A DNA stretch of 64,000 nt from Nitrospira sp. (GTDB lineage: Bacteria; Nitrospirota; Nitrospiria; Nitrospirales; Nitrospiraceae), in contig CP054184.1 in the NCBI GenBank assembly GCA_015709715.1, positions 248,001 to 312,000 on the forward strand, read 5' to 3'. A program made the position numbers and the translations under genes. The notes below the pieces were generated by a model. It was given only the letters and a program-made list of their open reading frames with translations. It ran no database searches and had not been told where the DNA came from. Of this stretch, positions 1 to 64,000 are shown piece after piece. Within the stretch, counting starts at the first letter, position 1, and each line of letters opens with the position of its first letter.

Positions 1-1829
1 CCGGTAATGGTGGCCCCAGAAACACCCTTTACTGTCTCCAGGTAGTCCCAGATGGACTTGATGACAACTTCTTCCTGAGAGCGGAGTTCATCGACTACGA
101 CTCCCACTCGACGGTCACCCAACGCCGCCACAACGACGTAAAACCGTTCGCGATCGGAATCCGTCGGAATCTCGAACTCCTGCGCCAGTCGGATAAGGGG
201 AAGCACACGATCGCGCAAATGCAGCACTTCGCGACCGTTGATGGTCTTGATATCCGATTTCGTGATACGCACCGCTTCGATGACAGAACCCAGTGGAATG
301 GCAAAGATCGACCGTTCGACTTCCACCATCAAGGCCTGAATGATGGCAATGGTCAAGGGCAGCTTGATGACGATTTGGCTACCTTTTCCGGGCTCTGATT
401 CGAGTTCCACGCTGCCGTTGATCTTCCGAATATTTGTCCGGACGACGTCCATCCCCACCCCACGCCCGGATACATCCGTGACTTGCTCCGCTGTGCTGAA
501 CCCCGGCAGAAAAATAAGGTTGAGAATCTCACGGTGCTCCATCGTGGCCAACTCGGCTTCGCTGACCAACCCCTTCGCCAAAGCTTTGGCCTTCACCTTT
601 TCAACCTGGATACCACGACCGTCGTCCTTGATGCGGATGACAATACTGTTGCCCTCCTGACTGGCGACGATGGCCAATTGTCCCTCACTCGGTTTCCCCC
701 TGGCCTGCCGTTCAGCCGGCATCTCGATACCGTGATCGATGGCATTGCGCACCAGGTGCACTAAGGGGTCGCCGATTTCGTCGGCCACTGACTTATCGAG
801 TTCCGTCTCCTCGCCGTCCATTTCCAGCCGCACCTGTTTGGCCAATTTTTGAGAGAGATCCCGTACCATTCGAGGCAGCTTGGCGAACACCTTCTTGATC
901 GGTAACATGCGCGTTTTCATCACCGCGAGCTGCAGGTCGGTCGTCACCAGATTCAGCTGCGCCAAGGTTTCACTGAGAGCCCGCACCTGGGGATCCGACT
1001 CGTGATCCTGTTCGAGTTGTGTACCGATCTTGATCAAACGGTTCCGCCCTAATACTAATTCGCCGACAAGATTCATCACACTATCGAGTCGCTTCGTCTC
1101 GACCCGAATCGTGGCGTCTTCTTCCGCCGGCTTGGCCTGCTTCTCCTGTTTTTGCAGCGCCTGATCCAACGCCCGTTCAGTAATGGCCTTGGCTTGGAGG
1201 AGAATCTCTCCCAAGGGTGTTTTGGGTTCCGGCTGATGCTGTTGCGCATTCAAGGCATCCAGCACTTGATCTTTCGATGCCAGTCCCTCGTTGACTAAGA
1301 TTTCCCCGAGCGTGGGGGGCGCCGGCTCCGAAGGCGCTACGGTCGAGCCCCTCGCTGAGACCGGAATCGAAGATGCCGAAGACGAGGCTTGAGCCTGAAC
1401 GGGGACTGATGCAACCTCCGGCGATGCCGATTCTCCGACCTGACCGTTGATGATGGCGTCCAGCTTGGCAGCAATACTGTCCGTCGCCACATGCAGGTCC
1501 GTGCCGGACTCGCGAATGTCGGCCATTAACGCCTTGATTACATCGATAGCTTCAAGAATGACGCTGATAACAGTCGGCACGACGGCCATTTCACCCTGCC
1601 GAAGCTTGTTGAGGATGTTTTCGCCACGGTGCGCGACATCCACGAGACGATTAAACCCCAAGAATCCAGCAGATCCTTTCATGCTGTGCATGGCACGAAA
1701 GATCTCATTCAACAGGTCCTTATTGCCAGGATCGGCCTCCAGCGTGATGAAACGCTGATCGAGCATCTCCAACATCTCGTTGGATTCGGTCAGGAAGTCA
1801 TTCAGAATCTCTTGCATTTCGTCGTTCAT
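1..1829 (-). CDS. cheA: Chemotaxis histidine kinase CheA (C-terminus beyond window edge)
   Basis: CheA autophosphorylates and passes phosphate to CheY in the chemoreceptor array. About 609 codons are visible from the ATG at 1829. The N-terminal HPt domain has the phospho-acceptor His in an HSMKGSAGF motif (about residue 48). A Pro/Ser/Ala-rich linker follows, then two repeats of the type LGEIL..GL/AI..(Q)..AL near residues 175-225. The dimerisation segment comes next (TKRLDSVMNLVGELV), then the ATPase domain with N-box LVRNAIDHG, DDGRGI and GRGVGMDVV. A CheW-like domain starts near residue 510 and runs off the window. The usual P2 CheY-binding domain was not recognised; the tandem repeats lie in its place. 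The gene follows cheZ by 8 nt in the che operon. The family call is certain; the repeat assignment is by eye. Confidence 0.97.
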   Translation of the reverse strand, partial: MNDEMQEILNDFLTESNEMLEMLDQRFITLEADPGNKDLLNEIFRAMHSMKGSAGFLGFNRLVDVAHRGENILNKLRQGEMAVVPTVISVILEAIDVIKALMADIRESGTDLHVATDSIAAKLDAIINGQVGESASPEVASVPVQAQASSSASSIPVSARGSTVAPSEPAPPTLGEILVNEGLASKDQVLDALNAQQHQPEPKTPLGEILLQAKAITERALDQALQKQEKQAKPAEEDATIRVETKRLDSVMNLVGELVLGRNRLIKIGTQLEQDHESDPQVRALSETLAQLNLVTTDLQLAVMKTRMLPIKKVFAKLPRMVRDLSQKLAKQVRLEMDGEETELDKSVADEIGDPLVHLVRNAIDHGIEMPAERQARGKPSEGQLAIVASQEGNSIVIRIKDDGRGIQVEKVKAKALAKGLVSEAELATMEHREILNLIFLPGFSTAEQVTDVSGRGVGMDVVRTNIRKINGSVELESEPGKGSQIVIKLPLTIAIIQALMVEVERSIFAIPLGSVIEAVRITKSDIKTINGREVLHLRDRVLPLIRLAQEFEIPTDSDRERFYVVVAALGDRRVGVVVDELRSQEEVVIKSIWDYLETVKGVSGATIT

Positions 1830-1837
1830 GACCTACC

Positions 1838-2491
1838 TCAGTTAAAACCGAATTGCTTCAGGATCTCGTCGGCAAGATCCTGGTCCATCGACGTGTTTTT
1901 TTTTGCCTCCAGTTGCCTCAGCATTTCATTCGCTTTGCCTTGGTCCTTCTGCACCACCTGTTTCTGGTAGGGACCAAACACGACGACTAGCTGAAGCAAC
2001 TTGTGTTCAACCTCATCGAGGATCGTCACCAACTTGTTCACGCTTTGAGCCACGAGATCCTGGAACGACAGTGCCGTCATGATCTCGATTAAACGTCTAT
2101 CATCGTCTGCCAGCATGTGAGTGATAGTCTTCAGTTGCTCAGTCAGAGACGGTGAGGCCTGAGCCAGCCTGAGAGCGTGCGTCAAGTCTTTCAGAGTTTG
2201 GGCGAGGCGCACATGGTTGTTCTGAATGCCCTCGACTTGTCGCATCACCTCATGCGTCCCACGCTCCGTCATGGCCTTGAGGTCGGTCAGATGGCTCATG
2301 GCCTGCGGCAGCTGCTGCGTGGAATTGTTGACCGGTGTGCTGAATTCAGATAGCGTTTTCATCGTGGTGTCGATGAAACGCGCCAACTCCCCAAGTTCCT
2401 CATAAAGCTTGGCGTTGGGGTCTGCAGGCTCTTCGGCGCCGTTTTCATTCGCCCGAACAGCCGGCTTTGCGGTTCCTCGTGTTCCAGTCAT
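1838..2491 (-). CDS. cheZ: Protein phosphatase CheZ
   Basis: CheZ dephosphorylates CheY-P and ends the tumble signal. The chosen ATG at 2491 (217 aa) has GGGGAG just upstream; an open frame continues further up but would overlap cheY more deeply. The long helical hairpin ends in the catalytic motif SFQDLVAQS, where Asp145 and Gln149 match the E. coli pair Asp143/Gln147. The C-terminus, ADEILKQFGF, resembles the CheY-P-binding tail. The gene starts before cheY is fully separated from it (19 bases separate the cheZ start from the cheY stop) and is followed after 8 nt by cheA, so cheY-cheZ-cheA is one transcription unit. Confidence 0.93.
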   Translation of the reverse strand: MTGTRGTAKPAVRANENGAEEPADPNAKLYEELGELARFIDTTMKTLSEFSTPVNNSTQQLPQAMSHLTDLKAMTERGTHEVMRQVEGIQNNHVRLAQTLKDLTHALRLAQASPSLTEQLKTITHMLADDDRRLIEIMTALSFQDLVAQSVNKLVTILDEVEHKLLQLVVVFGPYQKQVVQKDQGKANEMLRQLEAKKNTSMDQDLADEILKQFGFN

Positions 2492-2510
2492 CGTCTCCCC
2501 GCCTTTCACC

Positions 2511-2891
2511 TTACTTAAAGATCTTGTTGATCTTGTCTTGCATTGTTTCTGCCGTGAACGGCTTGACAATGTAGTTGCTCACGCCGGCTTGGACCGCTTC
2601 GATGAGATTCTCCTTCTGGGCCTCTGCCGTGACCATCAGAACCGGAATGGTCTTGAGTTTTTCGTCTTTCCGGATGGCACGCAGCATATCGATGCCCATC
2701 ATCACGGGCATGTTCCAATCCGATACGACGAACCCGTAATTATCGGCATTCAGCTTATGGAGGGCTTCCTGTCCGTTTTCCGCTTCCTCAACATTGTTGA
2801 AACCCAATTGTTTGAGGATATTCTTGACGATGCGACGCATCGTGGACATATCATCCACGACCAAAATCTTCATGTTGGGATCAGCTGGCAT
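2511..2891 (-). CDS. cheY: Chemotaxis response regulator CheY
   Basis: This is a single-domain receiver of 126 aa that, when phosphorylated, binds FliM/FliN at the motor switch. All signature residues are present: Asp13-Asp14 acidic pair, phospho-acceptor Asp58 in SDWNMP, Thr88 in MVTAEA, and Lys110 in VKPF. The usual MDG after the acceptor reads MMG. A clear SD (GGAGGG) precedes the ATG at 2891. It lies between cheR and cheZ, whose phosphatase motif is intact, so a standard CheA-CheY-CheZ circuit is expected. Confidence 0.97.
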
Positions 2892-2903
2892 GAATCACCC
2901 TCC

Positions 2904-3437
2904 TTACTGTTTCTCGTAAATCACCGAACGACCTGCATGGACCGCTTTGAACATCCCATTCTTATCGGACAGACTTTCAGAAAACCCGATTACCAGATAG
3001 CCCTTCGGGCGGAGCGCGTCCCGCAGATCCGAGACAATCTGTGCTTTCGCCCGCTCATCGAAGTAGATCAGACAATTTCGACAGAAGACCATGTCCATCC
3101 CACGAATCAATTTCAGTCGCGGGCGGTCGTACAGGTTCACGTTCATGAACCGTACGAGATGTTTCACGGACGGATTTAGAGTCTTCTCCTCGCGCGGGCC
3201 AGTAAAATACTTCTCCAGGATCAGAGGAGGCACTTTTCTTAGTGAATGCGAGCTGTAGGATGCCTTGCGGCCCACCTCCAGGACATTCTCACTGATATCC
3301 GTTGCCAAGATATCGATGGTCCACCCGGTCAAGAGCGGGTAGTCACGCAACAACAGAGCCAGGGTATAGGGCTCATCTCCCGTGGAACAGGCGGCACTCC
3401 AGATCCGGATTTGCTTGCTGGCCGCATTCGTTTTCAT
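2904..3437 (-). CDS. cheR: CheR methyltransferase, SAM-binding C-terminal part (separated by in-frame TAG)
   Basis: CheR methylates glutamates on chemoreceptors. This 177-codon frame holds the catalytic SAM domain: RIWSAACSTGDEPY is the SAM-binding motif I, followed by ATDIS, VFCRNCLIYF and the C-terminal FSESL. It lies in the same frame as the N-terminal part at 3441-3767 and is cut off from it by one TAG at 3443-3441, with the ATG at 3437 only one codon after the stop. No convincing SD precedes that ATG, although coupling to the upstream stop is possible. The TAG could be a nonsense change of CAG (Gln), a true gene split, or a sequencing error. Confidence 0.8.
   Translation of the reverse strand: MKTNAASKQIRIWSAACSTGDEPYTLALLLRDYPLLTGWTIDILATDISENVLEVGRKASYSSHSLRKVPPLILEKYFTGPREEKTLNPSVKHLVRFMNVNLYDRPRLKLIRGMDMVFCRNCLIYFDERAKAQIVSDLRDALRPKGYLVIGFSESLSDKNGMFKAVHAGRSVIYEKQ
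2962..2989 (-). promoter_or_regulatory. Weak candidate sigma-28 promoter for cheY-cheZ-cheA
   Basis: On the minus strand the sequence reads TCGGGTTT-N12-TCCGATAA, close to the TCAAGTTT/ACCGATAA pattern seen before flgM. It lies inside the 3' part of cheR, about 70 nt before cheY, so it could uncouple cheY-cheZ-cheA from the broken cheR. It may be a chance match within coding sequence. Confidence 0.28.
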
Positions 3438-3440
3438 GAC

Positions 3441-3767
3441 CTACGGGATCATGGCTTTCATAAATGTTTCGAGTTGCGCTTCATCTCGGTAGAAGTACGT
3501 TTCGTTGGTCGTGATCACGGTGTACAACTCCGTAAACTCATGATCCCGATAGGCGTCAAATCTGAGAAAATTGAGGTAGTCTTCGAAGCTATGACAGCGG
3601 CACGCCTTCAGGCGCGGTAGCAGGCGGTTTTCCAATAAGTAGGTCTTGTTGTCCTGAAAGTGAATTCCTGTCTGTTCGTAGATCAGGTCTCGAAGCTGTC
3701 GGAACGTATCCAGGCATAGTTTGGGTAACACGGCATCGACTTTTCTCAGTGCATTCGAATCGCTCAT
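3441..3767 (-). CDS. cheR: CheR N-terminal part (ends at premature TAG)
   Basis: These 108 codons match the all-alpha N-terminal domain of CheR that contacts receptors, ending with the conserved ITTNETYFYRD stretch that normally runs straight into the SAM domain. The stop (TAG) follows KAMIP, just where the linker to RIWSAACSTG should be. By itself this piece cannot bind SAM. The downstream gene continues in the same frame after one codon (see 2904-3437). Whether CheR is made by readthrough, by reinitiation as two chains that associate, or not at all, cannot be told from sequence. Confidence 0.75.
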   Translation of the reverse strand: MSDSNALRKVDAVLPKLCLDTFRQLRDLIYEQTGIHFQDNKTYLLENRLLPRLKACRCHSFEDYLNFLRFDAYRDHEFTELYTVITTNETYFYRDEAQLETFMKAMIP

Positions 3768-3875
3768 GGCATCCTCATCTGAGTCTTGAGTGATCAGCTG
3801 GCAGTAGGGAAGGTCTGACGAGGAGCAGCCCCATCACGATCCTGCATCATCGCCCCAAGGGGCTGCGCCGAACCA

Positions 3876-4166
3876 TCAGTTCTGTTGAGCTCGATGGTGC
3901 ATCCACTCGTGGATATCCTGCCGAAGGAATCGCCAATGCTTTCCGATTTTCGAAGCCGGCAATTGCCCGAGACGCGCGAGCTTATAAACCGTCGATTTCG
4001 GGACACGGAGAAACCGTGCCACCTCGGCGACCGTCAAAATTTCCCCCTCTGCGGATGAGGTGCGGTCGCCGCTAAACGCAGTTGTTGTTGCGATTGCATC
4101 GTTCATGACGGATGCCGTATCGGTGAGCCCTGTCTCAAACTTTAATTGACCGTTCCTGCCAACCAT
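3876..4166 (-). CDS. Small excisionase-type helix-turn-helix protein
   Basis: This 96-codon frame has a C-terminal HTH_17/MerR-like domain: LTVAEVARFLRVPKSTVYKL followed by the wing GKHWRFLRQDI. The family includes phage excisionases and many small regulators that bind bent DNA. The first 45 residues are low in recognisable content, and an internal ATG at 4106 would give a shorter 76-aa protein; neither start has a good SD, so the start is uncertain. It sits between the che operon and a divergent MinD-like ATPase gene. No integrase or att site is visible, so a role as a local regulator is more likely than phage excision. Its targets are unknown. Confidence 0.75.
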   Translation of the reverse strand: MVGRNGQLKFETGLTDTASVMNDAIATTTAFSGDRTSSAEGEILTVAEVARFLRVPKSTVYKLARLGQLPASKIGKHWRFLRQDIHEWMHHRAQQN

Positions 4167-4181
4167 GGCAGGTTGAATGCG
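4166..4181 (+). promoter_or_regulatory. Candidate sigma-54 promoter before the MinD-like gene
   Basis: TGGCAGGTTGAATGCG has the GG-N10-GC spacing of -24/-12 promoters; the -12 element is ATGC rather than TTGC. It points toward the ATPase gene at 4299 and would give a leader of about 105 nt. It overlaps the assumed start codon of the divergent HTH gene, which makes it less certain. Confidence 0.33.
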
Positions 4182-4298
4182 GTATTCGCACCGATGGCGA
4201 GAAAAAGTGAGGGTGCCGCGTCCAAGGTCTAATGTTCTGATGAGTTACAACCGACAACAAGAACACCGAACGACTGCAACCGGGAGAGACTACCCCCA

Positions 4299-5261
4299 AT
4301 GAGCACAATTATTTCGATCGCTTCAGGGAAAGGCGGTGTGGGTAAGAGCGTCATCGCTGCGAATCTGGCCATGTTATTGGCTCGTCGCGGTAAGCGAGTG
4401 GTGCTGGCCGACCTTGACGTGGGTGGCGCCGATGCGCACATCCTCTTCGGAATCCTCCATCCCGCGCGCACGCTGACGGATTTCATCGAACGACGGGTTC
4501 AACGACTCGATGACGTATTACAACCCATCTCGGCCCATCCATTTTTACAACTTCTCCCTGGCACGGGAGAAACATTGATCACTGCCAATCTTCCCTATGC
4601 GAAAAAGAAGCGGCTGATTCGCCACTTCCGGCAACTCCAGGCAGACATCATCATCGTCGATATCGGTGCAGGAACCAGCTATCACGCGTTGGACTTTTTT
4701 CTCATGGCCGATCACTATCTTACCGTGGCGACGCCGGATCCGACGTCCGTGCTCGATCTGTACCGGTTCATTAAACTTGCGGCAATTCGGCGGGTTCTCT
4801 CGTCATTCCTCTCGCGCGATGCCGTCAGCGAGGCGCTTTCCGATCGGGACTACTCCAGCATTGAGGACGTGATCCGCGCGGTTGAGACGGTGAATCCTGA
4901 TGCCCGTGAAACAGCGAGTGCGACCCTGGCGACCTTCAGACCACATTTGATTGTGAACAGGGTGTCCGGGAAATCCAGAATCAATGTCCTGCAGCTCAAG
5001 AAACTGTTGAACGAATATGTGGGGGGAGAACTGACGATGCTTGGTGAGATTCCGGACGACCAATCGATGATTCAGGCCATCCGTAGTTACTTACCTGTCG
5101 TGGAATGTGAACCTGCGGCGCCCTCTGCCCAGGCGCTGGAAGTGGTCGCCAAACATCTTCTTCAGTCGCTCCTCGACCCGACCACTGAGCCGGCCGATAC
5201 TCAACCGGTCGCGGCCGTCGGTCCTCACGGCCCTTCGCTACAAGCCCTTTCTCGCTCGTAG
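4299..5261 (+). CDS. MinD/ParA-family ATPase (FlhG-like paralogue)
   Basis: This P-loop ATPase of 320 aa has the deviant Walker A GKGGVGKS at residues 10-17, a LADLDVGGADAH switch region and IVDIGAG as Walker B. It is distinct from the true FlhG encoded at 42266-43132: it carries an insertion of about 40 residues after DPTSVLDLYRF and has no visible FlhF-activating N-terminal segment. Such proteins position large complexes at membranes or poles by ATP-dependent dimerisation. Its setting between chemotaxis and flagellin genes suggests a role in placing chemoreceptor arrays or flagella, but this is inference. The SD is GGGAGA, about 10 nt upstream. The 3' end overlaps the convergent PilZ gene by 24 nt. 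Confidence 0.85.
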   Translation: MSTIISIASGKGGVGKSVIAANLAMLLARRGKRVVLADLDVGGADAHILFGILHPARTLTDFIERRVQRLDDVLQPISAHPFLQLLPGTGETLITANLPYAKKKRLIRHFRQLQADIIIVDIGAGTSYHALDFFLMADHYLTVATPDPTSVLDLYRFIKLAAIRRVLSSFLSRDAVSEALSDRDYSSIEDVIRAVETVNPDARETASATLATFRPHLIVNRVSGKSRINVLQLKKLLNEYVGGELTMLGEIPDDQSMIQAIRSYLPVVECEPAAPSAQALEVVAKHLLQSLLDPTTEPADTQPVAAVGPHGPSLQALSRS

Positions 5262-5846
5262 TCGTTCCGCCTGTAGCTGCAGGATATGTCGGATAATCTG
5301 TTCCTGGTGATCGCTCGCTAAATCCACGAACTGCGTCGCCGTATGGTAGGACATCGGAGCGGCGCCTGAATTCGTCACACGAATCACCCTTGCCGTCGTA
5401 TTCACCATGGAAAACGGCGGCAGGATGATCTTCAGCGTCAGCAGGTCTCCGGATTGAAATTCTCTCGGAGCATGAAATCCAAGTCCTCCCGCACTGATAT
5501 CGACCTCCGTCAGGCGTGCGATATTCACGCTGCCGGGATCGCTCTTGGCCATAGCCTTGAGCATGGTCTCGAGTATCCAATCGATTTTCGATACCCACGG
5601 AAGCAAGGGGGAACTCGCAAACGCCTCACCGGCACGCGCAAGAAGGTCGTGGGTCGGCTTCGAAACCGCAGTCGCTATCGTATCGTCCGTGACTGGCGGC
5701 AAATAGCGATTCATCGCTTCAGGAGGTTCATCGAGCAGTCGATACTCAAGCAATAAGCGATCGTCGATCCTGAGCCACTCGCGTCGTTCGTCGCTCTTGA
5801 CCTCCGCCAGAACAGTGTTGGTATTCAGCTTCGGAGATGTCTTCAT
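5238..5846 (-). CDS. PilZ-domain c-di-GMP-binding protein
   Basis: The 202-aa product carries the two PilZ signatures: an N-terminal Arg-rich motif RREWLRID (near residue 21) and, far downstream, DISAGGLGF (near residue 117), followed by beta strands ending in TATQFVDL. An insertion of about 90 residues separates the two, larger than in minimal PilZ domains. PilZ proteins bind c-di-GMP and change motor or export behaviour, as YcgR does; the location after fliD-fliS suggests a flagellar brake or similar effector. A weak sigma-28 candidate lies just upstream. The segment SPLLPWV is shared in part with the unknown protein at 9537-10079. Confidence 0.85.
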   Translation of the reverse strand: MKTSPKLNTNTVLAEVKSDERREWLRIDDRLLLEYRLLDEPPEAMNRYLPPVTDDTIATAVSKPTHDLLARAGEAFASSPLLPWVSKIDWILETMLKAMAKSDPGSVNIARLTEVDISAGGLGFHAPREFQSGDLLTLKIILPPFSMVNTTARVIRVTNSGAAPMSYHTATQFVDLASDHQEQIIRHILQLQAERLRARKGL

Positions 5847-5868
5847 ATCTTGTATCCGCGCTCTATCC

Positions 5869-5895
5869 TTATCGGGCTAGGCGCAACTCCTCTAG
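5869..5895 (-). promoter_or_regulatory. Weak candidate sigma-28 promoter before the PilZ gene
   Basis: The minus strand reads CTAGAGGA-N11-CCCGATAA. The -10 element is good; the -35 element fits poorly. It lies 23 nt before the PilZ start codon. If real, the PilZ protein would be made with flagellin in the last stage of assembly. Confidence 0.3.
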
Positions 5896-5902
5896 GAGCT
5901 TC

Positions 5903-6247
5903 TCACCCCTCAACATGCAACCGTCCATCCAATGACTGCGACGGCATGTCTATCTGTGTAAACTTTCGCAATTGCCGTCGAAGCTGTACGGAATCTTCCA
6001 GCAAACTCAGAATTCCTGCCTGCGCGACGAGCAATGCCGCGCGGACCTGCTGGTCCATTTCGCAGAGACGCCGAGCGAGCTCTGGATCCACCCGAAAATC
6101 CGCCAACAGAATCCCCCGTTTCGCATAACAGGCTTCCACGCGGTCCCAGGTGCCGGCTCGTGCCGCCTCCACTGCATCCTGCGTCAGACGTTCGAGAGAT
6201 ATGGGGTTGGTTTGCGTTGGAAGGTCAGAAAGGTTGTCCGCCGGCAT
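5903..6247 (-). CDS. Small helical protein, FliT-like chaperone candidate
   Basis: This 114-aa, mostly helical protein begins 23 nt inside the end of fliS and so is translationally coupled to it. It has the size, helical character and position (fliD-fliS-this gene) of FliT, the FliD chaperone, and repeated stretches rich in Leu, Arg and Glu (ELARRLCEMDQQVRAALL). FliT is poorly conserved in sequence, so the assignment rests mainly on context. An alternative is a small unnamed flagellar accessory protein. Confidence 0.6.
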   Translation of the reverse strand: MPADNLSDLPTQTNPISLERLTQDAVEAARAGTWDRVEACYAKRGILLADFRVDPELARRLCEMDQQVRAALLVAQAGILSLLEDSVQLRRQLRKFTQIDMPSQSLDGRLHVEG

Positions 6248-6626
6248 GTGTCACCGCTTCCTGGCGGGCCACTACGTGCCATCCTTCGCGTAGTGTCGTC
6301 AGACATTTGATTGGGCCATCCAGATGCTTACCATTATGCCGAAGATTTGCCTGGATGCACTGATGAATCATGTAGTCGTAGAGTCGGTGCAACGAAATAG
6401 CAATCTCACCGCCTCGTTCGAAATCCAGAACGCTCGCCAGTTCGCCCACGATCGCCATACTGCGATCCAAGAACCGAGCTTTATCTTTATAATTGTTCGT
6501 TAGGATGGCTTCTCGTGCCAGTTCAAGGGATTGGATAGCCGAATCATAAAGCAAGACGATCAGTTGAACCTGGTTGGCAGTCATTACTTGAGTCTGCTGA
6601 TATGCGTTAGCGGCATTTGCGAGCAT
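6225..6626 (-). CDS. fliS: Flagellin export chaperone FliS
   Basis: FliS binds the disordered C-terminus of flagellin in the cytoplasm, prevents early polymerisation and hands it to FlhA. The 133-aa product has the family opening ANAYQQTQV followed by LIVLLYDSAI, and the four-helix pattern ending with LTTLREGW. It begins 14 nt after fliD stops and overlaps the FliT-like gene. Length and motifs are typical. Confidence 0.95.
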   Translation of the reverse strand: MLANAANAYQQTQVMTANQVQLIVLLYDSAIQSLELAREAILTNNYKDKARFLDRSMAIVGELASVLDFERGGEIAISLHRLYDYMIHQCIQANLRHNGKHLDGPIKCLTTLREGWHVVARQEAVTHAGGQPF

Positions 6627-6640
6627 GATGTGTCCGTTGG

Positions 6641-8023
6641 TTACCTCAGCGCCTGAAGTGAGCTGGTCTGGCCTTGAAGTTTCTGAAGCAAGCTGTCCAG
6701 TGAAGCGAATTGCAGTCGAAGGCGTTCCTCATACCGGCTTGCAATGTCTTCTTTGCGAGCGATTTCTGTGGTTAACTTGGTCATTTGCTGCGTGATGGCG
6801 TTCTTTCGGATCGTAAACGACCCTGTGTCGACACTGTCGAGGAGATCGACCGCTTGGGTGAGCTGTTGCGCAATCCCGACCGAGGTACTCTGGCTTACAA
6901 ATAAAGCTTTCACCGACACATAGTCGTCGGCGAGGGCGGAGTCCAGTTTGGCCGACTCGATCGTAATCGTGCCATCCCGCTCCGTCTTGAAGCCCACTTG
7001 CGCTAAAGACCGAAAAGACGATGCACCACTCACTGAACTGGAAATGGCGGTACGCAGCTGCGTGAGAACGTTTTTGGCAGTGCTCTCGTTAAAGAACTTG
7101 CCCCCTGTTTTCGTCGTAATGTCGTATGTCGTGCGTTCATTGACAAACTTCACGATATCGTTGTACGCGGTCGCCAACGCCGTGATCTTTTCTTGAACAG
7201 CCTGTGGATCCGCATTCACATTGACCGTGACGGGATCCCCGGCGGTTTTGGATTTCAAGGTTAACGTGACGTCCGGAATGGCATCCGAAACGACATTGCT
7301 TTCTCGTTCGATGGTGATCGTTGTCTCGCCGGGATCTCCGACCACCAGAATGGCATTTTGCCCGGCCTGAAGCGTATCGACGCCGCCCGTGCCGGACGTA
7401 TTGGCAAAATCAAGATCCGTTGTGTCGGCAAGAATCGTGATCGTATTGCTCGCTCCAGAAGACGACGCCGTCAGCGTCAGCCGATAGGCGGGTGCCGACT
7501 CGGTGCCGGTATTGATGACGGAGGCGGTCGCTCCGGCCCCTAAATCATTGATGGCCGAACGAAGATCGTCGAGCGTGGCGCCGGTGGAAAGTGTAATCGT
7601 CTGATCCGCACCCGTCCCAACTTTGAAGGAAAACGTCGCGCTCCCTCCGGAGACGACCGAGCTCGTGACCCCCGCAACCGCTTTGGCCGCTTTAGTAGTA
7701 ATTTGATGCGCCCTGGCCAGCTGAGAGACTTGAAGTGTGTAGCTGCCCGTTCCCGTGCCGGCAGAGGCCTGGGCGGACAACACGGTCTCATCGCTGACGC
7801 TGGTGGACGACTCATCAAAACTAGTGGGGAAACGCAATGAGTCGGCGGCGCTCTGGAGGGCTAGGAGCTTGGTGCCGAGTAGGCCATAGTCGGTCAGTTT
7901 GCTCTGGAGATCCTGTTTTTGGGTATTGAGCTTGTCGAGCGGGAGGCGTTGGACCTTGACCAACTCGGTGACGACTTGGCCAAAGTCCACGCCATTGCCC
8001 AATCCACCAAAGGTAATCGCCAT
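6641..8023 (-). CDS. fliD: Flagellar filament cap protein FliD
   Basis: FliD forms the cap under which flagellin subunits fold at the filament tip. The 460-aa product has the N-terminal FliD_N domain (GLGNGVDFGQVVTELV), a Ser/Thr/Gly-rich middle, and the C-terminal coiled domain ending in LDSLLQKLQGQTSSLQ. Length is normal for the family. It lies between flaG and fliS, all on one strand with short gaps, as in many flagellin export modules. Confidence 0.95.
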   Translation of the reverse strand: MAITFGGLGNGVDFGQVVTELVKVQRLPLDKLNTQKQDLQSKLTDYGLLGTKLLALQSAADSLRFPTSFDESSTSVSDETVLSAQASAGTGTGSYTLQVSQLARAHQITTKAAKAVAGVTSSVVSGGSATFSFKVGTGADQTITLSTGATLDDLRSAINDLGAGATASVINTGTESAPAYRLTLTASSSGASNTITILADTTDLDFANTSGTGGVDTLQAGQNAILVVGDPGETTITIERESNVVSDAIPDVTLTLKSKTAGDPVTVNVNADPQAVQEKITALATAYNDIVKFVNERTTYDITTKTGGKFFNESTAKNVLTQLRTAISSSVSGASSFRSLAQVGFKTERDGTITIESAKLDSALADDYVSVKALFVSQSTSVGIAQQLTQAVDLLDSVDTGSFTIRKNAITQQMTKLTTEIARKEDIASRYEERLRLQFASLDSLLQKLQGQTSSLQALR

Positions 8024-8050
8024 GACATCCCTTTCATGCCGTGAACGGAT

Positions 8051-8410
8051 CTACACCTTGTGGTGCAGCAGCAAACCCGTCGGGCTTTCGAGTCGCTTCG
8101 CGAGCTCGATGATCTCCTGCTGTGGAATCTGACGGATCACCTCGCCGGACTCCCCGTTCATCACTTTGACGACCACTCGATCCAAATCCGGATCGATCGA
8201 AAACTCTAATCGCGGATCTGCCTTATGGAACACCTCGCGGACCCGCGAGAGCGCATGTTGCAGATCCTTCTGCTGTACCCCTTCCTCGGCCGGCTGAGGT
8301 TCGGAGCCCTTTTCTTCGACGTTCCGTTCCGGCGAACGCGAGGATCCTTGGGCACTCGGATGAGTGGTTGCAGCGAGGAGGTCCTTACGATTCGGTACCT
8401 CGTGAACCAT
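8051..8410 (-). CDS. flaG: FlaG family protein
   Basis: FlaG proteins of 110-130 aa are found beside flagellin and FliD genes and influence filament length. The product (119 aa) has an Arg/Glu-rich, low-complexity N-terminal half and the conserved C-terminal FlaG domain from about residue 60, with LDRVVVKVMNGESGEVIRQIP followed by EIIELAKRL. It lies 66 nt after fliC, from which a strong stem-loop separates it, and 27 nt before fliD. Confidence 0.92.
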   Translation of the reverse strand: MVHEVPNRKDLLAATTHPSAQGSSRSPERNVEEKGSEPQPAEEGVQQKDLQHALSRVREVFHKADPRLEFSIDPDLDRVVVKVMNGESGEVIRQIPQQEIIELAKRLESPTGLLLHHKV

Positions 8411-8434
8411 GGTAGCCTCCTTAGGCTAGGTCCA

Positions 8435-8465
8435 TGGATAGCCCTCTCAGAAAGAGGGCTATCCA
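8435..8465 (-). terminator. Strong stem-loop between fliC and flaG
   Basis: A perfect 13-bp inverted repeat (8435-8447 with 8453-8465) encloses a 5-nt loop. No T-run follows on the minus strand, so it may be a partial terminator, or a 3' barrier that stabilises the abundant fliC message and lowers flaG-fliD expression, rather than a full intrinsic terminator. Confidence 0.7.
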
Positions 8466-8476
8466 CCGGATGAGCC

Positions 8477-9304
8477 TTAGCCTCGCAGCAGCGCCAGGGC
8501 TTGCTGGGGCAGCGCGTTGGCCTGCGCCAAGATCGCAATGCCCGATTGAGTGAGGATCTGGTTCTTCGTGAACACAGATGTTTCCTGAGCGATATCCGCA
8601 TCGCGAATTCGGGATTCGGCAGCCGTGAAGTTCTCAGCCGTGATCGTCAAGTTCTGAATCGCGACTTCGAAGCGGCTTTGAATGGAACCGTAATTGGCGC
8701 GTGCGGTCGCTACCGAGGAAATGGCTCCGTCAATCGCCGCAAGCACCGATTGTGCGGTGGCGGCCGTCGAAACACTCGCTGTGCTCAACCCCATCGTCGA
8801 TGTATCGAGGTCGTCCAAAGCCACGGTCAAGGAGCTATTGGACCCGCTCTTGAACCCAATGAACACCGAGAAGCTGTTGTTGCTTCCGCTCAACAGCGGC
8901 TGACCGTTGAACTCCGCGGAGGCTGAAATTCGATCGATTTCGGAACGCAAGGCCACGAACTCTTGGTCCAGGTAAGACCGTTCGGTCGATCCGAGGGTGC
9001 CGCTCGCCGACTGTGTCGCCAGCTCACGCATACGAGCCAACAGGCTACCGATCGACGCCGCGGCGCCGTCTGCCACCTGCGTCAGGCTGATGCCGTCTCC
9101 CGCGTTTCGGTTGGCTTGGTTGATACTCCGAATCTGGGCACGCAAGGTCTCAGATACACCCAAACCCGCCGCATCGTCGGCGGCCCGGGTAATCCGCAAA
9201 CCCGAGGACAGCCGCTCGACCGAGCGAGCGAGTTGAGCTTGATTCACCGCAAGGTTCCGCTGTGCGGAGAGAGAAGCAAGGTTGGTATTGACTACTAATG
9301 GCAT
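8477..9304 (-). CDS. fliC: Flagellin FliC
   Basis: The filament subunit, 275 aa. The N-terminal D0/D1 region has SLSAQRNLA, RLSSGLRI and ADDAAGLGVSE, and the C-terminal D1/D0 region ends in ILAQANALPQQALALLRG. The middle (about residues 140-185) is a short Ser/Thr/Ala-rich segment, so the protein lacks large D2/D3 domains and resembles the short flagellins that are often glycosylated. The gene is monocistronic in appearance: sigma-28 promoter at 9432-9458, leader of about 120 nt with a CsrA-type stem-loop, SD GGAGG nine bases before ATG, and a stem-loop after the stop. Confidence 0.97.
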   Translation of the reverse strand: MPLVVNTNLASLSAQRNLAVNQAQLARSVERLSSGLRITRAADDAAGLGVSETLRAQIRSINQANRNAGDGISLTQVADGAAASIGSLLARMRELATQSASGTLGSTERSYLDQEFVALRSEIDRISASAEFNGQPLLSGSNNSFSVFIGFKSGSNSSLTVALDDLDTSTMGLSTASVSTAATAQSVLAAIDGAISSVATARANYGSIQSRFEVAIQNLTITAENFTAAESRIRDADIAQETSVFTKNQILTQSGIAILAQANALPQQALALLRG

Positions 9305-9310
9305 GACGCA

Positions 9311-9365
9311 CTTCCTCCTGAAGGTTCGGCACTACTCGGAACGTTTCGCCAGCATCCGTGCCGGC
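9311..9365 (-). promoter_or_regulatory. Probable CsrA-binding leader of fliC
   Basis: On the minus strand a 7-bp stem (GCCGGCA with TGCTGGC, one G-U pair) at 9348-9365 shows CGGA in a 4-nt loop, giving the context CACGGATG, close to the CsrA site ACARGGAUG. About 36 nt downstream, the SD (CAGGAGG, 9313-9320) supplies a second GGA. Two such sites, one in a hairpin and one on the SD, match the arrangement in the Bacillus hag leader. csrA and fliW lie at 31373-32106. Confidence 0.6.
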
Positions 9366-9387
9366 GAGCCGGGTACCGGGCTGCGGA

Positions 9388-9401
9388 GATGTGCGCACAT
9401 C
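9388..9401. repeat. 14-nt perfect palindrome in the fliC leader
   Basis: GATGTGCGCACATC is its own reverse complement and lies inside the transcribed fliC leader, upstream of the CsrA-type stem-loop. It could pair in RNA only with a very small loop, or serve as a protein site on DNA. Confidence 0.5.
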
Positions 9402-9431
9402 ATCCCGCCCATTTCCCTACTGCTGTGGCCC

Positions 9432-9458
9432 TTATCGGTGCCTCTCCAGGAAGACTTA
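9432..9458 (-). promoter_or_regulatory. fliC: Sigma-28 promoter of fliC
   Basis: The minus strand reads TAAGTCTT-N11-ACCGATAA, close to the FliA consensus TAAAGTTT-N11-GCCGATAA. It lies about 130 nt before the fliC ATG and explains why fliC is separate from the glycan operon that ends at 9537. Confidence 0.8.
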
Positions 9459-9536
9459 AATGCTGCATTCGCTGAACAAATCGCCCATAATGCGCGCCAT
9501 ACTTCCGAACTGCACACCATCCTGCACCAACGAGCA

Positions 9537-10079
9537 TCAGACCGCTGCGCCGTCGGTTTGGAGGCGCGGCAACAATTCGTACTCCAGGAGGTCGGCCATG
9601 CGAATTGAATCTGCGCAGCCCCTGGCGTCAAGGATCTCTTGCACCCAAGGCAGCAGCGGCGCCGATGACAACCCCTCAACCCTTCGAGCTTGTCCGGCGT
9701 CCAGCATTTCCATATAGTCGGCCAATCGCCCCAGCCAGAGATCGACGACGCCCACTTGCCCCAGCCCAGACCGTAACGGCGGAAGTAATACCAATCCTTC
9801 GTCACGAAGTTGATTCCCGAAGAGGGCAATGGCTCGCCTTGCGTCGGAGATAATGGACTGAAGGGATTGGGAAGTCGCCCGTATGGCTCCAAACCCCTCA
9901 ACCCGTTGATTCAGAAACACCGGTGTCAAATCTCGATCCGAAATCGGCCGTCCACCGATCGTCAGGGTCGTCACGAGCCGGTGCTTTGCGTGCGCCCTAT
10001 CGCTGATGGAAGCTAAGACATCCGCGATGGGCACGGCATCAGACAATTGCCACGTCTCATCGTCAAGCGTGATTTCCAT
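9537..10079 (-). CDS. Unknown conserved-looking protein between glycan genes and fliC
   Basis: This 180-aa protein was not recognised. It has a good start (SD GGAGGAG eight bases before ATG 10079). It opens with a small beta-like segment (MEITLDDETWQL, then TLTIGGRPISDRDLTP), followed by a helical region from about residue 55 to the end with acidic and hydrophobic alternation. There is no signal peptide and no membrane segment. It is the last gene before the fliC promoter and lies in line with the glycosyltransferases, which suggests a role in flagellin modification, chaperoning or regulation. The motif PLLPWV is shared with the PilZ protein at 5238-5846. Confidence 0.75.
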   Translation of the reverse strand: MEITLDDETWQLSDAVPIADVLASISDRAHAKHRLVTTLTIGGRPISDRDLTPVFLNQRVEGFGAIRATSQSLQSIISDARRAIALFGNQLRDEGLVLLPPLRSGLGQVGVVDLWLGRLADYMEMLDAGQARRVEGLSSAPLLPWVQEILDARGCADSIRMADLLEYELLPRLQTDGAAV

Positions 10080-10121
10080 AACTCAACTCCTCCACCTACT
10101 GGCGCTGTCGACCGCCGCCTC

Positions 10122-11801
10122 TCACGAGGCCTCGGCCAGCAACGATATGGACTGCACTCGTTCAGTGTTCGCTGCTCCGCCTCGATGTTCAAGCAAGGAC
10201 AAGTGATCGCTGACAGCTTGAACGCGAGCCCGCCATCGCCGATACGTGACCAGTCGAGACCGCGCCATGGCCGTGAGGTCCTGGCCATCGTCACTGTGCA
10301 CGTCGCGGACAAGGGCCACAGCCAGGGATGCAGCGGCTGGAGATTGCATGCTGAGCGCCAGCACCTCTTTGCGCTCGATGTTTTCGCGCGCATGGATCTG
10401 CCAGAGAACATGCACCGGCAATGGCTGTTGTGTCGTGAGACGCGCCATCTCCTCAGCTTGCGCGACCAGGTTTGCTCCGAGGGATTGAAGCTTCGTCAAC
10501 ACCCGACACGCTTGTGATAGATCCGGTGGAACACCCGTAGGCATCGGCACTCGGCTCTGTTTCCCCGTGAACTGTTCGAACCAAAATCGCCGCCAAAATA
10601 CGCCGTACCATTGGAGTTCCGGAGGCTCGACGCCGGCCATGAGGCGGTATGAGCCCAGCGCATCTTCATCCATGTGGGAGCGATACACTCGGACTCCACC
10701 CATAAAGGAAGGAAACGCGGCTTGTCCAAGGACATGTAGACAGAGTTCGGCGATCTGCTCGGGAATGAGTCGGTCTTTGCAGGCATGGTGGAAGCACACC
10801 TGGTCGAACCCGCAAGGAGCGCAGGGAATGTCCGGTTGCACGACCCAATGTCCGGGACCATAGGGACCCGTTTCGTGGAAATCCACGTGGCCCACCGAGA
10901 GATCAAGCACCGGTGTCCCCACGCCCACAGCCAAGTGCATAGGCCCGGTGTCGTTCGTTACAAGAAGTCGGCATTCGGCGAGCAAGGCGGCCAATTCGGA
11001 TAGAGTGGTTCGACCGACCGCATCGCAGACCGGGCCGATTCCGCCCGCTTGCCGATAGGTACGTTGTGCGTCCAGGATGGCCGTCCGCTCCTCTTCGGTT
11101 CCGATGAACACGAATCCGACCGGCAGACGCCGGCTGAGGGAAGCGAGTGTGTGCCCAAACGATTCAGGCCGCCAGGCCTTGATGGGATCGCTGGCCCCGA
11201 CCTGCACCGCGACCCACGTCACAGATTCATCTCCTTGGGAGGAGAAAAACCTCCGCGCCCATTCCCTCGCGACGTTCAGAATCTTGAGGGAGAGAGGAGC
11301 AAAGGAACCGGGACCGCTTCCTCCAAGGGCATAGATGTCCACCAGGTTAAATCGATTGAATCGCCGTTGGTTGTGCACGTCGGTCAAATACGCCATCCAG
11401 GGGTTACAGATCGCCACGTCTCCGTCCTTCGGAGCCGCGACCCCTCGCACTTCCTTGGCACCGACGTAAGACGCGAGGAATCCGCTTCGACGATTGAACG
11501 TCAGGTTGATCACACGATCATACCGAGCCTCGACCAACGGAGCGGCCCACCGAGTCATCTCGCGGAACAGGCTCACGACATCGTGAACGGCGACCCGACT
11601 CTCATCGACCAAGCCATGAAAGTCGTACGTGATGATTCGTCGCAAATGCGGTAACAGCGTGGCGACCTCCGCGAATCGTCGATCCACCACCAGATCTACC
11701 GCTACCCCCGGCCACTCCTCTTGTAAACGCTGCAGCAACGTGCCCATCTGCACCAAGTCGCCCATCCGCGTAATGTTGATCAGGAGCACCTGGCGGCTCA
11801 T
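10122..11801 (-). CDS. GT9-family (heptosyltransferase-like) glycosyltransferase with C-terminal extension
   Basis: The first 370 residues follow the ADP-heptose:LPS heptosyltransferase fold (GT-B): LLINITRMGDLVQ at the start, VAVQVGASDPIKAWRPESF in the middle, and the nucleotide-sugar site VTNDTGPMHLAVGVGTP. A Cys-rich stretch (PCAPCGFDQVCFHHAC) follows, common in this subgroup. The last 180 residues are a helical extension of unknown role. The start overlaps the previous gene by an ATGA. In this setting next to flagellin, the acceptor may be a flagellin glycan rather than LPS; that is inference. Confidence 0.85.
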   Translation of the reverse strand: MSRQVLLINITRMGDLVQMGTLLQRLQEEWPGVAVDLVVDRRFAEVATLLPHLRRIITYDFHGLVDESRVAVHDVVSLFREMTRWAAPLVEARYDRVINLTFNRRSGFLASYVGAKEVRGVAAPKDGDVAICNPWMAYLTDVHNQRRFNRFNLVDIYALGGSGPGSFAPLSLKILNVAREWARRFFSSQGDESVTWVAVQVGASDPIKAWRPESFGHTLASLSRRLPVGFVFIGTEEERTAILDAQRTYRQAGGIGPVCDAVGRTTLSELAALLAECRLLVTNDTGPMHLAVGVGTPVLDLSVGHVDFHETGPYGPGHWVVQPDIPCAPCGFDQVCFHHACKDRLIPEQIAELCLHVLGQAAFPSFMGGVRVYRSHMDEDALGSYRLMAGVEPPELQWYGVFWRRFWFEQFTGKQSRVPMPTGVPPDLSQACRVLTKLQSLGANLVAQAEEMARLTTQQPLPVHVLWQIHARENIERKEVLALSMQSPAAASLAVALVRDVHSDDGQDLTAMARSRLVTYRRWRARVQAVSDHLSLLEHRGGAANTERVQSISLLAEAS

Positions 11802-13615
11802 AGCAGATCTCTCGTCTCGCTCCGGTACTCGTCCAACATCAGGATCATGAGTTCTTCTTTTGAAAGGAGAACAGAAGGTCCTCTCGCTCGAATGGTGGCG
11901 GCCACATCCTTGAGTTCCACCCGTTGTCCGTTCGGGAATGAGTTCAACAACGAGGCCAGCGGCCGATCGTCGCGACAGCGTGCCAACAGGGTTTCCCGCT
12001 GACGATCTCCACGCAAGACAGCGCCCAGACGGTCCGGGTAGGCAAGACCGATCGTAGCCAAAAGATCCTTCATTCGATGCTCATAGGTATGGGCTCTGAG
12101 CACGCGGTCACGAGCGGCCGTCGCCATCGCCCGCCGCGCTGAAGCATCACCCAACCACGCGCTGACCAATCGCGGCACCTCGTCGAAGGAGGCAAACGAC
12201 ACGATCTCGTGCTCCTCGAACAACTCACGCAACAACGACCGATGGTCGAGCAATTGAAAGGCTCCACAGGCCGCGAGTTCGAAGGTTCGGGGATTTACGA
12301 AATCAGCCTCTGGATCCACTCCCGACCCTAGTGCGGAGTGCAGATTCAAGTTGATGGTCGAGGCATTAAACACCTTCACGCAAGTCTCGGTGTCGATTCG
12401 AGCACCCTGCAACTGCAACGCAGGGCGCACCTCGTCGGCACCATCCCACTCATTCCCCCAAATTTTGAACGTCCAGGGCTGTCTCAGCAGTTGCGGGAAG
12501 AGGTGCCGCCGGTTGGCGTAGCCGGCCCCGACGAAGGAGAGATCCGACCCATAGGTCCGGCGTTCTTCATCGGAAAGGGTGACAGGCCGGTGGACCACAG
12601 GATCCGCCGCCACCGGAAGGTAGTGGACCGACCGCGCGCCGGCGTGTTTGAATGCATCCAGGGAAGAGCCTCGTTGGATGATGAACCAGAACTCATATCC
12701 CGGCGCCAGCTGTTGCCAATAGGTCAGGTGGCGGGAGTTCTCGACAAACCACATGGCTGTCACAAATTTCTTCTTACGGAGATGTTCGAGCACCGGCAGG
12801 GTCAGCGGGGCTTGTGCCAGAGAGAGCACGAGGTCCGGTGGCGATTCGGCGAGCGTGGCCAGAGTCCATTGGCTCAACACTTCAGCCAGCCGCCCCTGCA
12901 TCAATTGGCGATTGCGAGAGTCCTTCAGTCGACCCATCGCCCCATAACTTGCGGCGTGGAGACTGTGATCGATGAATACGACCCGATGCCCAAGCGCCTC
13001 CAGCGCCCGTCTAACATACCCGGCGATCGGAAGCGATCCCCCATAAATCGGCGCCACCACCGCGACCGTCAGTTGGCCGCCGACCCGGCCCGCCAAATTC
13101 TGCCGGAGAGCCGCTTCGAAGGCGTCGTAACTCCGAACCTGAGCCTGTGCTGCGGGGGCATAGGTGAGGCAGCGCAGCGGACGCCCTGCCTTCGCCAGCC
13201 CCTCCGCGAGTTCCACTGGGGCTCCGAACAACCATTGCACCTGATCGCACCACGAACCCAACGGCCTGGCGACGAGAGCATCGCGGAGTTCATTTACATC
13301 AAAGACGAGGAGCGCGATCTCCGTGTCGGGAGAAAGAACACGTCGTAACGCCTCAACGTGATACAGCAATCCGATGCCGGCCAGGATAACGGTTTCGCCG
13401 CTTCGGCAAACCTTCGCGTGGCCCGTTGCCCAGGTGTCGGCTTCCCGGACCGGATCGTAGGCGCTATGGACCCAGCGCCCCTCCCGCTGTGCGGTGGGAA
13501 CGCCGCTCCGCGCGGGCGTCACGCTCAGCACCCCTCCCCGCATGTTGTTCAACGCGGCGGCAAGTTCGGCATTCTGCGCTTTGATTCGGGCGACATTCGC
13601 TTCAAGCATGTTCAT
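11798..13615 (-). CDS. CgeB-like GT-B glycosyltransferase
   Basis: The 605-aa protein begins at ATG 13615, which overlaps the stop of the preceding gene by ATGA; a longer frame exists but lacks this coupling. The N-terminal part is a coiled segment followed by a Rossmann-like domain. The region near residues 200-540 has the features of CgeB/Glyco_trans_1_2 proteins: LSLAQAPL, AMWFVENSRHLTYWQ, SFVGAGYANRR and the C-terminal FVNPRTFELAACGAFQL. CgeB-like enzymes glycosylate spore coat or surface proteins. The last 70 residues are helical. The N-terminal part of the 1440-aa protein next door belongs to the same family. Confidence 0.8.
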   Translation of the reverse strand: MNMLEANVARIKAQNAELAAALNNMRGGVLSVTPARSGVPTAQREGRWVHSAYDPVREADTWATGHAKVCRSGETVILAGIGLLYHVEALRRVLSPDTEIALLVFDVNELRDALVARPLGSWCDQVQWLFGAPVELAEGLAKAGRPLRCLTYAPAAQAQVRSYDAFEAALRQNLAGRVGGQLTVAVVAPIYGGSLPIAGYVRRALEALGHRVVFIDHSLHAASYGAMGRLKDSRNRQLMQGRLAEVLSQWTLATLAESPPDLVLSLAQAPLTLPVLEHLRKKKFVTAMWFVENSRHLTYWQQLAPGYEFWFIIQRGSSLDAFKHAGARSVHYLPVAADPVVHRPVTLSDEERRTYGSDLSFVGAGYANRRHLFPQLLRQPWTFKIWGNEWDGADEVRPALQLQGARIDTETCVKVFNASTINLNLHSALGSGVDPEADFVNPRTFELAACGAFQLLDHRSLLRELFEEHEIVSFASFDEVPRLVSAWLGDASARRAMATAARDRVLRAHTYEHRMKDLLATIGLAYPDRLGAVLRGDRQRETLLARCRDDRPLASLLNSFPNGQRVELKDVAATIRARGPSVLLSKEELMILMLDEYRSETRDLL

Positions 13616-14802
13616 GCTGCAACGGCTCCGCATAGGGTGGGAGAGAGACTCCGCCAGACCTCCGCGCGTTGAGCGGCATGCCCCGCATCTGCCCCACTCT
13701 CATAAAAGGCTCCCCACCGATCAAGACGGCTTTTCCAGAGCTGCCAGGCCGGGGCGGAGAACAACCTCCCCGCACACAACAGATCGATACTTTCCCGAAC
13801 AGGCCATGTGGTCGGCGGCTGGCTAGTGGCATGTTGAAACACCCAATGGCCTTCTCCATACGGTCCCGTTTCATGCACCCTCGCGCGAGCGAAATAGAGC
13901 CCCAACACTCGAACACCCAGAGCCGCTGCCAAATGGACCGGTCCCGTGTCACCGCCGACGACCCAGCGACAGGTCCCCAGCAAAGCCATCAGCTGCGGCA
14001 ACGAGGTCCGTCCGGTTGCATCCCAGAGGCGCCCCTGAAGCAAGGGCGGAACATCGTCGGAGATGGCCCTCGCAACCTCCTTTTCCTGCCCGCTGCCGAC
14101 CAACACGACACGCCCATCGTCTTTTGATTCCAGGAAGCAGCGAATCCATGCCGCCCACACCTGAGGCGGCACGCAGCGAGCCGGATCCCCCGCTCCTGTG
14201 ACCAGGGCAACCGCGAAGGCTCCTTCCTGCCCGACAGACGCAAAATCTCCCGGCAGTTCGATGTCCGGTACAGTGAGTTGCGGCGCCCTTCCCAATGGCC
14301 TAACCTGGCAGAATCCGCACCAGGCATCGGCCAGATGGACTCGGTTCGCACCACGCTCCGTGGCAACTTGACGCAAGTAGGCCGCCCATGGGGTCATGAG
14401 CGTTTGTCCGTCAGCCGCACCGCACGTCTCGCTGGTCACATCGGTGAATAGTCGTGCGATGAGCTCTCCGCGCGTATGTTGATTCAGCAGATATACAGAA
14501 TCGTATTCGGCGCTCACCAGGGAACGGAGATATCCCATCGCCGAATCCAATGCGGCACTGGGAGAGGTCTCCCATCCGGCAACCAGCCTGCGCCACTGCT
14601 CGCCGTCCCACGGAATCACGCGCCGAATCCCTCGCGCGCCGGAGAGCACTGTCGCCAGGGGAGCCGCACACAGAACATCCAGCGGCTTTGACGGAGCAGA
14701 GGAGCAGAGCGCCTCCAGGGCGGGAAGCGACTGTACCAGATCGCCCAGCCTCGCCAGTTGAATCATGAGCGCGCTTCGGTCGGTGGCGGAATCAGGCTGC
14801 AT
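13612..14802 (-). CDS. GT9-family (heptosyltransferase-like) glycosyltransferase
   Basis: A 396-aa GT-B enzyme of the heptosyltransferase family: MIQLARLGDLVQSLPAL near the start, AVALVTGAGDPARCVPP in the middle and VVGGDTGPVHLAAALGVRVLGL as the donor-binding loop. It lacks the Cys-rich segment and long C-terminal extension of its neighbour at 10122-11801. It overlaps the 1440-aa protein gene by 11 nt and the next gene by ATGA, so translation is coupled through the cluster. Since the island encodes a heptose-type kinase and nucleotidyltransferase, a heptose-like donor is plausible. Confidence 0.85.
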   Translation of the reverse strand: MQPDSATDRSALMIQLARLGDLVQSLPALEALCSSAPSKPLDVLCAAPLATVLSGARGIRRVIPWDGEQWRRLVAGWETSPSAALDSAMGYLRSLVSAEYDSVYLLNQHTRGELIARLFTDVTSETCGAADGQTLMTPWAAYLRQVATERGANRVHLADAWCGFCQVRPLGRAPQLTVPDIELPGDFASVGQEGAFAVALVTGAGDPARCVPPQVWAAWIRCFLESKDDGRVVLVGSGQEKEVARAISDDVPPLLQGRLWDATGRTSLPQLMALLGTCRWVVGGDTGPVHLAAALGVRVLGLYFARARVHETGPYGEGHWVFQHATSQPPTTWPVRESIDLLCAGRLFSAPAWQLWKSRLDRWGAFYESGADAGHAAQRAEVWRSLSPTLCGAVAA

Positions 14803-17800
14803 GGTGCCGGACCAATTGGTGCTCCGAATCGGCCAAGGTTTTCGATAGATCCCCCAGACCGTCGAACGACGGATTCAACATGCGAAGGGTTTCATATTCA
14901 CGCCGTGCATCCGCAGGGCGACCGGCGCGCAACCAGATACCAGCCAAGGCGAACCGCATGGACAGATTGCCCGGATTTCGCGCGATGAAGGCGGACAGCA
15001 ACGCCCCCATCCGATCCCACCGTTCCAGCACCGTGCCGCACCGCAAGAGCCAATGCATGCACTCTTCATCGTCCGGATACTGTTCACACAGCGGAAGCAC
15101 TTCCAGCCACGCCGCCTCGTGATGCACGGCACCGATCGCAGCCATGACGATCCCCAACGAGGCCTTGCGCTGATCGCCGGCGTTGAGGCGTGCCCGGACG
15201 AAGGCCTCCTCCGCCTCCTGAAACGCTCCCCGCTGCATCGCGACGATCCCGCGTAACAGCCAGCCTTCCCCATGTCCTGGCTGGTCCGCCAACAAAGCCG
15301 CCAGATGGAATTCGGCTTCGTCGACCGATCCGCTTCCCAATGCCTGTTTCGCCAGACCCAGCCGTGCGAATGGATCCTCTTCCAAGGCCAAGATCCGCTG
15401 CCAGAAAGGAATCGCCAGATGGCGCTGCCCGAGGGCGGTACAGAGCAACACGGCCCAGCGCAGGATCCATGCATCGGCCGGCCATTCGGCTGCCTCGGCC
15501 AACAACGTGGCAACGGTCGTGACATCCCGGCATTGTGCGGCTCGTTGCGCATCTGCCACCAGCATCCGCTGTGCTTTCATGACCGGATCGGCGATCACTT
15601 CTGTGCGATAGCCCAGTTTGCCATCGGTGATATACGTATGGATGGCATAGCCGTCCTCATAATGAATCAAGTCTTCATCGGCCAACCACCAGGAGGCTCC
15701 CCACCGTTCGCGAAGACGTCGTCCATTGTCCTCCTCGTGCGCCTTGCGCCCCGGCGTGCGGCTTTCCAAGTGGTAGAGGACGCTCTGCGGCTGGTAGACG
15801 ATCTTCCACTGCCGCTCGCGGATCTTGAGACAGAGATCGACGTCTTCGAATCCATTACGATACCCTTCGTCGAACCCGCTGACCTGGTCGAACGCGTCGC
15901 GTCGCACCAACATGCAGGCAGCCGTCACACACTGGAACTCGCGCCGCCGGGACACGCTGGAAGCCTGCGGGTGGAAACCTCGATAAATGTGATACGGCAG
16001 GAACCATTCCCGGGAAAAAGCCACGCCGGCATGCTGAATGGTCCCGTCCTCATACAGCAGCTTGCTCCCCACCACCGCCACTTCCGGATGGGTCCGCGCC
16101 TCTTCCACCAGAGCCGATAACCAGCCCTGGAGGGGAACCGTATCGTTGTTGAGAAATACGAGGAATTCTCCCCGTGCCGCCCGTGCGCCTTGATTACAAG
16201 CCTTGGCAAAGCCGAGGTTGTCCTGATTGCAGATCACCTGCACGTCGCCGCCCAAGGTTTTCAGAAAGTCTTGAATTCCGTCCGTCGAGCCGTTGTCGAC
16301 CACGACGACTTCATAGGTGACGCCGTCGGTGACCTGTGCTAGAGCGGTCAAACACTGCTGTGTCAGTGCCGCGTTGTTCCATACCGGAATGATGATCGAG
16401 CAGTCGTAGGCTTTCTTGGAGGCTCTGGATTTCAGGGTCGCCAGCGTATGTTGTTGCGCCGCGAGCAGTTGGTGATGACCAATGAGATGAGCGGCATACT
16501 TCCGATAGATGAGATCCGCAGTCCGAGCGAAGGCGTCCTGGTCACGACTCGTCATCGAAGAGCCGTCGATGCGCCAGGTGAATTCAGCGGTCGCACGAGC
16601 AATGCGGGCGAAGGGGTAGCGCATGGACAGCCTGATCCACAAATCCCAATCCTCGTGCACGAACAGACTTTCATCGAATCGTCCCACCTCGTCCAGACAG
16701 CCTCGGTGGTGCATCAGGCATAACACTGGAATGTAGTTGGCGACGAACAGGCGCGCCCGATCGAAATCGACCCCATAGGGCTGATCGCGGCCCACCTCCG
16801 CCAGCACTCCGTTCACCTCCCGCTCGGCGATTCTCCAGGCATCCGTGTAGGCCACGCGGTGGGTGCCTCGTTCGAGGAACGCGACCAACGTACTCAAATG
16901 ATCCGGTAGAAACCGGTCGTCGTCATCGAGGTAGGCGATGTACGTCCCACGCGCCATCCGCAGGCCGGTATTTCTCGCGGCGGCCAAGCCGCGGTTGTGA
17001 TCGTGGTTGACCACCGTCATGCGTCCGATCGCATCCGATTCCGCAACCACCGCCTCGACGGAAGCCGTGCCGTCATTGACCACGATGACTTCGAAGTCCT
17101 GAAACTTCTGGCGGTTCAGGCTGTCTAACGCCTGGCGAAGCCGATCCGGCCGGTTGTAAGTCGGGACGATCACCGACACCGTCGGCGAACGCGTGAACGC
17201 GGTTCCGGCAGCATTGGACCGGCGACAGGCCCAGACTTGATAAATCGGCATCAGCTCCATGTCACGCTGTTCGTCGGGAGTGGCATGGGGGTAATACCGC
17301 AGGGACCGACCGTCGATATGAATCCGTTCCAGTCCCAGGTGTCTGAACCCGCCGTCCTGGAGCAGTTGATCCAATTGCTTCTCTGTCACCCAGTCCTCAA
17401 TCGGTTGGTTCGGCGGGGCGATCCGTCGCCACTCCTCCCACACTTCTCCCCTCGGGGTCGTCAGAATCAGATACCCATCGGCAGCCAGGAGTTGTGCAAG
17501 CTGGGCGACAAATGCCGGTTTCTGGGGATGAGGCACATGCTCGATCACCTCCGAACAGAGCACCACGTCGTACGGTACGAAATCCGGCCTGGAGAGGACC
17601 GACTCGGGCGTTCCAACCTCGAAGCGGAGGTGAGGAAACAACCGCCGTGCATGGTCTACCACCCCGGCAACGGGTTCGACCCCTTCAGCGGTTCCATAAC
17701 CGGCGGCAAGATTGGTCAGCCAGCCACGCCCACAGCCCACGTCGAGAATGCGCAAGATCCGACCGGGCTGCTCCCGTCTGCTCTGTCGAAGGACATGTTC

Positions 17801-19114
17801 AAGACATGAGGCAATCTTGGTCCATCGCGCCGATTCGTCCGCATTGGGCTCGGGCGTCGACCAGGCCGGCTGATTCACGAACAGATCGACATAGAAACGG
17901 TTCTGATCCGTCTTTCCTCCCGCCCCTTCGAACCGAGGCGTCGCAGGTTTACTCGGCTCCGTGATCCCATAGGTCGGCATGACACCCTGACTCACCCACT
18001 CCAGGGCCTCCCGGACTCGCCGTTCTGCCGTGTGGCAACGCCGTACCCGATCCTGCGCCTGACGCGCCAGCGATTGCGCATAGGAGGGATCGCGGAGGAC
18101 ACGATCGATCTGGGCGGCCAGGTCATCGGGGCGGTCGGCATCAAACAGCAGACATTCCCGCCCCGGCTCCAACAGGGCCATATTCTTGGGGTGTGATGGC
18201 ATGTTCCAGGAAATGACGGGCCGCCCGGCGGCCACGCCTTCGAACACGCGCCCGCCATAAAATTTCGCCAGGCTGGGCAGGTTGACGATCGCCGGCCATT
18301 CGGCCAAGTGCCCCATCCAATCACGGAACTCCGCCAACCGGATCGTGCGGAGCGCTTGGGCATATTCCTCCACCGCCGCGGCCGTGACGGCTTCTCCGCT
18401 TGCCAGGAACCGCGCAGCGCTCTGCTGCAGTTCGTCAAATCGTCGCTGGTTAGGGCTCGGCAGATCGGCCGGAGATGCACAATGGAGGCGGCTTCGTAAC
18501 GCAGGATGGCCGACCCATGCCTGCCGTCGACCATAGGGGGTGCCGTGGAAAACCGCCTGGGCACGGATGGGGGCCGCGGGCGGAAGGGTGATGAACCGCT
18601 CCAACACCATCTGGGGCCACCAGAGGACTCCGGGGCCTCCGAGCGCACCCAGCTCGGCTGCATCCCGCTCATCCGGCGTCAGCACATGGGTCAAGTACGG
18701 CAGCTGCCGCTGCAATTCGGGAAAACGCGCCCGCAGTTTCGGCGCCCATTGGTAATCCTGTTCGTCATACCGAAGGGATTCCATCAAGATTCCGATCCGC
18801 ACGGGGGCGAGTTCCCCGACCCACTCCAGCGTCGCCTGATCCAGCGGGGTATGGATCAGCCACAACCACACGTGATCGAACCGCTGCCCCTTCAGCGCCT
18901 CTCGCGCGTGGTAGACCCAGGAGGCGGGTGTCGCGCAGCCCTGTTCCGCAATGGCTGGAACGGTCACACACTCCACGCCGTTCGCCACGAGCCCTTCTTG
19001 AACGGCGAAACTGGCGGAATAGGTCCATGGTCGTGCGGTCGCCCAGGTCTGAAAGTCGAGCAAAATGAGAAGCGCCCTGGTTCCCTGCGAGGCTCCGTCA
19101 CGTCGTCCCAGCAT
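14792..19114 (-). CDS. 1440-aa multi-domain protein: CgeB-like GT, methyltransferase, two GT2 domains, TPR tail
   Basis: Domains in order: residues 1-385, CgeB-like glycosyltransferase (ending FEGVAAGRPVISWNMPSH and the Glyco_trans_1_2 tail); about 445-600, class I SAM methyltransferase (ILDVGCGRGWL, then VVLCSEVIEHVPHP); about 645-860, GT2 family A domain (VSVIVPTYNRPDRL, VVNDGT, YLDDDDRF); about 903-1150, a second GT2 domain of the rhamnosyl/galactosyl type (SIIIPVWNN, VVDNGSTDG, FLNNDT, GFEDVDLCLKI); and about 1170-1440, TPR-like helical repeats. The SD is GAGGAG. One chain may thus add, methylate and extend a glycan, with the TPR part holding the acceptor, perhaps flagellin. The linkages are unknown. 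Its size suggests stepwise fusion of separate genes. Confidence 0.85.
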   Translation of the reverse strand: MLGRRDGASQGTRALLILLDFQTWATARPWTYSASFAVQEGLVANGVECVTVPAIAEQGCATPASWVYHAREALKGQRFDHVWLWLIHTPLDQATLEWVGELAPVRIGILMESLRYDEQDYQWAPKLRARFPELQRQLPYLTHVLTPDERDAAELGALGGPGVLWWPQMVLERFITLPPAAPIRAQAVFHGTPYGRRQAWVGHPALRSRLHCASPADLPSPNQRRFDELQQSAARFLASGEAVTAAAVEEYAQALRTIRLAEFRDWMGHLAEWPAIVNLPSLAKFYGGRVFEGVAAGRPVISWNMPSHPKNMALLEPGRECLLFDADRPDDLAAQIDRVLRDPSYAQSLARQAQDRVRRCHTAERRVREALEWVSQGVMPTYGITEPSKPATPRFEGAGGKTDQNRFYVDLFVNQPAWSTPEPNADESARWTKIASCLEHVLRQSRREQPGRILRILDVGCGRGWLTNLAAGYGTAEGVEPVAGVVDHARRLFPHLRFEVGTPESVLSRPDFVPYDVVLCSEVIEHVPHPQKPAFVAQLAQLLAADGYLILTTPRGEVWEEWRRIAPPNQPIEDWVTEKQLDQLLQDGGFRHLGLERIHIDGRSLRYYPHATPDEQRDMELMPIYQVWACRRSNAAGTAFTRSPTVSVIVPTYNRPDRLRQALDSLNRQKFQDFEVIVVNDGTASVEAVVAESDAIGRMTVVNHDHNRGLAAARNTGLRMARGTYIAYLDDDDRFLPDHLSTLVAFLERGTHRVAYTDAWRIAEREVNGVLAEVGRDQPYGVDFDRARLFVANYIPVLCLMHHRGCLDEVGRFDESLFVHEDWDLWIRLSMRYPFARIARATAEFTWRIDGSSMTSRDQDAFARTADLIYRKYAAHLIGHHQLLAAQQHTLATLKSRASKKAYDCSIIIPVWNNAALTQQCLTALAQVTDGVTYEVVVVDNGSTDGIQDFLKTLGGDVQVICNQDNLGFAKACNQGARAARGEFLVFLNNDTVPLQGWLSALVEEARTHPEVAVVGSKLLYEDGTIQHAGVAFSREWFLPYHIYRGFHPQASSVSRRREFQCVTAACMLVRRDAFDQVSGFDEGYRNGFEDVDLCLKIRERQWKIVYQPQSVLYHLESRTPGRKAHEEDNGRRLRERWGASWWLADEDLIHYEDGYAIHTYITDGKLGYRTEVIADPVMKAQRMLVADAQRAAQCRDVTTVATLLAEAAEWPADAWILRWAVLLCTALGQRHLAIPFWQRILALEEDPFARLGLAKQALGSGSVDEAEFHLAALLADQPGHGEGWLLRGIVAMQRGAFQEAEEAFVRARLNAGDQRKASLGIVMAAIGAVHHEAAWLEVLPLCEQYPDDEECMHWLLRCGTVLERWDRMGALLSAFIARNPGNLSMRFALAGIWLRAGRPADARREYETLRMLNPSFDGLGDLSKTLADSEHQLVRHHAA

Positions 19115-19179
19115 CGTCTCTCCTCACTCTCGGCGGTTGAATCTTGCGAATTCGATCCTGCCTGCCGACCTCAGACGGC

Positions 19180-20718
19180 TCACAGGGTGCGAGCCGCATA
19201 GGCTGCGGCGGCAGGGGGCCGGCGGACCAACTTGCGCGATGTCATCTCTTGGACGTGGCGCACGGCCTGCTCGTCGAACCGCTCCGCCAACATCGCCCGG
19301 TAGGCCGGCCGATCGAAATAGGCCTGGAACGCCTTGTCACGGAAGGCGAGCACCTCCGTGGCCGGCAAATGGCGCGTGGGGAGCGGAAGCGAATCGACGG
19401 CATGTTGGGAGTAGGCGGTCCAGGAGTCCGGCAGGGGCCAGCCTTCCTCTACGGCTCGCCGGTAGAGGGCCGAGCCGGGATAGGCCATGGTGCAATAGAA
19501 GTTGGCAAACTCACAGTTCAGTTCGATGGCTAAATCGAGTGTGGCCTGCATCGTCTCGTGGTCGTCCTCCGGCAAACCAAAAATGTAATTGGCGATCACA
19601 TTGATGCCGGCTGCTCGAACCCTGCCGATGGTCCTCCCGATTTGGTCCTGCTCGAAGGTCTTCAGCACATCGTTACGCACCTTCGCGCTGCCCGACTCGA
19701 TCCCGAAACAGAGCCACCGCACCCCTGCGCGGACAAGCAGCTGCTCCATGCCGTCCTTCACCGAATCGACCCGAGCATAAGCCCAGATGTTCAGGTCGTA
19801 TTGTCGCGCGATCAGCAATTGGCAGAGTTCGATGACATGCCGTCGATTGAGCACGAACATTTCATCGGCGAACTTGATGTGGCGCACACCGTACTGCAGC
19901 ACTAGGCGATCGATGTCAGCCATGATGGTGTTGGGCGACCAGAAGCGGTAACTGTTGACCTCATTCCGATAACCTAAAGCCGCCTCCCCGCTCTTGAACG
20001 GAGCTTGGATACAGCAATACGAACAGTGATAGGGGCAACCCAAGGTGGTGTAGAGCGAGGCATAGGGACTGCGTCGGTCGAGAAAGCCGAAACAGTGCCA
20101 GTTGTGGGCGCGATAACGATCCATCGGGAGGAGATCCCAGGCCAGTCCCGGCATCTCCTCGTCCAACCGTTCGAGGTTCGGCGCGGCATTGGATTTTCGG
20201 ATCGTTCCGTCGCTCCAGTAATACATCCCCCTGACGCGGCTCCAATCGACGGAGTCTTCCTTCAGGGCCGCCACCAAGTCCATAATGGTGTAGAGTCCTT
20301 CCCCATCACAGACGAAATCGGCGGCCTCTTCGCGCAAGGTGCGTTCCGGCAGCGCCGCGACATGGCCGCCCAACAACAGCACTTTGCTTGGAAGGCCCTG
20401 CTCCTTGATGGCTCGACAGATCGCTCCAGCCGATGGCATCGCCTGCGTGGAAGCAGAGGGATTGTGCCCGTAGACCAGCACCACGACGAGGCGAGGAGCA
20501 CATTCCTCCACACGCGCGGCCACCTCCGCAGGAAGCAGGTCCTCGGCATTGGCATCGAGGATGTCGACTCCTATCCCACGACGACGCAGGAACGTGGCGA
20601 TGAGCCCGCCCCAGACGGGAGGCTCAATAGCGCTCAGGGTGCCTCCCAAGGCTTGATAGATCTGGGTCCGGCTCCCGGGATTCACCAGGAGCACATCGAG
20701 TGCGGCCTGTCGTGCCAT
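19180..20718 (-). CDS. B12-binding radical SAM enzyme
   Basis: The 512-aa protein has an N-terminal cobalamin-binding-type domain (LLVNPG, then VLLLGGHVAALPE and FVCDGEGL) and a radical SAM core whose cluster motif is CPYHCSYCC, a CxxxCxxC. A glycyl-type SAM motif (FADEMF) and FGIESGS follow. Such class B enzymes often methylate unreactive carbons or rearrange carbon skeletons. Placed between a transketolase pair and a giant glycosyltransferase, it probably modifies the glycan sugar, though peptide or lipid substrates cannot be excluded. I prefer ATG 20718, with SD GGGAG, over the ATG at 20730 that overlaps the transketolase stop by one base. Confidence 0.88.
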   Translation of the reverse strand: MARQAALDVLLVNPGSRTQIYQALGGTLSAIEPPVWGGLIATFLRRRGIGVDILDANAEDLLPAEVAARVEECAPRLVVVLVYGHNPSASTQAMPSAGAICRAIKEQGLPSKVLLLGGHVAALPERTLREEAADFVCDGEGLYTIMDLVAALKEDSVDWSRVRGMYYWSDGTIRKSNAAPNLERLDEEMPGLAWDLLPMDRYRAHNWHCFGFLDRRSPYASLYTTLGCPYHCSYCCIQAPFKSGEAALGYRNEVNSYRFWSPNTIMADIDRLVLQYGVRHIKFADEMFVLNRRHVIELCQLLIARQYDLNIWAYARVDSVKDGMEQLLVRAGVRWLCFGIESGSAKVRNDVLKTFEQDQIGRTIGRVRAAGINVIANYIFGLPEDDHETMQATLDLAIELNCEFANFYCTMAYPGSALYRRAVEEGWPLPDSWTAYSQHAVDSLPLPTRHLPATEVLAFRDKAFQAYFDRPAYRAMLAERFDEQAVRHVQEMTSRKLVRRPPAAAAYAARTL

Positions 20719-20729
20719 GGTAGCTCCCA

Positions 20730-21746
20730 TTAGTATGCCGTCCCCTGCGGGACCCCGTGTGCCTCAGGGCGAGGCACTTTGACGGCCTTTCCAGACTCCC
20801 CACGCATCCAGCCGGCGATCCTCGCGACCACCGCCCCGACATCCAAGCCGTACTTCTCCCAGATCGCCTTGCGGCCGCCGTAATCGAATACAAACCGATC
20901 GTCCTGGCCGATTCTCATCGTCGGCATGCGAAGATCTTCATCGATCATCCATTCGGCAACGAGACTACCCAGGCCGCCGGCCAAAAGATGTTCCTCCAGC
21001 GTGACGACCCGCGCCACCTTGTGCAGATATTGTTTGAGCGCGTCGCCATTGAGCGGCTTGAGCCGAAACACATCGACCACCCCCACATTCAACCCCGCGC
21101 TCTGACGCAGGAGATCAGCCGCAGCCAGCGCCTGGTGCACCATCACTCCCGACGTCACGATGCACAGGTCGCTGCCGGATCGCAGCTGAGTCAGCCCCTC
21201 TCCGATATCGATTTCCCGCCCGGCATACACCTCCGGCAACCCGGCGCGATCGAACCGGATATATTGCGGCGATCGATCTTGATGCACCAAGGCCGCCAGT
21301 TCGCCTGCGCTGGTCCCGTCCGCCATACTGTAAATCTTCAGGTTCGGCAGCGCGCGCATGATGGACACATCTTCCACCGTGTGGTGGCTCGGCCCCATGA
21401 TGTCGTAGGCATACCCTGCCCCCACGCCGATCAGAACGATCGGAAGATTCATGGCGCATACATCCAACTTGACCTGCTCATAACAACGCAGGCTCACGAA
21501 CGGGGCGATGGCATAGACGTAGACCTTCTTTCCCTCGAAGGCCATGCCGCACGCCATCCCGATCAATTGCTGTTCCGCAATCCCGACGTTGAAAAACCGA
21601 TCGGGAAAGTCGCGGGCAAACTGATCAAGGGTCGGCGCGCCGTTATCCGCCGTGATGAAGACCGCCTGGGGATCTTCTTGGAACAACTTGTACAGTGCGT
21701 TGAAGAACTGATCCCGCATGCCCAGAATGAACTTGGTCGATCCCAT
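20730..21746 (-). CDS. Transketolase-like, C-terminal subunit
   Basis: The 338-aa product has the pyrimidine-binding and C-terminal transketolase domains: ITADNG, FFNVGIAEQQLIGMACGMAFEGKKVYVYAI, and a C-terminal Rossmann-like region (CIVTSGVMVHQAL, VTLEEHLLAGGLGS). Glu in GIAEQ is the residue that activates the ThDP aminopyrimidine. Together with the N-terminal subunit next door it should form a complete ThDP enzyme that transfers two-carbon units. Split transketolases of this type are often found in polysaccharide or natural-product clusters rather than in central metabolism. SD AAGGAA. The substrate is not known. Confidence 0.9.
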   Translation of the reverse strand: MGSTKFILGMRDQFFNALYKLFQEDPQAVFITADNGAPTLDQFARDFPDRFFNVGIAEQQLIGMACGMAFEGKKVYVYAIAPFVSLRCYEQVKLDVCAMNLPIVLIGVGAGYAYDIMGPSHHTVEDVSIMRALPNLKIYSMADGTSAGELAALVHQDRSPQYIRFDRAGLPEVYAGREIDIGEGLTQLRSGSDLCIVTSGVMVHQALAAADLLRQSAGLNVGVVDVFRLKPLNGDALKQYLHKVARVVTLEEHLLAGGLGSLVAEWMIDEDLRMPTMRIGQDDRFVFDYGGRKAIWEKYGLDVGAVVARIAGWMRGESGKAVKVPRPEAHGVPQGTAY

Positions 21747-21816
21747 GAATGGTTCCTTTCAGCAATCGACGAGGCCGTAAGGGCCGAGCGTCTCTTCTGC
21801 CCGGATGGTCAGGCGT

Positions 21817-22704
21817 TCACATGTTGTTGATATCGTGTCTGGTCAATGCGAGATCCGCCCCTTCCGGCACACGGTAATGCCACAAGCGTTGGCCCTCCAT
21901 GAGCGACGCCCCATGACCCTTGCGGGTATTGGCAATGATCATGAGCGGCTTCTTTCGTTTCGGCGAGCGGACATCGCGGAACGCCTCGAAGATCTCCGCG
22001 AAGGAATGGCCGTCGATCACGCGGGTCTCAAATCCGAAGGCCTTAAATTTCTTATCCAGCGGATTGAGGCGCGGGTTGTCGGAGGCCAGCCGCCGGTCGG
22101 TGGGATCTGTCGGGCCGAGAACGCCCTGCCCGTTGCGGTCGACGATGCAGACCAGATTTCGATAGCCGCGATGGCCGGCATAGATGGCCGCCTCCCAATT
22201 GGACCCCTCGAACAATTCGGCATCCCCGAGGAAACAGACGATCAAGTGTTCATCCCGATTCATCAAGGCCGCTTCGGCCATGCCGGTGGCGATCGGAAGG
22301 CCGTGGCCCAGGGAGCCGGTGATGACTTCGATCCCCGGAATGTTCCATTCGGCATGGACCCCCAGCAGATTCCCGATGCCGGCGAAATTTTCCAACTCGG
22401 ACAAGGGGAAGTAGCCCAAATCCGCCAGAATCGGATAGAGGCCGATTCCACCCTGTCCCTTGCTGAGAATAAACCGGTCTCGCCCGTTCCACTTCGGGTT
22501 CCGGGCATCGAATCGCAGGAGGCCTCCGTAGTACAACGCCACCAGCAGTTCGGTCTGTGAATAGGCCGTGCTGATATGACCGCTGTGCGCCTTGACCGCC
22601 ATCTCCAGGACCGTCGAGCGCACCCATTGCGCCTTGCGCCGCAACCGGCTTTCCATCTCCAAAGCTTTGCCCTGTAAACCGGCGGTGAGTTGTGCCGTTT
22701 TCAT
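21817..22704 (-). CDS. Transketolase-like, N-terminal (ThDP pyrophosphate-binding) subunit
   Basis: The 295-aa product has the ThDP motif GDAELFEGSNWEAA ending near VDRNG, the SGHISTAYSQTELLVALYYGG segment and the GSLGHGLPIATGMAEA cofactor region of transketolase N-terminal subunits. It pairs with the C-terminal subunit encoded 70 nt downstream. The SD GGAGGAG is strong. Its position between a nucleotidyltransferase and a radical SAM gene ties it to sugar building rather than to the pentose phosphate pathway; it may lengthen or branch the sugar. Confidence 0.9.
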   Translation of the reverse strand: MKTAQLTAGLQGKALEMESRLRRKAQWVRSTVLEMAVKAHSGHISTAYSQTELLVALYYGGLLRFDARNPKWNGRDRFILSKGQGGIGLYPILADLGYFPLSELENFAGIGNLLGVHAEWNIPGIEVITGSLGHGLPIATGMAEAALMNRDEHLIVCFLGDAELFEGSNWEAAIYAGHRGYRNLVCIVDRNGQGVLGPTDPTDRRLASDNPRLNPLDKKFKAFGFETRVIDGHSFAEIFEAFRDVRSPKRKKPLMIIANTRKGHGASLMEGQRLWHYRVPEGADLALTRHDINNM

Positions 22705-22714
22705 TCGTCTCCTC

Positions 22715-23449
22715 CTAAGGTGTCTGCAACGTCCGACATGCGTCCATCCTGTCTGTAAAAGCCGCCAGCCGTTCCGGGGTCCCGATATCGAACAGGGGGC
22801 TGGCGGTCACGAATCCGTACAGAGACTCCAAAACCAACCGCGGAATGAACTCTCGCTCAAGCGACCAGGCCTGGGCCGCTGGAAACAGTTTCTCAACGGA
22901 CCGCTCGAACACATACACGCCCGCATTGAAGTAACCTCGCGGTCCACGCCCCGGTTTCTCCACCATCGACAGCACACGATCGTCATGCCCCAACACCACG
23001 TCTCCCGCATCGGTCCGGTCATCGGGACTGGCGAGGACCAGTGTGCCCTGCGCGCGTTTCATCAGGTGAAATCGCAACAGTCGTACGGGGTCGACGTCGC
23101 AGAATGAATCACCGTTGACGACGAACACCCGTTGGCTGCGCGCCACACCGAACGCCTGGGCCAAGGCGCCTCCCGTACCCAGGGGATGCGGGTCTCGAAC
23201 GAAGGAGGCCTGATAGGAGCCTCCTTCTGCACGCACCCACGCTTCGATCATGTCGCCCATGTAGCCGGTACTGAAAATGAACCGACGCGCGCCATGCCTG
23301 ACCCAATGGTCGAGCAAAAACGACAGAAACGGCTTGCCGTGGACGTCGGCCATCGGTTTGGGCCGGTCATGGACGACGGGCTGCAACCTCGTTCCCAATC
23401 CTCCGCAGAGGACAATCACATCGCAATTGCCGACCGTCCCCGTGCTCAC
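22715..23449 (-). CDS. Sugar-1-phosphate nucleotidyltransferase, HddC-like
   Basis: A 244-aa nucleotidyltransferase: CGGLGTRLQPVVHDRPKPMADVHGKPFL (the NTP-binding signature), then VVNGDSF with the metal-binding Asp and FDIGTPERL at the C-terminus. These match HddC, the D-glycero-D-manno-heptose-1-phosphate guanylyltransferase group, and also related RfbF-like enzymes. The start is probably GTG at 23449, overlapping the kinase stop in GTGA; the longer frame upstream lies within the kinase gene. Kinase and nucleotidyltransferase adjacent to one another point to activation of a sugar 1-phosphate. Confidence 0.87.
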   Translation of the reverse strand: MSTGTVGNCDVIVLCGGLGTRLQPVVHDRPKPMADVHGKPFLSFLLDHWVRHGARRFIFSTGYMGDMIEAWVRAEGGSYQASFVRDPHPLGTGGALAQAFGVARSQRVFVVNGDSFCDVDPVRLLRFHLMKRAQGTLVLASPDDRTDAGDVVLGHDDRVLSMVEKPGRGPRGYFNAGVYVFERSVEKLFPAAQAWSLEREFIPRLVLESLYGFVTASPLFDIGTPERLAAFTDRMDACRTLQTP

Positions 23450-24516
23450 GCCGCCCTTCCCATCAGCGATGCCGCCAACTTGGCCGCGGCCTGCGCGGAG
23501 TTCTGGGCCCACACGTCGTCCAAGATGAGCTGGTCTTCCTGATAGAAGACGATCTGGCTCCCGAGCCCCTCGAAACGGAACGGCACCTGGAGCAGGCCCG
23601 GAAGCGCCAGGCGAATCCGCTCGTGGTCTTCCGGTCGCGCGAAGAGGAGCATGAATCCCCCGCCCCCGGCTCCGAGCAGCTTTCCCCCCAACGCCCCGGC
23701 CGAGCAGGCCGTCGTATAGATCTCATCGATCGCCGGCGTCGTGATGCGCGAGGTGAGGCGTCGTTTCAACATCCAGGCCTCATGTAACAGGGCGCCGAAA
23801 TCACTCAGGTCTCGGTCGCCGCTCAGAATTGCCATCCCCTCCTGCACCATCTGCAACATCGTGAACAATTCGGCTTGACGCTGCTGAGTGCAGCTGATCT
23901 GCTCCCTCGCCACCTCTGAGGCGATGCGGGAGAATCCGGTAAAGTAGAGTTGCAGGTGACTCTGAAAGGCCGCGAGCCGCTCGGGCCGCATCACGATGGG
24001 TGTGTAGCCGATCTCTCCATTCGAGAAGAAGTCCAACTTGCAGAAGCCGCCATGAGCCGCTAACACCTGATCCTGACAGCCGACGGATTCCTGCAAAATG
24101 TCTTGCTCGACATGGATGGCCGCCTGGGCCAACTGCGCCTTGCTCGGCATGGTGTGCTGCAGCGCATAGAGTGTATGGAGCAGCCCCACCGTGAACGAGG
24201 AACTCGACCCTAGCCCGGTACGTGCCGGCAAGTCGCCATCATGATGAATCTCCAGTCCTGCGTGGACATTGAGATACTTGAGGACCCCCCGGACCGCCGG
24301 ATGCTCGATCTCCTCATTGCTATTGACGTGCTCGATCCGCGAATAGGCAATCCTGGTCCTGTGGTCGAAAAAGGGAGGCAAATGACGGCAACTGATATAG
24401 CAGTACTTGTCGATGGTCGTCGCAAGCACGGCACCGCCATGCTCCCGAAACCACACCGGATAGTCGGTGCCGCCTCCCAAGAACGAGATCCGAAAGGGGG
24501 TCCGGCTGATGATCAT
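23446..24516 (-). CDS. GHMP-family sugar kinase, HddA-like
   Basis: The 356-aa kinase has the GHMP phosphate-binding loop TGLGSSSSFTVGLL and the C-terminal GGKLLGAGGGGFMLLF. It matches D-glycero-D-manno-heptose-7-phosphate 1-kinase (HddA) and its relatives, such as LmbP in octose biosynthesis. The opening MIISRTPFRISFLGGGTDYP is characteristic of the group. With HddC-like activity next door it should give a GDP- or NDP-activated higher-carbon sugar. GmhA and GmhB, the isomerase and phosphatase of the heptose route, are not in the window. Confidence 0.9.
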   Translation of the reverse strand: MIISRTPFRISFLGGGTDYPVWFREHGGAVLATTIDKYCYISCRHLPPFFDHRTRIAYSRIEHVNSNEEIEHPAVRGVLKYLNVHAGLEIHHDGDLPARTGLGSSSSFTVGLLHTLYALQHTMPSKAQLAQAAIHVEQDILQESVGCQDQVLAAHGGFCKLDFFSNGEIGYTPIVMRPERLAAFQSHLQLYFTGFSRIASEVAREQISCTQQRQAELFTMLQMVQEGMAILSGDRDLSDFGALLHEAWMLKRRLTSRITTPAIDEIYTTACSAGALGGKLLGAGGGGFMLLFARPEDHERIRLALPGLLQVPFRFEGLGSQIVFYQEDQLILDDVWAQNSAQAAAKLAASLMGRAA

Positions 24517-24546
24517 GTCCTGGCTCTCCGGTGAGGAGCTTGCCCG

Positions 24547-25494
<948 letters not shown>

Positions 25495-25549
25495 CACGAA
25501 CCAGCTCCCTTGCCACAATCGAGTGCGCGATAGATGGTGCGGTGCGTCG

Positions 25550-26743
25550 TCATGCCGCCTCCAAGACCACACGGGCAATGTGCTCGACGTCCGGCTCTTC
25601 CATGGACGCATGGTTGGGCAGGAAGAAGCCGCAATGGTGGATTCGGTCTGCCACGGGGAAACTCGCGGCGCCGTAGCGATCCATCCAAAACGGGTGCAGC
25701 CCCAGATTACCGGCCGAGAAGATGCGGGTTTCGACACCCTCCGCCACCAGAGCGCGCACGATACGACGCCTCGATTCCGGAGAATCAGCCAGCAGGCCGA
25801 ACGAGATGCTGGCGGCCCGACTGCCCTCCGGCGGGCGCTGGGTGTAAAACCGCTTGCCCAGCAGCCGGAAATACCGATCATGATGTTCTTGCCTTCTGGT
25901 CGTCATGCGATCGAGTTTGCGGAGCTGTTCGAGCCCGATAAAGGCATTCAAATCCGTCGAACGGAGGTTGAACCCCGGCTCGTAGAAGACGAAGGGCGAG
26001 TGAAAATCATCGACGTGATATCGAGTGATTAAGTCCTGGTGGCTCCCACGATCCAGGTCCTTGCTCCACCCGTGGCTGCGCAACATAAGCAAGAGATCCG
26101 CGAACCGCTTGTCGGCCGTCGAGACCATCCCGCCTTCGATCGTGGACATCTGGTGCCCGAAGTAGAAGGAGAAACTGGCCATGTCGCCGAAGGAGCCGAC
26201 CTTGCGCCCCTTGTAATCGGCCCCGATGGCGGCACAGGCATCCTCCAACAGATAGAACCCATACCGGTCCTTGAGGCGCTGCAGATCCTCCATTTTATGG
26301 GGCACACCTAACACCTGGACCAACAGGACCGTCTGCGCCCCATGGCACTTCAACAGATCTTCGAGATGGTTCAAATCCAACCCGAAGGTGTCCGGGTCGG
26401 CTTCGCACATAATCGGCGTCATGCCGAGTTGAATCGCCGGGGCGATGGAGGTCACCCACCCCACGCTGGGAACGATGACCTTGTTGTTTCGAAGCCGTCC
26501 TGATCGCAGCAAGGCATAGTACATGAGGAGGTTGGCCGATGAGCCGGAATTGCAATGCACCGAGTGGGGGCGCCCCAGCCACTCGGACCACTGCCGTTCG
26601 AATTCCACCGTGACGGTGCCCTTGGTCAACCTCGGATAGGTGCGCAGCCAATCGATCAGTCGGTCGATATCTTGCCGATCGATCGTGTCCTGGGCGAGGC
26701 ACCACCGTGGATTGAGGCCGGCGCTGCTGGTATGAGGCGTCAT
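25550..26743 (-). CDS. ColD-like PLP sugar 3-dehydratase (DegT/DnrJ/EryC1 fold)
   Basis: The 397-aa protein has the DegT/DnrJ aminotransferase fold: SGSSANLLMYYAL, IVPSVGW, LLEDACAAIGA (Asp168 binds PLP) and FNLRSTDLNAFIGLEQL. The residue that forms the internal aldimine, normally Lys, is His197 in SFYFGHQMSTIEGG. That replacement is the hallmark of ColD (GDP-4-keto-6-deoxymannose 3-dehydratase) and of RfbH. Lacking the RfbH Fe-S cysteines, it should act like ColD and remove the 3-OH with PLP. The island therefore probably makes a 3-deoxy sugar. It is the first gene of the glycan operon, with an SD AGAGGGA. Confidence 0.85.
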   Translation of the reverse strand: MTPHTSSAGLNPRWCLAQDTIDRQDIDRLIDWLRTYPRLTKGTVTVEFERQWSEWLGRPHSVHCNSGSSANLLMYYALLRSGRLRNNKVIVPSVGWVTSIAPAIQLGMTPIMCEADPDTFGLDLNHLEDLLKCHGAQTVLLVQVLGVPHKMEDLQRLKDRYGFYLLEDACAAIGADYKGRKVGSFGDMASFSFYFGHQMSTIEGGMVSTADKRFADLLLMLRSHGWSKDLDRGSHQDLITRYHVDDFHSPFVFYEPGFNLRSTDLNAFIGLEQLRKLDRMTTRRQEHHDRYFRLLGKRFYTQRPPEGSRAASISFGLLADSPESRRRIVRALVAEGVETRIFSAGNLGLHPFWMDRYGAASFPVADRIHHCGFFLPNHASMEEPDVEHIARVVLEAA

Positions 26744-27236
26744 AACATCATCCCTCTCGATTCGCGTTGCCGTCCGCCGATCACATGGCAGGAGGCAGCG
26801 CAGGAGGGATAATCAAGATGCATGCCATCGGCAGGAGGTCGCGTAGTGCTGGAAATGGCGGACTTCCGGTGAACTCAGCGGGAACCGCCGCGCCTGACTC
26901 GGTAAGAATTTCCTAGCGGCTGGCAACCGCTGCAGTCTAGGCGGATTCGATCACAGGCTTCCGCAAGGCGAAGGGTTCGAGGGGCCTTCCGCACCATCGG
27001 GCGGCGCCATCGCACAAGGAAACACCTAGGACGATGACCGCCAAATTACTGACAGGTTCGATTTTCAACCCCCACAGCCACGTCCCCGATGAGTAGCCTT
27101 GTCTCACGACCATGAGCGAGTGTCGGCAGACAGCCGGCTTAAGGCTACCTGCCCATGAACCGATATACAGTCTGCCGAACAGGCAACTGGATCGTTGTCG
27201 GGCCCCTCACCATCGACGACCAGGCAGTTCGCACCT
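26744..27236. other. 493-nt divergent intergenic region
   Basis: This gap separates the glycan operon (minus) from the HD-GYP gene (plus). No convincing gene was found. It contains short inverted repeats (for example AGCGG with CCGCT near 26914-26930) and a weak sigma-28 candidate at 27140-27166. No -24/-12 site with correct spacing was found for the glycan operon, so its promoter is unidentified. A c-di-GMP-I riboswitch was looked for and not supported. Confidence 0.5.
27140..27166 (+). promoter_or_regulatory. Weak candidate sigma-28 promoter for the HD-GYP gene
   Basis: TAAGGCTA-N11-ACCGATAT resembles the fliC and flgM promoters but differs at the end of the -10. It is about 70 nt before the ATG at 27237. 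Confidence 0.33.
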
Positions 27237-28487
27237 ATGGCCTCCACCAAACAAATCCCGATCGACCAGGTCAAGCTCGGCATGTTTGTCGTGGGCATGG
27301 ACCAACCTTGGTATCGCACCCCTTTTCTGTTCCACAAACGGCTGATTTCAGACCCGAACGACATCGTCCAGATGAAGCGGCATGGGATCAAGGAGGTCAC
27401 GATCGACACCGAACGCGGCACCGATGTCGGCCAAGACCCAGCTCCCACGCAGGAAGCGGCTCCCGAAACGCCGTCGGAGGCACCACCGGACGAGAAGAGT
27501 CCCGGCCCTTCGAACCGAGAGGACAGCCCGGCACAGCATGTGGCTGCCGCGAAAGCTGCCTATCGTGAAGCGACAGCGGCTATGGAACGGGTGTTCAGCG
27601 ACTTGGAGGCAGGCACCTCACCGAAACTGGTGACCTTGAAAAACATCGTCGGCGGGTTGTTGAACCGCATCCTCACCCATCCCGATTCTATGATGATCCA
27701 ACTCTGTTTGGAGCAGATGAGGCGATTCGACCGTACCTTGGCATCCCATGGAATGGAAGTCTGCATCCTGGCACTCATCGTCGCCGTGGAGAACGGCTGC
27801 GTAGAAACTGATCGTGAGACACTCGGCGTCGGGGCGCTGCTCCATGATGTCGGGTATATCCGACTGCCCCGTAATCTGTATCGAAAATCATCGCGCCTGA
27901 CCGAGCAGGAAAAATCCCTCATGCACCAGCATCCCCAGTTGGCGGCAACCGTCCTGGCTCAGGGGGATCAATTTCCCGAGTCCGTGAGCAAAATTATTGC
28001 CCAGCACCATGAACATGCCGACGGCAGCGGCTACCCGAACGCGTTGAAAAACGACGCCCTCTCTTCCCTCTCGCAGATCGTCGGATTGGTCGACACCTAC
28101 GGCGGCATGATCACCCCGCGCCACGGCAGACCGGCGCTGCTCCCTCACGATGCCATCAGACAATTGTTCATCCTTGGCGAGAAGGGCCGATTCGACAAGG
28201 CCCTCGTGGAGGTGGCCATCAAAGCGTTGGGCGTCTACCCGATCGGCAGTCTGATTAAACTCAATACCAACGAGTATGCCGTGGTGGTGGGCCTCAATCG
28301 CGAACATCGCCTCAAACCACGGATTCGGATCATCAAGAGCCCGGAAGGAACCCTGTATAATGCTCCACTCGAAATCGATCTGACCGACACCGACTCTACC
28401 GGACCGACTCGATCCATTCAGCGCGCCCTGGACCCGAATCAGGAACATATCGATGTTGCCGCCTATGTCGAGACGAAGGGACAGTAA
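27237..28487 (+). CDS. HD-GYP domain protein, probable c-di-GMP phosphodiesterase
   Basis: The 416-aa protein starts with a DUF3391-like domain (IPIDQVKLGMFVVGMDQPW, VTIDTERG), then a Pro/Glu-rich linker, and an HD-GYP domain with LLHDVGYIRLP and QHHEHADGSGYP. HD-GYP enzymes hydrolyse c-di-GMP. The metal ligands HD and HH are present, but the conserved Lys after HD(x)G is Tyr (HDVGY), which may change activity. An in-frame TTG at 27195 is possible; ATG 27237 fits the domain start better. It is followed after 9 nt by a hybrid kinase gene and may act with the PilZ protein to control motility. Confidence 0.88.
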   Translation: MASTKQIPIDQVKLGMFVVGMDQPWYRTPFLFHKRLISDPNDIVQMKRHGIKEVTIDTERGTDVGQDPAPTQEAAPETPSEAPPDEKSPGPSNREDSPAQHVAAAKAAYREATAAMERVFSDLEAGTSPKLVTLKNIVGGLLNRILTHPDSMMIQLCLEQMRRFDRTLASHGMEVCILALIVAVENGCVETDRETLGVGALLHDVGYIRLPRNLYRKSSRLTEQEKSLMHQHPQLAATVLAQGDQFPESVSKIIAQHHEHADGSGYPNALKNDALSSLSQIVGLVDTYGGMITPRHGRPALLPHDAIRQLFILGEKGRFDKALVEVAIKALGVYPIGSLIKLNTNEYAVVVGLNREHRLKPRIRIIKSPEGTLYNAPLEIDLTDTDSTGPTRSIQRALDPNQEHIDVAAYVETKGQ

Positions 28488-28496
28488 CCCGATCCC

Positions 28497-31292
28497 ATGA
28501 CCCCGACACCTGAGCCACGACCCAAACCAGCCCAAACGCCTGCAGGATTCCCTTGGGCTTCCGAACTGACAGCACTCTTGTGGGACGCACTGCCGCTCGG
28601 GATCTGTCTCCTCTCTTCCGACCAGACGGTGGTCCTCGCCAACCGCACTGCCGCCCGTCTTTTCCAGCGCCACCCTGAGGAATGCAGCGGACAATCGCTG
28701 GCGGCATTGACCGGCCATTCGCTGGACCTGAGCGAAACCATTGCCTCAGCAGGAATCTGGTCTCTCTCGCAAGGATCCGGTGATGACACCGATCGCACAC
28801 CTGTCGAATGGCAACAGCTCCGCCTTTCCGGGCTGACCGGGATTACCGCGCTCTTGACCCTCCGCGACGTGTCTCGCCAAACCGAATTGGAACAGGAGCG
28901 AAACCGATTGGCGGCCGTGGCGGAAGAAAGCCCCTATCCGATCGTCGAACTGGATCAAGACGGCGCGCTGCTCTATGCGAATCCGTCGATGATCGAGCTC
29001 CTCTTCCGATTCGGCTACGACGATGAGGGGAAGCCGGACATCCTCCCGGGCAATCTGCGGTCGCTCCTTGCTGCTTGCGTACACTCCGCGAGCGCACTGC
29101 CGCCGCAGCAGGTGGTGCGCGGCGACGCCTGCTATAGCTGGACGTTCTGCCCCGTCCCCGGCCATCACCTCGTGCGTGCCTACGCCATCGACCTCAGCGC
29201 GGTCCATGGGACCCATCGCGCGCTGAACGAGACGGCTGACCGTCTCCGTGAGAGTAACCTTCAGCTCCACGCGGCGCTCGAGCAAGCGCAAGCCGCGACG
29301 CGCGCCAAAGCGACGTTCCTGGCGACGATCACCCACGAATTACGGACCCCCATGAACGGGGTGATCGGCATGGCAAGTCTTCTCCTCGACACTACCCTGA
29401 CGGATGAACAACGGTCGTTCGTTCAGACCATTCAACAATGCGGGGAGACCCAGCTCTGCCTCATCAACGACGTGCTCGAATGCAGCAAGATTGAAGCCGG
29501 TAAGCTGGAGCTTGAAAATCTGGACTTCCAGCTTCGAACGATCGTGGAAGACATTCTGCTCCAATTCGCCGAACGTGCGGAGAGCAAGGGACTGGAGTTG
29601 ACCGGCTTGGTGCAGGCGCCGGTGCCGAATGCACTACGGGGAGACCCCGCCCGCCTTCGTCAAGTCCTGACCAATTTCGTGGGCAATGCCATCAAATTCA
29701 CCGACCGCGGGGAAATCACGCTGCAAGCCTGCCTGGAAACAGAGTCCCCTACCACCGTCACGATTAAGTTCGAGGTCACCGACTCCGGCATCGGGATCAG
29801 CGAGGACGTCCAGGCGCGACTCTTCCAACCGTTCACACAGGCGGATAGCTCCACCACCAGGAAATACGGTGGCACCGGGCTCGGCCTCTCCATCTCCAAA
29901 CAGCTAGTCGAACTCATGGGCGGGACCGTGGGACTCCGAAGTCGGCCCGACAAGGGAACTACCTTTTGGTGCACGGCAACTTTTCAGAAACAGCCGGAGG
30001 CTCAACCTGCCATTCTCCCATCGCCGGAACTGAGCGGACGTCGGGTCCTCATCGTCGATGACAACCCAGCGAGCCTCACTGTCCTGCATCACTTGCTTTC
30101 CGGCTGGGGCATGCACGACGGTCAGGCGCGGAACGGTGAAGAAGCGCTCGGAATGGTTTCCCAGGCCGCGGCGCAGGGCGCTCCGTACGATCTGGCCATC
30201 GTCGACCTCATGATGCCGGAATTGAACGGCCTTCAACTCGCTCAAGCTCTAAAGGCAAGGCCTGAGGGGCAATCGATGCGACTGGTCATCCTGACCTCTC
30301 TCACGAGACCCAGCCATGCGGAGCAGGTTCGACGGGCGAACTGCGACGCCCATCTTGCCAAACCGGTTCGTCATGACCCCTTGCAGAATTGCCTGCGACG
30401 AGTATTGGGAACCATGCCGAGTCCTGAGCCGGGTCTGAACCGGACGACAGCTGCCCCCGTATCTCCTTCTCAGGCCCCCACCCTCGCAACACCGCCTGTT
30501 TCCACGACACGGCCGCGCGTGCTGGTTGCGGAAGACAATGCCGTCAACCAGAAACTGGCTGTACGGATGCTGGAGCGGCTTGGTTATCAGCCTGACGTGG
30601 TCTCCAACGGCCAGGAGGCGCTGACGGCATTGGATAGAGGCGGTTATACCGCCGTGATCATGGATTGCCAAATGCCGGTCATGGACGGATATGAGGCGAC
30701 GAGGCGGATTCGAAAAAGAGAACAGGAAGGTGGCATTCCCGGGGCGTCGGCGCGGGTACCCATCATCGCATTGACCGCCAATGCCATGCAGGGTGACGCG
30801 GAACGCTGCAAGGCGGCCGGTATGGACGACTACCTGACGAAACCCGTGAAAACCCAAGACCTGGGACGAGTGTTGCAGCGCTGGATTCCCAGTTCCTCCC
30901 CTGAGCCCCACGCCTCCACGGCCTCTCCCCCATCTCCGAGCAAGCTCACTACGGGAATTTTCGAGGCTGAAAAGATGCTAGAGAATATCGGCGGAGATCT
31001 CGACCTGTTCCATCAACTGATCCGCCTATTTTTGGACCGCTATCGCATGATGCTGCAGGATATCGCGGCGGCGATCGAAAGCAATGACAGCACCACACTC
31101 GAACGGGCGGCCCACAGCATGAAAGGCACGGCTGGAAATCTCTGTGCCCCGACCGTCGTCTCTGTGGCCGGTCAATTGGAAGGACAGGCCCGTCAAGGCT
31201 CATTGGATCAGGCCCCTGCGCTATTTCCAAAACTCGAAGGCGCCGTGCAGGAGCTGATCGTCGTATTGCAGGCGCAGATCCCCCGCACCTAG
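28497..31292 (+). CDS. Soluble BarA-like hybrid histidine kinase (PAS, HisKA, HATPase, two REC, HPt)
   Basis: The 931-aa protein has one or two PAS-like regions (residues 20-270), HisKA with HELRTPMNGVIG (His near 280), HATPase_c with N-box NFVGNAIKF and GTGLGLSI, a receiver near 514-630 (VDLMMPE), a second near 675-800 (MDCQMPVMDG, LTKPV) and a C-terminal HPt domain (AHSMKGTAGNL, His near 871). There is no transmembrane segment, so it senses a cytosolic signal. It is translated from the HD-GYP message and lies tail to tail with fliW-csrA; in other bacteria BarA acts on the Csr system, and a similar link is possible but only inferred here. Confidence 0.92.
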   Translation: MTPTPEPRPKPAQTPAGFPWASELTALLWDALPLGICLLSSDQTVVLANRTAARLFQRHPEECSGQSLAALTGHSLDLSETIASAGIWSLSQGSGDDTDRTPVEWQQLRLSGLTGITALLTLRDVSRQTELEQERNRLAAVAEESPYPIVELDQDGALLYANPSMIELLFRFGYDDEGKPDILPGNLRSLLAACVHSASALPPQQVVRGDACYSWTFCPVPGHHLVRAYAIDLSAVHGTHRALNETADRLRESNLQLHAALEQAQAATRAKATFLATITHELRTPMNGVIGMASLLLDTTLTDEQRSFVQTIQQCGETQLCLINDVLECSKIEAGKLELENLDFQLRTIVEDILLQFAERAESKGLELTGLVQAPVPNALRGDPARLRQVLTNFVGNAIKFTDRGEITLQACLETESPTTVTIKFEVTDSGIGISEDVQARLFQPFTQADSSTTRKYGGTGLGLSISKQLVELMGGTVGLRSRPDKGTTFWCTATFQKQPEAQPAILPSPELSGRRVLIVDDNPASLTVLHHLLSGWGMHDGQARNGEEALGMVSQAAAQGAPYDLAIVDLMMPELNGLQLAQALKARPEGQSMRLVILTSLTRPSHAEQVRRANCDAHLAKPVRHDPLQNCLRRVLGTMPSPEPGLNRTTAAPVSPSQAPTLATPPVSTTRPRVLVAEDNAVNQKLAVRMLERLGYQPDVVSNGQEALTALDRGGYTAVIMDCQMPVMDGYEATRRIRKREQEGGIPGASARVPIIALTANAMQGDAERCKAAGMDDYLTKPVKTQDLGRVLQRWIPSSSPEPHASTASPPSPSKLTTGIFEAEKMLENIGGDLDLFHQLIRLFLDRYRMMLQDIAAAIESNDSTTLERAAHSMKGTAGNLCAPTVVSVAGQLEGQARQGSLDQAPALFPKLEGAVQELIVVLQAQIPRT

Positions 31293-31320
31293 CCTCGACG
31301 ACGAGACCCGCGCGCAGAAA

Positions 31321-31342
31321 CAGGCAAGCGCATGCTTGTCTG
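31321..31342. terminator. Stem-loop between the converging hybrid-kinase and fliW genes
   Basis: CAGGCAAGC pairs with GCTTGTCTG (one G-U pair) around a 4-nt loop. There is no T-run on either strand, so termination would be weak or Rho-assisted. It lies in the 80-nt gap between convergent genes. Confidence 0.4.
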
Positions 31343-31372
31343 CACGATGCACCTGTATAAGCTATTGGACCG

Positions 31373-31852
31373 TTAGCAAGCAGACGTTTGGAGGGGGCGA
31401 TCGGTTTGCCGACGTTGTGGAGCAGAATAATCGGCGAACAGCGGGTACCGCGTGGGCAAGTCTTCCGATAACACCAGTTGTTTACAGAGCCTGGTCCGAT
31501 GATTCATGACCAAGGGGCCGCGCAAGTTCGCGGTCACGGACTGCGGATCGTGCGAGGGAATGGTTAAAATCGTGACGACGGAAAGCTCGTCCTCGCCCTG
31601 CCTTTGAATTTCGATCAAGGCTTCCGTCGGAATGTGAATTTCATAGTCGGGTTTGAAGAAGGCGGGATCCAGCACGACAAAGGCCAATTCAGGCGCTTCG
31701 ACACACTGCAGCCACTTAAACGGAGCATCCGTGTCATGGTCCAGCAGGACATATCGAGTCCACTCCGGAAATCCTAAGATGCCGGAGGGAAAAACCAAGA
31801 GCACATCATCCTTCACTTCAAATGCGCCGAACCTGCTTGACTGACACTTCAT
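31373..31852 (-). CDS. fliW: Flagellar assembly factor FliW
   Basis: FliW binds CsrA and releases flagellin mRNA from repression; flagellin titrates FliW. The 159-aa product opens with the family motif [33 protein letters not shown] and has the central PEYEIHIP-like segment (PDYEIHIP). It begins within csrA by an ATGA overlap, so the two are made together from the sigma-28 promoter at 32143. Confidence 0.95.
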
Positions 31853-32106
31853 ACAGCCCCTTGAGCACCACGCCGCCCCCCCCTATTCGACAACTGTCGA
31901 AAGGCTTCCAGAGGAATCACCCCCGGACCGGCTGCGATTCGATTCTCTTCCTGAATCCGTGCATGGACCTCCTCACGATGGACTTCCACATTGGGAGGCG
32001 CCTCGATGCCGAGCCTGACTTGGCCACCCTTGATGCCCAAAACCACGATGCGGACATCCAGCCCGATGGTGACGCCTTCTCCCCGGCGTCGTGTAAGTAC
32101 CAGCAT
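31849..32106 (-). CDS. csrA: Carbon storage regulator CsrA
   Basis: CsrA is an RNA-binding dimer that blocks translation at GGA motifs. The 85-aa product has the invariant [11 protein letters not shown] start and VRLGIEAP, with HREEV in the helical part. The tail beyond residue 60 is longer than in E. coli CsrA and is Gly/Arg-rich. It is co-transcribed with fliW; the fliC leader has a matching stem-loop with GGA. Confidence 0.96.
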
Positions 32107-32142
32107 ACCAGCCTTCCTTGGCTTGGAAACGAGTCTATCGTC

Positions 32143-32169
32143 TTATCGGCTCCGCACGGCGGGACTTGA
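32143..32169 (-). promoter_or_regulatory. csrA: Sigma-28 promoter of csrA-fliW
   Basis: The minus strand reads TCAAGTCC-N11-GCCGATAA, with a perfect -10 element. It lies 37 nt before the csrA ATG and just after the flgL stop, so csrA and fliW are under FliA control in addition to any readthrough from flgL. Confidence 0.8.
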
Positions 32170-32176
32170 GAATCGC

Positions 32177-33067
32177 CTACCGAAGATAGTTGAGGAGCGA
32201 CGTATCGAAGATTCTGGCAAATGCCTGACTCGCAGCATTGACCGCCACCTCCTGCAGGCGAAGGCGACTGATGGCCGCTGCCAGGTCTGCATCCTGGTTG
32301 TCGGAAATCGACTTCGATATCGTCAGGGTTGCCGTATCCAAGGCATCTCTTGTGACCTGGAGCCGATTGGCCAACGCGCCGACGGTACCCTGCGTTTCGC
32401 TGATCTGGGCCGTCGCGAGATCCAAATTCCCCAGACCATCCTGGATTCCGTTACGATCGTTACTCTCCAGCGCCGTCAACAGATCACGCAGTGAGTTGAA
32501 AATATTCGTGGCAGATCCCGTGAAGATACTGCTACCCGGAAGGAGAATTTGAACGGTTTGATTCGGACTGACGGCAATGGACTGCGTCTCGGCATTGCCC
32601 TGGTAGGCCACGGTATCGCCGGAGGTGATCACAAAGGGGCTTACGTCGCTCTCCGTCCCCCCGAAGATGGCCTGTCCGGCAACTTCCGTATTTCCCAGCT
32701 GAACCAATTGGCGCTGAAGCTGCCGTACTTCCTTCGCGATTGTCTCCCGGCCTTCCGGAGACGTCGTATCGCTGCCGGCTTGAATGGTCAGTTCGCGAAT
32801 CCTGGTGATCAGATTCTGAACCTGCCCCAGCGCCTGATCGGCCGCATCGACGCGCGCACGGCCGAAATCGATGTTGCGGATCCATTGAGTCGTCTGGGAC
32901 AGCGCTGATTTATCCAGCACGATCTGACCGAACGCACTCGGGTCGTCGGAGGGATGAGACACCCGGCGTTGACTGGAAATCTGTTCCTGCGCGTTCAGAC
33001 TTTGAAGACGGGCTCGCTGGAGATTGCCGAGCAGGTTGCTATAGATCTGTTGGTCCGCGACCCTCAT
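32177..33067 (-). CDS. flgL: Hook-filament junction protein FlgL
   Basis: FlgL (296 aa) joins FlgK to the filament. The N-terminal D0 region (LLGNLQRARLQSLNAQEQISSQRRV) and the C-terminal D0 (LRLQEVAVNAASQAFARIF) match the flagellin-like family. It lies 26 nt after flgK, forming flgK-flgL, the usual pair. Length is in the normal range. Confidence 0.94.
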   Translation of the reverse strand: MRVADQQIYSNLLGNLQRARLQSLNAQEQISSQRRVSHPSDDPSAFGQIVLDKSALSQTTQWIRNIDFGRARVDAADQALGQVQNLITRIRELTIQAGSDTTSPEGRETIAKEVRQLQRQLVQLGNTEVAGQAIFGGTESDVSPFVITSGDTVAYQGNAETQSIAVSPNQTVQILLPGSSIFTGSATNIFNSLRDLLTALESNDRNGIQDGLGNLDLATAQISETQGTVGALANRLQVTRDALDTATLTISKSISDNQDADLAAAISRLRLQEVAVNAASQAFARIFDTSLLNYLR

Positions 33068-33093
33068 GGTAAGTATGCCTCGTTTCGATTCGG

Positions 33094-34488
33094 TTAACGC
33101 TTGAGCGTCAGAATGGCTTGTAACATTTCGTCGCTTGTCGTGATCAATTTAGACGCGGCTTCGAAAGCGCGTTGATACTTCAGCAGGCTGATCAACTCCT
33201 CATCCATTGACACACCCGACACCTGTGCTCGATGCGCGAGCAACTGATCGTTCAAGATCTCCTGGCCTTCCAAATCACGTTTGGTTCCTTGAAGGGTGGC
33301 ACCAAAACTCCCTGCCAGGGCGCTGTAATATTCTTGGAACGTGGCATTACCCAATCCCGCTAAGGTGCTGTCTTGCAAGCCTGCGACCGCGAGGGCGTTG
33401 ACATTGTTTCCTGGAACGCCGGCGGCCGTAGACGAGGCGGCGACCTGCCGCCGATCTGTGAGCGCCACGCCGATGGTTGCAGCCGTAGTGCCTGTCGCGG
33501 TGAAGAAGTCCTGTGTGGTGGATCCATCTAATCCGTAGCCTGCACGGTGCTGGGTATTCACCTGGCTCACGAGTTGTGATGCGAGCGTATCGAGCGAGCT
33601 TTGGAGCGAGGCCGCCGTCGTGTCCCGGGCATCAATCCACCCCTTCAGTCGGCCGCCGCTGATGACACCTGTGAGGTCGGTATTTGCACCGCTGCCGTTG
33701 TCGTACTGAACATCCGAAAGACCGCTGTTGGTGATGTCGGCGACGCCCGCCAATCGAAAGGCGGTTTGCTGCGTCACCAACACTTGACCGACTCCCACAA
33801 ACACGCTGACTTGACCGTCCGACTCTTCCAGCGTGGAAATGTCCACCAATTCCGCCAAGTCGTTGAGGTATCGGCCGCGCTGGTCGCGCAAATCGTTCGC
33901 CTGTTGGCCGCTGACCTCTGCCAGTTTGATTTTTCCGTTGAGATCGGCAATCTGACCGGCCAATGTATTGATATCCGCAATGCCTCGCAGGATTTGGCCG
34001 TCAAGCGAATTTCGATGCGCCGATAATTGCGTGGCGGCCTGGTTGAGCCGCTTGGCGACCACATCCGCCTTCGACAGCAGCACCGTCCGACTCGTCAGGT
34101 CGGCGGGATTCGTCGCCACATCCTGCCACGCTTGAAAGAAGTCGTTCAGGCTGGCAGCGATGCCTTGATCGTTGGAATCGGCAAAGACCGTCTGAATTTG
34201 GGTGAGGGCATTCTGAGACGCGCTGAACTGCCCGAGACGTTCCCGGGAGGTCAAGAGTTGCGCTTCGACGAAGGTATCGATCGAACGGCGAATCTGCGTC
34301 GCCACGACCCCTGTTCCCAACTGGCCGGGGATTGCATCTTCCGGTATGCCCTCTGCCAAAACGATCTCCTGACGAGAGTAGCCGGGGGTATTGACGTTCG
34401 AGAGGTTCTGGCCTGTGACGGCCAAAGCCCGTTGAAAGGTCGCCAATGCATTCGCGCCCATTCCGAGCAACCCATTCAAGCCTGGCAT
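33094..34488 (-). CDS. flgK: Hook-associated protein FlgK
   Basis: FlgK (464 aa) is the first junction protein on the hook. It has the rod/hook N-terminus ALAVTGQNLSNVNTPGYSRQE, the HAP1 domain and the C-terminal EELISLLKYQRAFEAASKLI. Length is within the family range, on the short side. It follows flgN by 10 nt; FlgN is its chaperone. Confidence 0.95.
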   Translation of the reverse strand: MPGLNGLLGMGANALATFQRALAVTGQNLSNVNTPGYSRQEIVLAEGIPEDAIPGQLGTGVVATQIRRSIDTFVEAQLLTSRERLGQFSASQNALTQIQTVFADSNDQGIAASLNDFFQAWQDVATNPADLTSRTVLLSKADVVAKRLNQAATQLSAHRNSLDGQILRGIADINTLAGQIADLNGKIKLAEVSGQQANDLRDQRGRYLNDLAELVDISTLEESDGQVSVFVGVGQVLVTQQTAFRLAGVADITNSGLSDVQYDNGSGANTDLTGVISGGRLKGWIDARDTTAASLQSSLDTLASQLVSQVNTQHRAGYGLDGSTTQDFFTATGTTAATIGVALTDRRQVAASSTAAGVPGNNVNALAVAGLQDSTLAGLGNATFQEYYSALAGSFGATLQGTKRDLEGQEILNDQLLAHRAQVSGVSMDEELISLLKYQRAFEAASKLITTSDEMLQAILTLKR

Positions 34489-34498
34489 ACGCCCTCTC

Positions 34499-34948
34499 CT
34501 ACCCTCTCATTCCTATGCGACCGCCCATCGCCGGCACCGCGACACCAGAGGACGAATACAACTCCGCGGAGCCGGAACTACGTTGCCACGCGCGTAACGC
34601 CCCTTGAAGAAACTCCAGCGACTGCTCGACCAGGCCGGCATTCAGGCGATTCAAGCGATCGGTCTCCTCGACGGCAGCCAGCAGCTTTGCCAATAGGGCT
34701 TCGGTCACCGCCGAGGAGCCCTTCCCATCCTGTTCGGATTGCTGCACGCGGCGGCCCCCTTCCAGTTCCCGTAACTCTTCCAGGAGTTGCGCCTTCTTCA
34801 TCGTGACCTGGGTGAACTCGCTGAAGGACAACGTCCGAATCGCTTGCTGCTCCCGGCGCAGCAGCGTTTGAAAGGCAATCACCTTGTCGTAGAGGCGAGA
34901 GAGGAGGGACTGGGTTTCCAATCGTCGGCTGGACTCTGTGGTCGACAC
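34499..34948 (-). CDS. flgN: FlgN-like chaperone for FlgK/FlgL
   Basis: The 149-aa protein is helical with coiled-coil potential (RLYDKVIAFQTLLRREQQAIRTLS, MKKAQLLEELRELE), the pattern of FlgN family chaperones, and it precedes flgK and flgL directly. The C-terminus is a flexible Ser/Gly tail. FlgN is weakly conserved, so the assignment is a mix of pattern and position. Confidence 0.82.
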   Translation of the reverse strand: MSTTESSRRLETQSLLSRLYDKVIAFQTLLRREQQAIRTLSFSEFTQVTMKKAQLLEELRELEGGRRVQQSEQDGKGSSAVTEALLAKLLAAVEETDRLNRLNAGLVEQSLEFLQGALRAWQRSSGSAELYSSSGVAVPAMGGRIGMRG

Positions 34949-35018
34949 CTTTCGCCTCCTCGGAGGTAGGCCTGGAGCGTGAGCGCCACCAAGAGCCGGC
35001 GACGGTATGAAGCAACAC

Positions 35019-35324
35019 CTACAAGACGAAGTCCGTCAACACGTTGCGGATCATCGCATCGGCAACTTTTTTCCCGTCGACGTTGTAGGTTCCGCCTTCC
35101 ACGGACTCTTGAATATGCTTGACCCTGGCGTCACGATCCGCATCCGGCTGCTCGGCTACAGCCCGCAGGCGTTGCAGTTCCTTGGCTTCTTCAGAAATCT
35201 GTACCCGGTCTTGCTTTTCGGTATTCTGAGACACCGTCTTCTTCTGCTGTGTCCGTTCAGTCTCCTGAACGCCCAACAAGACCTTCGCGAGATCCGCCGC
35301 CCGGCCGTTTCCTGAGATCTCCAT
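35019..35324 (-). CDS. flgM: Anti-sigma-28 factor FlgM
   Basis: FlgM (101 aa) binds FliA until hook completion lets it be secreted. It has a disordered N-terminus and the C-terminal FliA-binding helices: VQISEEAKELQRLR, then ARVKHIQESVEGGTYNVDGKKVADAMI. A clear sigma-28 promoter lies upstream, so FliA drives its own inhibitor. Confidence 0.94.
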   Translation of the reverse strand: MEISGNGRAADLAKVLLGVQETERTQQKKTVSQNTEKQDRVQISEEAKELQRLRAVAEQPDADRDARVKHIQESVEGGTYNVDGKKVADAMIRNVLTDFVL

Positions 35325-35387
35325 GGCGTACTCCCCTCCCAGATTCCTAATGGCACCCTATAGGAGCCTGTCCCCTGGTCGACTCCT

Positions 35388-35414
35388 TTATCGGTACCGG
35401 AGGGCGAAACTTGA
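35388..35414 (-). promoter_or_regulatory. flgM: Sigma-28 promoter of flgM
   Basis: The minus strand reads TCAAGTTT-N11-ACCGATAA, nearly the FliA consensus. It lies about 65 nt before the flgM ATG. The same TCAAGT -35 occurs before csrA, which supports both. Confidence 0.83.
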
Positions 35415-35429
35415 GAATCAGGCGGCAAT

Positions 35430-35762
35430 TTAGAAGTTTTTTTCTGCGTAGGCATCGATGTAGGCCGTCAAGCCGATCCCTCCCGCCTCCGAGGCCAAAC
35501 GGGATAACTCCTGGTCATAAAAGGAGTACCAGACTTCCTCACCCTTGCGATCCAATAACCCCTTCGGCACCGTCGCCCTCATCTCCTTCATCAAGTGCCC
35601 GATAAAGTAGGCCTCAAACTCCTGGCCGGCCTTATGGAGTTCCGCACGGGCGGCCTCGCCGGCCCCTGCCATTCCGCTGAGGAGGTTGTGGCGGTTCAAC
35701 GTTTGCAGGGCTACCGCATCAAAAGCTTCCAACTGTCGTGAGACGACGTTCTTGATGTCCAT
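35430..35762 (-). CDS. FlgJ-like rod-binding protein, without muramidase domain
   Basis: The 110-aa product matches the N-terminal rod-binding domain of FlgJ (GQEFEAYFIGHLMKEMR, YDQELSRLASEAGGIGL). The C-terminal peptidoglycan hydrolase domain of Salmonella FlgJ is absent, so the cell-wall hole must be made by another enzyme. An upstream TTG at 35771 could be an alternative start. It follows flgI by 18 nt. Confidence 0.9.
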   Translation of the reverse strand: MDIKNVVSRQLEAFDAVALQTLNRHNLLSGMAGAGEAARAELHKAGQEFEAYFIGHLMKEMRATVPKGLLDRKGEEVWYSFYDQELSRLASEAGGIGLTAYIDAYAEKNF

Positions 35763-35780
35763 CCCGATCAACCGCCTCTG

Positions 35781-37091
35781 TTAGACAATTTCCAGGTTCG
35801 CTTGAAGTGCCCCGGCGGCCCGCAAGGCCGACAGGATTGCCACGAGGTCACGAGGGGTCACCCCGACGGCATTCAGAGCTCGGACGACGTCACCCAGCGT
35901 CACGGTCTGATCCACGACTACCAGCCGGGACTCTTGTTCTTTCACCTCGGTTTGAACATCCGGAGTCACGGTCGTTTGCCCCATGGTCGATCCAATAATT
36001 GGCGCAGGAGGCTGCGAGACGTTGAGGGTGTTCTTAACCGAAATCGTTAGGTTTCCGTGAGATATCGCACAAGTCGAGAGCCGGACATGTTCTCCGAGGA
36101 CGACCGTGCCGGTGCGTTCGTTCACGACAACTTTGGCTGCCACATCAACAGTGACGTCCAACCCTTCCATGGTCGCGATGTATTCCACGACACGTCCTTG
36201 AAAGGTAGTCGGCAAGGCTGCCTTGACGAGCCCGGCGTTCACTGGCACCGCCGTTCCCTTCCCGAAAGTGCCGTCGATCGCTTCGGCTGTACGGATGGCA
36301 GTCGTAAAGTCCGGGTGACGCAAGAGCACAGACACCGAATCCCACGAATCAATGTCCACAACCAGTTCTTTTTCCACGATTGCGCCGGCGGGAACCACAC
36401 CGGCGGCCTGGTGATTTTTCGTGACGGTCGCTCCACCTGCTCCACCGACGCCGCCTAAGAATCCACCGATCGAAACCGGCCCCTGGGCGACGGCGAACAC
36501 CTGCTGGTTCGGCGCCTTGAGAGGCGTCAGCAGCAAGGTCCCGCCTTGGAGACTCTTCGCATTCGCCATGGAGGAGACGACCGCATCGAGCGTCATCCCG
36601 GGCTTCACGAACGGCGGCAGTTTGGCCGTGACCATGACTGAGGCGATATTGCGCGTCAGCAACTGGATGGGGTCGATGACCAGATTGATCCCCATTTTGT
36701 TCAACATGGACATCATGGCCTGAATGGTGAACTGACCACCGATGACCTGGTCACCGGTCCGATCCAGACCCACCACCAAGCCGTAGCCGATCAGCTGGTT
36801 TTCACGGACCCCCTCGATGGTCGCCACATCCTTCACGCGCACGGCTTCCGCCCAGGAAGCCGTCAGCAGCGACAGCATGAGGAAGGCCGCCATCCCGACG
36901 AAGGCGCGACGAAACCAGGTGCCGGCTTGTTGCCGTTCCGGCTGCTTGCGCTGTGGCGTCGGGAGCGGGGACGACCAATGGCGAGGCAATGATTCCGGAT
37001 CCAGATCGGCCGTGCGCACCACACCGCTGGCCAGCATCAAGCGAAAACATTGTATGATCAGCTGTTGCTGCTCTTTTCGTTGTGTCGACAT
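35781..37091 (-). CDS. flgI: Flagellar P-ring protein FlgI with unusual N-terminal extension
   Basis: FlgI forms the periplasmic P-ring. The mature part is typical: VRVKDVATIEGVRENQLIGYGLVVGLDRTGDQ at the start and LRAAGALQANLEIV at the end, with NPQ-like repeats between. A signal peptide (RRAFVGMAAFLMLSLLTASWAEA) precedes it, but the only well-placed SD (GGAGGA) is for an ATG at 37091, about 65 residues earlier. A closer start would leave a short signal peptide without a clear SD. The extension is rich in Gln, Arg and Pro and may be a cytosolic tail, or the start may be wrong. FlgI is usually about 365 aa; this is 436. Confidence 0.92.
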   Translation of the reverse strand: MSTQRKEQQQLIIQCFRLMLASGVVRTADLDPESLPRHWSSPLPTPQRKQPERQQAGTWFRRAFVGMAAFLMLSLLTASWAEAVRVKDVATIEGVRENQLIGYGLVVGLDRTGDQVIGGQFTIQAMMSMLNKMGINLVIDPIQLLTRNIASVMVTAKLPPFVKPGMTLDAVVSSMANAKSLQGGTLLLTPLKAPNQQVFAVAQGPVSIGGFLGGVGGAGGATVTKNHQAAGVVPAGAIVEKELVVDIDSWDSVSVLLRHPDFTTAIRTAEAIDGTFGKGTAVPVNAGLVKAALPTTFQGRVVEYIATMEGLDVTVDVAAKVVVNERTGTVVLGEHVRLSTCAISHGNLTISVKNTLNVSQPPAPIIGSTMGQTTVTPDVQTEVKEQESRLVVVDQTVTLGDVVRALNAVGVTPRDLVAILSALRAAGALQANLEIV

Positions 37092-37131
37092 CTCGCGCCG
37101 TCCTCCCGCCGATTCGCCGATTCCCGACTGT

Positions 37132-37848
37132 TCAAAAGGGATAGATCCAGTCCAAGACCCTGACCAGCCAGCCGGGCCGCTGCACATCATCCACTACGCC
37201 CAACCCGGAATATTCAATCTTGGCATCGGCAATCGCGCTGGACTGAACCGTGTTCTTCGTATTCACGTCCACCCGGCGGACAATGCCGCCGATCGTCATA
37301 ATCTGCCGTTCCGAGTTCACCGTGACCTCGCGGCGCCCTTCGATCCGCAGGTCTCCATTCGGCAAGACTTCCGTGACGATGGCCGAGATGGTACCGGTCA
37401 ACGTATCCTCTCGACTTGTCGCCCCCTTGCCGCCGAACTTGTTGGTCGCGCTCGCATCAATGCCCAATCCGCGACGTGCTTCGCCTCCGAGCCTGATCCC
37501 AGGCAAGCCGATGTACCCCACGCCGCTCCCACTCAAACTATTGGTGATGCTGGAATCGCGCTCCGCATTCGTATCGGCGCTCTTGGAGCCCTTGTGTTTT
37601 TCCACGATCGAAATCGTGATCACGTCCCCCACCCGCATAGCACGAAGGTCTTCGTACAGATAGGCACGCCCGTTCTCCTCTTGCCACAGCGACCCTACGG
37701 TTTTCGGTGGAGGCATTTTGGGTACCTCCACCTTTTGTTGCTTCGCACTCGGTGACGAAGAGCAGGCGGCCACCGCACCGATCATCAGACAGCAGACGGC
37801 GGCGGCGAAGCGTCGAGACCTAGAATGCTTGCCGTCAGAAATTGACAC
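37132..37848 (-). CDS. flgH: Flagellar L-ring lipoprotein FlgH
   Basis: FlgH (238 aa) forms the outer-membrane L-ring. It begins at a GTG at 37848, overlapping the flgA stop by 14 nt; the longer frame would lie far inside flgA. The lipoprotein signal ends at IGAVAAC, with Cys as the acylated residue. Conserved features are GSLW, YLYEDLRAMRVGDVITI and the C-terminal IVRRVDV. Start SD lies in the GC-rich end of flgA. Confidence 0.9.
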   Translation of the reverse strand: MSISDGKHSRSRRFAAAVCCLMIGAVAACSSSPSAKQQKVEVPKMPPPKTVGSLWQEENGRAYLYEDLRAMRVGDVITISIVEKHKGSKSADTNAERDSSITNSLSGSGVGYIGLPGIRLGGEARRGLGIDASATNKFGGKGATSREDTLTGTISAIVTEVLPNGDLRIEGRREVTVNSERQIMTIGGIVRRVDVNTKNTVQSSAIADAKIEYSGLGVVDDVQRPGWLVRVLDWIYPF

Positions 37849-38632
37849 GCACCACCCCCGCTCCGACCACGATTGCCTGAAGGTCCTTGCCCGAGTCCAC
37901 GTTGGACACCGTGATCGTTTGGCCGACTTCGCCATGGGATTTCGTCACGCCGACCGTTTGGATCGAGAGCCCTCCCTGCCGGGCTTCGATCGTGACCCGG
38001 TCCCCCTTACGCACGACAAAGGGGCGGCGAACAGCCGTGATTCGGATAGGGCTTTGGGGGGACAACGGCCTCGCAGCGGCCTTTCCAATCACATCGGTGG
38101 GGTTCGTCACGAATGCCTGCTTCAGGTCGAACAACACCATTTGATCCGTGCCGACATCTTCCGCCTCGATCACCTCATCCGTCTTGATCAGCCGATTCGT
38201 GACCACCACTTCCACTACCGCCGCAATGTCCGCCGTCGCTTCGACGGTCTTCGCCAACCGCCCATTGACCAGCAACTGAATCTGAAACAGCCGCCTCCCC
38301 AGGGGCTCCTCAGACCGGCCGGCGCCGACCTTCACTTCAACCATGCCGGGCGGCAGGACTACCGGCTGTTGGGGCTCCCCCAGCGTGACCTGGCAGTCGA
38401 CCACTCGTCCGGCAAGCTCCCGCATCACGTGGCGATGGATGGCAGCCTGGATCTGCTCGGGCGCGACGATTCGTTTGCCGCGCGCCGACGGAACCGTGTG
38501 AATGGTCTGAGCCAAGGCAGTCTGGACCATCCCGGTGGGCGGCTCCGCCCTCCGTTCTCCCGCCGACACCGGCGCGATTCCACCGGCCAGCAGCCCAACC
38601 GTCATCGCGATCATTGTTGCGAGTCGAATCAC
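37835..38632 (-). CDS. flgA: P-ring assembly chaperone FlgA
   Basis: FlgA (265 aa) helps the P-ring form in the periplasm. It has a signal peptide (LATMIAMTVGLLAGGIAPVSA) and C-terminal SAF/FlgA domain (EVVVTNRLIKTDEVIEAEDV, VRKGDRVTIEARQGGLSI). The start is GTG at 38632, with AGGA about eight bases upstream. It lies between flgG and flgH. Confidence 0.9.
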   Translation of the reverse strand: MIRLATMIAMTVGLLAGGIAPVSAGERRAEPPTGMVQTALAQTIHTVPSARGKRIVAPEQIQAAIHRHVMRELAGRVVDCQVTLGEPQQPVVLPPGMVEVKVGAGRSEEPLGRRLFQIQLLVNGRLAKTVEATADIAAVVEVVVTNRLIKTDEVIEAEDVGTDQMVLFDLKQAFVTNPTDVIGKAAARPLSPQSPIRITAVRRPFVVRKGDRVTIEARQGGLSIQTVGVTKSHGEVGQTITVSNVDSGKDLQAIVVGAGVVRVNF

Positions 38633-38663
38633 GGTGTCGTCCTTTACGTCCTATGCCCTCGCC

Positions 38664-39455
38664 TTACCGCCGCAGATTGTTGGCGATCTGCATCATTTCG
38701 TCGGAGGCTTGGATGGTCTTGGAGTTAATTTCGTAGCTCCGTTGAGCGATGATCATATTGACCATCTCCTCAGCGAGATTGACGTTGGAGCTTTCCAAAA
38801 ACCCTTGCTGCAACGTCCCGAACCCTGTCGAGAATCCGCCCGTTCCCTGTAGAGGAGGACCGGATGCGAAACTGTCGAGAAAGAGGTTATTCCCCATCGA
38901 CACCAGCCCCGAGGGGTTGTCGAAGCGCACCAACTGGATCTGCCCCACCTGCGAAGCCTGCGTGACCCCGGGGAGGAGCACCGACACCGTGCCGTCCTGG
39001 CCGATGTCGAGCTTCAACGCGCCCGATGGAATGGTGATGACCGGCGTCAATTGATCACCGTCGCCCGTGACCAAGTTTCCCACGTTATCGCGCTTGAACG
39101 AGCCGCTGCGGGTATACATGATGGTCCCGTCCGGTCTCGCCACCTGGAAAAATCCGGGTCCATCGATGGCGAGGTCGAGCTCGTTGTTGGTCTGGCGCAT
39201 ATTGCCTTGCAGCCATTCCTTGGCCACCGTGATGGGCCGTACACCGGCTCCGATCTGCACACCCACGGGAAAGACCCCGACGTTCGACGCGTTGGTACCG
39301 GGCAACCGCTGAATCTGATACAGCAGGTCGGCAAATTCGGCGCGACTGCGTTTGAACGCATTCGTGTTGACGTTCGCCAAGTTGTGGGCGATCGTGTCCA
39401 CATTCAGTTGTTGCGCGGTCATGCCCGTCGCCGCAGTCCACATGGCACGAATCAT
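38664..39455 (-). CDS. flgG: Distal rod protein FlgG
   Basis: FlgG (263 aa) builds the distal rod. The N-terminus IRAMWTAATGMTAQQLNVDTIAHNLANVNTNAFKRSRAEF and the C-terminus NMIIAQRSYEINSKTI are diagnostic. It follows flgF by 8 nt and is in the operon with flgA, flgH and flgI. Confidence 0.95.
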   Translation of the reverse strand: MIRAMWTAATGMTAQQLNVDTIAHNLANVNTNAFKRSRAEFADLLYQIQRLPGTNASNVGVFPVGVQIGAGVRPITVAKEWLQGNMRQTNNELDLAIDGPGFFQVARPDGTIMYTRSGSFKRDNVGNLVTGDGDQLTPVITIPSGALKLDIGQDGTVSVLLPGVTQASQVGQIQLVRFDNPSGLVSMGNNLFLDSFASGPPLQGTGGFSTGFGTLQQGFLESSNVNLAEEMVNMIIAQRSYEINSKTIQASDEMMQIANNLRR

Positions 39456-39463
39456 ACGTCCTC

Positions 39464-40234
39464 CTACTGCACCCGACCCAGATCCTGGATCGCCGTTTCG
39501 GTCATGCGATCGAGCGTCTGAATCAATTTCTGCGCCGATTCATAGCTGCGCATGCCTTCGATCATCTTCACCATTTCACTGAGTGAATTGACGTTCGACT
39601 CTTCGATGTGTCCGGACTGCACCTGTGTCGTGGTGGCCACCTTCGGCCGGCCGCCGGCAAACAATCCGTTCGCGGACTTTTGGGGCATCTGGTTTTCGGG
39701 GAACTCCACCAACTTGATCGTACCGATCGAGTTCCCGTCCACCTGGATCGTGCCTTGAGCGTTGATCTGCACCGTGCCCGGCGGCACTTTCAGTTCGCCC
39801 TTCGTTCCCATCACGACCTGTCCTTGGTTGGTGACCAGCCGGCGCTGGTTGTCCAGCGAGAACATGCCGTTGCGAGTGTAGCGAGTGCCCTCGGCCGTCT
39901 TCACCTCAAAGAATCCGTTGCCCTGAATGGCCAGATCCAAGGGATTCCCCGTAATGCGGGTTCTTCCCGGCTCAAAGGCCGTGCGCACGCCATGCGGTTC
40001 GGCGAAGACCCGTTCTGTTGGACCGGAAGGACGGGACAGGATCGCGGAGGCCAGTCCTCCATTCGAAGACGGACCGACGGCACCGGCGCTGACTTGCGCG
40101 AAGAGTCCGCGGAAGCCCTGTTGATCCTGTTTGAACCCGGTGGTATTGACGTTCGCCAAATTATTGGCGAACACCTGCATCTGTTTTTCCTGCGCCACGG
40201 CACCGGAGAGTATGGGATAGATGGCTCTGTTCAT
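39464..40234 (-). CDS. flgF: Proximal rod protein FlgF
   Basis: FlgF (256 aa) belongs to the rod protein family: NRAIYPILSG at the start, VFANNLANVNTTGFKQDQ, and the C-terminal MVKMIEGMRSYESAQKLIQ. The ATG at 40234 is preferred because the family start is here; the longer frame reaches into the promoter region. It is the first gene after the sigma-54 site at 40272. Confidence 0.92.
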   Translation of the reverse strand: MNRAIYPILSGAVAQEKQMQVFANNLANVNTTGFKQDQQGFRGLFAQVSAGAVGPSSNGGLASAILSRPSGPTERVFAEPHGVRTAFEPGRTRITGNPLDLAIQGNGFFEVKTAEGTRYTRNGMFSLDNQRRLVTNQGQVVMGTKGELKVPPGTVQINAQGTIQVDGNSIGTIKLVEFPENQMPQKSANGLFAGGRPKVATTTQVQSGHIEESNVNSLSEMVKMIEGMRSYESAQKLIQTLDRMTETAIQDLGRVQ

Positions 40235-40271
40235 GGGTTGGCTTCTTTCCTCTCGTGCTCGCAGTAGAGAT

Positions 40272-40287
40272 AGCAATGCACATGCCA
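40272..40287 (-). promoter_or_regulatory. Sigma-54 promoter of the flgF-flgG-flgA-flgH-flgI-flgJ-like operon
   Basis: The minus strand reads TGGCATGTGCATTGCT, close to the consensus TGGCAC-N5-TTGCA with correct GG-N10-GC spacing. It lies 38 nt before the flgF ATG. It differs at two positions from the fliL promoter at 51847. Confidence 0.78.
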
Positions 40288-40333
40288 TGAGCGTCCACTG
40301 CATCATCGCCACTGGTCTCGCTCCGTCAGCGAG

Positions 40334-40347
40334 CACAAGGCCTTGTG
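40334..40347. repeat. 14-nt perfect palindrome upstream of flgF
   Basis: CACAAGGCCTTGTG equals its reverse complement. It lies about 50 nt upstream of the sigma-54 -24 element, where an activator or other operator site could be. The rest of the gap to 40505 shows a short GGCTC/GAGCC stem at 40360-40377, possibly the terminator of the gene at 40506. Confidence 0.5.
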
Positions 40348-40505
40348 ATTATTGCGCGCGGCTCTTTTTGTCGAGCCAGGAGGAAATCTGGAAGGATCAT
40401 GAATGAGACGGCGACGTTTGAGACAAGCGGGCCTGAGGGGAAGTCTTTGCCGCAGAAGAAGGAAAGTTCTGCCGAGTGGCAGGGACCACAGGAAAGGAGA
40501 ATGCG

Positions 40506-41372
40506 TCAGGCCGCGATGACGGAGGCAGCCGCCGGCTGTGCGATGGTCACTGCCCCGTTGAGCCCATAGACCACGTACCCATCTGCGCGGGCGATCGCCG
40601 CAGCTTGGAGCGCGGCCCGTACCGTGGCGCGGCCGTCAGTTCCATCTTGCGGACAGAAGCCGATGCCGACACGGGCCATGCACTGACTCTCAACGCCTTC
40701 CATGGTAAACGGGAGGGAAACCACGAATTGAATTTTCTTCGCGATGGCCACCAGCTCATGCTCGGATCTCACCTGATCAAGCAGCACCCCAAAAACTCGC
40801 TTGCCTAGCCGCCCCACCCCATCGGTCGATTTCAAAGCGCTTTTCACACGAGCCGCCTGGACCCGAACAAACAGAGCGGCGTGGGCAGACTCCTCCCATG
40901 CCGGTCCCGTGACCTCCGTCAGGTCGATCACCAACACGGCCACCTGCGCGCCGGGCATCCGGCTTCTCCCGATCGCCTGATTCACCTCTGACGTAAACAG
41001 ACGGGTCATCGGCAAGCCCGTCACCGAATCGTACGCCTGCCGGTCGTCGGCGCCCGACCCATTCCAGTCGGTTTCCTGTTCATCCATCCGACCTCCGGTG
41101 GCGGACATCAGTAGAATAAGGCAGGCGACGGCAATGATCAGGGCCAACGCGGCGAGCCAGGCCTCATCCAGCACTCCGACGAAGGGAAGATGGCTGAGTC
41201 CATTGAAGGCCACGGCCCAATAGAGCCCGGCGCCCCCGCAGGTAGTTGTCACGAGGAGTCCGAACCTGAGCCATTCTGCCGCTCGCTCCTCCACTTGGGC
41301 GGAAGGAGTCGCGTGCAGGCGCTCTGGCTGCCGAGCTGTAGCGTGAGGGACACGCGCCGCGCGAGGCTTCAT
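40506..41372 (-). CDS. Degenerate GGDEF membrane protein
   Basis: The 288-aa protein has two transmembrane segments (residues 34-57 and 71-91), followed by a GGDEF-like domain (YDSVTGLPMTRLF). The signature GGDEF is replaced by LGKRVF (residues 189-194), so diguanylate cyclase activity is unlikely. It may bind or sense without making c-di-GMP. It is the last gene of the fliA transcript, 5 nt after fliA stops (counting from a long frame); ATG 41372 is chosen as the frame before it lacks domain sense. Confidence 0.8.
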   Translation of the reverse strand: MKPRAARVPHATARQPERLHATPSAQVEERAAEWLRFGLLVTTTCGGAGLYWAVAFNGLSHLPFVGVLDEAWLAALALIIAVACLILLMSATGGRMDEQETDWNGSGADDRQAYDSVTGLPMTRLFTSEVNQAIGRSRMPGAQVAVLVIDLTEVTGPAWEESAHAALFVRVQAARVKSALKSTDGVGRLGKRVFGVLLDQVRSEHELVAIAKKIQFVVSLPFTMEGVESQCMARVGIGFCPQDGTDGRATVRAALQAAAIARADGYVVYGLNGAVTIAQPAAASVIAA

Positions 41373-41484
41373 ACCGCCTGATAGTGGATGGAGATGGATC
41401 TGTCGAGAGGGGTATCGGCAGGAGGAAAGGAAAACTGAAGGCAAGCGGACAGGGGCGATCGCCAGGCGCGATCGCCCCATCGCT

Positions 41485-42246
41485 TCAGGCGTCGACCAGT
41501 TGCAGCCTGGCCTTGAGATGGATGATGGCCTTCGAATGAATTTGGCACACCCGCGACTCCGTCACACGGAGCATGGTGCCGATCTCCTTCATCGTGAGTT
41601 CTTCGAAGTAATACAGGGACAACACCATACGTTCTTTCTCGGGCAATTCCTGAATGGCCGACTCGAGCACATGCCGGGAGCGCTCACTGACCAACACCGC
41701 CAACGGATCGGGCTGGTTCGGGTCGGTCAGCGCCCCCAAGATCTTCTGCCCGTCCGTGTCGTGCACGCCCAAATCATCCAAGCTGATGACCACCGCGCCG
41801 CGCGAACGCGTGAGAAACTCCTCCAACTCCTCGATGGACATCTTCAATTCCTTCGCAACTTCCTGATCCGTGGGCGGGCGTCCCAGTCGGTTGAGCAACT
41901 CCCCATAGGTCTTCTGCAACAAGGTGATGCGTTCATGCACCGAACGGGGGACCCAATCCATGGAGCGGATCTCGTCGAGCATCGCGCCGCGGATACGGAA
42001 CTCCGCATAGGTCTTGAATTTGGCTTCGCGTGTCGGATCGTACTTATCCATCGCGTCCATCAGCCCGATGATGCCGACGGAGATCAGATCCTCTGCATCC
42101 ATATAGGCCGGCAGACGAAAGGCCAAGCGATGGGCCATCGCCTTGACGACATGCGCGAACTCCTGAATGACCCGTTCACGATCCCCTTCGGCAATCGCTT
42201 TGCGAGGAACACTCTTCGCAACGGCTGTCTTGCGAGTATCCATCAT
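41485..42246 (-). CDS. fliA: Sigma-28 factor FliA
   Basis: FliA (253 aa) directs RNA polymerase to late flagellar promoters. Sigma region 2 is at residues 45-95 (DAEDLISVGIIGLMDAMDKYDPTREAKFKTYAEFRIRGAMLDEIR), region 3 follows (WVPRSV), and region 4 has LTMKEIGTMLRVTESRVCQIH. It is downstream of flhG, as in many flagellar operons. Its target promoters are visible before fliC, csrA and flgM. Confidence 0.96.
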   Translation of the reverse strand: MMDTRKTAVAKSVPRKAIAEGDRERVIQEFAHVVKAMAHRLAFRLPAYMDAEDLISVGIIGLMDAMDKYDPTREAKFKTYAEFRIRGAMLDEIRSMDWVPRSVHERITLLQKTYGELLNRLGRPPTDQEVAKELKMSIEELEEFLTRSRGAVVISLDDLGVHDTDGQKILGALTDPNQPDPLAVLVSERSRHVLESAIQELPEKERMVLSLYYFEELTMKEIGTMLRVTESRVCQIHSKAIIHLKARLQLVDA

Positions 42247-42265
42247 GGGCCGGCATTCCTTTCAG

Positions 42266-43132
42266 TCAATGCGTCCGCAGCAGTTGCTGCCAGAGGAACT
42301 GGACGGTGCCCTTGGGCAACGCCGGTGGCGTCAAGCGCGCGACCGCCTCGGTCAGGTCCCGGAACGCGCGGCTCGCCGGCGCGTGGGGATATTGATCGAT
42401 CACAGCCCGTTGCTGAGACACGGCCATGGGCACGTAATCATCGGAGGGAATGGCCCCCAGGTAGTGCACCGAGATGTGGAGAAAGCGGCTGACCGCCAAT
42501 TCGAGTTTCCGAAACACCCGGGCGGCATCTTTCGGGGACTTGGCCATGTTCACGAGAACGTAGAACCGACGCTCTCGATATTGCCGCAGCAAGACCTTCA
42601 TGAGGGCATAGGCATCGGTCAGCGAGGTGGGTTCCGGTGACACCACCACCACAATCGACTGGGCCGCCGCCGCGAAATAGGTCACCGTCGAGGAAATACC
42701 CGCTCCCGTATCGATCAAGAGGACATCCATCCTCGACGCCAACCGCTCCAACTCCTCCTGCAAGATGACTTGCTGGCTCTCCGTCAGGGTCGTCAGTTGG
42801 GAAATGCCCGTGCTCGCCGGCAGCACCACGATCCCCTTCGGGCCGGTCAACGCAATCTCCTCCAAGCGGCAGGTGCCCGCCAGCACATGTTCCAACGTGT
42901 ACTTGGGCGTCAGCCCCAGCAGAATGTCGATATTGCCCAACCCGAGATCCGCATCGAGCACCAGCACACGTTTGCCCGTCTGCGCCAACGCGATGGCCGT
43001 ATTGGCCACGACGTTCGTCTTCCCCACGCCACCTTTTCCGCTGGTTACGGTGATGACCTGGGTGCGGGAGGGAATGACGTTCTCTTCGCGGTCCTTGGTC
43101 TGCGAGTCCAGCGTGTCCGGCTGCATCGTCAT
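42266..43132 (-). CDS. flhG: Flagellar number regulator FlhG (MinD-like ATPase)
   Basis: FlhG (288 aa) counts flagella by controlling FlhF and, in some bacteria, FlrA/FleQ. The N-terminus contains a Gln-rich DTLDSQTKDR segment that may form the FlhF-activating helix. The P-loop is TSGKGGVGKTN, followed by DADLGLGNIDILLG and LLIDTGAGI. ATG 43132 has an SD GAGGGGA. It lies between flhF and fliA. Confidence 0.94.
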   Translation of the reverse strand: MTMQPDTLDSQTKDREENVIPSRTQVITVTSGKGGVGKTNVVANTAIALAQTGKRVLVLDADLGLGNIDILLGLTPKYTLEHVLAGTCRLEEIALTGPKGIVVLPASTGISQLTTLTESQQVILQEELERLASRMDVLLIDTGAGISSTVTYFAAAAQSIVVVVSPEPTSLTDAYALMKVLLRQYRERRFYVLVNMAKSPKDAARVFRKLELAVSRFLHISVHYLGAIPSDDYVPMAVSQQRAVIDQYPHAPASRAFRDLTEAVARLTPPALPKGTVQFLWQQLLRTH

Positions 43133-43149
43133 CGTCGTTCCCCTCTTGT

Positions 43150-44388
43150 TCAACTGCGATCCGTCTGGAAGGCCCTGGTACCGGACGTGGGCTCCGGTAC
43201 GATCTGTTGATCCCATGGACGATGTGACGTATTGCCGGGAGAACGCACTCGCCCGCCCAACAATAGGTCGCCCAAGCGGTCGACGTGAGCCGCCATGAGA
43301 TCGTCCGGCACGCGCTGGCCGACTCCCCAGTACGAGAGGGGGACACCGGTGCGATGGCTGGTCTCGAAAATCCCGCCGTAGCCGCTCGTTTCATCCAGCT
43401 TCGTAAAAAGCAATCGCAAGGCCGGCAGGTCCACGCATCGGCTTGCGCTCACGACAAGGTCCGGCACACGAGTGCTGGCCGCCAACACCAGGTGGACCTC
43501 GATGGGAAGGTCCTCCTGCAACAGCCCGCGCCATCGTTGGTCGGCGATGGGCTCGTAGGGACCGAACCCCGGCGTGTCGATCAAGACCAACTCGGCCTCG
43601 CGCGCCTCTCTGATGGCGGCGCGCGCTTCTTCACAGGACCCGGCCACCGCCAGATGGATGCCCAGCACATCCGCATACAGACGGAGTTGCTCCACCGCGG
43701 CTGGCCGGTAGGTGTCCATGGTGATCAGGGCCAGACTGCGCTGTTCGACGATGCCATACTTGGTGGCAAGTTTGGCAATGGTCGCGGTCTTCCCCACCCC
43801 GCTCGGTCCCACGAAGAGTGCGATTTTTTGGTCGCCTCCCGCCCCCAGCAAGGGCCCGGCCGTCCTCACCTTCGCCAAGAGCACGGTGCGCAACAACTGC
43901 AGCGACGAACTGGAACGTGATGCGCCCGGCTCAATCAGGGTCGCCTGCAACTCGCGGAGGCAAGATTCCGCCGTAGCCTGTTCGACCCCCTGCGACAGTA
44001 AATCTTCATAGACCCGTTGAAAGGAGTAGACCGTTCCCCGTTCGCCTGCGCCCTCCGCATGGGACAGGGCTCGCACCGCAGAGGATTGCTCCATCGCTCC
44101 TTGCAGGGTCTTCTGGAAACGGGTCTCGTCCTTCGGCAAGGTTGGCGGCTGTGCGAGCAGAGCGGGAGCGGCGTCGTCCTGTCCCAGCAGCGGCGCAGGA
44201 TCGGGCACGACCGCATCGTCTTCGACGGCCGCCATCACCTCCAGCACCGACCCGCCCAACAAACCGAACCCGTTGTCCCAGGAACGAATGCGCTTGGTAG
44301 ACAAAATCACCGCGTCAGGCCCGAGCGTTTCCTTGATGGAGCGAATGGCGTCATGCATCGACTTCACATGGAACGTCCGCACCTTCAT
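43150..44388 (-). CDS. flhF: Flagellar SRP-type GTPase FlhF
   Basis: FlhF (412 aa) places the flagellum, often at the pole. The B domain starts MKVRTFHVKSMHDAIRSIKETLG; the NG GTPase domain has VGPSGVGKTATIAKLA, DTYRPAAVEQL and DTPGF. It begins within the end of flhA by ATGA. Length is usual. Confidence 0.95.
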   Translation of the reverse strand: MKVRTFHVKSMHDAIRSIKETLGPDAVILSTKRIRSWDNGFGLLGGSVLEVMAAVEDDAVVPDPAPLLGQDDAAPALLAQPPTLPKDETRFQKTLQGAMEQSSAVRALSHAEGAGERGTVYSFQRVYEDLLSQGVEQATAESCLRELQATLIEPGASRSSSSLQLLRTVLLAKVRTAGPLLGAGGDQKIALFVGPSGVGKTATIAKLATKYGIVEQRSLALITMDTYRPAAVEQLRLYADVLGIHLAVAGSCEEARAAIREAREAELVLIDTPGFGPYEPIADQRWRGLLQEDLPIEVHLVLAASTRVPDLVVSASRCVDLPALRLLFTKLDETSGYGGIFETSHRTGVPLSYWGVGQRVPDDLMAAHVDRLGDLLLGGRVRSPGNTSHRPWDQQIVPEPTSGTRAFQTDRS

Positions 44389-46493
44389 GCCAAGCTCCTC
44401 GTCTCACCGGCATCCAACTCGAGGCGAACCGTTTCAATCGCCTGCAATCGCACCACGGTATCCACTTCGTTCAACCCCAGCACCGGAACCGAATGCAGGA
44501 TTCGGTCCGTGAGCCGGCGCAGGTGCCGCCGCAACGACGGAGAACAGAGGATGACCGGTTGATGCCCGCGCCCGACCATACGCTCCGCGGCTTGCTTCAA
44601 AGCAGCGAGCAGTTTTTGTGCCACCATGGGATCCGGAATCCATTGATTCCCCTGTGCCGTGGAATTGGCTTGATCGGCCAAGGTGCGGTCCAGACGCGGG
44701 TCTAACCCAATGATCGGTAGTGACCCGTCCGGCGCGAGGTATTGACGAGTGATGGTGCGTCCGAGCGATTGCCTGGCAACCTCTGTCAAAATTTCGGCAT
44801 CTTTCGTCGTCGGCGCATGGTCGGCAATAGTTTCCAGGATGGTCCGCAGGTCTCGGATCGGCACACCTTCCCGCAGCAGATTCGCGAGGACCCTGACGAG
44901 GGTACCCAGAGGAATCAGATTAGGCACGACTTCCTCAACCAGTTTGGGGTGATTTTTACCCAGCTGATCCAGCAGACCCTGCACTTCCTGCCGCCCGAGG
45001 AGTTCATGCGCATGGCGTTTGATGAGTTCCGAGAGATGGGTCGCCACGGCCGAGCCCGGATCGACGACCGTATACCCGGCGATTTGCGCCTGCTCACGCG
45101 CCTGCTCCGGCACCCACAGAGCGGGCAATCCGAAGGCTGGCTCTTTGGTCGGGAGCCCATGCACGGCACCGCGCTGTGCGGTGCCGGGATCGATGGCGAG
45201 CACGTGGGCCGGCATCACCTCCGACTTGGCCAGTTCCACTCCCTTTAACAACACCGCATACTCATTCGGCCGCAGTTGGAGGTTGTCGCGAATATGGATC
45301 GGCGGCAGGACGAAGCCCATTTGTTCAGCGAACTGCCGGCGCAGGCCCTTGATGCGGTCGAGGAGCGCGCCGGTCTGTCCGGCATCCACCAACCCGATGA
45401 GGCCGTACCCGACTTGGACTTCCATGAGATCCAACGGGGTCACTTGCGTGGTGGGTTCTTCGGCCTTGGCTTGCGGGGCCGCCTGTGCCGGCGCGGCCTC
45501 CGCCGCCTTCTGCTGTTCATTCATTTGGTAGGCCATCCAGGCTGTCAGCCCACCCAGTGCCAGGAAGGCCACGTGCGGAAGACCGGGAACCAGGCCCAAC
45601 GTCAGAAGAATCCCCGCCGCCGTGCCGATGGCTTTCGGTGAGATCAACACCTGACGGGTGATTTCGAACCCGAGATTGACTTCGGACGCGGCGCGCGTGA
45701 TGACGATACCGGCGGCGGTGGACACGATGAGGGCCGGGACCTGCGCCACCAGCCCTTCGCCGACGGTGAGCAACGTATAGGTTTGCGCCGCGGCCGCCAA
45801 GGTCAGTCCCTGCTGCAGGACACCGATAGTCAGACCGCCCAGAATGTTGACGAGGGTGATGACCACGGCGGCGATGGCGTCGCCGCGCACGAACTTGCTG
45901 GCACCGTCCATCGCTCCGTAGAAGTCCGCCTCCTGCGCAATGTCCTTTCGGCGCTGCCGGGCCTCCGCGTCATTGATGAGGCCGGCATTCAAATCGGCGT
46001 CGATACTCATCTGTTTGCCAGGCATCGCATCCAACGTGAAGCGCGCCGCGACTTCGGCGACACGCCCGGCACCCTTCGTGATGACGACGAAGTTGATGAT
46101 GACCAGTATGATGAACACGACCAGGCCCACCGTGTAGTTACCGCCCACGACGAAGTTGCCGAATGCCCGGATGACTTCACCCGCCGCCGCCACCCCCTCG
46201 TTCCCGTGCAACAGAATTAGTCGAGTCGAAGCGATGTTCAGCGCCAGGCGCAGGAGCGTCACCATCAGGAGGATGGATGGGAAGACCGAGAATTCCAGCG
46301 GCCGACGCACCTGCATGCCGACCAGTAGGATGATGATCGACAGGGTGATGTTGAAGCTCAACAGCAGGTCGAGAAAGAATCGCGGCAACGGGATCAGCAT
46401 CACCATGAGGATGCCGACCACGCCCACGGACATGAGAATGTCCGGGTGTTTCACCAGGGAGGTGGAAGGAACCGACGTCGCCCCTTTGCTCAT
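44385..46493 (-). CDS. flhA: Flagellar export gate protein FlhA
   Basis: FlhA (702 aa) is the export gate that accepts substrates. Eight membrane segments occupy residues 15-330; the FHIPEP signature region is present (GKQMSIDADLNAGLINDAEA), and the cytosolic domain begins after about residue 330. I chose ATG 46493 with GGAG SD; the longer frame adds a few residues only. The gene precedes flhF. Confidence 0.96.
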   Translation of the reverse strand: MSKGATSVPSTSLVKHPDILMSVGVVGILMVMLIPLPRFFLDLLLSFNITLSIIILLVGMQVRRPLEFSVFPSILLMVTLLRLALNIASTRLILLHGNEGVAAAGEVIRAFGNFVVGGNYTVGLVVFIILVIINFVVITKGAGRVAEVAARFTLDAMPGKQMSIDADLNAGLINDAEARQRRKDIAQEADFYGAMDGASKFVRGDAIAAVVITLVNILGGLTIGVLQQGLTLAAAAQTYTLLTVGEGLVAQVPALIVSTAAGIVITRAASEVNLGFEITRQVLISPKAIGTAAGILLTLGLVPGLPHVAFLALGGLTAWMAYQMNEQQKAAEAAPAQAAPQAKAEEPTTQVTPLDLMEVQVGYGLIGLVDAGQTGALLDRIKGLRRQFAEQMGFVLPPIHIRDNLQLRPNEYAVLLKGVELAKSEVMPAHVLAIDPGTAQRGAVHGLPTKEPAFGLPALWVPEQAREQAQIAGYTVVDPGSAVATHLSELIKRHAHELLGRQEVQGLLDQLGKNHPKLVEEVVPNLIPLGTLVRVLANLLREGVPIRDLRTILETIADHAPTTKDAEILTEVARQSLGRTITRQYLAPDGSLPIIGLDPRLDRTLADQANSTAQGNQWIPDPMVAQKLLAALKQAAERMVGRGHQPVILCSPSLRRHLRRLTDRILHSVPVLGLNEVDTVVRLQAIETVRLELDAGETRSLA

Positions 46494-46528
46494 GACCGCT
46501 CCATCGTACAATCCGTCACGCCGTCACC

Positions 46529-47611
46529 TCAGGCCGGGGGCAATGTACCGCGTACGCGGTACACGAAGGCGAGGATTTCCGCCACGGCGCGATACAGGTT
46601 TTCCGGCACCTCATGTCCCACTTCCACCAGTTTGTAGAGGGTCCGAGCCACAAGTTTGTTCTCGACGATCATGACGCCGTGGTGCCGCCCGATTTCGCGA
46701 ATCTTTTCGGCCACGAAACCGGCGCCCTTGGCCACAACGATCGGGGCGCCCATCGCCTTGGAGTCATACCGCAGGGCAACGGCCAGGTGCGTCGGGTTGG
46801 TCACGATTACGTCGGCCGTGGGCACGGCGGCCATCATGCGCTTGCGGGCCATCTCGAGCTGCTTGCCGCGGATCTTGGACTTGACGGTCGGATCACCTTC
46901 CGCCGACCGCTGCTCTTCCTTGATCTCGTCGCGCGACATGCGCAGGCTTCGCTCCCATTCATAACGCTGATAGGCATAGTCGGCCGCACCGATCACCGCC
47001 GCCGCACCCGCCATCATCAGCGCGGCCTTGAACGTCGCCCATCCCACCGTCGACAAGAGGGTGTCGAGGCCAAACTCGCTTAAAGACAAAAATTGGGCCA
47101 TGTCCCCCTTGACCGCCAGGTATCCTGTCCAGCCGATCGCCAGGATCTTGAGCCAGGATTTCACCAGTTCTGTCAGCGACCGGAGGGAGAAGAGACGGGA
47201 CAATCCGCTGGCGGGATTGATACGGGACCAATCCCATTCCAAGCCGTCCTTGCGCCAGAAGAACCCCGTCTGCACTAAATTGGCGCCGACGCCGATCGCG
47301 GCGATGCCGCCGACGATCGGACCGAGCGTTAGGAAGACATCCGTCCCGATCTCTCTCAATAATAAGTGGAGGTGGTCCAGCTCCAGCGCCCGATGCGAAC
47401 TGTCCTCCACCGACTTCGTGAGCCAGACCCGCAAGGTCTCACGCAATCGCTCCAAGATGCCTGGTGCAGTCCAGTAGAGCCCGCCCAGGCTCCCCAACAA
47501 CCCGACCGCCATGGCAGCATCGCGACTGATCGCAAGTTGCCCCTTGCTCCGCGCATCCGCTTTGCGTTTCGGGGTTGCTTGTTCTGTGCGGTTCTGTGCG
47601 CTTTCAGCCAT
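46529..47611 (-). CDS. flhB: Flagellar export switch protein FlhB
   Basis: FlhB (360 aa) switches substrate class after hook completion by cleaving itself at NPTH. The motif is VIVTNPTHLAVALRY. The N-terminus EQATPKRKADARSKGQ and four membrane segments are typical. It overlaps fliR by 8 nt. Confidence 0.96.
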   Translation of the reverse strand: MAESAQNRTEQATPKRKADARSKGQLAISRDAAMAVGLLGSLGGLYWTAPGILERLRETLRVWLTKSVEDSSHRALELDHLHLLLREIGTDVFLTLGPIVGGIAAIGVGANLVQTGFFWRKDGLEWDWSRINPASGLSRLFSLRSLTELVKSWLKILAIGWTGYLAVKGDMAQFLSLSEFGLDTLLSTVGWATFKAALMMAGAAAVIGAADYAYQRYEWERSLRMSRDEIKEEQRSAEGDPTVKSKIRGKQLEMARKRMMAAVPTADVIVTNPTHLAVALRYDSKAMGAPIVVAKGAGFVAEKIREIGRHHGVMIVENKLVARTLYKLVEVGHEVPENLYRAVAEILAFVYRVRGTLPPA

Positions 47612-48392
47612 GGCCCAGCACCTTCAGCAACGCCAGCATGTTTTCGACCAGGGTCCTGAATTCCCGCTCGAACAGCGACAGGCTGAACGGCAAGGCCAGC
47701 CCCATGGCCAAAAGCCCTGCAGCGATCGTGATCGGAAAGCTGAGGACGAACACGTTCATCTGCGGGACGGCGCGGCCGAGAATCGACAAAATGGTGTTCA
47801 CGATCAGCAGGGTCGCGAACACCGGCGCCGCCAATTGCAGCGCCACCGACAACATGTGCTGCGCGAGATGAATGATGTCGGCGGCCAGGTATTCGGAGAG
47901 GCGCGCGCTGAAAGGTGGCACGACGTCGTAACTCATCCCGATCGCGTGGACCACAAGCAGATGCGCATTAAGTGAGAGAAATACCAGCGACGCCAACGTC
48001 ATATGGAATTGTGCGACGAGGGGCGCATTCTGATGCGACGTGGGGTCGAGCAACTGGACGGCGCTGAATCCCATTTGAGTGCCGATCAACTCACCGGCCA
48101 CTTGAATGCCGGCAAACAGCAATCGAACCGCGAGTCCGATCGTGAGGCCGATGAGGAATTCGTTGGCCATGCCTGCGGCGACGAGAAGCGGATCGGTCGG
48201 CAGCTGGGGAAGCCGGATGACCGGCGTCAGAACCAATCCCAACATCGTCACCAGCCCGGCCTTGACCGGAATGGGGATCGTCTTGGTGTTGAGGATGGGA
48301 AACACGCTGATGATGCCGGCCACGCGGACCAGGAGAATGGAAAACGCCTGGAACTGCGGCAGCGCCAGATGCAACGTGTGGGCGGCATTCAT
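47604..48392 (-). CDS. fliR: Flagellar export protein FliR
   Basis: FliR (262 aa) is a membrane component of the export gate. It has six hydrophobic segments and ends with a family pattern (MGLALPFSLSLFEREFRTLVENML). ATG 48392, with AAGGGG, is chosen; the longer frame covers fliQ. It follows fliQ directly. Confidence 0.93.
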   Translation of the reverse strand: MNAAHTLHLALPQFQAFSILLVRVAGIISVFPILNTKTIPIPVKAGLVTMLGLVLTPVIRLPQLPTDPLLVAAGMANEFLIGLTIGLAVRLLFAGIQVAGELIGTQMGFSAVQLLDPTSHQNAPLVAQFHMTLASLVFLSLNAHLLVVHAIGMSYDVVPPFSARLSEYLAADIIHLAQHMLSVALQLAAPVFATLLIVNTILSILGRAVPQMNVFVLSFPITIAAGLLAMGLALPFSLSLFEREFRTLVENMLALLKVLGHG

Positions 48393-48406
48393 CGCAGGTC
48401 GACCCC

Positions 48407-48679
48407 TTACGAATGGATCAGCATGGGGATGCTGATGATCAAGCGGGTCATGAATCCGATCAACTCCCCCATCATCCAAGGCAGGAACAGGAGCGTGGCC
48501 GCGAATACTGCCAGCACCTTGGGCACGAACGTCAGCGTCGCCTCGTTGATCTGCGTCATCGCCTGAAAGGTGCTCACCAGGAGGCCGACCACCAGACTCA
48601 GTCCCAGCACGGGGGCGGAGACCAGGAGGGTGGTTTCGATGGCCTGCCGGCCGATTTCTGTGACGGCTTCGATGGTCAT
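48407..48679 (-). CDS. fliQ: Flagellar export protein FliQ
   Basis: FliQ (90 aa) has two membrane segments with the family motifs TTLLVSAPVLGLSLVVGLLVSTFQAMTQINEATLTFVPK. It lies between fliP and fliR, with the normal length of about 89 residues. Confidence 0.95.
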   Translation of the reverse strand: MTIEAVTEIGRQAIETTLLVSAPVLGLSLVVGLLVSTFQAMTQINEATLTFVPKVLAVFAATLLFLPWMMGELIGFMTRLIISIPMLIHS

Positions 48680-48690
48680 GCGTCAGCCTC

Positions 48691-49491
48691 CTATTGGAAA
48701 CTCTTGACCATCGATCCGACGACCAGATACCAGCCGTCGGCGAGGACGAATAGAATGAGTTTGAAAGGCAAGGAGATCATCACGGGCGGTAGGAGCATCA
48801 TTCCCATGGACATCAACACGCTGGCCACCACCATATCGACGATGAGAAAGGGGATGTACAGCAGGAACCCGATCTGGAAGGCGATGCGGAGTTCGCTCAA
48901 CACGAAGGCCGGGATGATGACATGCGTCGGGACCTCCTCGACCTGGGTGGGCTTCGGCGTGTGCGCCATCTCTAAGAACAATTCCAGGTCTTTGTCGCGC
49001 ATCTGCTTCAGCATGAACGCGCGGATGGGCTGAATGCCCCGATTCCACGCCTCCTCATATCCGATCTGCTCGGCCAACAGCGGCTGCATGGCGTCCTTGT
49101 AAACCGCTTGTCCGACCGGCGCCATGACGAACATCGTCAGAAACAAGGCCAGGCTGATCAGCACCTGATTCGGCGGCACCTGCTGGGTTCCCAAGGCCTG
49201 GCGTAGAAACGACAGCACGATGACCATGCGGGTAAAGGAGGTCACCATGATGAACATGGCGGGTGCGAGCGAGAGGACCGTGAGCAGCGCCAGAATCTGC
49301 AGCACAGCCGCCACCTGCTTGGGTCCTCCCTGTCCAAGGTCCAAGGTCAGAGAGGGACTTTGAGCATGGGCGGCGGGCACTCCGACGACACAGCAAATCG
49401 CGAGCAGGCCGAACAGCAACGAGCAGGAGGGCCGTACGGGAAAGATACGCGCCCGCGTAGACGGTCGCGCTCCCGATTCACTGGGAGACAT
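48691..49491 (-). CDS. fliP: Flagellar export protein FliP
   Basis: FliP (266 aa) is the pore-forming export component. It has a signal peptide (SLLFGLLAICCVVGVPAAHA) and the conserved FTRMVIVLSFLRQALGTQQVPPNQVL. The ATG at 49491 has SD GGAGGGGG and overlaps the end of fliO by 14 nt. Confidence 0.95.
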   Translation of the reverse strand: MSPSESGARPSTRARIFPVRPSCSLLFGLLAICCVVGVPAAHAQSPSLTLDLGQGGPKQVAAVLQILALLTVLSLAPAMFIMVTSFTRMVIVLSFLRQALGTQQVPPNQVLISLALFLTMFVMAPVGQAVYKDAMQPLLAEQIGYEEAWNRGIQPIRAFMLKQMRDKDLELFLEMAHTPKPTQVEEVPTHVIIPAFVLSELRIAFQIGFLLYIPFLIVDMVVASVLMSMGMMLLPPVMISLPFKLILFVLADGWYLVVGSMVKSFQ

Positions 49492-49846
49492 AGACCCCCT
49501 CCTGCCCTTCGCGCGAGGAGCCGTCACCCGAAAGTGGCAGGCCGCCGACGGCCGGAGGCTCCGCCAATAGTTTGCGCAGTTGCTCAGGATCGGTCACCTT
49601 TCCTAGCGGGATCAAGTCTGTGGCCGTCGTTCCCACAATCAGAACCTCGCCGGCCACGGCCACGACCATGACCTGTTTCCTGGCCCCGATTTGACCGCAC
49701 CCGAGAATCTTGACCAGTGGTGTCCCGCTCACCTGCAGCCAGCGTCGCCCGAACGAGGAACGCGCCACGCCCAACAACGCTACGATCACCGCCAGCACCA
49801 CGGCCAATGCCGAGCCCATCCGCACCACACTGTCCCACAGATCCAT
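49478..49846 (-). CDS. fliO: Flagellar export assembly protein FliO
   Basis: FliO (122 aa) helps assemble FliP. One membrane helix near residues 10-28 is followed by a beta-rich cytosolic domain (LVKILGCGQIGARKQVMVVAVAGEVLIVG). It lies between fliN and fliP. Confidence 0.9.
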   Translation of the reverse strand: MDLWDSVVRMGSALAVVLAVIVALLGVARSSFGRRWLQVSGTPLVKILGCGQIGARKQVMVVAVAGEVLIVGTTATDLIPLGKVTDPEQLRKLLAEPPAVGGLPLSGDGSSREGQEGVYVSQ

Positions 49847-49866
49847 CCCGTCGCCTATTCCGTCGA

Positions 49867-50238
49867 TTATCCGAGTTGCTGAATCCGTTGATTGGGACTG
49901 ACCACGTCGGTCAGTCGGATACCGAACTTCTCATTCACCACCACCACCTCGCCACGGGCCACCAACTTGTTGTTGACCAGGACTTCCATCGGTTCGCCGG
50001 CGAGTTTGTTCAGTTCGATCACGGACCCCTGCCCTAACTGCAGCAACTCCCGGATCAACATGCGGGTCGACCCGATCTGCACCGTCACGTGCAACGGAAT
50101 ATCAAGGACGAATTCGATATTCTTGTTCCCCGGCACGACGCTTTGGTGCTCGACCTGCGGAAAGGAGGTCGGTTGTGGAGTAACGGCGGGGGCGGGGTTG
50201 GATTGGTCCGTCGAGTCGAGGGTGTCGTCAGTGCCCAT
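49867..50238 (-). CDS. fliN: Flagellar switch protein FliN
   Basis: FliN (123 aa) is the SpoA-type switch protein of the C-ring. The SpoA domain is at residues 50-120: LDIPLHVTVQIGSTRM, then VIELNKLAGEPMEVLVNNKLVARGEVVVVNEKFGIRLTDV. Its N-terminus is Gln/Pro-rich. It follows fliM by 30 nt. Confidence 0.95.
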   Translation of the reverse strand: MGTDDTLDSTDQSNPAPAVTPQPTSFPQVEHQSVVPGNKNIEFVLDIPLHVTVQIGSTRMLIRELLQLGQGSVIELNKLAGEPMEVLVNNKLVARGEVVVVNEKFGIRLTDVVSPNQRIQQLG

Positions 50239-50268
50239 GCGCAGTTCTCCTGTAGTCGCGATCCGAAC

Positions 50269-51240
50269 TCAGCTCAACACGTTCGTCACACGGCAAGCGT
50301 GGTTGCCCTTGAACACGCCCGGTTGCCCGTGAAATTTCGGATCACCTTCCACGAGGCACACCATGGGGTCGCCGGGATGTTGGTCCAGAAGCAGCACGTC
50401 GCCCGGGGCAAAATTCAGCAGATCCTGCACGCTGATGGTGGCGGTGCCGAGCTGCACCGTCATGGCGACCTCGCATTCCCGCAGGGCATCCTTGAACCGG
50501 CTTCCCCAGCTGCTGTCCTGCTCCACATTGTCGGCGAAGAGCCCCGAGTACAATTTCTCTTTGATCGGCTCCAGCATGGAATAGGGATAGGCGATGAACA
50601 TGTCGCGAGAGATGTCGCCCAAGTGCACCTGCAGGGTCACGACCACGACGATTTCGGAGCCCGTCACGACCATGGCGAACTGGGGATTGCTCTCCGAACG
50701 GCAGTAGCCGATCTTCAGTTGCATGACCGCTTGCCAGGCCTTTTCCAGATCGACGAGGGCCTGCTGCACCAATTTCTTGATCAGGCGGACCTGAATGGGC
50801 GTGAACTCCCTCCCCTCCGGCTTCACGTGTGTCTGCACCTTGCCGCCGAAGAAGAAATCCACGATCAAGTAGACCAACATCGCATCCAGAATGAACAGCC
50901 CGTTTCCGCGGAGCGGCTCCATCATGAACAGGTTGAACGAAGAGGGCACCGGCACCTTCTGGATGAAGTCGCCGAACTTGATGATCTGCGTCCCGACGAC
51001 GCTGAATTCGATCTTCTCCCGCAGCAGGCTGCTCCAGGAAATGGATTGCTGCCGCGTGAATCGATCGTTGATCATCTCCATCGTGGGCATGCGCCCACGA
51101 ATGATGCGTTCCTGGCTGGTGAGGTTGTAGGCCTTGATGCCGCCCGGGGCTTCCTCTTCCTTGGGAGTCGTATCGACTTCCCCGGACATGACGCCGCCCA
51201 TCAAGGCGTCGATTTCTTCCTGAGACAGTATCTTGTCCAT
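50269..51240 (-). CDS. fliM: Flagellar switch protein FliM
   Basis: FliM (323 aa) binds CheY-P and FliG. The N-terminal CheY-P motif ILSQEEIDALMGG is intact, followed by the GGM-type middle domain (IIRGRMPTMEMIND) and a C-terminal SpoA domain. It follows fliL by 25 nt. Confidence 0.96.
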   Translation of the reverse strand: MDKILSQEEIDALMGGVMSGEVDTTPKEEEAPGGIKAYNLTSQERIIRGRMPTMEMINDRFTRQQSISWSSLLREKIEFSVVGTQIIKFGDFIQKVPVPSSFNLFMMEPLRGNGLFILDAMLVYLIVDFFFGGKVQTHVKPEGREFTPIQVRLIKKLVQQALVDLEKAWQAVMQLKIGYCRSESNPQFAMVVTGSEIVVVVTLQVHLGDISRDMFIAYPYSMLEPIKEKLYSGLFADNVEQDSSWGSRFKDALRECEVAMTVQLGTATISVQDLLNFAPGDVLLLDQHPGDPMVCLVEGDPKFHGQPGVFKGNHACRVTNVLS

Positions 51241-51265
51241 GAGTCTTCGGCGATCTCGCGCAGCG

Positions 51266-51805
51266 CTACTGGATGACGAATTCGGTGAAGTAGGCGGACT
51301 TCACGGCTTTCTTCGGCAACAGGCCGTTGATGCGTTGGGTCACATCCTCCCGCAACTTGTGTTTGCCTTGTGGGGACCGCGCGGTGACCGAATCCAAACT
51401 CGTCAGCAGCACCAGGATGGCGTCTCGGATCTGCGGCGTGCGCGCCTTCACGTCTTCGACGGCGCCGAACCCATCCATTTCCAACTTGATCGTGACCTTC
51501 AGGTAGCGCACTTCGGGCGAATCGGCGAGATTCACGATGAAGGGATCGAGGTCGGCGATGGCGGCAGTGCCGCTGGCGACGCCGTCATGCCCCCCGTCCT
51601 TGGGGGCCGATTCGCCATGGCCGCCGGCCTTTTCAGCCTGGCCTTCCGCTGCAGGCTTCTCAGCCGCAGAAGGCGCCATCATCTTGAACATCGCAAAGGC
51701 TCCACCCAATCCAAGGATCAGCGTTCCCAAGACCATCATGATCACGACCTTCATAGGAATGCTGGCCGGTGGTGCGGGGAGCTTCTCTTCAGCTGCTTCT
51801 GCCAT
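51266..51805 (-). CDS. fliL: Stator-associated protein FliL
   Basis: FliL (179 aa) has one transmembrane helix (IPMKVVIMMVLGTLILGLGGAF), a Lys/Glu/Ala linker and a periplasmic domain (DLDPFIVNLADSPEVRYLKVTIKLEM). The ATG at 51805 has SD AGGAGG. It is the first gene after the sigma-54 promoter at 51847. The motA/motB genes are not in the window. Confidence 0.93.
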   Translation of the reverse strand: MAEAAEEKLPAPPASIPMKVVIMMVLGTLILGLGGAFAMFKMMAPSAAEKPAAEGQAEKAGGHGESAPKDGGHDGVASGTAAIADLDPFIVNLADSPEVRYLKVTIKLEMDGFGAVEDVKARTPQIRDAILVLLTSLDSVTARSPQGKHKLREDVTQRINGLLPKKAVKSAYFTEFVIQ

Positions 51806-51846
51806 ACGACCCTCCTGGGAACATTGGTTGCCGGGGCGGTAGGTTG

Positions 51847-51862
51847 TGCAATGCATATGCCA
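51847..51862 (-). promoter_or_regulatory. Sigma-54 promoter of the fliL-fliM-fliN-... operon
   Basis: The minus strand reads TGGCATATGCATTGCA: a near-consensus -24 and -12 with correct spacing, 42 nt before the fliL ATG. Nothing else is seen in the 343-nt gap except the hairpins at 52086-52137. Confidence 0.82.
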
Positions 51863-52085
51863 CGGGGGAGCCGCATTGGTGCTGTAGACATGCGACAAAC
51901 CCACGCGCGATTCCATGCAAACACAAGGGGTTCACCGATAACGACGAAGAGGCGCCTTCGACGAGAAGGTGAGATGAACGGGATTGTCACGCTGCTGACG
52001 CGCCCACTTCGCGCGCCGACAGATTGTTGACGACCGAGGGGTGTGCCGGAAGAGGCGAATGCGGACGGCAAACAGGAAGGACGCT

Positions 52086-52137
52086 CGGTAAAAATTACCG
52101 CCCGCGAGTCCGACGCGCCCCACGGAGGCGCGTCGGA
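52086..52137 (-). terminator. Double hairpin terminator after flgE
   Basis: A perfect 11-bp stem at 52109-52137 with a 7-nt loop lies 12 nt past the flgE stop. A second small stem (CGGTAA with TTACCG) with a T-rich loop lies at 52086-52100. Together with the sigma-54 site downstream, they separate the flgE and fliL transcripts. Confidence 0.75.
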
Positions 52138-52148
52138 ACCAGGTCCTG

Positions 52149-53372
52149 TTACCGCTTGAGGTTGACCAACTCCTGCAGCATTTCATCACTGGTCGTGATG
52201 GCGCGGGAATTGGCTTGGAAAGCGCGTTGGGTAATGATCATGTCCACGAACTCTTTCCCGAGATCCACGTTCGACTGTTCCACCGTCCCGGAGAGAATTC
52301 GCCCCAATCCGTTGACCGTTGGCGCGCCGACTAAGGCCGCCCCGGACTCCAACGTTTCGATGAAGTGATTTTCGCCCGCGTTCGAGAGTCCGTCAGGGTT
52401 CGTGAAGCGGTTCAGCACGACCTGCGCCAAGGCGCGGGTTTGACCGTTCGTGAACTGACCCACGACGCGACCCTGCTCATCCACCGTAATCCGATCCAGA
52501 CTGCCGGACGAATAGCCGTCCTGCGTCTGACTGATCACGCCGGAGGCGGAGCCATACTGCGTCATCGATGACAGATCCAGCGTCACGGTCTGGGGAGAGG
52601 TGGCGCCGTTGGTCAAGGTGGCCGTGATCGTCTGCGTACCTCCGGCCGTCAGGGCACCGCTCGCATTGAAGGTCATCGCGGTTTGTGCCGCCGCCGCACC
52701 GCCGTCGATCTGCGAGTACACACCCCACGTATTCGCGGCGGTCTTTCTGAAGAAGAGCTGCAACTGATGGCCGTTCCCCAACGAGTCATAGAAGGTCATA
52801 CTGGTGGCGAAGTTATAGGTCGTCGCGTCGCTCTCGCTGAATGCGGCCGAGGGTGCCGTGGCATTCGCATTGAGGTTGCCGAGGATTTCTCCGCTGCTGG
52901 TCGCCTGGGGCGAGACCGCGCTCGAAGACAGGGTAATCCCCCCGATGGTGCTGGTGATATTGCCGTTGGTGTCTGCCTGGTAGCCCTGCAGGAGCGCTCC
53001 GCTCGAATCCACCACCTGCCCCAGACTGTCCACCGTGAATTGCCCGGCGCGGGCATAGAAGTTGGCGCCCGCGCTGTTGCGCAGGAGGTAAAAGCCGCTT
53101 CCGTCGATCGCGAGGTCGAAGGTGTTCCCCGTCGTTGTCATCGAGCCTTGGGAAAAGTTCTTCTGCACGTCGTTCATGTAGACGCCCAACCCGATCTGGT
53201 CGCTTCCTGATCCACCGGCCAGACTCGAGGAGATCAGTTCTGAAAACGTCGCTCGGCTGGACTTGAAACCGGCGGTCCCGACGTTGGCGATGTTGTTCCC
53301 GATGACGCCCATGGCGTTGCCGTAGGAACTCAATCCCGTAACCGCAGTGAACATCGAGGTCAAGATACCCAT
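52149..53372 (-). CDS. flgE: Hook protein FlgE
   Basis: FlgE (407 aa) builds the hook. The N-terminus SMFTAVTGLSSYGNAMGVIGNNIANVGTAGFKSSRATFSEL, the central FlgE domain with TTYNFATSMTFYDSLGNGHQLQLFF, and the C-terminal EFVDMIITQRAFQANSRAITTSDEMLQEL are typical. It follows flgD by 37 nt. Confidence 0.95.
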   Translation of the reverse strand: MGILTSMFTAVTGLSSYGNAMGVIGNNIANVGTAGFKSSRATFSELISSSLAGGSGSDQIGLGVYMNDVQKNFSQGSMTTTGNTFDLAIDGSGFYLLRNSAGANFYARAGQFTVDSLGQVVDSSGALLQGYQADTNGNITSTIGGITLSSSAVSPQATSSGEILGNLNANATAPSAAFSESDATTYNFATSMTFYDSLGNGHQLQLFFRKTAANTWGVYSQIDGGAAAAQTAMTFNASGALTAGGTQTITATLTNGATSPQTVTLDLSSMTQYGSASGVISQTQDGYSSGSLDRITVDEQGRVVGQFTNGQTRALAQVVLNRFTNPDGLSNAGENHFIETLESGAALVGAPTVNGLGRILSGTVEQSNVDLGKEFVDMIITQRAFQANSRAITTSDEMLQELVNLKR

Positions 53373-53409
53373 GCTGCCTTCCTCCTTGTCACTAAGCGCG
53401 TGCCGCCTT

Positions 53410-53703
53410 TTAGGCGACGGCCGTCTCTGTTTCCGTCTTGCCGTTGTTCTGTGCCGCTTCTTGTAAAGACACGCTCTTCTCCATCAGCGTGACCAACTTG
53501 GACATCTGCTCGAGCTGCGAGAACTGCGCCGTCTGGGCGATGAACGCCTGGTCGTCGACCGGCTTCAGCGGATCCTGATGCTGCAACTGGGTCATCAACA
53601 ATTTCAGAAAGTCGTCCTGCCCCAGCGGCTTCGGCCCGTCGCTGGTCTTGAGTGCCGTCGAATCGCTCGTCGTCTTTTGCGTGATGATCTTCGAAAAGTC
53701 CAT
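53410..53703 (-). CDS. flgD: Short hook-cap protein FlgD
   Basis: FlgD (97 aa) forms the cap for hook assembly. Only the conserved N-terminal domain is present: [41 protein letters not shown]. The Ig/tudor-like C-terminal domain of typical FlgD (over 200 aa) is absent, and the tail is polar. It lies between fliK and flgE, as expected. Confidence 0.92.
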
Positions 53704-53714
53704 CGCTCCTCCGA

Positions 53715-55247
53715 TCAGGCAAAAATACTCACGCGCCCGTTGCCGTACATCTCCGTCGTCGCCCGAGTCTGACGGTCTTCATCCTTGCTCCCCGTCGGTC
53801 GGCCGGAACCTCCTCCCGAGCGTGCCTGCTGCTGAAACTCCCAGGCCTGCTGACCGCCCCCCTGCTGCTGATCCACCGTGACCCGCAACATGCCCATTTC
53901 CAATCCCGTGGTCCGCAGCGAAGATTCCAGCGAGGGCCCCTGTTGGAGGAGACCGTGACCGAGCGCGCCATGTTCTGTTCGGATGTGGGCGTGCACCGTC
54001 TGGTCGCTCATCATGACGCGCAGGCGCAGGGGCCCCATGTCCAGCGGATCAAGATCCAGCGTGACGCTCTGGGAAAAGGACGTGCTCTCCCGCAGTTCGC
54101 TCACACGCTCCGCTGCCGCGGCATGGCGCACCGATGCGTTTCCAGTGGCCTCACCGGCCGAGAGCCCATCACTGGCTATTGTCGCGGGCTGATTCGTCAC
54201 GGCCATACGTTCCTGGAACGAGGTGCGCATCGCGCCCTCATCCGGCCTGGCCTGTTGTGCGGCAGATTGGTCCCCTGGCGGCTGGTTGAGCAAGTCGTGC
54301 TGAGGCTGCTCTTGGGATGGCTCGAAACTGTGATGCCGGCCTGACTCAGTGCTTTCAGCTCCCGACAGCGCAACCGCCGCCTGGGGAGCCTCTTGCGAGG
54401 GTCGCTCCGCAGCTTCGCTCTTCTGCTCCGCCATCTTCATGGTCGGAACGGTCATCTTACCTTCGATCGGCTGAGCGGGCTCCTCCTCAACCCTGTTGAC
54501 CAATTCGGCCGGCACCTCGTCATGATTGGCTGGTTCTTGCTGCATCGGTTGGACGAGAGGTTCGGTCCGCTTCTCGGCCTTGTTCTCGCTCGCTTTCACC
54601 TCGCCAGCCTGACCCGGAACGGACAGATTGGCCTGGGCCTCGGTCTCTTCTCCCTCAAGAATTGGACCAGCGTGGCCCTGCTCGACCGCCGTTGGTGCGG
54701 TGACGGAGGAAACTGCCTCTACCGTGGATTCGGCGGCCTCGGCAGGGCTCCCCTCCGACGAAACCGAACCATCCTCGTTCGGCTGTGCGACCAAGGCTGC
54801 AACCTGCTCGGCGGACAGGGGAGAGACAACCGCTGCCAACAAGATCTCCGCCGGCTGCCCTCGTTCGCTTTTCTTTTGATCTTCGGATTCCTCCGACGCG
54901 GAGGGCTTGGCACGGTCGCTTTCGGCAACCTTCTCGTTTTTCGACGCCTGTTCTCCTATCGCTGGCCGCTCCTGTTCCTTGTCGATGATGTTTTGTGATG
55001 ACTGTTCGGGCTTCGAACTCGAAGCTGGCGAGCGTTTCGCCTGAGAGGACTGTGTCGATGTCTGCCGCGGCCTGGAAGCGCCAGGCTCTGCAGAGAGGCG
55101 TCTGGTTTCCGCTCGCTCGAGGATTGATTCGAACCGACTCCCCGTCCCGATTACCGGACGCCCTTCGTTGCGCTCGCCCAGTTCCACGCCCGACCTGCCG
55201 CCCTGCGTTGGAAGGTGCCCCATCAATCTCTGAAGATCTATGGCCAT
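53715..55247 (-). CDS. fliK: Hook-length control protein FliK
   Basis: FliK (510 aa) measures hook length and triggers the FlhB switch. The long N-terminal region is rich in Glu, Gln, Ala and Ser, as expected for the ruler. The conserved Flg_hook domain lies near residues 390-470: [26 protein letters not shown], then [15 protein letters not shown]. The ATG at 55247 is preferred to 55259, whose spacing to an SD is poor. It comes before flgD. Confidence 0.9.
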
Positions 55248-55280
55248 GGTCTTTCCCATCCTTGTGGTGACTGCTCCCTC

Positions 55281-55327
55281 TTTACAAAGGCCATGCCATT
55301 CGCGGTTGTACGCAAAGGCCTTGTAAA
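55281..55327 (-). repeat. Inverted repeat upstream of fliK
   Basis: TTTACAAAGGCC and GGCCTTGTAAA can pair with one bulged base around a 24-nt loop. It lies in the 182-nt gap between the MotE-like gene and fliK and could attenuate or end transcription. No sigma-54 or sigma-28 site was seen in the gap. Confidence 0.4.
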
Positions 55328-55429
55328 TCTGGAGCCTGCGCTGACGATGACAAGGATTGAGAAGCAGGAAGCGGAAGTTTCTGCAGGCGGTCTCGGCAAA
55401 ACCTGCCGATGGGACACGGTGCGTGGAGA

Positions 55430-56098
55430 CTACGGAGTGGTGAGGAGCTGCTCGGTCAGTCGGGCAGCGCGCTCAGGCTTTACCTCGGCGAGGATGGCGC
55501 CCGCAAACTTGCCCTTAAGCAGGCGCAGCACCTCAACAGCCTTCCGCTCCGGCATGCGTTCGAGACGGGCCGCCGCCTCTTCCGGGGGCATGGCCTCGTA
55601 AATCTTCACGAGTTGCGTCTGATTCACGTTGCGCGGGCCGGCTTGAGTTTTCGGGTCCTTGGGCTTGTCGGCTTCAGCGGCCGGCTTGGCCTTCGCCGCA
55701 GCCTGACTGCGCTTTTTCTCCGCCTCGACCATCTGTTCATGGCGGGTCACGATCTGTTCGAGTTCCGCCTTCAGCTCCAGCAGATGGGTTTCACTTTCCC
55801 GTATGGCCGCCTCGCGTTGATCCAGAAGCCGCCGCCGCTGCTCCAGCATTTCATGAATTTCTCGGGGAGCCATGGTCGCCGGTCCCTGAAGGGCACCCGA
55901 GGGAACGTCCGGCTCAGGCCCTTGCTGAGCCGCCCCTTGTCGGCTCGGTTGCGGAGCCGGTTGCTTGCCGGTTTCATCCGCAAGAGCGAACGAAGCCGCC
56001 AGACTCAGCACCAGCACGCAGCAGCACGACTGGATGACCGCACCGCGCCTCAGGCCATGCTGCATGTCGGTGGTCTCGGCCGGACGTTCCGCGCTCAT
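55430..56098 (-). CDS. MotE/MgtE-N-like periplasmic coiled-coil protein
   Basis: The 222-aa protein has a signal peptide or anchor (SCCCVLVLSLAASFALA), a Pro/Gln-rich part, a coiled coil (residues 80-140), and a C-terminal MgtE-N-like domain (LVKIYEAMPPEEAAARLERMPERKAVEVLRLLKGKFAGAILAE). These features match MotE/FlbB-type motility proteins, which bind the stator or P-ring in the periplasm. It overlaps fliJ by ATGA. Confidence 0.8.
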   Translation of the reverse strand: MSAERPAETTDMQHGLRRGAVIQSCCCVLVLSLAASFALADETGKQPAPQPSRQGAAQQGPEPDVPSGALQGPATMAPREIHEMLEQRRRLLDQREAAIRESETHLLELKAELEQIVTRHEQMVEAEKKRSQAAAKAKPAAEADKPKDPKTQAGPRNVNQTQLVKIYEAMPPEEAAARLERMPERKAVEVLRLLKGKFAGAILAEVKPERAARLTEQLLTTP

Positions 56099-56535
56099 TC
56101 CCGTTCTCCCGGTCTCAGGGGATTTCTTCGCCAGGCCCGTTCATCGAGCAAGGCCTGGTCCTGACGTTCCTGCCGACGCCTCTGCTCCTGCTGCGCCCGG
56201 CTTACCAACAGATCCAATTTCTTTCGATCCCGCATGGCCTCGAGCACCGCGTCACGCTTGGTTGCCCACTGGCTCTGCAGCGAGGTCTGCCGCTCTTCCA
56301 TGCGCTTTCTGGTTTCAAGGGCCTGGTTCATGGCGTCGAGGGGGGCGAACAATTCCTCCGCCGTCCCGCCCCGGCGCGCCTGTTCCAGGTACGTGTCTGC
56401 ATCGCACCCGGCCCGCGCCTCCAAGCGCGCGATCCGATCGTTCCACTCCTGCAACTCACGCGCAGCCTCCGCGAGTTCCATCCTGGTCGCGTCCTCCCGT
56501 TGCAGCGCATGGGCGCGAAGGACCGTCAGGTTCAT
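56095..56535 (-). CDS. fliJ: Flagellar export chaperone FliJ
   Basis: FliJ (146 aa) is a coiled-coil protein that sits in the FliI ring. The sequence is a long helix pair rich in Arg, Glu and Gln. It overlaps fliI by ATGA and precedes the MotE-like gene. FliJ has little sequence conservation; position and coil pattern support the call. Confidence 0.85.
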   Translation of the reverse strand: MNLTVLRAHALQREDATRMELAEAARELQEWNDRIARLEARAGCDADTYLEQARRGGTAEELFAPLDAMNQALETRKRMEERQTSLQSQWATKRDAVLEAMRDRKKLDLLVSRAQQEQRRRQERQDQALLDERAWRRNPLRPGERE

Positions 56536-57839
56536 TTAATCTTTCCCGCCAGGGCCATCAACTCATCCAGCGAACGAGAGAATCCGACCGGCTGCTGAAT
56601 TTCCTGCCGCAGGAACGCCGTGATGTCGTCGTGCGCCGACACCGCCTTATCCAACTCTTTGCTGGTGCCGGGCTTATAGGCCCCGAGGGTGATCAAGTCT
56701 TCCGATCGACGATACAGAGCCGTTCGTTCCAAGACCAAACGCGCCGCCGCATAGTGCGCCGGCGTCACGATATCCCGCATCACTCGGCTGGTACTGTGCA
56801 TGATGTCGATGGCCGGAAAATGGTTACGTGCGGCGAGCTCTCGAGACAGCACAATATGGCCGTCCAGGATAGACCGGACGGCATCAGCGACGGGATCGTT
56901 GAGATCGTCGCCGTCGACCAGGACGGTGTAGAGGCCGGTGATGCTGCCGCCGCTCTGAGCCGTGCCGACCCGTTCCAGCAGCTTCGGCAGCACCGCGAAC
57001 ACCGAGGGCGTATATCCTTTCGTGGTCGGAGGTTCGCCGATCGCCAGGCCTACCTCACGCTGGCTGTACGCCAATCGAGACAAGGAATCCATCATGAGCA
57101 GGACCTGGTTCCCCCGATCGCGAAAATACTCCGCGATAGCCGTCGCCACCAGCGCGCCGCGGATGCGGACCATCGGGGGTTGATCGGAGGTTGCTACGAT
57201 GACCACCGAACGCGCGCGGGCTTCCGGGGTAAGGTCACGCTCCAAGAACTCCTTCACCTCGCGCCCCCGTTCGCCCACCAAGGCAATGACCCTGACATCC
57301 GCCTGGGTGTAACGGCTGATCATGCCCAACAGGACACTCTTACCCACGCCGGATCCCGCGAACACGCCGATCTTCTGCCCCTGCCCGCAGGTCAGCAGCG
57401 CGTTGATCGCCCTGATTCCCAGATCGATCGGTTCCGTGATCCTCGCGCGATGGAGCGGATTCAGCGGGGTGGCGTGGAGCGGCACCCGCGACTCGGCACG
57501 CACCGGCGGCAAGCCGTCGAGGGGATGGCCGAGTCCATCGAGGATCCGGCCCAGCATGTCCGGCCCGACCGGAACGGAGGCGACGTGCCCCTTCATCACC
57601 ACGCGGCTGCCCGGCCCGATGCCCTGCATTTCTCCCAGCGGCATCAACAGGACGCGATCTTCGCGAAAGCCCACCACCTCCGCCATGACCGTCCCCTGCC
57701 CGCCCTCACGGGTGATCTCACAGACTTCTCCCACGGACGTGAAGGGGCCGGATGCTTCGATGACGATGCCGACCGCCTGGGCGACGCGCCCGGTGACGGA
57801 CAGCGGTTCGACCTGCTCCAGACGCTCGCTAAGCTTCAT
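56532..57839 (-). CDS. fliI: Flagellar export ATPase FliI
   Basis: FliI (435 aa) is the export ATPase, related to the F1 beta subunit. Walker A is GVFAGSGVGKSVLLG, followed by LVGERGREVKEFLE and LLMMDSLSRLAYSQREVGLAIGEPP. ATG 57839 follows GAGAG; the longer frame lies in the FliH gene. It overlaps the REC-FliH gene by 11 nt. Confidence 0.96.
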   Translation of the reverse strand: MKLSERLEQVEPLSVTGRVAQAVGIVIEASGPFTSVGEVCEITREGGQGTVMAEVVGFREDRVLLMPLGEMQGIGPGSRVVMKGHVASVPVGPDMLGRILDGLGHPLDGLPPVRAESRVPLHATPLNPLHRARITEPIDLGIRAINALLTCGQGQKIGVFAGSGVGKSVLLGMISRYTQADVRVIALVGERGREVKEFLERDLTPEARARSVVIVATSDQPPMVRIRGALVATAIAEYFRDRGNQVLLMMDSLSRLAYSQREVGLAIGEPPTTKGYTPSVFAVLPKLLERVGTAQSGGSITGLYTVLVDGDDLNDPVADAVRSILDGHIVLSRELAARNHFPAIDIMHSTSRVMRDIVTPAHYAAARLVLERTALYRRSEDLITLGAYKPGTSKELDKAVSAHDDITAFLRQEIQQPVGFSRSLDELMALAGKIK

Positions 57840-58878
57840 CGGTCTCTCGCTTTCGTAGGGCTTCTCCCAACCGCAACAACTGGCTGTCCAGCGTCGCATC
57901 GATCAAGAGGCTCGAGGCCTGCACGAGACAGCCACCAGGGCTGATGCCGGGATCCGTTTCAAACTTCAGGGTCAGCGAGCCATGGGGCGTTTGGCTCAAT
58001 GCCGAGCGCGCCCCCTCCAAGGCCGGCAAGTCCGACGGATGAATACGAATGCGGACCAGGCCGCTTTCGTGCAAGTGACTGAGCGCGCTGCGCACCTGGG
58101 TCACGATCGCGTCGCGTTTCTCCGCCACCAGATCACGCAGTACCTTCTGCGCGATCATGAACGCCAGGGAGGCGACTTCCTCTTCCACCGTTTCATGCAG
58201 ACCACGCCAGGCCTCTTCGAGTTTGGCTCCCAACGAGGCCACCAGCACCTGTTCCTTCTGCCGCACAGCTTGTACCCGTTCAAGGGCGCGCTGCTCGCCT
58301 TCGGCGACACCCCGCTCGTACTCCGTCACCTTGTCCTTGTCAGGCGGCTTGCTGCCGGGAGTAAAATCGGCCAAGGGCACCGTCCGCAGGCGAATGTTCC
58401 CCGAACGAATCAGCGTGTTCTTGAGCACGGTGTTCTCCTGCCGCAAACGATAGAGTTCCAGCAGTCTGGCGACGGTCAGGTTCACCAAATCCAGTTGGAA
58501 AGGTTTGGTCAGGAAATCCGCCGCGCCGGACTTCATCGCCCGTACGGCCAACTCGATATTGCCGTGGCCGGTCATTACGATGCCGAGCAAGCGACTGTCG
58601 ATTTCGAGGGCGCGCTCCAGAAGGGCAATGCCGTCGGTGCCGGGCAGTTGCACGTCGACCATCAACACCGCGACCGGATGGACGTGCAGGTGGGCCAAGG
58701 CCTCTTCGGCAGATCCGGCGGTGATGACCACCTGTCCCGCCGCACGGAGCAATTCACTCAGCAGTTCGCAGATGGGCGGCTCATCATCGACCACCAGGAT
58801 CGCGCGCGGCGCCAATTCCTTGTCGGGTGCGGCGGCTGGCGTCCTGGGTGAGGCCTGACGCGCGGCAGCGGCTCCCAT
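57829..58878 (-). CDS. Response-regulator/FliH fusion
   Basis: The 349-aa protein has an N-terminal receiver domain (residues 26-150) with the complete phosphorylation site: Asp31-Asp32, acceptor Asp75 in VDVQLPG, Thr103 in MTGHG and Lys125 in TKPF. A helical linker (LLELYRLRQENTVLKN) leads to a FliH/YscL-type C-terminus (residues 200-349), with EEAWRGLHETVEEEVASLAFMIAQKVL. FliH binds FliI and the C-ring protein FliN. The fusion suggests phosphorylation-dependent control of export, but the kinase is unknown. It starts right after fliG. Confidence 0.9.
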   Translation of the reverse strand: MGAAAARQASPRTPAAAPDKELAPRAILVVDDEPPICELLSELLRAAGQVVITAGSAEEALAHLHVHPVAVLMVDVQLPGTDGIALLERALEIDSRLLGIVMTGHGNIELAVRAMKSGAADFLTKPFQLDLVNLTVARLLELYRLRQENTVLKNTLIRSGNIRLRTVPLADFTPGSKPPDKDKVTEYERGVAEGEQRALERVQAVRQKEQVLVASLGAKLEEAWRGLHETVEEEVASLAFMIAQKVLRDLVAEKRDAIVTQVRSALSHLHESGLVRIRIHPSDLPALEGARSALSQTPHGSLTLKFETDPGISPGGCLVQASSLLIDATLDSQLLRLGEALRKRETDEA

Positions 58879-59874
58879 TTAGACCAATGCCTCGCCTGAC
58901 CCGCCGCCGACGACGATGCGGCCTTCTTCTTCCAGTTTGCGGCAGACCTTCAGGATGTTCTGTTGCGCCTTCTCGACATCCGACACCTTGACGGGTCCGC
59001 GTGTGTCCATGTCTTCCTTGAGCATTTCCGCCGCCCGACTCGACATGTTCTTGAGGAACTTCTCCTTCACCTCCGGCGTGGCGCCACGGAGGGCGATGGG
59101 AAGGTCTTCCTTGCTGATCTCCTTCATCAACTCCTGCATCGAGCGGGAATCCAAATCGATCAGGTCGTCGAAGACGAACATGAGGGCCCGGATGCTATCC
59201 GCCAGCGCCTGGTCCCGTTCCGTGAGCTTGGCCATGATGGCGCCCTCGGTGTTCTTGTCGATGCGCGTCAGGATGTCCGCCATCAGTTCCGTGCCGCCGA
59301 CCGACATGCTGGACACGCCCATCGACGCCGACAGAATTTCCTGCAGGCTGTCGCTCAGTTCAGCCAGCACGTCCGGCTGCACCTCTTGCATGGTCGCGAG
59401 CCGCAGCGATACATCGGCATGCAGATGCACCGGCAGCAGCGCCAACACGGCGCTGGCCTGTTCGGCCTCCATCTGACCCAAACAGACCGCAATCGTTTGG
59501 GGATGTTCGACCTTCAGAATCTGAGAGACCGTCCTGGCGTCCACCCACTTCAGCGCATCGATGCCCGGATAGGTCTTCGTGTTGAGAGATTCCATGATGC
59601 GCGCGGCTTTTTCCGGACCTAAGGCCTTTTTGAGGATCGTTTCCATGAACTCCTTTCCCTCAAACTGGACCTCGCCGGAAGAGCTCGCCTGTTCGAATTC
59701 CGCGATCACGCTCTCTTCTTCCTGTTTCGTGATATTGGCCGTTTCTTTCATGAAGGTCCCGAGCTTCCGAATGTCTTTCGGATCCAGCGCCTTCATGACC
59801 GCGGCCGCGGCCTCTTCTCCGATCGCCCGCAGCAGGATCGCGGCCTTCTGTGCCCCGCTCAACTGTTTATTCAT
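58879..59874 (-). CDS. fliG: Flagellar switch protein FliG
   Basis: FliG (331 aa) is the torque-generating C-ring subunit. The N domain (KAAILLRAIGEEAAAAVMKAL), the middle domain with EHPQTIAVCLGQ, and the C domain with MFVFDDLIDLDSRSMQELMKEI and the charged torque helix are present. It ends one base before the FliH fusion gene begins. Confidence 0.96.
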   Translation of the reverse strand: MNKQLSGAQKAAILLRAIGEEAAAAVMKALDPKDIRKLGTFMKETANITKQEEESVIAEFEQASSSGEVQFEGKEFMETILKKALGPEKAARIMESLNTKTYPGIDALKWVDARTVSQILKVEHPQTIAVCLGQMEAEQASAVLALLPVHLHADVSLRLATMQEVQPDVLAELSDSLQEILSASMGVSSMSVGGTELMADILTRIDKNTEGAIMAKLTERDQALADSIRALMFVFDDLIDLDSRSMQELMKEISKEDLPIALRGATPEVKEKFLKNMSSRAAEMLKEDMDTRGPVKVSDVEKAQQNILKVCRKLEEEGRIVVGGGSGEALV

Positions 59875-59886
59875 GATGGAGACCGA

Positions 59887-61461
59887 TTAGGCGTTGCTCT
59901 TCAACCACTGTTTGACGACCACAGCCGTGTTGGCAGGATTGCTCTTGGCCATCTCCAGGATCTGGGACGGCTGCTTCCCGCTGATGGCGGCTTCGACTTG
60001 CCCCACGGAGGCGGGCAGCGCGGGAGTTTGGCCGTCGGTCGCCGCGGGGGCCGACTGAACCAACATCGCCATCAAGGGCCGCACGACCAAGAAGAAGATC
60101 AGGAAGAACAGCAGTCCCCCGACGGCATACCGCACGTAGGGCATCCACGCCTTCGTGGAATCCGAGGCGGCTTCCACCCCGACGCCGACCGGTTCCTCCG
60201 CGCCCAGACCGAACTGGATGTTCACCACCTCGACCTGGTCCTGGCGCTCGGCGGAATAGCCCATCGCCTTCTTCACGATCTCCTCGATCCGCTTCATTTC
60301 CTCCTCCGACCGGGGCACGTACTTCTTCGGCTCTTCCTTTTTTGTCTCCTCGGCTGCGCCTTCCGCCGGCTTTGCGCCACCTTCATAGATCCCGTCGACC
60401 AACACGGCCACGGACAATTTCTTGATGGTCCCGGTCGGCTCCACGATTCGTGACACCGTTCGGCTGATCTCGTAATTCACCGTCTCGTTCTTGGTCTGGT
60501 TGCTGTTCGAGCTCGTCTGACCGCCTTCGGTTTCCGTACCTCCCGGCACGTTCGATTCCACGCCGGGCACGCCTCCCGACATGGCATTGACACCGCTCGA
60601 CTTCTCCTGTCCGCGCTGCTCGCTCCGCACGACCTGTCCGTTCGGATCAAACCGCTCCTCCGTCGTCTCGATCTTTCTAAAGTCGAGCACGCTCGACACC
60701 CGAACCACGGCCTTGTTCACTCCCACGATCTTTTCCAGCATCGACTGAATGCGGGTTTCGATGTCTTTCTCCAGCGTCCGCTGATATTCCAGCTGCGTGC
60801 CGGAGAGGCCGGCCGATTCGTCGCTGGAGGTATTGGACAATAGGTTCCCGTGGCCGTCGACCACGGTCACGTCCCGTGCTTGAAGGCCTTCGACGCTGCT
60901 GGACACCAGGTGGACGATCCCCTGTACCTGAGCCTTCGACAGCGAACGGTTCGCCCGTAACGACAACACGACCGATGCCCGCGCACGGTCCTGCTCCGTG
61001 GCGAACAGGCGACGCTCCGGCACGGCCAAATGCACTCGTGCCCGCTCGACTTCCGGCATCTGGGTGATGGTCCGCGCCAGTTCGCCCTGCAGCGCCCGGC
61101 GGTAGTTCAGTTTCTGCACGAAGTCCGACATGCCCATGGTAGTGCGATCGAAGATCTCATACCCGACCCCGCCGCCATGCGGAAGCCCTTGGCCCGCCAT
61201 TTCCAAGCGCAGGTCATGGACCTGGGCATTGGGAACCAGGACCGTCGTGCCGCCGTTGGCCGTCTCGTACGGCACCTTGGCATCCTTCAACCGATCGAGG
61301 ATGGAGGACGCATCCTCCGGCGCCAGATTCGCAAACAATACCTGCATGTCCGGTTGCTGCGTCCAGAGAGTCACGGCGATCATACCGGCCACGGAGCCGG
61401 CCAGGGCGAGGAGAATGATGAGACGCTGGTTGATCGTGAAGTGGCTGAACTTTTCAAACAT
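59887..61461 (-). CDS. fliF: MS-ring protein FliF
   Basis: FliF (524 aa) forms the MS-ring. It has a membrane helix near the start (LIILLALAGSVAGMIAVTLW), RBM domains (YRRALQGELARTI), and a second membrane helix near residue 430 (YAVGGLLFFLIFFLVVRPLMAML). The cytosolic tail should bind FliG. It lies 49 nt after fliE. Confidence 0.96.
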   Translation of the reverse strand: MFEKFSHFTINQRLIILLALAGSVAGMIAVTLWTQQPDMQVLFANLAPEDASSILDRLKDAKVPYETANGGTTVLVPNAQVHDLRLEMAGQGLPHGGGVGYEIFDRTTMGMSDFVQKLNYRRALQGELARTITQMPEVERARVHLAVPERRLFATEQDRARASVVLSLRANRSLSKAQVQGIVHLVSSSVEGLQARDVTVVDGHGNLLSNTSSDESAGLSGTQLEYQRTLEKDIETRIQSMLEKIVGVNKAVVRVSSVLDFRKIETTEERFDPNGQVVRSEQRGQEKSSGVNAMSGGVPGVESNVPGGTETEGGQTSSNSNQTKNETVNYEISRTVSRIVEPTGTIKKLSVAVLVDGIYEGGAKPAEGAAEETKKEEPKKYVPRSEEEMKRIEEIVKKAMGYSAERQDQVEVVNIQFGLGAEEPVGVGVEAASDSTKAWMPYVRYAVGGLLFFLIFFLVVRPLMAMLVQSAPAATDGQTPALPASVGQVEAAISGKQPSQILEMAKSNPANTAVVVKQWLKSNA

Positions 61462-61510
61462 AGGCGATGCTGTCCTTTGATCGGGAAACCTGCGCCCCGG
61501 CTAGTCGTGC

Positions 61511-61825
61511 TTAGATCTGCATGCGCTGAATCTCTTCGTAGGCGGTGACCAACTTGTTGCGCACCTGCATCATCAGCTGGAACGACACATCTGCCTGTTG
61601 CAACGCCACCATCGTCTGATGAATGTTGTTGCTCTGTCCGGTTACCAAGGCCTCGACCGCTTGACTGGCGCCCATTTGCGCGTCGTTGATGCTGCTGATG
61701 GCGTCTTTGAGCGAGCCCAAAAAGTTCGTGCCGGCCGCGGCTTCGTTCGCCTGCCCTCCCCCCATGCCTTCTGCCCCCTCGATAGGCCGGGGGAGACTCA
61801 CGCCTGGAATGCGGATATCCGACAT
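61511..61825 (-). CDS. fliE: MS-ring/rod junction protein FliE
   Basis: FliE (104 aa) links the MS-ring to the rod. The C-terminal LQQADVSFQLMMQVRNKLVTAYEEIQRMQI is characteristic. ATG 61825 with SD GGGAGG is preferred over the longer frame. It follows flgC by 2 nt. Confidence 0.93.
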   Translation of the reverse strand: MSDIRIPGVSLPRPIEGAEGMGGGQANEAAAGTNFLGSLKDAISSINDAQMGASQAVEALVTGQSNNIHQTMVALQQADVSFQLMMQVRNKLVTAYEEIQRMQI

Positions 61826-61827
61826 AC

Positions 61828-62277
61828 TTACCTCCCGATCTCCAGTGCACGATTCCACATCGTCCGGCTGGCATTGATGGCCTGGACGTTCGCCTCGTAG
61901 GCCCGGGATGCGCCGATCATATTGACCATCTCCTCCATCACATTGACGTTCGGCATCGTGACGAAGCCGTTCTTGTCGGCATCCGGATGCCTGGGATCGT
62001 AGATGGACTGCCCGGGCTTCTTGTCCTCGATTACCTTGGCGACCTTCACCCCTTCGACGGCATGGCGTGCGGGTCCCGTGGTGACCTGACGAAAGGCCCG
62101 CTGGAACGGCGCACCGATCGGCGCCGACTCGAACACGACGTCCCGGCGCTTGTAGGGGCCGCCATGGTTGGTTCGCGTCGATTGGGCGTTCGCGAGGTTG
62201 CTGGCGATGACGTTCAAGCGATGCCGTTGGGCATCCAGCGCGGAAACCGACACAGCCAGACTATCCGTTAAATCCAT
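61828..62277 (-). CDS. flgC: Proximal rod protein FlgC
   Basis: FlgC (149 aa) has the rod N-terminus SALDAQRHRLNVIASNLANAQSTRT and the family C-terminal NVMEEMVNMIGASRAYEANVQAINASRTM, with DPRHPDADKNGFV between. SD GAGAGG precedes ATG 62277. It follows flgB. Confidence 0.95.
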   Translation of the reverse strand: MDLTDSLAVSVSALDAQRHRLNVIASNLANAQSTRTNHGGPYKRRDVVFESAPIGAPFQRAFRQVTTGPARHAVEGVKVAKVIEDKKPGQSIYDPRHPDADKNGFVTMPNVNVMEEMVNMIGASRAYEANVQAINASRTMWNRALEIGR

Positions 62278-62338
62278 CACACACCTCTCTGTGGAATGAT
62301 CATGGTTGGCGCAGGTGACAGGGCGTTACGCCTCGGCA

Positions 62339-62746
62339 TCAACGCCCCTCGCGAACGGCACTCAGCAACCCACGGAACTTCATGCTCAAGATGGCCGCCG
62401 CCGTGTTGTATTGCTGCGCGTTGTCCGACATCTTGGCCATTTCCAGCTCGATGTTGACCGTGTTGGCATCCAGCGGCAGGTCCCCGGCCGGTACCTCTTC
62501 GATTCGGGCGGTCACCTGCTGATACCCCCTGCCCTTCGGTCCGATGTGTCGTGGATCCGTCGATGCCAGCGTGACGGGCAATTTTCCCCGTTGCGCATCG
62601 GCCAAGGCTTGCCCGAAATTTAGATCCTTAGCCCGATACTTGGGTGTTTCTTCATTGGCAATGTTGGCTTGAATGATTTGCTGCCTCGCTCCACGAAGGT
62701 CGAGCGATCGCCCAAGCAGCTGGATCGTCCTGTCGAAAATGGTCAT
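62339..62746 (-). CDS. flgB: Proximal rod protein FlgB
   Basis: FlgB (135 aa) opens with TIFDRTIQLLGRSLDLRGARQQIIQANIANEETPKYRAKDLNF and ends with MSDNAQQYNTAAAILSMKFRGLLSAV. The ATG at 62746, with AAGGAG, is chosen; the longer frame includes the promoter. It is the first gene of the flgB-flgC-fliE-fliF-fliG-... operon. Confidence 0.94.
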   Translation of the reverse strand: MTIFDRTIQLLGRSLDLRGARQQIIQANIANEETPKYRAKDLNFGQALADAQRGKLPVTLASTDPRHIGPKGRGYQQVTARIEEVPAGDLPLDANTVNIELEMAKMSDNAQQYNTAAAILSMKFRGLLSAVREGR

Positions 62747-62781
62747 GGCGTGACGCTCCTTTTTCCTGGCTCGGCGAAAAA

Positions 62782-62798
62782 TGCAAACGGTGTACCGA
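62782..62798 (-). promoter_or_regulatory. Candidate sigma-54 promoter of flgB-flgC-fliE-fliF operon
   Basis: The minus strand reads CGGTACACCGTTTGCAT: GG-N10-GC spacing and a good TTTGC -12, but a weaker -24 (CGGTAC). It lies 36 nt before the flgB ATG. Confidence 0.65.
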
Positions 62799-62906
62799 AC
62801 AACCCCCTGCCGAGCGCCGGTCCCCCGAGGTTCCTGTTTCACAGGGTCAGCGCACACCAGGCAACTCCGGCAACGCTAGGCAAAATGTGCCGGCACCCTG
62901 TGCGCT

Positions 62907-64000
62907 TTATGCCTTCTCTGTCGCGACCGGATACCCCATCTCGCGATACTCGCGTAACTTGTTCCGCAGCGTCCTGATGCTGATGCCCAATTCCTTCGCC
63001 GCATGGGTTCGGTTGTCTTTGACGCGAGCCAGCGTCTTGAAAATCAGCTCTCGCTCCATCTCCCACAAGGATCCATGGGTGGAGGGTATCGCCGCGGCAG
63101 GCAGAGGCGGCTCCCCTTCCCGCACCGGAACCGCCCCATCCCCAAGCATCAGGTGATCAACATCGATCGCTCCACCGCCAGCCACCAACACGGCGCGTTC
63201 GATGACGTTCTCCAATTCCCGAACGTTCCCCTTCCAAGTTCGACTCTGCAGGTCCGCGACGGCGCGGTCGGTCAAGGTCGGTGAGGTAATCCCATTCCGC
63301 TGCGCCGAAGCCCGAAGGAAATGTCTTGCCAGAAGCGGAATATCGCCCGACCGCTCACGCAACGGCGGGACGCTGACCGGAAACACGTTCAGGCGATAGA
63401 ACAAGTCCTCGCGAAAACGGCCTTGCGTCACTTCGTGATAGAGCGACCGATTCGTGGTCGCAATCACTCGAATGTTGACCGGCACCGGCTCGCGGCCGCC
63501 CACGCGATCCACCTCACGCTCCTGCAAAACTCGTAACAGCTTCGCCTGCAAGCCCAGATTCATTTCGCTGATTTCGTCGAGGAAGAGCGTGCCGGTATGG
63601 GCCATTTCAAACTTCCCCAGTTTCTTGTTCAGCGCGCCGGTGAAGGCGCCGCGCTCATGGCCGAACAACTCGCTCTCCAGCAAGCTGTCCGGCAAGGCGG
63701 CGCAATTGAGCGCCACGAACGGACGATGGGCGCGAGGACTGCGGGCGTGGATGTAGCGAGCCAGCAGTTCCTTTCCTGTCCCACTTTCACCGCTGATCAA
63801 CACGGTGGCTTGACTGGACGCCACCCCTTCCAACGTCGTCAACAGCCGGATCATCCCGGGGTCCTGGGTCAAGATCGCACGAGCCTCGGTGGTCGCCGGC
63901 GCATCCTGTTCGTCCGTGGCCGTCGTGGCCTGCAGATTGAGGATCACCCGCTCGAGCAGATCGGTCGAAAACGGCTTCAGGATATAATCGTTCGCCCCGC
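62907..64000 (-). CDS. Sigma-54-dependent response regulator, FlrC/FleR type (N-terminus beyond window)
   Basis: The frame stays open to the window end. The visible 5' part ends a receiver domain (GANDYILKPFSTDLLERV), so the first codons lie outside; GTG 63947 is an internal codon. Next comes the AAA+ domain with Walker A GESGTGKE, the sigma-54-contact motif GAFTGA (ERGAFTGALNKK) and Walker B TLFLDEI. The C-terminus is a Fis-type HTH (THAAKELGISIRTLRNKLREY). It is a FlrC/FleR-like activator that would drive the -24/-12 promoters found before flgB, flgF and fliL. Its kinase (FlrB-like) is probably outside the window. Confidence 0.93.
   Translation of the reverse strand, partial: GANDYILKPFSTDLLERVILNLQATTATDEQDAPATTEARAILTQDPGMIRLLTTLEGVASSQATVLISGESGTGKELLARYIHARSPRAHRPFVALNCAALPDSLLESELFGHERGAFTGALNKKLGKFEMAHTGTLFLDEISEMNLGLQAKLLRVLQEREVDRVGGREPVPVNIRVIATTNRSLYHEVTQGRFREDLFYRLNVFPVSVPPLRERSGDIPLLARHFLRASAQRNGITSPTLTDRAVADLQSRTWKGNVRELENVIERAVLVAGGGAIDVDHLMLGDGAVPVREGEPPLPAAAIPSTHGSLWEMERELIFKTLARVKDNRTHAAKELGISIRTLRNKLREYREMGYPVATEKA

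Follow-up and report, generated by a model that had tools for sequence, protein, structure and literature searches.

The 64,000-nucleotide window from Nitrospira sp. that was analysed here lies within a single 4.16 Mb contig and carries flagellar genes, among them one in which a response regulator receiver domain is fused to FliH (Table 1). Its open reading frame starts with ATG and encodes 349 residues with no internal stop. Pfam detects a receiver (Response_reg, PF00072) at residues 27-130 with an E-value of 1.9e-23, well over the cut-off, and FliH (PF02108) at residues 214-335 with an E-value of 5.6e-20 (72 bits against a cut-off of 24.1). An earlier note, made from the sequence of this DNA alone, had described the two domains as lying in one frame, between fliG and fliI, with Asp31, Asp32, Asp75, Thr103 and Lys125 as the receiver site; the uninterrupted frame with both Pfam domains and the Pfam identities of the neighbouring genes bear this out, and all five residues are found at the positions given. 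The same note had joined the receiver to the C-terminus of FliH; if this is taken to place the receiver after FliH, it has to be reversed, since in the Pfam order the receiver comes first. The fliG TAA directly abuts the fliH ATG, and fliI and then fliJ follow downstream, which places the fusion gene in a normal fliF-G-H-I-J operon. The fliI gene overlaps the end of fliH if an internal ATG (MKLSERL) is taken as its start, the fliI frame being open from 57899. Only one copy of FliH is present in the genome, so the fusion must perform the job of FliH. Genes resembling flhF and flhG also lie within the window.

Table 1. Features of the receiver-FliH locus (positions in the window; residues of the fusion protein)
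Feature	Position	Strand	Remarks and basis
Receiver-FliH fusion gene	57829..58878	-	349 aa; sole FliH of the genome
Receiver domain, residues 26-142	58453..58803	-	Pfam PF00072, Foldseek, invariant D75/T103/K125
Long alpha5 and NtrC-type linker helix, residues 129-158, with RLLELYRLRQENTVLKN	58405..58494	-	AlphaFold helix; shared with regulator B
Flexible tether, residues 159-185, with retained FliH N-terminal segment NIRLRTVPLADF	58324..58404	-	pLDDT; alignment
FliH stalk helix and C-terminal FliI-binding domain, residues 186-349	57832..58323	-	PF02108, AlphaFold, 5b0o
fliG	58879..59874	-	Immediately upstream of fliH; Pfam FliG_N/M/C
fliI, export ATPase	56532..57839	-	Pfam ATP-synt_ab and T3SS_ATPase_C
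NtrC-type flagellar regulator A (FleR/FlbD-like)	62907..64000	-	Extends past the window end; its coupled PAS histidine kinase lies just outside

The fusion protein consists of a receiver, an NtrC-type linker helix and a complete FliH, in this order, with the receiver N-terminal to the whole of FliH, including the N-terminal segment of FliH itself. The acidic pair D31/D32, the phospho-acceptor D75, T103 and K125 make up the receiver site and are all present in the window protein. In a Foldseek search the receiver fold best matches the receivers of NtrX, Spo0F, NtrC1 and DctD (TM-score on the target of ∼0.9 for NtrX, Spo0F and NtrC1), and the solved FliH structure 5b0o is matched by sequence search (E 8.3e-5). 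The AlphaFold model, for which 58 window and locus sequences were aligned, has a mean pLDDT of 82.7 and is confident for the receiver, the helix at residues 129-158 and the FliH C-terminal domain; the stalk is modelled as a helix of 68 residues (186-253). Tether residues 162-179 have a pLDDT below 50 and are predicted to be disordered, and the pTM of 0.42 leaves the relative placement of the two well-folded domains undefined. The flexibility of the tether makes rigid transmission of a signal from the receiver to FliI unlikely in the model. In alignment, this disordered part of the tether corresponds to the N-terminal segment that plain FliH proteins of Nitrospirota conserve, showing that the receiver has been placed ahead of an essentially whole FliH. 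No tryptophan occurs in residues 155-185, and the Salmonella-type Trp7/Trp10 FliN/FlhA-docking motif is not found there; plain Nitrospirota FliH proteins have a different N-terminal segment, which is kept in the fusion, and the Trp7/Trp10 motif is not a defining FliH feature in Nitrospirota. The AAA+ sigma-54 domain and the HTH are absent from the fusion by Pfam and by comparison with the NtrC-type regulator B of the same cluster, leaving the receiver and linker only.

The fusion is present in 27 of the 28 other genomes of the same genus that were searched, with 69-75% identity, the exception (G016) being a fragmented genome that shows the neighbouring regulator only. Altogether, sequences confirm it in 50 FliH genes, which come from six Nitrospiraceae genera (g1, g2, g3, g6, g21 and g24). 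The earlier note had called for conservation of the join in relatives to be checked, and an assembly or frame artefact joining two genes is ruled out, its probability being negligible, by the presence of the same join in all 50 of these FliH genes, which come from different genomes, several of which consist of a single contig. The fusion is thus not due to chance; it is real and old. Separate FliH and receiver genes in close relatives, which the note had named as the finding that would count against it, do not occur in the genus itself or in the five further genera, but three sister genera (g8, g20 and g22) have a plain FliH of ∼205 aa without a receiver.

Within the 50 fused proteins, D75, T103, K125, P126 and G83 are invariant, D31 is replaced (by Glu) in a single protein, and D32 is kept in 45, with Ala or Gly in the remaining five (L036, L073, L075, L077 and L078). 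Mean identity between the genus of the window and the other genera is just 48% for the receiver and 40% for the C-terminal part of FliH, and at this level of receiver divergence the invariance of the phospho-acceptor site is informative. Pairs from within the genus give a dN/dS of 0.088 for the receiver, 0.058 for the linker (the lowest in the protein) and 0.086 for FliH; dS is near saturation, and these values are read only for the likeness of the two halves, which by this measure are under similarly strong purifying selection. It is conceivable that the receiver is purely structural, a dimerisation or C-ring binding module (possibly binding FliM/FliN, as CheY does) whose phosphorylation is unused. 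The most conserved stretch of the protein is the long NtrC-type linker helix, a type of helix that pairs receivers in NtrC1 and DctD, and the loss of one metal-binding acidic residue in five species also fits such a role; the invariance of Asp75, Thr103 and Lys125 in all 50 proteins speaks against it, and we regard it as improbable. For the five species lacking D32 themselves, the loss of the second acidic residue means that phosphorylation is perhaps weak or unused, hinting at receivers that may be phosphorylation-independent or altered.

Outside Nitrospiraceae, FliH is plain wherever its sequence was read in the rest of Nitrospirota, and FliH frame lengths in a 295-genome sample are consistent with this. 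When 395 genomes of Thermodesulfobacteriota (the phylum of G336) and 259 of Pseudomonadota (the phylum of G331) were sampled, FliH was present in 238 and 166 of them, respectively. FliH frames of unusual length, up to 551 aa, in other members of the family, Thermodesulfobacteriota and Pseudomonadota were considered as further fusions and rejected, no receiver being found outside the fusion lineage: among the matches listed, a receiver is absent from each of the 29 long frames that were read from the two phylum samples and one further genome, and the long frames in G187 and G250 are accounted for by open DNA that runs into fliG. A degenerate scan across 84,980 species gave, among its best 80 matches, full-length matches in Nitrospira-type genomes only (one record is titled Nitrosospira), and no FliH fused to a receiver in other loci. 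Rare receiver-FliH fusions elsewhere are possible. In another family of the class, a plain FliH of 309 aa (L096, 2513-3442) carries ∼10 tandem GYAKGFAEGE-like repeats in its stalk region.

The receiver probably came from within the flagellar gene cluster itself. When 62 receivers are placed in a tree, those of the fusion proteins come together as a single group (94/85), nested in a group that also includes the receivers of regulator B. The gene for B, an NtrC-type protein with an intact receiver site of its own, lies ∼10 kb upstream of fliH. Within one genome, the fused receiver is 36-46% identical to that of B and 24-34% identical to that of regulator A, and the linker helix motif RLRQEN is common to the fused receiver and B. 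The position of the fused receivers as one clade beside the receiver of B suggests that the receiver and linker helix were probably copied once from the NtrC/FleQ-type regulator of the flagellar cluster itself. A CheY-like origin was also considered and is not supported, the receiver grouping with the NtrC/FleQ-type lineage in the tree. In a tree of fliG and fliI, the genera with plain FliH form the base of the family along with G277, which sits on a long and loosely placed branch; this fits one gain of the fusion, with or without one loss. The regulator B receivers of g21 (L152 and L155) are closer to the fused receivers than are other B receivers (94/95), and their linker helix is degraded; gene conversion between B and fliH in this genus is possible.

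Upstream of fliF, regulator B is followed by a TPR protein, then by a PAS histidine kinase and A. We take this order to resemble fleQ-fleS-fleR of Pseudomonas, except that the kinase is separated from B by the large TPR protein. Past the right end of the window (positions 312325-319656 of genome G000; L088, 6326-13657), the PAS histidine kinase (431 aa; genome positions 312325-313620) adjoins regulator A, and this stretch also encodes a TPR protein of 723 aa along with two more NtrC-type regulators, of 494 and 472 aa. The FleS-like PAS kinase is found in the same cluster in all 15 flagellated genomes of the family that were searched, and the system formed by it and regulator A is a candidate source of phosphate for the fused receiver. 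At the kinase-contact positions, the fused receivers match neither A nor B closely, and the fixed contact residues of A (S35, M36, A39, E42 and R46 in the numbering of the fusion) are mostly not shared by them. Elsewhere in the window, a hybrid histidine kinase with two receivers and a Hpt domain (28497-31292) lies near the flagellar genes, directly after an HD-domain protein with DUF3391 (27195-28487), and a CheA dimerisation domain (∼912-1115) occurs at the left end, within a frame of 638 aa on the minus strand. Phosphorylation of the receiver by CheA would link chemotaxis to export, and CheA-type genes are present in this genome (one of them in the window, near 912) and in the relatives searched; the grouping of the receiver with NtrC/FleQ-type receivers and its NtrC-type linker helix make this very unlikely.

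The best explanation for the fusion, in which we have about as much confidence as doubt, is a kinase-controlled switch acting on the docking or dimerisation of the FliH2-FliI complex. Salmonella FliH anchors FliI as a dimer and binds FliN and FlhA through its extreme N-terminus (PMC9114704). If FliH of Nitrospira is likewise a dimeric stalk that docks FliI on the basal body via its N-terminus, each dimer would carry two receivers beside the docking segment. A histidine kinase that phosphorylates Asp75 would then alter the pairing of the receivers, or mask or expose the docking segment, and the resulting shift in recruitment or release of FliH2-FliI would turn subunit export up or down. Given the conserved phospho-acceptor and the NtrC-type linker helix, phosphorylation-dependent receiver pairing or exposure of the docking segment is the simplest model; phosphorylation, the identity of the kinase and the effect on export are what we infer here. 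The three genera of Nitrospiraceae that manage with a plain FliH, the five fused receivers lacking D32 and the poor match of the kinase-contact positions to A and B count against a kinase switch. Direct control of flagellar export by a kinase is also what the earlier note had proposed, and the conserved in-frame fusion with its intact site supports that reading in part. A wider proposal, that the export ATPase complex has come under direct two-component control through a stator receiver copied from the regulator of the cluster, with one signal serving both expression and export, is held more tentatively and with some doubt.

Alternatively, the receiver might be a reporter or docking site for the FleS-like kinase, or a phosphate sink, coupling completion of the export machine to sigma-54 flagellar transcription, so that the output would be gene expression and not the rate of export. 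The fusion shares its cluster with the kinase and both NtrC-type regulators, the fused receiver groups with one of these regulators (B), and the activity of FlgS, FlrB and FleS depends on the complex of MS ring, rotor and export proteins, a requirement described for FleS/FlrB of Vibrio and Pseudomonas (PMC7064773). However, the kinase and both regulators are equally present in the relatives with plain FliH, the model systems sense without any receiver on FliH, and the kinase-contact residues are unlike those of the presumed partner A. We consider this coupling to transcription unlikely, while giving it some weight beside the kinase-controlled switch.

Each part of the fusion has known counterparts. 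With the FliH/SctL stator (Salmonella FliH, PDB 5b0o) it shares the C-terminal FliI-binding domain, the long stalk helix, the position between fliG and fliI and the single copy; the fusion adds an N-terminal receiver and linker helix, and it lacks Trp7/Trp10 of the Salmonella protein. The receiver and linker helix are of the same type as in the NtrC/DctD/NtrX and FleQ/FleR/FlbD regulators, the nearest being the NtrC-type receivers of the cluster itself, but those regulators continue into AAA+ and DNA-binding domains, whereas the output domain of the fusion is a component of the export machine. Control of FliI and other export ATPases by c-di-GMP (Trampari et al. 2015, PMC4591828) likewise provides a direct signal input to the export ATPase complex, with a second messenger acting on FliI there and a putative phosphorylation input on FliH here. 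The FlgSR/FlrBC/FleSR checkpoint (PMC7064773) ties a two-component system to assembly of the export apparatus, with a gene set similar to that found here, but there the kinase takes its input from the export apparatus, while here the export apparatus itself contains a receiver. The earlier note had not recognised the mechanism as a described one, and no receiver-FliH fusion was found in the literature searched, which covered few subscription journals. Sequence comparison thus identifies the fusion as real, conserved and lineage-specific, known in its parts and new in their combination.

In the usual view, FliH is a stator that also regulates FliI negatively. With an intact receiver on its only copy, found family-wide, FliH would offer a direct phosphorylation input into flagellar export, for which a regulatory role of the receiver is plausible. 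The fusion also shows how a receiver can pass from a transcription factor to a machine whose genes lie in the cluster of that factor. Among nitrite oxidisers, Nitrospira are of major importance, and the control of their motility has, to our knowledge, been little studied; the intact receiver on their sole FliH suggests that a kinase could directly control the building of the flagellum.
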